From positions 1-34,092 of IMG/VR virus record IMGVR_UViG_3300032088_000038: a stretch of DNA of 34,092 nt; one strand, given 5' to 3'. The translations under genes and the position numbers were made by a program. Each line of letters opens with the position of its first letter. Within the stretch, counting starts at the first letter, position 1. The stretch is from a virus. The notes under the pieces are model-generated. The model saw only the letters and a list, made by a program, of their open reading frames with translations, was not told the origin of the DNA and ran no database searches. Shown one piece after another: positions 1 to 34,092 of the stretch.

Positions 1-90
1 TACCGCCAGGAGGTGGCATACCGCCAGGAGGTGGCATACCGCCAGGAGGTGGCATACCGCCAGGAGGTGGCATACCGCCAGGAGGTGGAG
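1..90. repeat. 18-bp coding tandem repeat (MPPPGG units)
   Basis: Four nearly identical 18-bp units (taccgccaggaggtggca) plus a fifth partial unit run from the window edge to about position 90. Read on the minus strand they encode MPPPGG repeats at the visible end of the partial gene. The array may continue outside the window. A related 18-bp array lies in the gene at 2392-2757. Confidence 0.9.
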
Positions 91-1723
91 GTCCCATCTG
101 CGGCTCAGGTCCAAAGATACTTGATAGCTTAGTTAAATTTCTTGGGGAAACCAGTGAATACCGCTTAGTTCCTGCTTCTATTATAGAAGGTATATCTTTA
201 CGAATAACATCTACATTAATTCCTAAGCTGGCTACTTTGGTAAGAAGGTCTTTCTTAGTCTCAAACCTAAGTCCGTCACACACCCAATAATTACCAGCTC
301 TATTATGGGCTACCTTTAATGTATCATCGGATATATCATCTAGCTTAGTAGATACAACTTTACTTAACTGATCTGTGTCTTTGAGAAGGTCGTTTAATTT
401 AGCCACCTTAGACACTTTTAGTCCTACGTAGTGACCGGGTATGTATAATATACCACCCACCCTCTTAGGTATGGAAACCCCCTTAGAGGTAGTTATTACT
501 ACAGGTGTGCCTCCCGACATGGCAGTAAACCCGTCAGAGTTCTTAGCTACTCTTTTAATAGAATCTTCTAATATGACAGCGTTAGTAACACCGTCTCCCT
601 TTACACCTATAAATAGGTTCATACCGTTCTTAACCTCGCCCTTATATCCAGAAATAGCTTTAGCTACCCGAGAGGTAGGTGGTAAAGGTGTGCTATCCGG
701 TATAGCTAAAAGATCCCCGTGTACTAGTGCGTACCTCCCAGTAGGTCTAATAACCAGGTAGGACTTAACCTCATCTTTAACTCTACCAGATTCTAAGGTA
801 TATTGAGTAAACGGATTAGGTATAATAACTACCTTATCCTTTTTACCCCCAGAGGTAACTACTGTATATAAACCGGGAGATCTAGGATTTGTAAGACCAG
901 AGGTGGAGTTAGGATCTAAGTTAAGCGGGGACTCTTTACTAACTGCTACTTTAGCCCAGGTTCTTAGATCCCTAGTTACCACTCCCGAATCCCTAGCTAC
1001 TTTGTAAGCTGCTAACTTCGAAGCGCCGAAAGCACTCTCAAAGTCTTCTAAGTTAGAAGTAGTATCTAATATAAAAACCTGCGGATCCCTAGAAGCTTCT
1101 TTTTTAAAAGAAGGTTTCAAGGCTAGAACTAAATCAGAACCATGATATTTCATAGCTGTCTTTAATAAAAGTTCATTACCCCTTAGCATATTAGAAAAAG
1201 CTACTTTAGTATTATCGTCACAACTATCTATAGTCCTAAGTAACTTAGTTCTATCATAACTGGCGTATACAAACCTACCTGTGCTGGGGGGCAAAGTTAA
1301 TGCCCTAACGTCCATATCTGAGCTAAGAGTCTTAGGTGCCTTGGCAGACTTACCTAAGTAATTACTTTCAGGATTAGACATCTCCTGAACCCATTTATCT
1401 GATAAGGGTACGTAGGTTTTGCTCTGCTCTGAATATATCAACTCCGGAGGTTTAACTTTACCGTCCGACATAACGATAGGGATCATTGCTTTTTTAGTCC
1501 CCACTTGGAGTGAGAAAGCACCTATCGCCTTATTACCCTCGATATCTACTTCTAAGACCCTGAAATCCGTGACGCTAGGTACAATAGTAGGGGCTTTACC
1601 TTCCAACATACCGTAGGCTAAGTCTGTAAATAACTGCTTTAGCTGAGCTTCCTCAGGGGAACCCACACCTTGCTGTTCTTGCTCGTTCATTGTTTTAGGT
1701 GATATAGCTGCTAGCTTAATCAT
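1..1723 (-). CDS. Large probable virion-associated protein, 3' end beyond window
   Basis: This frame is open from an ATG at 1723 to the left edge, about 574 codons, so the C-terminus is missing. The start overlaps the stop of the upstream metallopeptidase gene (TAA at 1718-1716), which suggests translational coupling. The protein begins MIKLAAISPKTMNEQEQQG and is a mixed alpha/beta-looking, soluble sequence with no transmembrane segment. Its visible C-terminal end switches abruptly into MPPPGG repeats. I do not recognise a family. Its place downstream of other probable structural genes on the same strand suggests a virion or virion-assembly role. That role is inference; the open frame itself is certain. 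Confidence 0.8.
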   Translation of the reverse strand, partial: MIKLAAISPKTMNEQEQQGVGSPEEAQLKQLFTDLAYGMLEGKAPTIVPSVTDFRVLEVDIEGNKAIGAFSLQVGTKKAMIPIVMSDGKVKPPELIYSEQSKTYVPLSDKWVQEMSNPESNYLGKSAKAPKTLSSDMDVRALTLPPSTGRFVYASYDRTKLLRTIDSCDDNTKVAFSNMLRGNELLLKTAMKYHGSDLVLALKPSFKKEASRDPQVFILDTTSNLEDFESAFGASKLAAYKVARDSGVVTRDLRTWAKVAVSKESPLNLDPNSTSGLTNPRSPGLYTVVTSGGKKDKVVIIPNPFTQYTLESGRVKDEVKSYLVIRPTGRYALVHGDLLAIPDSTPLPPTSRVAKAISGYKGEVKNGMNLFIGVKGDGVTNAVILEDSIKRVAKNSDGFTAMSGGTPVVITTSKGVSIPKRVGGILYIPGHYVGLKVSKVAKLNDLLKDTDQLSKVVSTKLDDISDDTLKVAHNRAGNYWVCDGLRFETKKDLLTKVASLGINVDVIRKDIPSIIEAGTKRYSLVSPRNLTKLSSIFGPEPQMGPPPPGGMPPPGGMPPPGGMPPPGGMPPPGG

Positions 1724-2324
1724 TAGTATCTTCTCCTAGTAACTTTTTAGATAAATAGTAAGTAGTAGGGGCGGTTAAGTCACTAATACTATGGCTTACA
1801 ATACCAGGAACCATAGCAGCACCTGTACGTAACTTAGTAGGACTATGGTATATAGCACTACCTGATGCTTTAAGTTCCTCAAATAAATTAGGGGCAGTTA
1901 CTGCGGCAGATATACCTGTGGCTATATCCAAAGCTTTATCTTTTTGCTCCCTAGTCATCTTAGGGTTTAATCCTATAAAAGTAGATACAGGCAGAGCCAG
2001 TGCGTTACTTATTCTACTAGCCCTTTTAGAAGCGCGAAGCAAGCCTTTATAAAAATCACTAGCGTTCGCTAACGAGGCTGCGTGACCCATCTCATGTGCT
2101 AAGACATCTGATGACTTATGTCCTATACCTAACCGGTTATTTTTAAAATCATAAAAGGAAACCCCGGGAGCAGATTTGCCTACGTAAGTTTCCTTAATGT
2201 GAGGATTAGCACCTGCCATAGAGGATACTAAAGATTGTATCTTACTAACCTGATCCTCATCTAAACCTAAAGCTAACCTAAGTCGGTTAGCCCCATCCAT
2301 ACTGGCTAAATCCTGTATACGCAT
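1716..2324 (-). CDS. Small HExxH zinc-metallopeptidase-like protein
   Basis: This 202-residue protein has the zincin signature HEMGH at residues 77-81 (His77, Glu78, His81), within DVLAHEMGHAAS. In zincins the two His bind zinc and the Glu is the general base. A third ligand is not obvious. The remainder has moderately hydrophobic Ala/Leu-rich helices (about residues 105-150). There is no signal peptide. It lies in a run of probable virion genes, so a virion-maturation or host-envelope role is possible, but the substrate is unknown. The start has only a short RBS (ATAGGT) that lies inside a predicted hairpin at 2331-2372. The stop overlaps the next gene's ATG. Confidence 0.75.
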   Translation of the reverse strand: MRIQDLASMDGANRLRLALGLDEDQVSKIQSLVSSMAGANPHIKETYVGKSAPGVSFYDFKNNRLGIGHKSSDVLAHEMGHAASLANASDFYKGLLRASKRASRISNALALPVSTFIGLNPKMTREQKDKALDIATGISAAVTAPNLFEELKASGSAIYHSPTKLRTGAAMVPGIVSHSISDLTAPTTYYLSKKLLGEDTND

Positions 2325-2330
2325 TACTAG

Positions 2331-2372
2331 TACCTATCTTTAAGACTCTTTATTCTGAGTTAATGATAGGTA
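2331..2372 (-). promoter_or_regulatory. Hairpin enclosing the RBS of the metallopeptidase gene
   Basis: TACCTATC (2331-2338) is an exact inverted match to GATAGGTA (2365-2372). A second inner stem pairs TAAGACTC with GAGTTA around TTTATTCT. On the minus-strand transcript the arm nearest the ATG contains the presumed Shine-Dalgarno GATAGGT. Folding would therefore hide the ribosome site of the 1716-2324 gene. Regulation is inferred. Confidence 0.5.
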
Positions 2373-2391
2373 TTAATCCTTAGTAAGTCTA

Positions 2392-2757
2392 CTACATAGC
2401 CGGAGGTGGACCAGGAGGAGGAGCACCGCCAGGAGGAGGAGCACCGCCAGGAGGAGGAGCACCGCCAGGAGGAGGAGCACCGCCAGGAGGAGGAGCACCG
2501 CCAGGAGGAGGAGGGGCACCACCCCCTGCCTGTTGCTGATATTGCTCAAATAGTATGCTAAGTACCTCTAGTATCTTCATCATAGATTCTAGATCTTGAG
2601 GACCTATAGATTGGCCGATCATCTGAGCTTCTTGAGGGTTAGCCTGAGCCGCTATCTCTGCACCTTGAGCTACCTTTTCAAAAGGTACTTCAGGTAACAG
2701 CCCACTGTCTGCGAAAGCTCTAGTCATACCCATGATGTAGGCTGTTTTTAGTTGCAT
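2392..2757 (-). CDS. Small protein with collagen-like APPPGG repeat tail
   Basis: This 121-residue protein has an alpha-helical N-terminal half (MQLKTAYIMGMTRAFADSG, then FEKVAQGAEIAAQ) and a C-terminal third of APPPGG repeats ending PPGPPPAM. The N-terminus matches the AY..G...A pattern found in several neighbours, suggesting a shared targeting or assembly signal. The start lies just after the upstream gene's stop. I recognise no family. The repeat tail could be a flexible or polyproline spacer, comparable to collagen-like tails in phage virion proteins, but it lacks strict Gly-X-Y periodicity. A virion location is inferred from neighbours. Confidence 0.8.
   Translation of the reverse strand: MQLKTAYIMGMTRAFADSGLLPEVPFEKVAQGAEIAAQANPQEAQMIGQSIGPQDLESMMKILEVLSILFEQYQQQAGGGAPPPPGGAPPPGGAPPPGGAPPPGGAPPPGGAPPPGPPPAM
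2407..2520. repeat. 18-bp coding tandem repeat (APPPGG units)
   Basis: Five or more near-identical 18-bp units (aggaggaggagcaccgcc) encode APPPGG on the minus strand. Units are almost free of synonymous variation, indicating recent expansion or slippage. The unit length equals that of the array at 1-90, with Ala replacing Met. Confidence 0.9.
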
Positions 2758-2758
2758 G

Positions 2759-3919
2759 TTAGTACCCCAGACCTAGTTGACCCAGGATGTAAGAGGCCTT
2801 TTTCTCTTCTTCTTTTTCTTCCTTCATCTCAGCTATGATCTTGTCTTGCATATGTTTGGGTAGCGTTTTCTGTTTTTCCGACAAAAGGTCCTCGTCTGAG
2901 CTACCTTCTTCTTTTTCTTCTTCACCCTCATCCATAGCCCACTTAATACGTTGGATGTATTGAGCACGCTCAGGCTGTGACATACCGATCATGGTGCGGA
3001 GTGCCGCTAACTTATCAGTCTGAGTTAGACTCATAGGTAGGAAGGGACCTACTTCTTCTGCTGTTTTAGCTAGTAGGTAATTAAAAGCTGCACTCTTATT
3101 ACTATCTCCAGAAGCAATATCTAGATCACTAGCCGCATTGTTATCCCTAAGATCCTTCATATCAGCTGTTCCAGGCGTAGCATTAGAGTCACCCTTAGCC
3201 AATCCCTGAGCCACGTTAGCGTACGCTGGGTTTCTACGAGGATCTTCTTCTGTTTGGTAATCACTACTACTACCATTCATACCTGCTCCGCCTAAAGCAT
3301 TAGCTGAGCCACCCGAGGCGGCATCTGAGCTTAACTTACGTAAGATAGCCGCAGCTGTCTTAGCATCTAAGCTAACTCCCTCATGTAGGGGCTTCATACT
3401 AGCTGTACCAGGTACAGCGTTCTTTTTAGGATCAGCTAATCCTTGCCGGCCATTTAAGTGAGCATAGGCGTTATTAGATCTAGGGCCTGCTTCTGTTTGG
3501 AAGTTCCCAGGATTTTGAGGAGAGGAGTTAGCTACGCCTGTAATCTGAGCCTGAGAAGCAGACTTGAGGTAAGCAACTACTTCCCTAGCTTCTTCCTCAG
3601 ACATCGCGTCTTCATCCGCAGCCCCACCCTCTGCACTCTCAACGAGCTCAGCTAGTTCTTCCTGACCTTCGCCAGCAGCTTCTAGTAGTTTCTTTTTCTC
3701 CTCAGGAGAAAGATCCTCCTCAGCATTGGAAGCCATAGCGGCCATAGCTTGAGCCAACTCTTCATCAGATACCTCTTCTGCGGCATCATCATCAATGGCT
3801 AGAGCAGCTAACTTTACAGCTAAGTCTGCTTGGAACTCATTCTGGTAGGGCTGAATAGCTCCTGAAGAAACAAGGGCGTTTTGGGCACCCCTAACATATG
3901 CAAATTTTAGTAGAGACAT
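2759..3919 (-). CDS. Acidic virion-associated candidate with internal duplication
   Basis: This 386-residue, strongly acidic protein has long Glu/Asp/Ala-rich helical stretches (about 40-120) and a charged Glu/Lys-rich C-terminus. Its N-terminus, MSLLKFAYVRGAQNALVSSG, shares the AY..G...A pattern with neighbours. Residues about 141-178 and 222-257 are a diverged duplication: both contain QTE..PR.N.AYA, then QGLA, then PGTA.MK.L. The composition resembles scaffold or internal virion proteins, but no family is recognised. The gene has a 47-bp leader with inverted repeats, and the small repeat protein follows immediately downstream. Confidence 0.8.
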   Translation of the reverse strand: MSLLKFAYVRGAQNALVSSGAIQPYQNEFQADLAVKLAALAIDDDAAEEVSDEELAQAMAAMASNAEEDLSPEEKKKLLEAAGEGQEELAELVESAEGGAADEDAMSEEEAREVVAYLKSASQAQITGVANSSPQNPGNFQTEAGPRSNNAYAHLNGRQGLADPKKNAVPGTASMKPLHEGVSLDAKTAAAILRKLSSDAASGGSANALGGAGMNGSSSDYQTEEDPRRNPAYANVAQGLAKGDSNATPGTADMKDLRDNNAASDLDIASGDSNKSAAFNYLLAKTAEEVGPFLPMSLTQTDKLAALRTMIGMSQPERAQYIQRIKWAMDEGEEEKEEGSSDEDLLSEKQKTLPKHMQDKIIAEMKEEKEEEKKASYILGQLGLGY

Positions 3920-3966
3920 CTCTAGCTCCCTATATGTATATAGACAAATTATTTGTTAAAAGTATA
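3920..3966 (-). promoter_or_regulatory. AT-rich leader with palindromes before the acidic protein gene
   Basis: The 47-bp gap between two minus-strand genes contains the palindrome ACAAATTATTTGT and a near-palindrome CTATATGTATATAG just upstream of the RBS (GGGAG). It could hold a promoter or a transcript-processing hairpin. No match to the 16-bp motif found upstream of plus-strand units. Confidence 0.3.
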
Positions 3967-4668
3967 TTAACTAGGTACGGCTGCGTCTAGTATTACATCA
4001 GACGCCCTAGGTAATCTAGTAGAATTCGTAGTGACTAAATTTAAAAGAGGAGCTACTGGGTCTAGCCCTGAGCCCACAGCTGAACCTAAATGTTCCCCTA
4101 GCATACTAGCGCCTATCCCCCCCACTAAACCTAAGGGTGCCGCCGCGGCAAACCCTAAACCGCTACCTAAAGCCCCAAGTACTCCAGAGGCACCGCCGTA
4201 TTGCTCGTGAGAAGGTGTGTCTAAACTAGACTTAATATCTGATAGGGGGAACCCTAGCAAAAACAGAGGATTAATACCTTGACCTATACCTTTAGAGGCT
4301 AACATCCTAGAAGCCTTAGCCTTAGATATATTCTCACCCGTGTAGGGATTTAAAACTTCCTTAGACCCCTTAGAGTCCTTAAAGTTTTTTATAAGTTCTT
4401 TGTACTTAGGGTCTATTGCTAACTCACCTCTAACTAAACCTCCGGGTCCAAGTACGCCCCCCTGTGTGTAGCGAGCCTTAAGTGCATCTGTTGTACCTTT
4501 TTTACCTATCAGTATATCTCCCATAAGACGACGCTTACCTAAAGCTTTGGGATCTATTCTACCAGTTTCAGATACATGCTTGCGAATACTTGATTGAATT
4601 TCAGGGGCTAGTTTTTCCGTACCTACCAAAAGTTTAGCTAATCTATCCGCTATTCCTATTTTTGACAT
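3967..4668 (-). CDS. Unknown protein with Gly/Ala-rich hydrophobic C-terminal half
   Basis: I place the start at ATG 4668 (MSKIGIADRLAKLL, 233 residues), not the upstream in-frame ATG at 4704, because GGGAGGT lies at the right distance before it. The start overlaps the stop region of the beta' C-terminal gene. Residues about 1-140 are basic and soluble. Residues about 155-210 are a long Gly/Ala/Leu-rich hydrophobic stretch with glycine-zipper spacing, as in membrane-inserting or channel-forming phage virion proteins. Family unknown; a membrane-penetration role is inference. Confidence 0.75.
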   Translation of the reverse strand: MSKIGIADRLAKLLVGTEKLAPEIQSSIRKHVSETGRIDPKALGKRRLMGDILIGKKGTTDALKARYTQGGVLGPGGLVRGELAIDPKYKELIKNFKDSKGSKEVLNPYTGENISKAKASRMLASKGIGQGINPLFLLGFPLSDIKSSLDTPSHEQYGGASGVLGALGSGLGFAAAAPLGLVGGIGASMLGEHLGSAVGSGLDPVAPLLNLVTTNSTRLPRASDVILDAAVPS

Positions 4669-4669
4669 G

Positions 4670-6445
4670 TTAGTACCTCCCTTTAGAATCTCTACGCATC
4701 TCATGCCCTACAGCCAAAGCGGGTAAAGGGTTGTGGGAATGTAGGTCTGCTTTCTCACCAAAGGTAGCAGCGTTTATAATAGTAGCCTTTTGGTACCTGT
4801 ATCCCAATCTTTGCATCCAGTTAGGGTTTAAGAGGGGAGTTCTTGTGGCAGAAGCCATAACCGGGGTTAAGCGCATAGGACTACCTGTTGCCTTAACTCG
4901 GTTAATACCTTGTTTTTTTAAGTCTTCAGCTACTCTTTTAGTTATCCTAGTTCCAGGTAAGTGATTTCCATGGGTGGAAGTTAAGACTTTACCTACACTC
5001 TCTTTAGTGGCTAACTCAGAACCCTTACCATCAAAAGCTTTTCGTATCTGAGATACTGATACAACGTCTCCAGGTACAAAGCCTGGAAGACCACTATCTA
5101 CTTTGACGTAATTGAGTTGACTTTTGGCTAAAAGCTCCAAGTGCCTTGGGTCCACATCCTTACCACTGTCTGAGTATACATTACGGAGAGATTTCATTAG
5201 GTATTCCCTGCCGGCCCCAAGACCCTTGTGTTTTATAACATCATCGGGAGCAACTATTCCTGTAGCTAAGGTGTCACCTGCCTCTAACCTCTGACCTTTT
5301 TTAACATGCAGCTTTCTACCCGGGGGTACATAATGTTGTGTACCTTCAATATCTAAATCGAACCCCCCTTGAGGAGCCTTAGTTATGGAGTTAACTTTCC
5401 CAGTCATTTCAGATATAGGCGCTCTTTGGAAGAAGTTTTTAGGCACTTCTATAAACTGCTTAAAGGCTGCTAAGCCTTTTGGTGTTTGCACATCACCTTC
5501 GACTAGGGAGACCCCATGCTTGGCACTTAGGGCCATCTGGGTTAGAGGCTCTGATAGAGACTGAGCTGACCTAATACCTACGTTTTGCCCTATGGCATAT
5601 GACCTACCTCTATTATTAACTCCCATACATTTTTGACAGACACCGCTCTCCAAGTCACAGGTCATAGGGGATCTTACGCGTATAGACTTACCGGCCCTGG
5701 CTATGTTAGCGGCCTCCTTACCCCCTATCAAAGAACCTGCCGTAGTGTATCTACCTTCTACCGCGTTATCCCCCGCATCAAACATAATACCGTTTTTAGT
5801 ACCGCAGTCAGCAGATGATATTACCTGTTCACTCATAACAGAAGCCAGTACCTTTTGCATCTCCCCAGGCTCTGCAGTGCCTAACTGACCTTTTATAACC
5901 TGGGATCTACTTTCATCACCTGCTATCCAAGCCTCGGCAGGAGATAAACCCTCCGAGTAACCCCTTTCTATTAAGAAAGGAACAGGTGAGCCATCCCAGT
6001 CACCTACTATACCCGGGCTACTAACCATCTTCATGAGCTGGTTCATATTACCCCTACTACCAGACCTAGCCATCATGCCCATATCTCCGGGATGTTTAGA
6101 TGTTAAGTCTCGTAATTTAGTCTGAGTGTCTAATAAGATAGACATCTTTTTCTTATGGTTACTACCAGCGGTTCTTAGTAAACGTTTAGCATTATTTATT
6201 ATAGGGTTACGTTTATTATACTCGGGCTCTATATCATCCAGACCTACAGATATACCTTCAAAGGTTGAAAATTCATCACCTAATTTCTTTATTTTAGGAG
6301 CTACAAACTTATAAGACTCAGGGCTATCTTTAGCTAATCTAAGCATAGAACTCTTTAGGTTCTTAGTGGTCAGAGGACCACTTATCTTATAGTCCGTAGG
6401 TAACTTATCATTTACTAAAATGTCAGCTAGTTTACCACGTATCAT
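4670..6445 (-). CDS. RNA polymerase beta' C-terminal subunit (bridge helix, trigger loop)
   Basis: This 591-residue protein matches the second half of bacterial RpoC. A bridge-helix-like segment (ARSGSRGNMNQLMKM, about 126-140) precedes GIVGDWDGSPVPF. The second beta' zinc site is present: Cys214 (ADCGTKNGI) and Cys263, Cys270, Cys273 (TCDLESGVCQKC). The trigger loop follows at 297-312 (SLSEPLTQMALSAKHG). His310 aligns with the conserved trigger-loop His, while the Met-Arg pair of E. coli (TMRTFH) is replaced. The C-terminal NAATFGEKADLH block matches the RpoC C-terminus (SAASFQETTRVL). It is much shorter than the corresponding RpoC part and must complement the fused subunit encoded at 7874-12244. 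It has a good TAGGAG RBS. Minus-strand neighbours are probable virion genes. Confidence 0.92.
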   Translation of the reverse strand: MIRGKLADILVNDKLPTDYKISGPLTTKNLKSSMLRLAKDSPESYKFVAPKIKKLGDEFSTFEGISVGLDDIEPEYNKRNPIINNAKRLLRTAGSNHKKKMSILLDTQTKLRDLTSKHPGDMGMMARSGSRGNMNQLMKMVSSPGIVGDWDGSPVPFLIERGYSEGLSPAEAWIAGDESRSQVIKGQLGTAEPGEMQKVLASVMSEQVISSADCGTKNGIMFDAGDNAVEGRYTTAGSLIGGKEAANIARAGKSIRVRSPMTCDLESGVCQKCMGVNNRGRSYAIGQNVGIRSAQSLSEPLTQMALSAKHGVSLVEGDVQTPKGLAAFKQFIEVPKNFFQRAPISEMTGKVNSITKAPQGGFDLDIEGTQHYVPPGRKLHVKKGQRLEAGDTLATGIVAPDDVIKHKGLGAGREYLMKSLRNVYSDSGKDVDPRHLELLAKSQLNYVKVDSGLPGFVPGDVVSVSQIRKAFDGKGSELATKESVGKVLTSTHGNHLPGTRITKRVAEDLKKQGINRVKATGSPMRLTPVMASATRTPLLNPNWMQRLGYRYQKATIINAATFGEKADLHSHNPLPALAVGHEMRRDSKGRY

Positions 6446-6461
6446 ACTATACTCCTAGTAT

Positions 6462-6797
6462 CTAGTAAGGTAAGCCCATAAAGGTATCTTTTTTGATAGA
6501 TGGGTTAGCAAAGGCATGTGCTCCAGCAGCGGATAATAACCCTATAAGACCTGAACCTACCCTACCTGCCCTAAGTCCTCTACCTAGTTTATACCCACCA
6601 TAGCCGCCTACGGCGGTCATAGCTCCTTGGCCTACCCTAGGCATAACACTACTATGGCTAGGGTCGTTATAATAATTTGCATCACTGTCCCCTATACCAT
6701 ACAGCCCGCCTAAAGTACCTCCGATACCTGCGGTTAGTAACCACGGTTTTACAGAAGCCTCTTTACTTAGAGAATAATATCTATGGCGCAAATTCAT
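6462..6797 (-). CDS. Small glycine-zipper membrane-like protein
   Basis: This 111-residue protein begins MNLRHRYYSLSKEASVKPW and continues with two Gly/Ala-rich hydrophobic stretches (about 21-37 and 58-95) rich in GxxxG spacing, typical of short membrane-inserting segments. The ATG overlaps the upstream stop (TAATG), so translation is probably coupled. It is one of three small genes between the two halves of the RNA polymerase. The LSKEA motif recurs near the start of the 33089-33739 protein. No family recognised. Confidence 0.7.
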   Translation of the reverse strand: MNLRHRYYSLSKEASVKPWLLTAGIGGTLGGLYGIGDSDANYYNDPSHSSVMPRVGQGAMTAVGGYGGYKLGRGLRAGRVGSGLIGLLSAAGAHAFANPSIKKDTFMGLPY

Positions 6798-7627
6798 TAA
6801 TGTCCTCCCCTGGCGTCAAAATAAGAAGCAGGTTGATTATTCATAGCACCCTCAACCCCATGCGAAGCGTACATACCTAAGCCCATACCTCCAGCCATAG
6901 TACCTAAGCCCTTAGCGAACCTAGTACCTTTTAGCATAGCCCGAGCCCCCCTGCCGCCTGTTTGGTACCCTGATTGATACAATCCCTTAGTGAAACCACT
7001 TAGCTGCTTCGCTAACTCGGCTTGCTGCGTAGGGGTTAAAGTGGAGGCTGTAAGTAGATTATTTATAGATGTTTGTTGGGTAGCAAGGTCTCCTGTTAGA
7101 TTCAGTCCTTTGTTCTGCTGAGTCCAAGACTCCTTTAGTTTCTTTAAGTGCTTAGGATCTGCTGTACCTGCACTCAGCCTTCTACTGAGGGAACCATGGA
7201 GAGGCTTATTCAAGGCTTGAGATTTAGCTATGGTAGAGGCGGCATCGTCACTGAAACCCATACCCTTAACCATGCCTTGGGTATACTTACCTCCGAAGCC
7301 TGGGGCTAGTAGTTTCTTACCTAAAAACCCGCCTATAGGCATAGCCGCGTTAAAGGCTAAACCTCCGGCTAGACCCTTCAAGAAACCAGAACCGCGTTCA
7401 CCCTCTTCTGCACTCATGGCTCCCATAGCTCCGAAACCTAAGGGCATGCCTATGTGATGGGCGCTTACTCTAGCTAACCCACTACCCCTAGCCCCGAGGT
7501 TACCCATGCCTAAAAGGAACTTACCTGCATTAAATACGTTACCCAGGAAGGCTTTCTTTTCAAAGTCCTCTAGAGCAATAGCCTTTCCCAAGGCGTAAGC
7601 TTTCTCCTCTGGGCTAAGATGGTTCAT
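6797..7627 (-). CDS. Gly/Ala-rich hydrophobic protein, probable virion component
   Basis: This 276-residue protein begins MNHLSPEEKAYALGKAIALEDFEKKAFLGN, carrying the AY..GK..A pattern and FEKKA motif of its neighbours. It has several Gly-rich hydrophobic stretches (about 35-60, 70-110 and 240-262) around a more polar centre (about 140-200). ATGA overlap with the upstream gene and TAATG overlap with the downstream gene point to one coupled transcript with the RNA polymerase genes. The pattern resembles ejected or membrane-contacting phage proteins, but no family is identified. Confidence 0.7.
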   Translation of the reverse strand: MNHLSPEEKAYALGKAIALEDFEKKAFLGNVFNAGKFLLGMGNLGARGSGLARVSAHHIGMPLGFGAMGAMSAEEGERGSGFLKGLAGGLAFNAAMPIGGFLGKKLLAPGFGGKYTQGMVKGMGFSDDAASTIAKSQALNKPLHGSLSRRLSAGTADPKHLKKLKESWTQQNKGLNLTGDLATQQTSINNLLTASTLTPTQQAELAKQLSGFTKGLYQSGYQTGGRGARAMLKGTRFAKGLGTMAGGMGLGMYASHGVEGAMNNQPASYFDARGGH

Positions 7628-7881
7628 ACACTAATACCCGTATTAGAATTAGTTTCTAGTTCCATCTTATCTCCCCAAGTAGCAGAACTAGATCTCTCAG
7701 AGCTATCTAGTATATCAGTAGTATTACGTACTTCAGCATCGTCTCTAACCAAGGAATCTAGTTTCTTAGTTAGCTCATCTACCTCTGTGGTACCTGAGCC
7801 TACAGCCTCTATTTTCTGAGATAGCTTAATAAAAGCCAGCCGCTTACCTAAAAGGTAGGCCTTTCTAAGGTTACTACTCAT
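7624..7881 (-). CDS. Small charged helical protein following the RNAP fusion
   Basis: The start at ATG 7881 (MSSNLRKAYLLGKRLAFIKL, 85 residues) is chosen because it overlaps the RNAP stop by eight bases (ATGAGTAG), the usual coupling arrangement here. An upstream in-frame ATG at 7902 would add seven residues inside the RNAP gene. It is helical, with a basic start and acidic C-terminus, and begins with the AY..GKR.A pattern. It could be an RNAP accessory subunit by position only; there is no detectable similarity to omega or alpha. Confidence 0.7.
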   Translation of the reverse strand: MSSNLRKAYLLGKRLAFIKLSQKIEAVGSGTTEVDELTKKLDSLVRDDAEVRNTTDILDSSERSSSATWGDKMELETNSNTGISV

Positions 7882-10800
7882 TCTCAATCTCCACGGTGTC
7901 ACTAGTATTAACTTCGCCTCTACGGTAAGCTGCTAATGCATCTCTAGTAGTTTTGAATTTTTTAACTGGGGCCCCTGATTTAGCTTTAGATTGAGTTGCT
8001 TTGAATAACCCAGCCATAGCTTCCTGTTTAGGATAAGCCAGTATAGTGTTCTTATTCCTGTCACCTAGGACATTGTTAGACAGTAACATTTTCTTACTGT
8101 CATTAACAGCTCCTTCCGTAACGGGAACATGCACTTGTAAAGCATCTCCATCATAATCCAGATTCATACCGTCCTCCATAAAGGGATTAACCTGTATAGT
8201 CTTACCTGCTACTGGCTTAGGGTTGAAAGCTATCATGTTAAACCTATGTAGGGAAGGGGCTCTATTAAGTATAACAGGTCTCCTCTTAGACTCTACCATT
8301 AACTCCTCTCTAGCTATAGAAGACTTATTATCCGTGAGCTCTTTAGCGCGTATAGCACCATGCCCTCTCTTAACTAAATTCTTAACTACGAAAGGCGCAT
8401 ACATAGACCACATCATTTCTTCAGGTAGACCTACTTCGTCCATACCTAAGCTGGGGTCGGGAGCAGCAGTACCTCTACCTGTAAAGTCTAATCTACGGGC
8501 TAAAACCTTACCGTTGAAAAACCCTGTTTTAGTGCCTGTGATAGTATTAACTATCCCCTTTACCTGCTTAGCCGCAAGGTTACTAGAGACTGGAGGCCTG
8601 GTACCTATGACCGCCCCAGCAGCTTCCGCGACGTGTTTACGCATGTCCCCCACATCTTTATCTGGAAGACCTAAGTCCTTAGCCTCTTGTAATTTTTCCT
8701 TGGCTAGTATTAAATCTTTATATACGTGGTTTATATCTGATATGAGCAAATCCCCCTTAGCCCCTGGAACTATAGGTCTTAATTTAGGAGGGAGAACCGG
8801 AAAAGCCTTCATAGTGTAAGCATCACCTGCTTTAAGGCCTGTATCTTTTAACGCACTTAAGGCTTTTATCTGCTTGTAGTAGTTATCCTTATCAGAACCT
8901 TTTTTTGTCTTAATTCCTTTTTGTAATTCTTCTAACTTGTTATCTATGTTTATAGAGTTAAGCTGGGTTTTTATACGATCACCCCCCTTCTCGGCGATTT
9001 GGGAGACTAGCTGAGACTCTGTTAAACCCAGTAAGCGCCTACTCGCGTCTGTAAATATAGGATTAACAATAGGTTCCGGAAGTTCTATGTGTGTCCATTT
9101 ATTACCTATAACCCCCCCTGTCTTGCCTATGTCAAACAAGCCCCCTGACTCGCTCTTCAGATTCTTAGCAAGAACCATTCGGCTGTTCTGTATCTCCCCA
9201 TTAGATACGTCCCTAACTTCTTTATCAGTCATAGGGGACAAGGTCATGTCATTACCTTTCTTCTTAAATCTAAGACCGGCTCCGGCTAGCATGCCTTTAA
9301 ATTTATCGAAAGCAAAGCTGGACTTAGGAGGGGGTAATGGTCTACCTAACTGAAATGCCCGCCAATACTCCGTATTCCTAGTGCCCTTAAGGATAGCGTT
9401 CTCCTTTAGTACATCTCTTGCGTCATGGGCTAATAAAGCATTGATCTCCATGGTACCTGTTCCTTTAGCCCCAGTAACACCTCCTTTACTAGGGGCGTCA
9501 TGCAGATCATAACCGCCATCTAAACCCCTAGCCGCATAATTAGTATCTGCGGATTTAAATAGTTTGTAGGTATATTGAGGACCTACCATGATACCTGGTA
9601 TTTTTTTACCAGTTATAGGATCAAACACAGTCTCCTTGTCCTTAACCCCATTCTTTTTCATAAGATCCCTAACCCACTTTACATTATTCCTTTTTTTAAA
9701 AGAGGGTATGGCTATAGGCTTACCGGTTTTCTCAGCCACCTTAGCTGCGGCAGTCTCTATGACTTGTGACGGGTTTATTCTACTAACAACCCCTAAGGAA
9801 CTCCATAGTATATCTAAGGGCTTACCTGCCTCATCCTGAACCATATCAGAATCATCTATTATCTTACTGATAACTCCTTTACCTCCGTACCTGTTACTAA
9901 CCTTATCTCCCATCTTCAGCTTCTCGATACTCTTAACAACTACTGTTGTTCTCTTACCCTCCCTCTCTACCGCTACTACTTCCCCATCGGAGCTCCTATC
10001 CCATACATCACTAGCATCTGAATACTCCTGCCTGAGGGACTTATGTACCTTACCTAATATTCTGTTCTCAACAGAAGGAGTTCTTTTTCGGAGAACAGTA
10101 GCTATTGGGTCACCTATCTTTAGCTTGGCCCCAACCTTAACTACACCTTTATCTAGATTAGAATATTGATCTTTAGTAAAAATTCTAGGGAAATTAGCTG
10201 AGTGCTTATTACTACTTATAGACGTATCTCTATCATCCTCAATAACAAACTTATGCATGTTAATAGAAGCCATTCGTTCAGTAGCTCCCCTACTCATAAC
10301 TACAGCATCATTTGAATTCAGGCCATGGTACGCTAAATAGCCTACTTTCAGATTTCTACCTAGAGCTAGTGTTCCGTCCTTAGTAAAGTTTGTATCCATA
10401 AGTAGCTGGTCTTTTTTTACTGAATCTCCCACCTTCACCTTAGAGTAACCGTCTAGAAAAGTCTTGGAAGCTAAGGGCATATTATGAGGTACCTCAACTT
10501 CTTGAATTACTCCCCCCTTACCTTCTACTATTATCTTATCTTTAGTAACGCTCTTTACTGTACCCGCCATAGACGCCCTCATAGCGTGTGTAGAATTAAG
10601 TCCTACAATGCTCTCTACTGAGGAGCCTTCATCCTCTCTGTCTAAGAAGGCACCAGACTGAACCAGAGGCCTCTCTCTATTTAGGAGAGGCATTGCCTGA
10701 CCTACCATCTTAGCACCCATTATAACACGGTTTCCCTGAGTACTATCTAGTAAGGGGACTAAATTAGTACTGATAGTGTTCATGTCTATAACGCTATTTA

Positions 10801-12244
10801 CGTCATAATCCACATCTTTAGGTTTTACCTTACGTACTGTACCTCTAACCATAGCATCTACGTTGCCAGACTTAGTGTCCTGGTTTGGGAAAGCCACTAC
10901 TTTACTAGCTATGTCTCTAGCCGCTACCGTTTCGAACTTACCCGTCTTAGCATTTTTCATAGTAGCATATAAGTTACCCTCCTCATCCCGCCTAGCCCCT
11001 AAGGTAAACCTTTGGTCAATACCCATGTTACCTGACTCAGGGGTCCTGAAGGCATCTATAATACCCAGCATGGAACTATGTAACTTTCTAGCTGAAGCCG
11101 GCACCGCTCTGTCGCTAGAGATACCTCCTTCTCCTAGTCTAGTTACAGATAAAGCACTGTCCATTATTTCCACTGGATTTATCTGAGAAGGTAAACTTGC
11201 TAGTTGGGCGGAGCTCAAGAAACGTTTAAGCTCATTACTAGTAGCCGTAGTAGGCATAACCTTACTTATATTAATATTAGGACTTAGATCTAGTTTATTC
11301 CTAACCTTCCACTGTATTTCTCTAGCCTTAAGCTGCAGTCGCTCTTTAAAAATATCTTCTGGCCCCATAACTTTTTGGAACTCTAAACTATCTCTCTGAT
11401 CTTCTTCCTCTTCTCCCCGGTACACCTTTAATAGTTTCTTACTAGCAGTTAGTAAAGCCTCAGGTGTTACCTTAGAAAATCCTTTACGCAACGTAGTTTT
11501 AGTAGTCTCTGAGTCTAGTTCGGTGTTGTCGTAGGCCCTGAGTATAGCCTGGGCTTTATCTGCCCTAGCGGAGTGGTTACCCTGTTCCGCCTTAGGCACC
11601 ACCTTAGCATAGAGTTTATCTACTGCAGAACTAACATTGGAGCTAGAGCCGTACATATCTTTATTTCTATTAGTTAAGTCTTTACCCCAGTACTTAGAGA
11701 TGTCGTTATCTTGTAAGCCCATCTCTTTTAGTATGGGGTACATAGGTATTTTAGAGCTACCATACTCCATCTGCATACCACCTTTTTTAGTGTTCATACT
11801 AAGACGGAAGTTAGCACCCTTAGCCAAGTTGAAACTAGACTCTAGCTCATCACTACCTCTTTTGCGTGTATACACCCCAGGCCTTGTCCTTAGTTGGTGC
11901 TTCAAGGCATACTCATTTCCGTTTACTACAAAAGTATTATGGTGAGTCACCCTAGGTAAGTGCATGACTGTGTGTCCTTTCTTACGAGACACTACGTTAC
12001 CTTGTTTGTCTTTAACTACAAGGTTGGCCTTAATAGGCTCGTAGATAGAGCCTCCTTTAAATAGGGCTTTTTTGTGGTCGGCAAAACTCATACCTCTTTC
12101 TTTGACTGTAAAATCCTCAGCCTCTATGGTGTGGTGAGTACCTAGTATGGGGAACAAAGACTTAACTCCCTCTAGGGTTTTCTCCCTTAGTAATTTTTGT
12201 CGCTGCTCTGGGGTTACGAACAAAGGTCTTACCTTATTAGCCAT
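7874..12244 (-). CDS. RNA polymerase beta / beta' N-terminal fusion subunit
   Basis: This single 1456-residue protein covers beta and then the first part of beta'. Beta signatures: LGRNLKVGYLAYHGLNSNDA (628-647), the catalytic-lysine segment GDKVSNRYGGKGV (779-791), LGVVSRINPSQVIE (817-830) and the C-terminal TGTMEINALLAHDA (929-942). Beta' begins near 1020: GLFDIGKTGG then HIELPEPIV, AFPVLPPKLRPIVP (1147-1160), LARRLDFTGRG (1248-1258), RPVILNRAPSLHR (1322-1334) and the metal-binding NLDYDGD (1361-1367), equivalent to NADFDGD. The three catalytic Asp are intact. Beta is about 350 residues shorter than E. coli RpoB, and the beta' N-terminal zinc ribbon is missing between GLFD and HIEL. No alpha or omega is visible. 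The remainder of beta' is encoded at 4670-6445. The RBS is weak. Confidence 0.95.
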   Translation of the reverse strand: MANKVRPLFVTPEQRQKLLREKTLEGVKSLFPILGTHHTIEAEDFTVKERGMSFADHKKALFKGGSIYEPIKANLVVKDKQGNVVSRKKGHTVMHLPRVTHHNTFVVNGNEYALKHQLRTRPGVYTRKRGSDELESSFNLAKGANFRLSMNTKKGGMQMEYGSSKIPMYPILKEMGLQDNDISKYWGKDLTNRNKDMYGSSSNVSSAVDKLYAKVVPKAEQGNHSARADKAQAILRAYDNTELDSETTKTTLRKGFSKVTPEALLTASKKLLKVYRGEEEEDQRDSLEFQKVMGPEDIFKERLQLKAREIQWKVRNKLDLSPNINISKVMPTTATSNELKRFLSSAQLASLPSQINPVEIMDSALSVTRLGEGGISSDRAVPASARKLHSSMLGIIDAFRTPESGNMGIDQRFTLGARRDEEGNLYATMKNAKTGKFETVAARDIASKVVAFPNQDTKSGNVDAMVRGTVRKVKPKDVDYDVNSVIDMNTISTNLVPLLDSTQGNRVIMGAKMVGQAMPLLNRERPLVQSGAFLDREDEGSSVESIVGLNSTHAMRASMAGTVKSVTKDKIIVEGKGGVIQEVEVPHNMPLASKTFLDGYSKVKVGDSVKKDQLLMDTNFTKDGTLALGRNLKVGYLAYHGLNSNDAVVMSRGATERMASINMHKFVIEDDRDTSISSNKHSANFPRIFTKDQYSNLDKGVVKVGAKLKIGDPIATVLRKRTPSVENRILGKVHKSLRQEYSDASDVWDRSSDGEVVAVEREGKRTTVVVKSIEKLKMGDKVSNRYGGKGVISKIIDDSDMVQDEAGKPLDILWSSLGVVSRINPSQVIETAAAKVAEKTGKPIAIPSFKKRNNVKWVRDLMKKNGVKDKETVFDPITGKKIPGIMVGPQYTYKLFKSADTNYAARGLDGGYDLHDAPSKGGVTGAKGTGTMEINALLAHDARDVLKENAILKGTRNTEYWRAFQLGRPLPPPKSSFAFDKFKGMLAGAGLRFKKKGNDMTLSPMTDKEVRDVSNGEIQNSRMVLAKNLKSESGGLFDIGKTGGVIGNKWTHIELPEPIVNPIFTDASRRLLGLTESQLVSQIAEKGGDRIKTQLNSINIDNKLEELQKGIKTKKGSDKDNYYKQIKALSALKDTGLKAGDAYTMKAFPVLPPKLRPIVPGAKGDLLISDINHVYKDLILAKEKLQEAKDLGLPDKDVGDMRKHVAEAAGAVIGTRPPVSSNLAAKQVKGIVNTITGTKTGFFNGKVLARRLDFTGRGTAAPDPSLGMDEVGLPEEMMWSMYAPFVVKNLVKRGHGAIRAKELTDNKSSIAREELMVESKRRPVILNRAPSLHRFNMIAFNPKPVAGKTIQVNPFMEDGMNLDYDGDALQVHVPVTEGAVNDSKKMLLSNNVLGDRNKNTILAYPKQEAMAGLFKATQSKAKSGAPVKKFKTTRDALAAYRRGEVNTSDTVEIENE

Positions 12245-12275
12245 AGTTATTCTCGCATAAATTAGGGGGTAATTG

Positions 12276-12291
12276 TGTCATAAGTATATGC
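12276..12291 (+). promoter_or_regulatory. Putative phage promoter, 16-bp motif copy 1
   Basis: The sequence TGTCATAAGTATATGC is one of three matches to TGTYATAAGTWTAYGC, all on the plus strand just upstream of plus-strand units. The gene starts 97 bp downstream, leaving a leader with two hairpins. The core ATAAGTATA could act as a -10-like element. Function is inferred from recurrence and position. Confidence 0.6.
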
Positions 12292-12300
12292 ACTATACAC

Positions 12301-12364
12301 CATGATCTCAAATCATGAGTAAGTGCTAGTTGGTAGTATCTAAAAAAAGCGGTTTGATACCGCT
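12301..12364 (+). promoter_or_regulatory. Structured 5' leader of the plus-strand island
   Basis: Two hairpins lie between the promoter motif and the start at 12388: CATGAT-CTCAA-ATCATG (12301-12317) and AGCGGT-TTGAT-ACCGCT (12348-12364). GTATC upstream of the second could alternatively pair with GATAC in its loop and 3' arm, giving a possible switch between folds. There is no U-run, so a terminator is unlikely. Confidence 0.4.
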
Positions 12365-12387
12365 AGCCATATACAGGAGTTATATAA

Positions 12388-13734
12388 ATGGCAAAGAAGA
12401 ATTTACAGACGGCAACGACTCGACGGGATCGAAGCCAGAACCAGAACCAGGGTCGCGGGTCGACCCATAGCTGGAACCAAGTTTCAGCGTCTCAAGCTCT
12501 AATGGCAGCGAGGGGCTTTAAACCCTTCGACTTCCTAGTGAGGCGGTGCGGAGAGTTATCCGAGTTAGTAGTTGAGATAGACCAAAATGCGGAAATCGCA
12601 TTGGAGAGTCGGCAGAAGTTAGTTAGTCAGGCGCAGCTTATCTTAGGGGGTAATGTTATCTCTAAGAAAGCGGCTGCCGGTAAAAGCGATGTCGCTTGGG
12701 TACAGGCGTCTTGGGCTCACCCGGAGGGCTCAGAGCGGCTAGACCCCATCTCCACCTTCGAGGTGGGAGTATCAACAGCTAGGAACAAGAGACCATATGA
12801 GGAGTGCGAGAAGGCGGCACGCTTCCTTAAATTCCAGGGGGATTTACCTGAAGGCCTAAGTATGTTGCCTGATGAGGATGGTGGGCATATCAATGTCCCT
12901 ATGCTTGGAATAGTACTAAAGCCTAACTTGGTAGAGGTTAGGCGCGAGGGTAAAGAGGTAGATGGTAAGAAATTGAAGGGGGCAGTAGTCGGCACCTCGT
13001 CGATCTGGCACGCTTTGATCGGTTTTGAGGAGCGCGATAAAGAACGTTTTTCAAAGCCTACCCAGGCAGAGCGGCTAGAGGCAGAGCAGGAAAGCCGCAG
13101 GACGAGAGAGTTGCAGAAAGCGGCGGAAGCGCAGAAGGAACGGGCTCGTAGGGAGCAGGAGGAATTAAAATCTCTGGAAACCTGCTTCGATGAGGTTTGG
13201 GATGAATGGGAAGAAGTAGAGGAGGAGAAGAAACGACAAGAGAGAACGGCAAAGTGGCAAGAGTTCGTGGCAACGAATGAGGAATTGAGGTCCTTATGGG
13301 AAACGAGCATAGAGACTTCGAACCGCGGTTACAAAACGGACAAGGCGGTGATTGAGGCTTTACAGCTGGTACTTAGACCTTTTCCTCCGGGTAAATCCGA
13401 TTTGATGACGGCTTTGCCATCTGTAAGAGGTTACATCCAAGAGTTATCGGCCGAAGGTGCCAAGCATCGTTGGGGTGAGTTAATGTCTTGGGTTAAGGAC
13501 GTTTCCTCTCGAAGAGGTCTAAGCTTGAGCGAGAGCCTTACTAAGGCTGACAAAGATCTTCCTTGGTTATTACCTCCTTGGTTCGTACGGGAAAATGAGT
13601 TGGTATCCCCATTGTACCCCCTGAAGGGATTAGCGGGTTACACCAGGGAAGAGTGGATAGAACGGGTGACCTTAGACCCAATAGTTAGCGTCGAAACTAA
13701 AGAAAAACTCTTCTCCCTGGCCGGAGAGGAGTAA
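12388..13734 (+). CDS. Unknown Glu/Arg-rich coiled-coil protein
   Basis: This 448-residue protein has a basic, Gln/Asn-rich N-terminus (about 1-30), a compact domain (about 30-220) and a long charged coiled coil (about 225-285, rich in Glu, Arg, Ala), then a helical C-terminal region. The segment RGFKPFDFLVRR...ELVVEIDQNAEIALESRQKL loosely recalls the helical start of some small-terminase proteins, but this is too weak to name it. Codon choice is GC-richer (cgg, gcg, tcg) than the flanking minus-strand genes. A GGAG RBS precedes the ATG. It heads a small plus-strand operon within minus-strand late genes. Confidence 0.8.
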   Translation: MAKKNLQTATTRRDRSQNQNQGRGSTHSWNQVSASQALMAARGFKPFDFLVRRCGELSELVVEIDQNAEIALESRQKLVSQAQLILGGNVISKKAAAGKSDVAWVQASWAHPEGSERLDPISTFEVGVSTARNKRPYEECEKAARFLKFQGDLPEGLSMLPDEDGGHINVPMLGIVLKPNLVEVRREGKEVDGKKLKGAVVGTSSIWHALIGFEERDKERFSKPTQAERLEAEQESRRTRELQKAAEAQKERARREQEELKSLETCFDEVWDEWEEVEEEKKRQERTAKWQEFVATNEELRSLWETSIETSNRGYKTDKAVIEALQLVLRPFPPGKSDLMTALPSVRGYIQELSAEGAKHRWGELMSWVKDVSSRRGLSLSESLTKADKDLPWLLPPWFVRENELVSPLYPLKGLAGYTREEWIERVTLDPIVSVETKEKLFSLAGEE

Positions 13735-13749
13735 GGAGGAGATAACTCT

Positions 13750-14247
13750 TTGAATAATAGAATGCCCTTAAATATATGGTGGTACCCCCCACGTAGGATG
13801 TTTATACGTTGTAATAGGTTCTTGGTTGAGCAAGCCAAGGACAACGTTTCATACAGCTGGGATGACACAGGGCAGGTAGATCAGCAGGAGTTTATATTAG
13901 CCGCAGGGGCGGAAATATATCTCTTAGCTGGTCTATTAGGATTGGGTATTGGGTATTTGGTAGCTAGTAGAAATCGTTGCCCATGTCCCGGAGAACGAAC
14001 CAGGGTTATACCGCACAGCGGTAGAGCCTACACTGGTGAGTTTGAGGGGGTGGGTAACGATGGTCGCCTATATGTAGGAAATAGGGATTTCGACCCGGAC
14101 CATTTAAGAATGGCGGGACCTATGAGGCCTCTTAGAGGCATGGGTGACTTCTTAGATCTGAACTCGGGATGGGTTAATCCAGATGAACTTGCTAAGTTCA
14201 AACGGGCCCATAACCGGGATGGCTATCGCAGAAGGAAAGGGAGATGA
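13750..14247 (+). CDS. Unknown protein with one central transmembrane segment
   Basis: This 165-residue protein probably starts at TTG 13750, ten bases after AAGGAGGA; ATG 13762 is the alternative and would remove four residues. A single hydrophobic segment (about residues 51-74, AEIYLLAGLLGLGIGYLVAS) follows a charged N-terminal part. It is followed by a Cys pair (CPCPG), then a basic, Arg/Gly-rich C-terminus. The stop overlaps the ATG of a 23-residue peptide (ATGA). A membrane location is likely; function is unknown. Codon use matches the preceding gene, not the flanking minus-strand genes. Confidence 0.7.
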   Translation: MNNRMPLNIWWYPPRRMFIRCNRFLVEQAKDNVSYSWDDTGQVDQQEFILAAGAEIYLLAGLLGLGIGYLVASRNRCPCPGERTRVIPHSGRAYTGEFEGVGNDGRLYVGNRDFDPDHLRMAGPMRPLRGMGDFLDLNSGWVNPDELAKFKRAHNRDGYRRRKGR

Positions 14248-14315
14248 GTATGTTTAATTTCATGATCATTGACGTCCTAGGTTTATTGAAGAACCTCGGC
14301 CCAAAACGTAAATAG
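14244..14315 (+). CDS. Putative 23-residue peptide coupled by ATGA
   Basis: ATGA overlaps the previous stop codon, and the frame reads a hydrophobic stretch (MFNFMIIDVLGLL) ending with a basic tail (KNLGPKRK). Reinitiation would need no separate RBS. Its stop codon TAG lies at the start of the 3' arm of a perfect hairpin (14300-14322). The length is too short to exclude chance, so this is a candidate only. Confidence 0.35.
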   Translation: MSMFNFMIIDVLGLLKNLGPKRK

Positions 14316-14322
14316 TTTTGGG
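14300..14322. terminator. Perfect 8-bp hairpin between convergent genes
   Basis: CCCAAAAC (14300-14307) and GTTTTGGG (14315-14322) pair perfectly around a seven-base loop. It lies at the end of the plus-strand island and before the end of a converging minus-strand gene. No long T-run follows, so termination is a guess; it could instead protect RNA ends. Confidence 0.4.
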
Positions 14323-14324
14323 TG

Positions 14325-14373
14325 AATAGATAGTGGACGTAAGTCCAAGGCTAGTTGGCAACCACTCTCTATT
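14325..14373. other. Long imperfect inverted repeat, possible branched RNA fold
   Basis: AATAGATAGTGG (14325-14336) pairs with CCACTCTCTATT (14362-14373) with one mismatch in twelve. Inside or competing with it is TGGAC-GTAA-GTCCA (14334-14347), with a four-base loop. The element ends two bases before the end of the minus-strand gene. I checked for a hammerhead core and a tRNA cloverleaf and found neither. Confidence 0.5.
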
Positions 14374-14375
14374 CT

Positions 14376-14741
14376 TTAGCCCACAGGTTCCATCCATTCA
14401 AGATATACCTTGAAGCCGGGCGACCCCTTCAGGTCCGCAACTTCTTTTTTAGCTAGTACTATTTCCCCATTAGCTCCGCGCCTAAGTATATTATCATACT
14501 CAGGGTTACCCTCTGAGTTTATAACAAACACTCTAGCGTAAGGTATGTAATCTTGCTTCTTCTTTTTTTTAGCCCACGGAGGTGGTTCTGGGCTAACTGA
14601 GTCTGTTCTTAGGGGGTTAGCTTCCGGGTCGAAACCTGCTGGAGGTGTAGGTATGTTAGGGAAGGGATCGGGTAGACTAGGACCCTCCTGATTACCCGCC
14701 ACTTGAGAGATAGTTGTTATGAAATCCTGATCACCGCTCAT
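14376..14741 (-). CDS. Unknown Pro-rich protein downstream of portal
   Basis: This 121-residue protein has a disordered Pro-rich first half (about 20-65), a Lys cluster (KKKKKQ, about 58-63) and a small compact C-terminal domain (about 64-121) that ends EWMEPVG. It starts after a clear AAGGAG RBS, eleven bases downstream of the portal stop. By position it may be a portal-associated head protein, but no family is recognised. Confidence 0.75.
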   Translation of the reverse strand: MSGDQDFITTISQVAGNQEGPSLPDPFPNIPTPPAGFDPEANPLRTDSVSPEPPPWAKKKKKQDYIPYARVFVINSEGNPEYDNILRRGANGEIVLAKKEVADLKGSPGFKVYLEWMEPVG

Positions 14742-14752
14742 AGATTAACTCC

Positions 14753-16483
14753 TTACATAGGGGGCATGCCACCCTGGGATTGCATTTGCTGTACGGCTTG
14801 GTTCTTCTGATCAAGCTGCATTTGTTCCATACGTTGTATGACCACAGAGTACATCACATAATCTTCAGCCTGTAAACTAGCTAGCTGAGATTTACGAGTG
14901 CTTGGGTCAGACTGTAGTAGCTGCATAGCTACCTGCTCTGCCTGACCTATAACAGCTTGTTGGTCATAATTAAGACCCCCGCCGCCTTGTTGGTCGGCAG
15001 CCATTTGCCTAGCTTGCTGGCTTATATCTTTCTGCATGTCCATCATATCCAGCTCCATCTCTTTCTGGAATCTGGCGTCGGCTAAGTTTTCTTGTTTAAT
15101 CTTATCTCTCTCTTCAGCTACATTTATACCATGAGCCTCAGCTACAGTGGTCTTGGATACTACTCCCATCTGGAATAGCTGCATGACTAACTGCTTCTGA
15201 GATACATCGTCTATCATCTTAAAGTCACCTAGGCTAACCTGGCATGTATCCCAACCTAAGAACCTACCCATTTTATTAGTAACCCATCTAAGTAGTTGAG
15301 TTAACTGGAATACAGAGGACTCCAATTGATTCTCTAACATACGTAAAGTCACACTACTACCTGTATAGCTAAGACCTCCATACACAAATTCTTTAGGGAA
15401 TCCCATAGCTGCGATTATATTATCCTCAGCTTGCTGTATCTCGGCATTTACCATTAAGGCTCTACCTTCCCCACCTACCTGTGATACTCCTACGGCTACA
15501 GGGCTCATCATTATATGATTAGGGTCTCTTCTCCACTTTTCTATATTATCCTCCACCTCAGACATAAACTTACCCATAGATAGACTTAGTATAGGATCGG
15601 CATTACCGCTTATAGCCTGAGGATGCATAACCCGCATAGGTACTATTCTCTCTAAAGCTATAGATTCATTAGCCTTTCTAAGTACGCTAGCATGGTAGAA
15701 CAAAGGCATACATGTTATTAAGGGGGGGTAGCCCCAGCCGCTCTCTACTCCAGCAGGGGAGTCTGCTTTCATATGGAACAACTCATCCTTATTGAACTTG
15801 AAAAGTTCACCGTTAGCTATAGTCTCTAGTAAGGGTAACGGGAGAGTGGTCACTAAGTGCTTATCCCCACCCTGAACCTTAGACTTAAGGCTAGAGGGTA
15901 CCTGTAGGTAATACTCACACTGATTAGTTACGGAGTTGTAGTTTACCTGTATTAGTTTAGGATCCCACCTTACTATATTTATGTCCTCAGGAGACAGCTG
16001 TAAGGTGTCCACTACAGTAGATTCTCCCTTGTGCCCGCAGTCTCCGCACTCATGTTTAAAGACAGCTTTGTTAGGGTTATATTTAAACTCCATACTGTTC
16101 GCTGATTTTTTAAATCCGCACTTCTTACATTTCAAGAATCTCTTAAAAGGTAGATGGACTGAGGTAAAGGAATTACCGTAAACTTGCAGATCTATAGATG
16201 ACTTAATCAGGGCTCTCTTAACGCCCACTATATCCTCTAATAGCTTCCTATATAGTCCGGTAACTTTATCGCTATCGGATAAGTACTCTAGTTCCGTTAT
16301 AGGGTACTCAGCAAACTTCCTAGTCCCTGCAAATATCTGGGCAGAGTTGTAGTACAGGTATTCGGTCCATCTAAAAAGCTGCTTTAAGTTCCTGGATGAA
16401 AAGGAATGAGCCCACAGGCGCATGGGATCACCATACACACCATTAGTACCACTAGACTGCGATTCAAATGTACTTCCAAGCAT
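14753..16483 (-). CDS. Portal protein
   Basis: This 576-residue protein fits the tailed-phage portal, the dodecameric ring at the head vertex through which DNA enters and leaves. It has the usual long mixed domain, the stretch PKEFVYGGLSYTGSSVTLRMLENQLES (about 395-421) typical of the portal stem/crown transition, and a Gln/Met-rich helical C-terminus (about 490-576). A four-cysteine zinc-finger-like insert lies at Cys119, Cys122, Cys146 and Cys149 (CKKC...CGDC), which is unusual for portals. A GGGAG RBS precedes the ATG. It is divergent from the helicase gene. Confidence 0.8.
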   Translation of the reverse strand: MLGSTFESQSSGTNGVYGDPMRLWAHSFSSRNLKQLFRWTEYLYYNSAQIFAGTRKFAEYPITELEYLSDSDKVTGLYRKLLEDIVGVKRALIKSSIDLQVYGNSFTSVHLPFKRFLKCKKCGFKKSANSMEFKYNPNKAVFKHECGDCGHKGESTVVDTLQLSPEDINIVRWDPKLIQVNYNSVTNQCEYYLQVPSSLKSKVQGGDKHLVTTLPLPLLETIANGELFKFNKDELFHMKADSPAGVESGWGYPPLITCMPLFYHASVLRKANESIALERIVPMRVMHPQAISGNADPILSLSMGKFMSEVEDNIEKWRRDPNHIMMSPVAVGVSQVGGEGRALMVNAEIQQAEDNIIAAMGFPKEFVYGGLSYTGSSVTLRMLENQLESSVFQLTQLLRWVTNKMGRFLGWDTCQVSLGDFKMIDDVSQKQLVMQLFQMGVVSKTTVAEAHGINVAEERDKIKQENLADARFQKEMELDMMDMQKDISQQARQMAADQQGGGGLNYDQQAVIGQAEQVAMQLLQSDPSTRKSQLASLQAEDYVMYSVVIQRMEQMQLDQKNQAVQQMQSQGGMPPM

Positions 16484-16513
16484 CTGCTTCTCCCTATAAA
16501 TACTAGATTTTTA

Positions 16514-16529
16514 TGTTATAAGTATACGC
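16514..16529 (+). promoter_or_regulatory. Putative phage promoter, 16-bp motif copy 2
   Basis: TGTTATAAGTATACGC lies 33 bp upstream of the first replication gene in the divergent gap between portal and helicase. It matches the copies at 12276 and 29286. It is the natural candidate for driving the long plus-strand block. Confidence 0.65.
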
Positions 16530-16562
16530 CATCGCCATTTATATTAAATAAAGGAGGTACCT

Positions 16563-18434
16563 ATGGCAGACGTATCTGTGGCTAAATCCTCCTCAGGGTT
16601 ACCACTAGTACTAATTAGAAACGTTCAACCAGTAGAAGTACCCGCTGTGCGCAGCATATACGGTATTTCTAAGAAAGGCAATACCTGGTTTGCACCAGGC
16701 TTCTTACCCTTTGCAGAATGGGTTCTAGAAGATATAGATAGCATGTCTGCAGTTAGCACTCTCAATAAAGATAAGTCAGTACATGACCTTAAGCTTAAAG
16801 TTACTAGAGATATCAATAGTATGGCTAGCTATGATCTTAAAGGATATGCCCCTCCGATAAAACCATACGACCATCAGATAGAAGCCCTGAGCCTAGTTAT
16901 ACATATGCCCAGGATGGGTTTGTTCCTAGACCCTGGGTTGGGTAAAACAAAGATAGGCTGTGATCTAATACAGCATACTAGATCCGAGAAACCCAATAGT
17001 TTATGGCTAATAATAGCCCTAAAGGTAAATCAGTTTACCTGGGCTAAGGAGATGGACTTCCACTCTAAAGGATCCCTTCAGTTAATACCTATAACGGCCA
17101 CGGGTAAGTCTAGAGAAAAGAAGATAGCTGAGGCTCTGGCGGTAGCTAACTGTGCGGGTTTAGTAGTAACCTACGATACCTGTAGAGTAGCTAAGCAATT
17201 GCTAATAGATAAGGTACCTTTCACAGATACCATATTAGATGAGTCACATAGCATTAGGACCCCTAGATCAGGCAAAACAAAGGCTGTTCTGGAGGTTATT
17301 AACTCTAAACCTGTAGAACGTAGAGTTCTATTATCAGGTACGCCCTCTCTAGGATCACCACAACATCTCTGGGCACAGTTAAAAGTACTGGGTGACTTCA
17401 CAGTCCCTAACTCTTGGCACTTTATAAACCAATATGCCATACGCTCTCCCTATAATAAGCACATTATTACAGGGTACAAGAACTTGGATGAATTAAATGA
17501 TCTAGTAACGTCAGTTTCTCTTAGGAAGACAGCAGATGAATGTCTGGATCTCCCTACTAGGACTACTCAGATAATAGAGGTTCCTCCTAGTCCTAAGACT
17601 AAGAGGTTATACAATACCACTGTTAGGAAAATGCCCATAACTGTGGGGGGTTTAACTCTAGGTGAGGTTCCAAACCCCCTAACAGTGATGACTAGGTTGG
17701 CCCAGCTGTCGATGGGTTTTGCCTATAAGTCTAGAAAAGACCCAACCCTGTGTGATGGATGTCCTCAGTTAGATAGGTGCGTCTCTAATAACTACCAGCC
17801 CTACACCAGTAATTGTTTAGTTATTTCTAAAGACCCAGGTAGAGACGTAGGTTTAGTAGGTAGCGCAGAGGTACTAGATTCAGTGGTTGAGTTAGTATCT
17901 AGCCATATACAAGCTCAAAAGAAAGTTATAGTATGGGCCAAGCACCAATGGGTGATAGTTACGTTGATGGATAAATTGAAGTCATTAGACGTTCCTGTAT
18001 TCCGGTACGACTCTACTACTAAAAGCCACTCTACTATAGAGGATAGCTTTAATACGTCTAGTGACGGCATAATAGTAGCTCAGATATCTATGGGTATTGG
18101 GGTGACTTTCAAAGCACCTGTTATGGTATATGCGGAGTTATCTTGGTCTCTGGATCACTGGCTTCAATCCTTGGATAGAAACTATGGTATACGGGCTAAG
18201 GGTTTAGGTAAATTACTAGTACAGGTAGTTGTATTACGTGGTAGTATTAGTCACAGTTCAATGAAACTATTACAGTCAAAGATCGACGTAACTTCCCTGA
18301 TGAGTAAATCAGTAGAGTGCGTGGGTTGTGACAAGGTAGTAGAGTGCCTATCGAAGAACATAAGCCCCTTCGATATAGAATGCGTACTCTCAGCTAGTTC
18401 CACAAAGAAAACTTTAGCTATTTCAGCTATATAG
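16563..18434 (+). CDS. SF2 (SNF2-like) DNA helicase/translocase
   Basis: This 623-residue protein has the superfamily 2 order of motifs: a Q-like PYDHQ (101-105), Walker A DPGLGKTK (123-130), motif II DESH (226-229) and motif III LSGTP (257-261). The second RecA-like domain includes ISMGIGVTFKAPVMVYAELSW and ends with the LQSLDRNYGI motif VI region. A Cys-rich insert (CDGCPQLDRC...C) at about 398-420 may bind metal. AAAGGAGGT precedes the ATG. It probably remodels or unwinds DNA during replication or recombination, as first gene of this operon. Confidence 0.88.
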   Translation: MADVSVAKSSSGLPLVLIRNVQPVEVPAVRSIYGISKKGNTWFAPGFLPFAEWVLEDIDSMSAVSTLNKDKSVHDLKLKVTRDINSMASYDLKGYAPPIKPYDHQIEALSLVIHMPRMGLFLDPGLGKTKIGCDLIQHTRSEKPNSLWLIIALKVNQFTWAKEMDFHSKGSLQLIPITATGKSREKKIAEALAVANCAGLVVTYDTCRVAKQLLIDKVPFTDTILDESHSIRTPRSGKTKAVLEVINSKPVERRVLLSGTPSLGSPQHLWAQLKVLGDFTVPNSWHFINQYAIRSPYNKHIITGYKNLDELNDLVTSVSLRKTADECLDLPTRTTQIIEVPPSPKTKRLYNTTVRKMPITVGGLTLGEVPNPLTVMTRLAQLSMGFAYKSRKDPTLCDGCPQLDRCVSNNYQPYTSNCLVISKDPGRDVGLVGSAEVLDSVVELVSSHIQAQKKVIVWAKHQWVIVTLMDKLKSLDVPVFRYDSTTKSHSTIEDSFNTSSDGIIVAQISMGIGVTFKAPVMVYAELSWSLDHWLQSLDRNYGIRAKGLGKLLVQVVVLRGSISHSSMKLLQSKIDVTSLMSKSVECVGCDKVVECLSKNISPFDIECVLSASSTKKTLAISAI

Positions 18435-18444
18435 GAGACAGATA

Positions 18445-19197
18445 ATGGGTTACACTTTACCTAGAAAATACCTATCTGCATCACAAATAACCAAATACTT
18501 GTCATGCCCCCAGCAGTATTATAGACAATATGTCTTAGATGAAAGACCCGATACACTTAGGCCCGTGTCTATGTCCGTAGGGTCTTCAGTGCATAAGTTA
18601 GTAGAAAATAAACTATGCGGTTTAATAAGCGGAGCTGATTTAACCGAGGCTGAGCTATATCAAGAGACTAATTTAGGGGCTTTTTTTGAAGGAAGTGACC
18701 TAGAAGAACAAGAACCTGAGTACTGGACCAATTATGCGAAAATTTTGTACAAAACCTGGTATAAGGGAGTAGGTACGTCCATAATGCCTGTAGAATCCGA
18801 ATTGAAGTTCGAATCTTTGGTAGGAGACGTACCAGTTCTAGGGTACATCGACTACATTGATGCTAGCTCAGGTAAGTTAGAGATATGCGACCTAAAAGTC
18901 GTTAAGCGCTCTAAGAGCGAGGCTGATTGTAGGAATAGCGTGCAGCTAGCCATGTACGCTATCACACAGGAAAATTCTTGTGTGAGATTTGATAGTGTAG
19001 TAAAAACAAAAACTCCTAAAGTAGGTGTGTCTCGATACACATTTACTAAGTCAGAATTAGGGTATTTCACTGACTTGATAGGAGAGGTAGCTACAAACAT
19101 TAGTGCTGGTAATTTCCCTATGACCAGCCCTACTCAATGGGTATGCGCCCCTAAGTGGTGCGACCATTTTTCAACCTGCAGAGGAGCAGAAAGATAA
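18445..19197 (+). CDS. Cas4/RecB-like PD-(D/E)XK nuclease, copy 1
   Basis: This 250-residue protein starts with SASQITKYLSCPQQYYRQYV and VGSSVHKLVE (His50), then GYIDYID (Asp136), DLK (Asp149, Lys151) and QLAMYA (Gln167), the RecB nuclease-domain order. One N-terminal Cys (Cys21) and three C-terminal Cys (234, 239, 245) are placed as in the iron-sulfur cluster of Cas4/AddB. It likely processes DNA ends. It follows the SF2 helicase by ten bases. No CRISPR array or other Cas gene is present. Confidence 0.88.
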   Translation: MGYTLPRKYLSASQITKYLSCPQQYYRQYVLDERPDTLRPVSMSVGSSVHKLVENKLCGLISGADLTEAELYQETNLGAFFEGSDLEEQEPEYWTNYAKILYKTWYKGVGTSIMPVESELKFESLVGDVPVLGYIDYIDASSGKLEICDLKVVKRSKSEADCRNSVQLAMYAITQENSCVRFDSVVKTKTPKVGVSRYTFTKSELGYFTDLIGEVATNISAGNFPMTSPTQWVCAPKWCDHFSTCRGAER

Positions 19198-19199
19198 AT

Positions 19200-20297
19200 A
19201 TGGACATTAATTTTCCAACAGTAGATGCGACAGCAATCAAGCGTCGTTACGTGTTAGTAGACCTTGATTCTCTAGAGTACAAGACTCCTGGGGATACAGA
19301 CATTCTTCAGAGCCGTGAGTTTTATGGTACTGAAGAAGAGATTAGTTCCATGAAGGAATCTATCCAAGCAAAGGGTCTCCTAGAGAGTCCTATCGTCATG
19401 GATAATGACGAGGGTAGTGGCTACAGAGTACTAGAGGGCAATCGTCGTTGTCATGTACTCAACTTGTTGGTAGATGAGGGTATTGTCGCTACGGATAGTG
19501 GTAAAGCTCTAACGAAAGTTAGAGTGGAGGTACAACCTAGTATCAATGCTATAGTGGAAGATACCTTTCAAGATTGGTTTAGTTTAAACCAAGAAGTTAG
19601 CGAAGAAGTTCAGGCTGAGTGTCGTGCACACATCCGAAAGCAAGTTCAGTTAGAGCTTGGCCAAGATGCTATGATCCGTAACACCCAGCGTTTGAACTGG
19701 TCTGCGATAGAACAGGCTCGTCAAATCAAGCTGCAGATGGATGGCGGTACTTCCCTAGAGACTTGTTCTAAGAACTTTGGTCTGGCCGTACAGACCATTA
19801 AGACCCGCCTCTCTCTACTCAGTAAAGAAGCGGAGATGCCTGAGGTAATTCAGGCAGCCGAAGAGGAAGAGATCACTATTAGCGTTGCTAAGCTCATCGC
19901 TAACGTTAAAGACGAGGATGCCCGTAGTGAGATCTTGGAGACTGCTAAAGGTTCGAATGAGGCTAAGCCTACTACGGACGAGGTTAAAGAGCTCATTGAC
20001 ACCAAGCACAACGAGAACGTTGCCGCAGGCGGTGAAGGCATCAAAGCCCAAGATCGTAAGAAGCGTGCGGTGAAAGCACCCAAGACAGCGGTTCGCACCA
20101 GCGAAGAGCTGTTGGAGACTGTTCAAAGTTTGGCGGCTACTCGATTGGTGTTAATCGCTGATAGTGAGAATGCAGTTAGTGAGAACGCAGCTTTGGATCT
20201 TAAGGTAGCAATCCAGGTTCTACAATGGGTGCTGGATCCTAAAGATGACAATGATTTAGAGACTATCGTGCTTGGGGAAAACTCAGACGAGGATTAG
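19200..20297 (+). CDS. ParB-like nuclease-domain protein
   Basis: The start is set at ATG 19200 (MDINFPTVD, 365 residues), with AGGAG in the end of the preceding gene. An upstream in-frame ATG lies inside that gene. Residues about 15-95 resemble the ParB/Srx fold: a VDLDSLEYKT strand, GTEEEISSMKESIQAKGLLESPIV, then the EGNRR box (79-83). A helix-turn-helix-like segment (SLETCSKNFGLAVQTIKTRL) follows, then an acidic helical tail. No ParA is seen, so plasmid-type partition is not supported; a DNA-binding replication or transcription role is possible. Codon use (cgt, atc, gag) is unlike most neighbours. Confidence 0.8.
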   Translation: MDINFPTVDATAIKRRYVLVDLDSLEYKTPGDTDILQSREFYGTEEEISSMKESIQAKGLLESPIVMDNDEGSGYRVLEGNRRCHVLNLLVDEGIVATDSGKALTKVRVEVQPSINAIVEDTFQDWFSLNQEVSEEVQAECRAHIRKQVQLELGQDAMIRNTQRLNWSAIEQARQIKLQMDGGTSLETCSKNFGLAVQTIKTRLSLLSKEAEMPEVIQAAEEEEITISVAKLIANVKDEDARSEILETAKGSNEAKPTTDEVKELIDTKHNENVAAGGEGIKAQDRKKRAVKAPKTAVRTSEELLETVQSLAATRLVLIADSENAVSENAALDLKVAIQVLQWVLDPKDDNDLETIVLGENSDED

Positions 20298-20977
20298 GTG
20301 CTCTCTGGGTAATGATAGGATAGCCATAGACTTAGCTTATCTAAGGCGTTAGATCTTATTTGTCTTACACGTTCAGAGGATAAACCTAAGTCTTTACTCA
20401 TAGTACGTAGGGAACTGGCCTTAGCTTCGGGATCATGTAAGCTAAAAGATCTGGTTATAATATAACGCTCTCGATTGGAGAGGAATCTTAGCCATATCTG
20501 AGCTATGACTTTACGTTGTTGAGACTCTAGGTCTTCAAGCAGATCTACCTCATAGGATCCTTCCGATAAGCAAGAATCATCTTCGTACTGGCTTTGAGGC
20601 TTAGAAGAGGGGGTTCTGACCAAACCGGAAAAGGTTTTACGCATAGTCATCATAACCCAGTGTCCTGCATAGGTGCAAAACCTAGTTCCATATGCAGGGT
20701 TGAACTTGTCCAAGGCTAGAACCAAACCTACGTTACCATTGGCTATCAATTCACCTAGTAATTCCGGGTCTTTACGATCCCACATGGTCTTAGCCATACT
20801 GAATACTAAGCGAAGATTGGACTCTAAAATACGGGTCTTTAACTCTTGTTTGCGAGACACCAATGTGCTATCTTCATGATACTCTTTTAGTAAGGAATCT
20901 TCTTCCTTGCGAGGAAGTATTTCAACTTTAGAAAGGGCTTTATAATAGATGTCTAGTAAGTCAGCTTCATCGGTCAA
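20294..20977 (-). CDS. Sigma-70 family RNA polymerase sigma factor
   Basis: This 227-residue protein has region 2 (ELIANGNVGLVLALDKFNP, then GTRFCTYAGHWVMMTMR, about 76-113) and a region 4 helix-turn-helix (LRTMSKDLGLSSERVRQIRSNALDKL, about 190-215). It lacks regions 1.1 and most of region 3. It would direct host RNA polymerase core to phage promoters; whether it can bind the phage RNAP is unknown. It is on the strand opposite to its neighbours. Its stop overlaps the ParB-like stop by four bases (convergent), and its 5' end overlaps the next plus-strand gene. RBS GAGGAG lies about 13 bases before ATG. Confidence 0.9.
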   Translation of the reverse strand: MTDEADLLDIYYKALSKVEILPRKEEDSLLKEYHEDSTLVSRKQELKTRILESNLRLVFSMAKTMWDRKDPELLGELIANGNVGLVLALDKFNPAYGTRFCTYAGHWVMMTMRKTFSGLVRTPSSKPQSQYEDDSCLSEGSYEVDLLEDLESQQRKVIAQIWLRFLSNRERYIITRSFSLHDPEAKASSLRTMSKDLGLSSERVRQIRSNALDKLSLWLSYHYPEST

Positions 20978-21434
20978 GGTGGTCTCCTCTCTTGATCAGG
21001 GGATTACAGGGCATCTGTATACGGCCGATCGAAAATTAGGTAGTAAGTTAGAATGTGTTCCTCTGAAGATGAAAGTCTACAGAGAACACCCCTCTGGGTG
21101 TAGTAGCAATAACTTGTTAACAAATAAAACAAACACTAAGACTTGTTTAAACTGTTCGAGTTACCCCTTAAGAGATATCACGAACCCTTGCAGTTTGAAA
21201 TATCTTTTAGAAGCTCTATCAAATGAATTAGAGTTGTTAGAAATAGAATTCTCAGATAACAATGTCCACCTAGGTGAGGCTTTGTACAGAGTGATGTCTA
21301 CTGTGTGGACTGAGCCTGGAGATATTCTAATTAGTTTAGAAGTTAAAAGGGGAGATTTCGTGGTAACAAGAAGCCACAGATCACCTAGTAAATTACAAAG
21401 AGAAAAGGCGCAAGCCTTATTAAACAAAGGATAA
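20949..21434 (+). CDS. Unknown small Cys-containing protein
   Basis: This frame codes 161 residues from ATG 20949, but that start overlaps the sigma gene on the other strand. ATG 21069 (MKVYREHPSG, 121 residues) is an alternative with no better RBS. Cys residues (CVPL, GCSS, CLNC, PCS) within the first 80 residues suggest a metal-binding knuckle. The C-terminal half looks like an alpha/beta domain with a basic end. It sits nine bases before the SSB-like gene. Function is unknown. Confidence 0.6.
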   Translation: MSSKSASSVKVVSSLDQGITGHLYTADRKLGSKLECVPLKMKVYREHPSGCSSNNLLTNKTNTKTCLNCSSYPLRDITNPCSLKYLLEALSNELELLEIEFSDNNVHLGEALYRVMSTVWTEPGDILISLEVKRGDFVVTRSHRSPSKLQREKAQALLNKG

Positions 21435-21442
21435 AAAGTCAC

Positions 21443-22138
21443 ATGGCTGATTTTAGAAAATTATTTGCAAAGATGCAAAGTGTAGAACCTGCTCGTGAAG
21501 AACGAGCTTATATCAAAGTCCCTGGAAAGCATACTGTGCGGATCTTGACAGTAGAAAATCGTGAGTCTCAGCAGGGTAAGGACCTGGTTATCATTGAGTA
21601 CCGCGTTACAAACTCAGACGGCTATGCCGTAGGGGACGGTCTTAAGCAGATCTTTGCCTTGAGCAACGAGCAATCGTGGCGCATTGAACAAAACCTGGGG
21701 TTGATTAGAGCGCTTATCAACGCAGCTATTCCTGGAGTATCTCTAGATCAAGAGATCTTTGAGAATAGCATTTCAGGCGGACCGCAGTCAGCTCTAGCTG
21801 GTAAATCGGTTACTATTATAGCTACTGAGAAGTTGCCTCAAAAGGATAAACTCGTGAGTCTATCCAATGAACAAGCTGGGATGGTGCTTACAGAAGCCGT
21901 AGGCGATCTCACTGAGAAAACTAAGTTGACCGAGGCTAACGTTGCAGCTTTGTTAAACGAAGGTATCAGCTCAGCTAGAGTTGTTAGACCCTACATCAGC
22001 TTCTCTTACAGAGCTGCCCAAAATGCAGCAGTTGAGCCAGCAGTTACTACAGAAGTTACTACAGCAGTTACTACAGCAGTTACTGCGGCTGAAGTAAGTG
22101 CAGATACTGACGAGGATGAGCCCCCCTTCGACATCTAA
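21443..22138 (+). CDS. Single-stranded DNA-binding-like protein
   Basis: This 231-residue protein has an N-terminal beta-rich part (KVPGKHTVRILTVENRESQQG...IIEYRVT) like phage OB-fold ssDNA-binding proteins, a middle helical region, a Thr/Val/Ala linker (about 195-220) and an acidic tail DTDEDEPPFDI. The tail resembles the SSB C-terminal peptide that recruits partners (usually ending DIPF). It is adjacent to nuclease, primase and polymerase genes, fitting a replisome role. Codon use suggests high expression. The OB assignment is by pattern only. Confidence 0.7.
   Translation: MADFRKLFAKMQSVEPAREERAYIKVPGKHTVRILTVENRESQQGKDLVIIEYRVTNSDGYAVGDGLKQIFALSNEQSWRIEQNLGLIRALINAAIPGVSLDQEIFENSISGGPQSALAGKSVTIIATEKLPQKDKLVSLSNEQAGMVLTEAVGDLTEKTKLTEANVAALLNEGISSARVVRPYISFSYRAAQNAAVEPAVTTEVTTAVTTAVTAAEVSADTDEDEPPFDI
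22041..22087. repeat. 12-bp coding repeat in the SSB linker
   Basis: Four copies of a 12-bp unit (gttactacagca and variants) encode the VTTE/VTTA linker between the core and acidic tail. This is a typical slippage-prone spacer. Confidence 0.8.
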
Positions 22139-22186
22139 TAGCCCTCAGGTAGGTTACTAAACCCTTGCTATGGAAGGAGGCGAGCC

Positions 22187-22984
22187 ATGTCTCGTTTTTT
22201 TAGCTCAGGAGCTATAGAATTTGGGCCTTGGAGCCCCAGTAAAGCAGGAGTACTCAAAGAGTGCCCGTTAAAGTTTATTTGGCAATATGTTGAGAAACCT
22301 AAGTTATCCGCTGATGAGACTAGAGTTAGTGACGACCTACCTCTAGTCATGGGCTCAGCCGTACATAAGTACGCTGAGCACCTAGTTAATGGCATACCCT
22401 CCCATGAGGCAGAGGCGGACGCCTTTAAAGAAGTACCTCTTACTAGACGTAATAAACTTACTATACGTAGTCAGAAAAGAGGAATAGCCTCATTTGAAGA
22501 CAGAATGAGCGCTTTTAAAGGTAAACATAAAGTTATTCTAGATTCGGCTGAGTTACGCCTAGCCGTAATGCCTGATCTAAAATCTACAGAGTTCTGGAAC
22601 AACAGGTCAGCACTTAGAGGTATACTTGATAGACTTATAATAATAGAGAAGGGCGGTCAGAAGCACGCCATAGCTATAGATATAAAGACAGGTAGGGAGA
22701 GGCCTATAGATACATACTCCCTACAATTAGAATCATATGGGGTATTACTGCATAGTGCATACGACTTAAAATCAGTTTCCATGGCAGCTTACTTTTCAAG
22801 CACAGGCGAACTGGTGTGGCATTCTAGAAAAGTAATGAAGTCAGATATTGTAGCTGATAATCCTGTATTCACTACTATAAATGAGCTGGTAGAAACCATA
22901 GACCCTAGCGGGTATAAGGTAGGTAGGCAATGTAATTGGTGTAATTACAAACTACTTTGTGAGAAAGAGAGGGACTCTCTGTGA
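22187..22984 (+). CDS. Cas4/RecB-like PD-(D/E)XK nuclease, copy 2
   Basis: This 265-residue protein has WSPSKAGVLKECPLKFIW, MGSAVHKYAEH (His60), GILDRL (Asp148), IDIKTGRERP (Asp165, Lys167) and LQLESYG (Gln180). Cys26 together with Cys249, Cys252 and Cys258 form the four-Cys Cas4/AddB cluster pattern. It is only distantly similar to the nuclease at 18445-19197, so the two are old paralogs or separate acquisitions. A clear AAGGAGG precedes the start. The end overlaps the primase-helicase start by four bases. Confidence 0.88.
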   Translation: MSRFFSSGAIEFGPWSPSKAGVLKECPLKFIWQYVEKPKLSADETRVSDDLPLVMGSAVHKYAEHLVNGIPSHEAEADAFKEVPLTRRNKLTIRSQKRGIASFEDRMSAFKGKHKVILDSAELRLAVMPDLKSTEFWNNRSALRGILDRLIIIEKGGQKHAIAIDIKTGRERPIDTYSLQLESYGVLLHSAYDLKSVSMAAYFSSTGELVWHSRKVMKSDIVADNPVFTTINELVETIDPSGYKVGRQCNWCNYKLLCEKERDSL

Positions 22985-25900
22985 AAGACCTTCCTGTAAA
23001 GAAGTTATGGGAGGATATATCTCTATCCCAGTGGAAAGATATACTTACTCAGATAGGGGCGGGTAATTCTTGGAAGATTAAAGGTAGGTCTTTACACGGC
23101 AACTGTCCTTTCCCAGGACATAGAGATGCTAGGCCTTCCTGTTGGATAGTACCTGATAAGGGGTTTGTTAAATGCTTCGGTTGCCAGAAGTATCAATCTA
23201 ACGCCTTGTTATTTATTAGCCAAGTAGGAAAACTTAGCTGGAGTGGGGCGGCTAGGCTACTTAGGTCTAAGGGTGTTAAGACTTTCCCTAAAGCAGTAGA
23301 AAAGAAGCTAGCGGAAGAAGAGATCAGGCATGCTACTAAGGAAGAACTGTTCTACGCCTGTAATAAAGCCTTGGTTGAAGCCTCAGAGAATAGAGATGAT
23401 CAGAAATATTTATTTGCGCAAAGTTGTATCAAGTACTTAGAATCTAGGGGCATTTCCGCAGATACATTCAAGAACCTACCTATAGGAGTATTACCTCCAG
23501 GGGTAATGCTAAACCAGCATGTACGTAGGACTCAGGAAGTATATAACTATGCAAAGCCCGTACTAACACCTAACTACATAGGCGCTTTAGTATTCTGCTA
23601 CCACAAAGCTCCTTCAGAAATAAGTAGGTTTAAGGTGAGAGCAGACTTCATGCGGCAGAACAAAGCATTGAAGGATGAGCAGTTCATACCGGACCCAGAG
23701 GAAGACGGTATTGGATTTCTAGGATTAAAGAACTTTATGGGTAGTATGGGTAAACCCTCTGCTGCAGGGTTACCTGCTGTACTAGTTGAGGGTGAGTTTG
23801 ATGCCTTAGCCCACCTAGTTAACTACCTGAAGGGTATAACCTATGACATTGTGCTGGGTGTAGGCGGAGCTGGTTCATCTAGCCCCGATCTACTTAGAAA
23901 GACCTGCGGTATAACCAAGCTGTTGATAGTTGCAGATCATCCTGATCATGGGGGAGATGGTATAGCTAAATCCCTTATAAAATCTACCAGCTTATCCTGT
24001 AAGGTGTTCGACTGGCCAGAAGAGGTAAAGGCTAAAGACCCCCATGAAGCTATAGCTATACATGGGTGGGCCACCTGGATAGCAGCCTTAAATAAGCTCC
24101 TGCCTACCCAGACTACTGTAACGGAGAGGGCTAACTTCATATCAGCACACAAGTGGCTTATTGCCCAGACCAGAACAGATATGGAGAAGATAGATAAGGA
24201 CGATGTTGCGGAGGTAAAACGTATAATAGCGTCCAACGGATCTTGCCTTAGAGATCCCGATAGTCAAAGGCTGTACTGTATAGAAAGTAGTAAATTTGTG
24301 CCGCTGTCCTTAGGTACATTGTTGGAGCTAGTTGTAGGACAAGATGATAGTGAAGAGGGCTTTGTGTCTAGAATAACGCAAGCTCTAGCAGACGAGATAG
24401 TATTCATAGGTATAGAAGGGGTTAACTCTACTGAAAGTATAGTGAGGGGCTGGAGTAGAAAGACTAAGACTCCCTTAGCTTGGAGGGTAAGTAGAGTAAA
24501 TGAGTTATTAGGTAAGTTAGAATCAGAACTAGGTCCAGCAGCTGACTGGGTAAAAGGCAACGTAGGTATACCTAGACGATTAGCTTCTAGGAAAGTAGGG
24601 AAGAACACGGTAGCCCTAAACCTTATAGAACTAAATGCAAAGATGGAGAAGTACCTAAGGTTTGCTGTAGGGAGGATAATAAGGGGATTGCCTTCAATAA
24701 CGGGATTAGATGAGATGAAGGCCGGTGCTCACTACTTGAAATTATCTTTCTCAGAGGATGGTTCTGGGGAGGAAGAAGACTGTTGGGCTATAGTTAATGG
24801 GTACGATGTATATATAGGTAGATTTACTGAGGGCGGTATAACTTGGTTCATGCTAGACGGCCCTAAAGTGGGTAACTATACGTTTGATGTAGTAAAGAAG
24901 CCTTGGAGCAAGATAATAGATGGCTGTGACACGTTGCAGAGTGGATCACAGGTTGATCTAGAGGAGACCTATGATTTCTTAGTATGTGCCATACACAACT
25001 CTTGGACACTCAAAGGAGGGTTAGAAGACGCGGAGTACATAGCGGCAGCTATTATGTTAACCCCAGTAACAGGGTGTCTACCTCACCCCCTGTATACTAT
25101 GCTAAATGGACAAAGGGGTTCGGGTAAGTCAAAGCTGTTAGGTTTAGTTGGAGGTAAGGACCCTAGGTTCCGTTTATTAGAATCTACAATAGACATACCA
25201 GCTAGTTACACAGCGGCCGGTACTAGGAAAGACGTTAACCGTTGTGGCCTAGGGTTAGTACTAGATGAGTTCGAAGATACAGGAGATAACCGCCAGAGTA
25301 GGATGGTTCGAGAAATACTGATAGATATTAGAGAGCTAACCTCTAGTCCGTCTGCTAAGATAACTAGGGGTAATGCTGAGAGCAAGGAGGTAACTGAGTA
25401 TATCATCAAATCTATGATTTGGTGCTGTGGTATCCAGTACCTTAGGGATGAGGCTGACATATCCAGGTTCATGCAATTTGAATCTGTACGTAAGGAGGAC
25501 CATCCTGAGCCGCACTTAAACCTCATGCAATTATTTGGGGCTGAAACACTAACTCATTTTAAGAGAAACATAAGCTTAGGTATGTTCTCTAGAACTCAGG
25601 AGTTACGTAAGAATATACAAGAGTTGCAAACATACTACCATAAGCAAGAAGTCCGAGATACCATATCGGCTTACGCAGGTATATCTACGGTACCCACTCG
25701 ATTGTTGGATAGTATAGTAATAACTTCAGCGCTAATTAAGCTGGTTGGTAGGGACCCTCACTCCTATATAAAGAGAGTGGTTAGTAAGAAGATAGGATTG
25801 ATAGATAGGATAACAAGCTCTACTCACGCTAAAGATCTGTTAGATCAGATACTATCAGCTAGAGCAGAGTTAAAGAGGCCTGGTTCTGACTCTAGGACTA

Positions 25901-26262
25901 CTACTATAAGGACTATACTAGCGGATAAAACCGATAGACATAAGCTGAGGGATCTAGACTGCGGGTTAGCATATACGCAGTATACTAAAACCAACTCAGA
26001 TAAGACCTTAAGCGTAGTAAAGGTCTTAGTTGTTATGTGGCCTGATGTTCTTCAAAACATACTTAGCAAGGTACCTAGATTTTCTAAAGAGAAAACAGGT
26101 AGGTTAAAACGAATGGGTGATTCCAGTGATAACTCACTTAGCTACCATACTGTTAGGAAGAAGATAGGGGATATTAAAGGCATACTGCGTCCTGGTATAA
26201 CAAGTAGTGATGTGACTTTCTATGATATATCAGAGATACTAGATGAATGGGATAATTTATGA
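22981..26262 (+). CDS. Primase-helicase
   Basis: This 1093-residue protein joins a DnaG-type zinc finger (Cys42, His47, Cys65, Cys68; NCPFPGH and CFGC), a TOPRIM domain (VEGEFDA, Glu270; ADHPDHGGDG, Asp319 and Asp322) and a P-loop ATPase (Walker A GQRGSGKS 710-717; Walker B LVLDEFED near 759-766). It would lay primers and unwind at the fork. The ATPase lies after a long insert (about 370-650), so it is larger than T7 gp4. The start is GTG 22981, overlapping the nuclease stop. The stop overlaps the polymerase ATG, consistent with a replisome operon. Confidence 0.88.
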   Translation: MKDLPVKKLWEDISLSQWKDILTQIGAGNSWKIKGRSLHGNCPFPGHRDARPSCWIVPDKGFVKCFGCQKYQSNALLFISQVGKLSWSGAARLLRSKGVKTFPKAVEKKLAEEEIRHATKEELFYACNKALVEASENRDDQKYLFAQSCIKYLESRGISADTFKNLPIGVLPPGVMLNQHVRRTQEVYNYAKPVLTPNYIGALVFCYHKAPSEISRFKVRADFMRQNKALKDEQFIPDPEEDGIGFLGLKNFMGSMGKPSAAGLPAVLVEGEFDALAHLVNYLKGITYDIVLGVGGAGSSSPDLLRKTCGITKLLIVADHPDHGGDGIAKSLIKSTSLSCKVFDWPEEVKAKDPHEAIAIHGWATWIAALNKLLPTQTTVTERANFISAHKWLIAQTRTDMEKIDKDDVAEVKRIIASNGSCLRDPDSQRLYCIESSKFVPLSLGTLLELVVGQDDSEEGFVSRITQALADEIVFIGIEGVNSTESIVRGWSRKTKTPLAWRVSRVNELLGKLESELGPAADWVKGNVGIPRRLASRKVGKNTVALNLIELNAKMEKYLRFAVGRIIRGLPSITGLDEMKAGAHYLKLSFSEDGSGEEEDCWAIVNGYDVYIGRFTEGGITWFMLDGPKVGNYTFDVVKKPWSKIIDGCDTLQSGSQVDLEETYDFLVCAIHNSWTLKGGLEDAEYIAAAIMLTPVTGCLPHPLYTMLNGQRGSGKSKLLGLVGGKDPRFRLLESTIDIPASYTAAGTRKDVNRCGLGLVLDEFEDTGDNRQSRMVREILIDIRELTSSPSAKITRGNAESKEVTEYIIKSMIWCCGIQYLRDEADISRFMQFESVRKEDHPEPHLNLMQLFGAETLTHFKRNISLGMFSRTQELRKNIQELQTYYHKQEVRDTISAYAGISTVPTRLLDSIVITSALIKLVGRDPHSYIKRVVSKKIGLIDRITSSTHAKDLLDQILSARAELKRPGSDSRTTTIRTILADKTDRHKLRDLDCGLAYTQYTKTNSDKTLSVVKVLVVMWPDVLQNILSKVPRFSKEKTGRLKRMGDSSDNSLSYHTVRKKIGDIKGILRPGITSSDVTFYDISEILDEWDNL

Positions 26263-29200
26263 AGCCAGCAAAATGCATACATTGCCCTCTATATAGAAAC
26301 AAATTAATACCTTCTATAGGAGAGACGTTAGATGCTGAGGTAGTATTCCTACTAGACTCCCCACCCAGTTTTGCCAAATCCCCCTTAGCAGGTAATGAGG
26401 GGGTTATCTTAAAAGAAGTGTTGGACATAGCCTCCCGGGAGGACGTATCTGGCAACACCTCTAGGCTTATTAATAAAGCTATGTACATGTACTCAGTTAC
26501 ATGTGCTAGTGATTTAGAGTCTAAGGTAAAGCTGATAGATAGATGTCGAGATAGTGTAGGAGCTCAGCAGATCCTTAATTCCGGAGCTAAGGTAATAGTT
26601 GCCTTTGGGGCTAAACCACTTTCTTTCTTCGGTATTAAATCTCAGCATAAGGAGGCTAGGGGAGGTGTTCTCGACGTAAACTTCCTAGGTAGAGATATAA
26701 AGATAGTAGTTACTTTCGCCTTGTCGGGGATAATGAAGAAGCCAGGACTTACTAACTTAGCGGCAAATGATATACAGAAAGCTACTAAGTTAGTTAGAGG
26801 GGAGTCATTAGACTCTATGGATGTACCTGCTCTACTAGCTGGGTATGAAATACCTTCTACGCTTGAGGAGGCTATAGACATAGCTAATAGGTACTCTGCT
26901 TACAAAAAACCAGGTAAAGATATGTCTTCTAGCATGATGGCTTTAGACTATGAGACTAATACCCTATTTCCCCACTACGAGGGGTCCAGGGCCATAGCCA
27001 TTTCAGGAGCAGTAGAACCAGGTAAGGCATTCGCCTTGTTTATAGACCATAAGGATAGCCCTTATGGCTTCACGCAGATAATACCTTACATATGGAAAAT
27101 ACTACAAAGCCCCCACCCTAAGACATGGTGGAACTATAAGTTCGACTATGGGGTTACTAAGTACACCCTAATTAGGCAAACTAAGGAGGCCATAGAGGTA
27201 AACCCCGAGCTAGTACGTAGGATAGAAGAGGTAGTAGGTAAAGGCCTAGAGGAGATATTTAGTAACCCAGTAAACAATACTAGGTGGGATGGTATGTTAG
27301 CAGAGCACATGCTAGATGAGAACAAAGCAGGCCACTATAGCTTGAAGCAGGTTGTTCTAAACCACTTCCCTTCCCTGGCAGGCTACGAGAAACCTTTACA
27401 TGTACAGCTAAAGGACGGAGACTCTACTAAAACTCAAGACAAGGTGTCTAGGGCCTGTTCCCTCCAGGATGGTCTTGTGGAGAATAACTCCCCCGTAGGA
27501 TATACGGGGGACTTACTGGGGGAGATAGCCACCTTGCAGAACTTGTCTTCTAAACTAAAAAAGATGAGTAAGAAGAAAAGCACGCCAGAAGAAGTAAGGT
27601 CTACCGCTGAGGATACAGTAGTAATCCTTAGTAATAGAACTAAGTATATAAAGAAGGTAGATAAGGCGATTAAGGCGCTCATAAAAACATCGGATAAAGT
27701 ACAATTTGATATTAAGTACAAAAACCCCCTAAGGTCAGGTACTACTTTTGAAGAAGTTACTACAGATGTAATGATGCCTTATGCCGCTATAGACGCAGAT
27801 CTTACCCTAAGGATTAGCATTAAGCAGAGAAAAGCGGCCTGGAAAGAAGACCCTAAGTCACTAGCTGATAAGGAAGGTAGGGGGTACATGATGTCTCTCA
27901 TGGATAAGCATTACCTACCGCTTACTGAAATTCTGTGCGATATGCAGAATGAGGGCATTCGTATGGATAGGGAATATCTACTTAAGGAGTATAATAGGCA
28001 AGCCGCTAAGGAAATAGAGTTAGAGCTAAATTTAGTGGAGAAGATAGCTAAGGATTTAGGTAGGGAAGAGAATAGTATAGTACTACATAATCCAGCAGAA
28101 GTAGCTAATATAATGGTGGCCGGTTATGGACTACCCAAAGTAAAGTATACGGACTCCGGTGAAACCTCTAGTGATAGTGAAGCTTTGAGTATTTGGGGTA
28201 AAACTCAACCCATAGCTTTAGATATATTAGAATATAGAAATACCGCCAAAGCCAAATCCACCTACTTAGAGAACCTTATAACTCTATCTGATTACGATGG
28301 GTTTATAAGAGGCTCCCTATGGTTAAACGGTACTGCTACTGGTAGGTTATCTTCTTCTGATCCCAACTTACAGAATCAACCACCAGAGGTAGCAGGTACT
28401 CATATTAAAAAGGCTTTCTCCACTACGGATACCTCTGAAGGTAGATCAGAGTGGGACAGTTATTTAATGGATAGGTACAGATGGGAGGAGAATGAAGAAT
28501 TATGTGTTGTGGATTTGGACTATGCGGGAGCAGAGGTTAGGGGTTTAACGGTGTACGCCCAAGACCCAGCCTTGCTTAATGCTCTCAATGATGGGTTAGA
28601 TATGCATAGTTGGGTAGCTAGTATAGTCTTTGAACTAGATTACGAGGAGATAGACAGGGCGAGGAAGATAGACTCGGTGAAGAGAAACTCTGAGGAAGAG
28701 TTTCTAGTTACTAAGAGAAAACACGCTAAAGCGGTAGTGTTTGGTCTCTTGTTTTGTATCAGTGCCCCTAAGCTAGCTACACAGCTAAGTATTCATGTCC
28801 GGGAGGCGGAATCATTGATGCGTATGTTCTTTAAAAGGTTCCCTCGTATTAATGATTATATAACTTACACCAAAAGCCTGGTGCTCCATAAAGGAGTACT
28901 CCGCACCCCGACTGGCAGGGCCCGGAGGTTTCCCTTAGCAAGAATGGGGGGTAGTATAGGATCGGCTTGTGGTAGACAGGGGGTAAATTACTTGGTTCAA
29001 GGATTCACCTCTGAGATAGTTACTAGGACTCTCATAGAGTTAAGTAAACACATGAGTAAAGTGCGGGGCAGGTTGATGATTACTGTGCATGACAGTATTG
29101 TATTTGAGATGCCCAGAAGCTTACTACCTAGCTTAGATGGGTTCTTCAAAATGCATGTTAGGGACTTTATACAAAGAGAGTTCCCCGTGGTTCCGGTGGA

Positions 29201-29276
29201 GCTACCTTACGATATAGAAGTAGGCCCTACGTACGGTGAAGCCAAGTATAGTGTAGAGGCCTACACACAAAAATAG
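26259..29276 (+). CDS. Family A DNA polymerase with N-terminal UDG-like domain
   Basis: This 1005-residue protein has three parts. Residues 1-165 resemble family 4/5 uracil-DNA glycosylase: Cys6, Cys9, Cys82 and Cys96 fit the iron-sulfur cluster, with LAGNEGVILKEVL and AKVIVAFGAKPL. However, the usual GEAPG motif is LDSPP and the HPS motif is FALSG, so glycosylase activity is doubtful. The exonuclease domain has Asp230 and Glu232 (LDYET), NYKFD and YAAIDADLT. The polymerase has motif A DYAGAEVR (Asp754), motif B K824...F828 (KAVVFGLLF) and motif C HDS (His944, Asp945). It is the replicative polymerase and last gene of the operon. Confidence 0.93.
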   Translation: MKPAKCIHCPLYRNKLIPSIGETLDAEVVFLLDSPPSFAKSPLAGNEGVILKEVLDIASREDVSGNTSRLINKAMYMYSVTCASDLESKVKLIDRCRDSVGAQQILNSGAKVIVAFGAKPLSFFGIKSQHKEARGGVLDVNFLGRDIKIVVTFALSGIMKKPGLTNLAANDIQKATKLVRGESLDSMDVPALLAGYEIPSTLEEAIDIANRYSAYKKPGKDMSSSMMALDYETNTLFPHYEGSRAIAISGAVEPGKAFALFIDHKDSPYGFTQIIPYIWKILQSPHPKTWWNYKFDYGVTKYTLIRQTKEAIEVNPELVRRIEEVVGKGLEEIFSNPVNNTRWDGMLAEHMLDENKAGHYSLKQVVLNHFPSLAGYEKPLHVQLKDGDSTKTQDKVSRACSLQDGLVENNSPVGYTGDLLGEIATLQNLSSKLKKMSKKKSTPEEVRSTAEDTVVILSNRTKYIKKVDKAIKALIKTSDKVQFDIKYKNPLRSGTTFEEVTTDVMMPYAAIDADLTLRISIKQRKAAWKEDPKSLADKEGRGYMMSLMDKHYLPLTEILCDMQNEGIRMDREYLLKEYNRQAAKEIELELNLVEKIAKDLGREENSIVLHNPAEVANIMVAGYGLPKVKYTDSGETSSDSEALSIWGKTQPIALDILEYRNTAKAKSTYLENLITLSDYDGFIRGSLWLNGTATGRLSSSDPNLQNQPPEVAGTHIKKAFSTTDTSEGRSEWDSYLMDRYRWEENEELCVVDLDYAGAEVRGLTVYAQDPALLNALNDGLDMHSWVASIVFELDYEEIDRARKIDSVKRNSEEEFLVTKRKHAKAVVFGLLFCISAPKLATQLSIHVREAESLMRMFFKRFPRINDYITYTKSLVLHKGVLRTPTGRARRFPLARMGGSIGSACGRQGVNYLVQGFTSEIVTRTLIELSKHMSKVRGRLMITVHDSIVFEMPRSLLPSLDGFFKMHVRDFIQREFPVVPVELPYDIEVGPTYGEAKYSVEAYTQK

Positions 29277-29285
29277 CTGATTATT

Positions 29286-29301
29286 TGTTATAAGTTTATG
29301 C
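29286..29301 (+). promoter_or_regulatory. Putative phage promoter, 16-bp motif copy 3
   Basis: TGTTATAAGTTTATGC begins nine bases after the polymerase stop and directly precedes the structured non-coding region. It matches the copies at 12276 and 16514. It would start the candidate ncRNA near 29305-29310. Confidence 0.6.
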
Positions 29302-29540
29302 TCTGGGTTATATGCTCAGACATTACCTACTTTAGTAGATGCTTTAGGTGAGGGAGGTGTTACATCTCCGCCCCCTATCAGCTCTTCGAGCACGGCGCCC
29401 GGGCTGCGCGATATCGAGCACACTTCGATCTATTAGAGTAGATACTCATTGCTGAGACTAGGGTCTGTGTAACATAGACTTCCCTCAACTTCAGCGAAAA
29501 TCTGCTGAAGGGATGTCTGGGAAAAACATTTTGAATGAGT

Positions 29541-30110
29541 ATTAGTTCCATAGCTAAGTAAAGGTAGTGTTACACTACCAAACCAAATCCGGCCCGTAGG
29601 GCCGGCTGGTTGACTTGAAACTGAGGTAACACGTCAGGGAGAATGGAGGCACTGCCTGCAAATTCCCCGAGGCCTCTAACACATTGTTGTATGGAATAAG
29701 ATAGTAGCTTAAGGAGAGATGGAGTAACTCCATACTCCCGAATTAGGGTCGAGGCCTAACTGCGTTAGACCCTCGACGGCGGGCGTCACGAGATGACACA
29801 CTTCGTGCTATCATAGGCAGTAGTTACTAGAGTTAAATACATAGTTCTATAGCTAAGTTAGAAGCGGTGTTACACCGCTATACCAAAGCTGGCCCTGCGG
29901 GCCGAGGGGGGCACCTGAGAAAATCAGTTACCTCACTGGGTTACACAAAGCGCGGGGGGGATGCCCCTGAGGCGCCAGCGGGAATACATTGTTGTGTAGA
30001 ACAAATATAGTAGCTGAAAAAGCTATGAAGTTACTTCATACTCCCAACTAGGCTCACTACGTGAGCTCTGGTCCCCGGAATACACTTTGTACTATATTAG
30101 ATAGTAGGTA
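29541..30110 (+). repeat. Two diverged ~300-nt tandem units inside the ncRNA
   Basis: Unit A (about 29541-29840) and unit B (about 29841-30110) align: both open with AGTTCYATAGCTAAGT, then a TTA triloop hairpin, a GC-rich triloop hairpin, an ACATTGTTGT box, a second TTA/TAA hairpin followed by ACTCCC, another triloop hairpin and the ACACTT box. The first two hairpin loops are exactly 300 bases apart between units. A more diverged partial unit precedes them. Confidence 0.75.
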
Positions 30111-30118
30111 GTTTTTTT
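30090..30118 (+). terminator. Probable terminator at the 3' end of the ncRNA
   Basis: TACTAT (30090-30095) and ATAGTA (30101-30106) form a short stem around ATTAG, followed after five bases by seven T (30112-30118). The stem is weak, so this may be an RNA end or processing point as well as a terminator. Confidence 0.45.
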
Positions 30119-30122
30119 ATAC

Positions 30123-30141
30123 ATATATAAAAGGTATATAT
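30123..30141 (+). promoter_or_regulatory. AU hairpin presenting the RBS in its loop
   Basis: ATATATA (30123-30129) and TATATAT (30135-30141) pair perfectly around AAAGG, the only Shine-Dalgarno candidate for the gene starting at 30143. The all-AU stem would melt easily. Alternatively the AT-rich tract is a promoter element. Confidence 0.4.
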
Positions 30142-30142
30142 T

Positions 30143-30403
30143 ATGTCGAATGATAAACCAGACACTAGAGAGTTAGCCCTAGTTGATAAACAAGGTAAGT
30201 ACAGTAGAGAAATACTACTCCATGAGGTATTAGATAGATCTTACCTATGTGGTATGCTGGTAGAGGAATCCCTGGTAAATCACCCTCACTTCAAAGAAGA
30301 TGGTCTAGGTAAAGTCAAAGCAGAAGAGGCACTCGCGGCCCTATGGAGCTTGTACCTCTACCTAAAGTCTGAGGAGCATAAAGCTACTGGTGATAAAACT
30401 TAA
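30143..30403 (+). CDS. Unknown small acidic helical protein
   Basis: This 86-residue acidic protein (MSNDKPDTRELALVDK start) is predicted to be mostly helical, with no membrane segment or cysteine cluster. Its end overlaps the converging terminase gene by 20 bases. It lies right after the candidate ncRNA. No family recognised; could be an early regulator, but nothing in the sequence shows that. Confidence 0.7.
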   Translation: MSNDKPDTRELALVDKQGKYSREILLHEVLDRSYLCGMLVEESLVNHPHFKEDGLGKVKAEEALAALWSLYLYLKSEEHKATGDKT

Positions 30404-31895
30404 GGTCGTGGCTAAGTATCTTGCAAGCCACCCATGAGAATACAGCAGCATGTAGACAGTCGTCGGGGGCATTTGGGGAATGGCGCCATACTTTCTTACC
30501 CGAGGGCATTACTTCCTCATAGAGAGCTAGCATATCCTCAAAGGCCTCCTGCATATGTGCCTTCTCGAGGAATTGTATCCGACCTTGCTTAACGTCCAGG
30601 AAGAAGCAGTCAATTAGGGTAGTGCGGTCAGCCATGTATCGGTCTACTCCGTTCCAGTTAAGAGGTTTTGAATTAGACCCATACTGGAGTTGATATAGAG
30701 GCTTGCCTTGCATCTTTTTAGTTAGTAAGGAGTTGGCTAGAGCGCCTTCTCCGGCGTCTCCTATTATTAGGTTTACACCATATTCATGGAAGGTTTGGGC
30801 TATGCGATCCACTGCGTCTACTGGATTAACGTCCCTGTAAATACAGTAGTGGTGCATGATAAACCTTCCTCCGGGAGATCTAGAGAAGATCCAGCTAACT
30901 GTGCGACTAAGACCTTTGCTTCCTCCACCACTCCAATCGACTCCCCCACAGATAAAACCTGCGGGAGATTGCCTCGGCTTACATGCTGAGAGAAGGTCTT
31001 CTAAAGAGACCAGTCGAGATCCTACGGAGTCACTGACTCCCATAACCTCATTTTTAAATTTACTCTCCGAGTAAGTATCTAGCTTATTGAGAATACGTCC
31101 CCAACGGATTTTCTCTCGATTAGCTGGTAGTATAACTTGAGGTACGTGGAATGCTTTGGTGTAGTATGAATCCTTCATATCTACCCATATGCCGTTCCTA
31201 GGATCAACATATTTGGAGCAGTGGAGGCACTCTAAGCCTTCTTTACCGATACCTTTAGAGGAACGGTAGAAAGAATACTTGGAACAGGAATCACATTTTA
31301 TACACCACTCTGACTGGGAGCTATTATCCCAGATGAATTGTATAGTGTTTTCCTGAGTTTTAGGAGTACCCATGTACGATACAAATCCGAACTTGGAGTT
31401 AGCTAGGCATTCATTAACCACAGGTACTACAGCCTCGTAGTCTATGTCTTGGACCTCGTCGTATATGACACGGTCAGCAGACACACCTCGGACACGATCG
31501 GGGTCATCAGAGGCATAGTTAAAAATAAGCTCTGAACCGTTACCGAGGACTTTAAGAAATACATTGTCCGAGGTAACTGCTCCCATAAGCTGCTTAACTA
31601 CAGGACTATGCCTTACTAGTTTAGACACGCGGGTATTAGAAAAGGTACTAGTCTGCTTGAGGGTAGGAGCTATATATAGTGTCTTGAAGTGAGGTATTGC
31701 GATACTCTCACAGACACTAAAAGCAGCTGCAGAAACAGACTTACCGACCTGACGGCCACACATTAACAGTGTGCTAGGCCATTCTCCTTTATACAGGGAG
31801 TTATAGAACGGATAGTCATTTAAAGAGAACTGTTCGCCATCCAACATTAGGGTGGCCTCAGCTAGAGTTTTCCGATCACAGGATAAATCATCCAT
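30384..31895 (-). CDS. terL: Terminase large subunit
   Basis: This 503-residue protein is the packaging motor ATPase and nuclease. Walker A CGRQVGKS is at 46-53, Walker B VIYDEV with Asp146-Glu147, and the coupling-type SYMGTP follows at about 173-178. The C-terminal RNase H-like nuclease shows GVDWSGGG (Asp320), IIGDAGEG (Asp380) and DDCLHAAVFSW near the end. A zinc-ribbon insert (Cys201, Cys204, Cys223, Cys226) sits between ATPase and nuclease domains. No small subunit is seen next to it. The gene lies far from the portal (over 14 kb), unusual for compact phages. Confidence 0.93.
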   Translation of the reverse strand: MDDLSCDRKTLAEATLMLDGEQFSLNDYPFYNSLYKGEWPSTLLMCGRQVGKSVSAAAFSVCESIAIPHFKTLYIAPTLKQTSTFSNTRVSKLVRHSPVVKQLMGAVTSDNVFLKVLGNGSELIFNYASDDPDRVRGVSADRVIYDEVQDIDYEAVVPVVNECLANSKFGFVSYMGTPKTQENTIQFIWDNSSQSEWCIKCDSCSKYSFYRSSKGIGKEGLECLHCSKYVDPRNGIWVDMKDSYYTKAFHVPQVILPANREKIRWGRILNKLDTYSESKFKNEVMGVSDSVGSRLVSLEDLLSACKPRQSPAGFICGGVDWSGGGSKGLSRTVSWIFSRSPGGRFIMHHYCIYRDVNPVDAVDRIAQTFHEYGVNLIIGDAGEGALANSLLTKKMQGKPLYQLQYGSNSKPLNWNGVDRYMADRTTLIDCFFLDVKQGRIQFLEKAHMQEAFEDMLALYEEVMPSGKKVWRHSPNAPDDCLHAAVFSWVACKILSHDLKFYHQ

Positions 31896-31923
31896 TTTTT
31901 ACACCTTAGGAAATAAACATCAT

Positions 31924-33063
31924 ATGAGTAATAATACACAGAAAAATTATGCCGATACAATCGGTATAAGCCGAGTTAGCATTTCAGATAGCCACAAAGT
32001 AACCCTGCCTATACTTAAGGCCGGAGGCGTAGTATGTTGGCACGGAGAAGCTGGTATTGGTAAAACAGCGGGCGCAGGGCAGATAGCGGATGCCCTCAGG
32101 GCGGTACTGGTAGCGAATACGGTATCTCACATGCAGGCCGCTGATTTCGGTATTCCTTATCGAGACCCACAGGATAAGCAATTCTTTCAAATGCTGCTGC
32201 CTCCTTGGACTAAAAAGATCTTTGAAGCGCAGAAAGCTGGTAAGCCTAGCCTTGTGTTCTTTGACGAGATCACCCGATACCAGGACGCAGAAACGGCGTC
32301 TGGCCTGTTTAACTTTATTAGTGAACGTAGTATCTATGGGGTAGACCTACCTGAAGACTGCTATATCATGGCAGCCTGTAACCCCGACAATGGGTCGTAT
32401 CAGGTAAATGATATCTTAAACGATCCTGCGTGGCGTAGACGTCTGTGCCATATGGAGGTTACCACAGACGTGTCAGGCTGGTTAGCATATGCTAGAGAAA
32501 AAGAGTACCACAAGTGGGTTATAGACTATGTGAGCTCTAATCTGGAGAAGCTGTTAGACGAAAAGGCTAGGGCGGCTGGTAAAATCTATGCCACCCCAGC
32601 TAGCTGGGAAAAAGTAAGTCGGTTCCTACAGGTTAACGATGACTTACTTAACCCTGTGGCTATCAGTACTTATGTAGGTTACCAAACAGCAAGTGACTTC
32701 GTGAACTTCACTCAGGATAGCGAGTTCAAGCTGCCACCTGAGACGGTTCTTAATGACTGGGCTACTACTGCCAGTACTCTCAAGAGAATTGAGGCAGCAG
32801 GTCGAAAGGACTTGATCACCAGAGTAGTGACATCGACGATGTTATATATCTACGGTACTAAGCCTGATCCTCAGCATATAGTTAGCAACCTATGTAGATT
32901 CTGGGCACACATCGACGACGACGTTAAGGTAAAGATGTGTACCGAGCTGTGGTCGCGCAACGATGGCACAGACAATTATTACAAGATGTTGATCTCGGCT
33001 CTTAAACCGAACAACCTCTGGAAGACAAAAATCTTCCCTGTAGTTAGTCACTGCCTTAACTAG
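31924..33063 (+). CDS. MoxR-like AAA+ ATPase
   Basis: The ATG at 31924 (MSNNTQKNYADT, 379 residues) is chosen over an upstream ATG inside the divergent terminase gene; AGGAA lies 11 bases before it. Walker A GEAGIGKT is at 41-48, Walker B LVFFDEIT with Asp114-Glu115, and AACNPD follows as sensor 1. MoxR family proteins remodel partner proteins, usually with a von Willebrand A domain protein, which is not visible here but may be just outside the window. Codon use (atc, gac, cgt) suggests strong expression. Confidence 0.85.
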   Translation: MSNNTQKNYADTIGISRVSISDSHKVTLPILKAGGVVCWHGEAGIGKTAGAGQIADALRAVLVANTVSHMQAADFGIPYRDPQDKQFFQMLLPPWTKKIFEAQKAGKPSLVFFDEITRYQDAETASGLFNFISERSIYGVDLPEDCYIMAACNPDNGSYQVNDILNDPAWRRRLCHMEVTTDVSGWLAYAREKEYHKWVIDYVSSNLEKLLDEKARAAGKIYATPASWEKVSRFLQVNDDLLNPVAISTYVGYQTASDFVNFTQDSEFKLPPETVLNDWATTASTLKRIEAAGRKDLITRVVTSTMLYIYGTKPDPQHIVSNLCRFWAHIDDDVKVKMCTELWSRNDGTDNYYKMLISALKPNNLWKTKIFPVVSHCLN

Positions 33064-33088
33064 GTAAGAATTTAAAGTTGGTAGGGGC

Positions 33089-33739
33089 CTAGGAAGATGG
33101 GTCTGTTTTTAGCAGGCTCATTTTTTTAGCTCTGATAGATACCATGCTCTTAACATAAGAAGTTACTTCGTCCAATTTACGCTTAGTTACGGGATTACCC
33201 ACTAGCTCTGATAGTTCAACTGATTTATCATAGAACCTCTCAAGTTGATCTGCGCATAAGCTCAGTTCTTCGGGACACTCAGGGAATCCGTGATCAAATA
33301 AACACCCTGCCATGTAAATCTTGGGGTCTTCCCCATATAGAGGCTCTATTGTAGATACGTTATTGTATAAGCTATTTAAATAGTTAAGCTCGTTTATAGC
33401 ATAGGTTATCTGCGCGGGACTAAGAGGTTCCCATATCTCAGGAACTGCTAGACTACCGTTAATAGTTTGAGCTACAGCCATAAAAGCCCCTGCTTCCCAT
33501 AGATGTGCTGGGTTAGCTAAACAAGCTATCCCTGCCAGTAGCCTATCCCTAGCTTCAGCGCTAGGTAGACTATTCTCATCCTCTAACTCATCTAGGGTAG
33601 TATCTATCTCCCACACAAAACAAGCCCCTCCTGTTAGAGCATCGCAAGCTGCTACTAAGCAGGATAGCGGTACCAGGCCTGGGTCTTTTAGTAGGCTCAC
33701 TGCTGCTTCTTTAGATAGTTTAGAGGCTATGGATTGCAT
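33089..33739 (-). CDS. Unknown all-helical protein
   Basis: This 216-residue protein begins MQSIASKLSKEAAVSLL, sharing the LSKEA motif with the 6462-6797 protein. It is predicted all helical with scattered Cys (CLVAAC, GACF, GCLF, PECP, LCAD). It is preceded by a strong AAGGAG and overlaps the upstream stop by one base (TAATG). Family unknown; same strand as the late genes. Confidence 0.75.
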   Translation of the reverse strand: MQSIASKLSKEAAVSLLKDPGLVPLSCLVAACDALTGGACFVWEIDTTLDELEDENSLPSAEARDRLLAGIACLANPAHLWEAGAFMAVAQTINGSLAVPEIWEPLSPAQITYAINELNYLNSLYNNVSTIEPLYGEDPKIYMAGCLFDHGFPECPEELSLCADQLERFYDKSVELSELVGNPVTKRKLDEVTSYVKSMVSIRAKKMSLLKTDPSS

Positions 33740-34092
33740 TATAGGTTTAACTCCTTAACTAGAGAATCTTTCATATCCTTAGGCAAGGTGTCTAGTATAG
33801 CACTAAGCTTATCAGGGGCTATCTCCCCCCCTTCTGTTATCTCGTCTACTATATCAGAACCCAGTATGTCTCCGTAAGCCGCAGGAGGTACAGCCATTAG
33901 TTTTTCGAGAGGTATATCCTTACCACCTAAGTTTAGGGAAGGCTGCATAGCTGTCTTGGTGTTAAAAATAGTTTCTACAGGATCTGGTAAGTTACGACCG
34001 TAGTGTTTAGTAAAACCAGCTACTTTATCCAGCTTGTTTATTGCTGAAGATACCTTTATAAGGTCATCTCTAGTTATAGAATTGTCTACTTT
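33739..34092 (-). CDS. Unknown protein, 5' end beyond window
   Basis: The frame remains open upstream of the internal ATG at 33948 all the way to the right edge (48 more codons), so the true start is outside. The visible 117 residues include KVSSAINKLDKVAGFTKHYG near the edge and an acidic helical end (PKDMKDSLVKELNL). No family recognised. It is coupled by TAATG to the next gene on the same strand. Confidence 0.7.
   Translation of the reverse strand, partial: KVDNSITRDDLIKVSSAINKLDKVAGFTKHYGRNLPDPVETIFNTKTAMQPSLNLGGKDIPLEKLMAVPPAAYGDILGSDIVDEITEGGEIAPDKLSAILDTLPKDMKDSLVKELNL

Follow-up and report, generated by a model that had tools for sequence, protein, structure and literature searches.

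A phage family-A DNA polymerase with an N-terminal homologue of family-4 uracil-DNA glycosylases that keeps a predicted [4Fe-4S] site and may have lost its uracil chemistry

The N-terminal domain (residues 1–185) of the family-A DNA polymerase encoded in a 34,092-nucleotide stretch of viral DNA (IMG/VR record IMGVR_UViG_3300032088_000038, hereafter the window) is a homologue of the family-4 uracil-DNA glycosylases (UDG4). The explanation that best fits the comparisons, which we hold with slightly better than even confidence, is that the window lineage has lost both uracil excision and uracil reading while keeping the fold and a predicted [4Fe-4S] site, and that the domain serves the replicase as a non-catalytic Fe-S module with a UDG fold, gripping DNA beside the polymerase. 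The UDG4-PolA architecture is already known and widespread, as in SPO1, PaBG, SM1, and phiLo (PDB 9qhs). New here are a cluster site that is invariant throughout a family in which all of the uracil chemistry appears to be lost, a replacement loop, and a comparison of the loss states across lineages. No paper on a state in which the cluster is kept and the uracil chemistry is lost was found in the literature searched, which mostly excluded subscription journals.

Organization of the polymerase gene and homology of the N-terminal domain

The polymerase gene (26259..29276, plus strand) starts with ATG and encodes a protein of 1005 amino acids, in which the UDG4-homologous N-terminal domain, a 3'-5' exonuclease, and a PolA polymerase domain follow one another in a single frame, as in other phage UDG4-like/PolA fusions. 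The polymerase domain (PF00476; 27987..29237, plus strand) was matched over residues 577–993, and its catalytic residues D754, E759, K824, H944, and D945 are intact. The match to the 3'-5' exonuclease was weak; D230, E232, D296, Y508, and D512 are intact in this region (26823..27890, plus strand), and the catalytic residues of both activities were invariant in the family alignment. The exonuclease domain is interrupted between exo motifs II and III by an insertion of approximately 130 amino acids consisting mostly of long helices (residues ~373–500; 27375–27758). In cellular Pol I, a 5' nuclease sits N-terminal to the exonuclease, whereas the window polymerase has the 3'-5' exonuclease, lacks the 5' nuclease, and carries the UDG4-like domain in that place. 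The full-length model matched Klenow-type polymerases from residue ~190 onward; such chains dominated the structure matching, which gave no placement of the N-terminal domain relative to DNA.

A primase-type gene with a DnaG zinc ribbon and a Toprim-like region (22981..26262, plus strand) lies immediately upstream, and its stop codon and the polymerase start overlap in a 4-bp ATGA. The same replication region holds two exonuclease genes of the PDDEXK (phrog_69) type, possibly paralogues (18445–19197 and 22187–22984, both plus strand). The window also encodes a multisubunit RNA polymerase of unusual layout (7874–12244 and 4670–6445, both minus strand). A 1456-amino-acid protein combines β (Rpb2 domains 2, 3, and 6) with the N-terminal half of β' (Rpb1 domains 1–2) and carries the active-site motif NLDYDGD at residue ~1363, and the C-terminal half of β' (Rpb1 domains 4–5) is a separate protein of 591 amino acids. 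A β match in a similarly long frame (1449–1497 amino acids) was observed in 13 of 15 related records. A sigma-70-like factor with regions 2 and 4 (20294–20977, minus strand) is encoded alongside the phage RNA polymerase genes.

Both sequence and predicted fold place the UDG4-like domain at residues ~1–185 (26259..26813, plus strand), with its end at ~183–185. A preliminary description made from the sequence alone had proposed a UDG-like domain fused to PolA and ending at position 26755; the fusion and the homology held, but the domain runs further, to ~26813. A phmmer search with residues 1–204 alone retrieved the T. maritima UDG4, TM0511 (PDB 1l9g and 1vk2, E=1.9e-6 and 2.4e-6, respectively), and a profile built from eight family members matched TM0511 at E=1.9e-10 over residues 5–178, followed by type-4 UDG and UdgX chains. 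The NCBIfam type-4 UDG model matched all 15 family members, the window domain among them (E=5e-6). The Pfam UDG model recognized seven of these 15 (lowest E 2e-11) and missed the window copy, and therefore standard annotation overlooks the domain. Searches of Pfam-A and PHROGs with the isolated window domain gave no match, so that the homology was seen only via NCBIfam, PDB sequence, and profile searches. Since a tblastn search of phage records with the domain yielded weak matches only (E 0.4–0.9), wider relatives were reached from other seeds.

An AlphaFold2 model of the domain was obtained from a 15-sequence alignment (pLDDT 75, pTM 0.74), in which residues 1–20, including the CxxC, mostly had pLDDT values below 50. 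A Foldseek search of the PDB with this model gave 36 matches at E<1e-3, all of them to UDG4 or UdgX; the predicted fold is thus that of UDG4/UdgX and not one unlike UDG. VIA-align 2 gave Z scores of 16–18 over ~160 residues to TM0511, Tth UDG, Sto UDG, and UdgX, and of 13.1 to the family-A DNA polymerase of phiLo (9qhs). In BFVD, the same fold was found inside many phage DNA polymerases.

Conservation of the cluster site and loss of the uracil motifs

Four cysteines, which are the sole ones in the first ~200 residues, aligned with TM0511 and bore out the earlier assignment of Cys6, Cys9, Cys82, and Cys96 as family-4 cluster ligands. Cys6 and Cys9 form the CxxC of predicted [4Fe-4S] ligands 1 and 2 (26274..26285), and Cys82 (26502..26504) and Cys96 (26544..26546) are predicted ligands 3 and 4, all on the plus strand and each invariant in the 15 members. 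The family-wide invariant positions include K2, P3, C6, C9, P35, Y78, C82, C96, and T152.

The GEAPG, Asn, and HPS columns, which we take from established knowledge of the UDG superfamily to be the catalytic and uracil-reading sites, have all been replaced. At the former motif A (residues 32–36; 26352..26366, plus strand), the window has LDSPP where UDG4 has GEGPG/GEAPG, and the other members mostly have xxxPP; a family-specific PPx[W/F] loop occupies this site in almost every member. The former HPS motif (residues 152–156; 26712..26726, plus strand) reads TFALS in place of TFHPS, with the catalytic-site His changed to Ala, and A, S, G, or P occupies this position in all 15 members. Both substitutions had been noted in the preliminary description. 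A third loss had not: Tyr78 (26490..26492, plus strand), located four residues before the third Cys here as in TM0511, replaces the uracil-recognizing Asn in 15 of 15 members. This family-wide loss of catalytic residues supports the earlier suggestion that the domain is now non-catalytic. Continued glycosylase activity, directed at a different base and using different catalytic residues, would be compatible with the invariance of three residues of the old pocket (Pro35, Tyr78, and Thr152), and Brig1, which has a different substrate, has UDG4 as a close structural homologue (PMC11078745). However, no UDG4 catalytic residue is kept family-wide, the Asn and His are absent from 15 of 15 members, and the pocket motifs hold no alternative conserved acid or His; we regard such activity as highly improbable.

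Within the domain, the other members are 24–54% identical to the window copy. The four cysteines showed zero entropy across the 15 members and were among the most conserved positions, whereas conservation of the pocket-motif stretches did not exceed that of randomly drawn positions (a fraction of 0.09–0.39 of the random sets had values as low). The constraint on the domain is therefore not for uracil chemistry. The dN/dS of the domain was 0.02–0.05 in those close pairs whose dS was usable, distant pairs being unreliable owing to saturated dS. This strong purifying selection, together with the intact polymerase and proofreading residues, indicates that the domain is retained and not decaying, and the newly conserved PPx[W/F] loop that stands where motif A was lost argues for a changed role rather than decay. 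That the domain is a vestige being lost would agree with its being the fastest-diverging part of the polymerase in distant pairs (24–53% identity, compared with 39–69% for the polymerase domain), but it is disfavored by the purifying selection, the invariant cysteines, and the new loop, and its probability is considered practically negligible.

UDG4-like domains in other phage polymerases

The closest known counterparts differ from the window domain in characteristic ways. The family-4 UDGs of T. maritima (TM0511), T. thermophilus, and S. tokodaii share the fold, the four cysteines, and the motif order; the window domain differs from them in lacking GEAPG, the uracil-reading Asn, and the HPS His, and in being joined to a polymerase. 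UdgX (family 7), which gave the top-ranked structural matches (Z ~17), is a UDG4 derivative that has lost ordinary uracil release and has a His that crosslinks to DNA. UdgX has retained the three columns (motif A, Asn, and HPS) that are absent from the window domain. The PDB still labels UDG4 proteins 'Phage SPO1 DNA polymerase-related protein'.

The solved structure of the Thermus phage phiLo DNA polymerase (PDB 9qhs, 2026) has a UDG4-like domain N-terminal to the exonuclease and polymerase; phiLo keeps all UDG4 motifs, unlike the window, and the two polymerases are only distantly related. SPO1 gp31 and the Herelleviridae polymerases carry a UDG4-like domain at the N terminus of PolA (TIGR00758, E=2e-31) with the opposite loss, since SPO1 keeps the His and all of its cluster cysteines are gone. 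The cultured Pseudomonas phage SM1, whose record already notes pfam03167 UDG and pfam00476, is in the same state as the window, with four cysteines kept and the Asn and His lost, but its polymerase belongs to a separate lineage. PaBG gp205 (L038:5605-8703) and its group were published as UDG-exo-PolA (PMC7412058). In our alignment, PaBG has none of the Cys ligands or catalytic motif residues, and neither a PDB sequence search nor NCBIfam found a UDG in its N-terminal half. Because the ligands and the catalytic residues are both missing from the alignment, the published role of PaBG in uracil removal appears doubtful.

Searches from several seeds and BFVD located the UDG4-like/PolA architecture in many phages; seven or more of the forms found are catalytically intact, and several others appear to have degenerated independently. 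All motifs are intact in phiLo, vir526, ctfzr933, Rctr197k, and Brevundimonas MaInes, as well as in Rhizobium RHph_TM39 (motif A GEAPA; polymerase in the next gene) and ctLwi270 (motif A GEALG; polymerase in a separate frame). The window family and Pseudomonas SM1 retain the cysteines but not the Asn or the His; PMBT14, Serbin, LysYB2, and BSTP12 retain the cysteines and the His but not the Asn. In SPO1, EalM-132, 3-521, PaBG, and the Desulfofustis phage, all or most of the cysteines are gone. A partial motif state was seen in phiXF1 and Huwbert, and MelJY34 keeps the catalytic residues and has lost the cysteines. Catalysis was thus lost in several separate polymerase lineages in which the domain is still present. 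On the polymerase-domain tree, the intact/lost label requires six changes, and well-supported branches make four of them necessary for the intact group. Repeated loss is therefore probable, the exact count being unsure owing to long-branch placement.

A related arrangement was observed in the PolIII-alpha of the Pseudomonas phage nickie (L085:1621-5013), which has a degenerate UDG4-like C-terminal domain (E=4e-19 to type-4 UDG). Type-4 UDG matches like that of nickie were also obtained for hairong, phiK7B1, and Nican01.

Candidate roles of the domain

The preliminary description had suggested that the domain may sense uracil, which would matter if the phage DNA contained uracil or modified bases. 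A sensor that reads ahead for uracil or a modified base in the template without excising it would resemble the archaeal PolB uracil pocket or UdgX, which binds uracil-DNA without ordinary excision (PMC5295032). Several other phages with a UDG-PolA polymerase have thymidylate synthase/hydroxymethylase or deazaguanine genes alongside. The present data do not support uracil sensing in the window family: the uracil-reading Asn is the invariant Tyr78, and the pocket motifs are conserved at the domain background. In the 15 related virus records, all of which are fragmentary, thymidylate synthase/hydroxymethylase, dUTPase (two families), and PTPS were not found; the fragmentary state of these records and the 34-kb length of the window record itself limit the meaning of such absences. 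ThyX and dCMP deaminase, which represent dTMP supply, were present in three of the 15. A uracil genome requires that thymidylate synthase/Thy1 and dUTPase both be missing (PMC7824862), and the ThyX carriers therefore argue against a uracil genome in those relatives. A separate intact UDG was not found in the related records, in which PF03167 matched only frames of polymerase length (1046–1075 amino acids). We consider a sensor quite improbable.

In several UDG-PolA phages (L036, L078, L079, L080, L083, and L012), genes for thymidylate synthase/hydroxymethylase, dUTPase, or 7-deazaguanine adjoin the polymerase. A link between the UDG-PolA design and modified DNA is possible; for the window family this is a lead and not evidence.

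The other suggestion of the preliminary description, that the domain serves as a structural clamp, is plausible. The module is probably a DNA-holding or structural element. A family-4 UDG domain would have been captured by a phage PolA and placed N-terminal to the exonuclease, and its four cysteines would bind a cluster by which a loop in contact with DNA is stiffened. The basic domain may then grip template or duplex DNA non-specifically next to the polymerase and so improve processivity or the hold on the template. In 15 of 15 members, the domain carries a positive net charge (+2 to +12), which points weakly to DNA holding. In UDG4, the cluster mainly stabilizes a loop, and Cys-to-Ser changes cost only ~40% of activity (PMC5295032). 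Counting against the clamp are the low pLDDT of the CxxC region, on which the predicted cluster geometry depends, and the lack of the cysteines in SPO1, PaBG, and the lactobacillus phage 3-521, which indicates that the cluster is not needed by every polymerase of the UDG-PolA design.

These cluster-less sister polymerases also argue against a redox switch in which the cluster tunes the DNA affinity of the polymerase through DNA charge transport or oxidative stress. The four cysteines are as highly conserved as such a switch would predict, but the clusters of DNA repair enzymes seldom perform electron transfer and that of UDG4 is stabilizing (PMC5295032), and this role is judged very improbable.

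Docking of a replisome protein would leave a sequence pattern identical to that of DNA holding. The domain could be a protein-docking site or a purely structural scaffold (for primase, helicase, SSB, or clamp) with no DNA role. The overlap of the polymerase and primase genes suggests translational coupling, the constraint falls on the fold and the cysteines and not on the pocket, and a title cited in PMC5295032 reports that the Pyrococcus furiosus UDG interacts with PCNA. On the other hand, the domain is basic in all members, an aromatic loop is kept at the mouth of the old active site, and no partner was identified in the present analysis. We therefore regard docking without a DNA role as rather unlikely and favor the DNA-gripping module.

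The nearest functional analogy to such a module is vaccinia D4, a UDG fold working within a viral replicase: D4/A20 is a polymerase processivity factor with a UDG as a part (PMC5682278). D4 differs from the window domain in belonging to another UDG family, in being a separate subunit, and in serving a B-family polymerase. More broadly, it can be proposed, tentatively and at a little less than even confidence, that phage replicases have captured UDG4 domains at the PolA N terminus and the PolIII-alpha C terminus, repeatedly stripped them of glycosylase function, and kept them as DNA-handling modules. The window family, with its [4Fe-4S] site and new conserved loop, would be the clearest case, in which a non-catalytic glycosylase fold acts as a template clamp built into a replicative polymerase.

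Phage polymerases annotated with a uracil-DNA glycosylase, such as that of PaBG, may excise nothing. The Fe-S version offers a testable way to ask what the cluster does in a phage polymerase, and cultured proxies exist in SM1 for the degenerate state and phiLo for the intact one. If the proposal is true, the fold of a repair enzyme would have been turned several times into a part of the phage replicase, as poxviruses did with another UDG.
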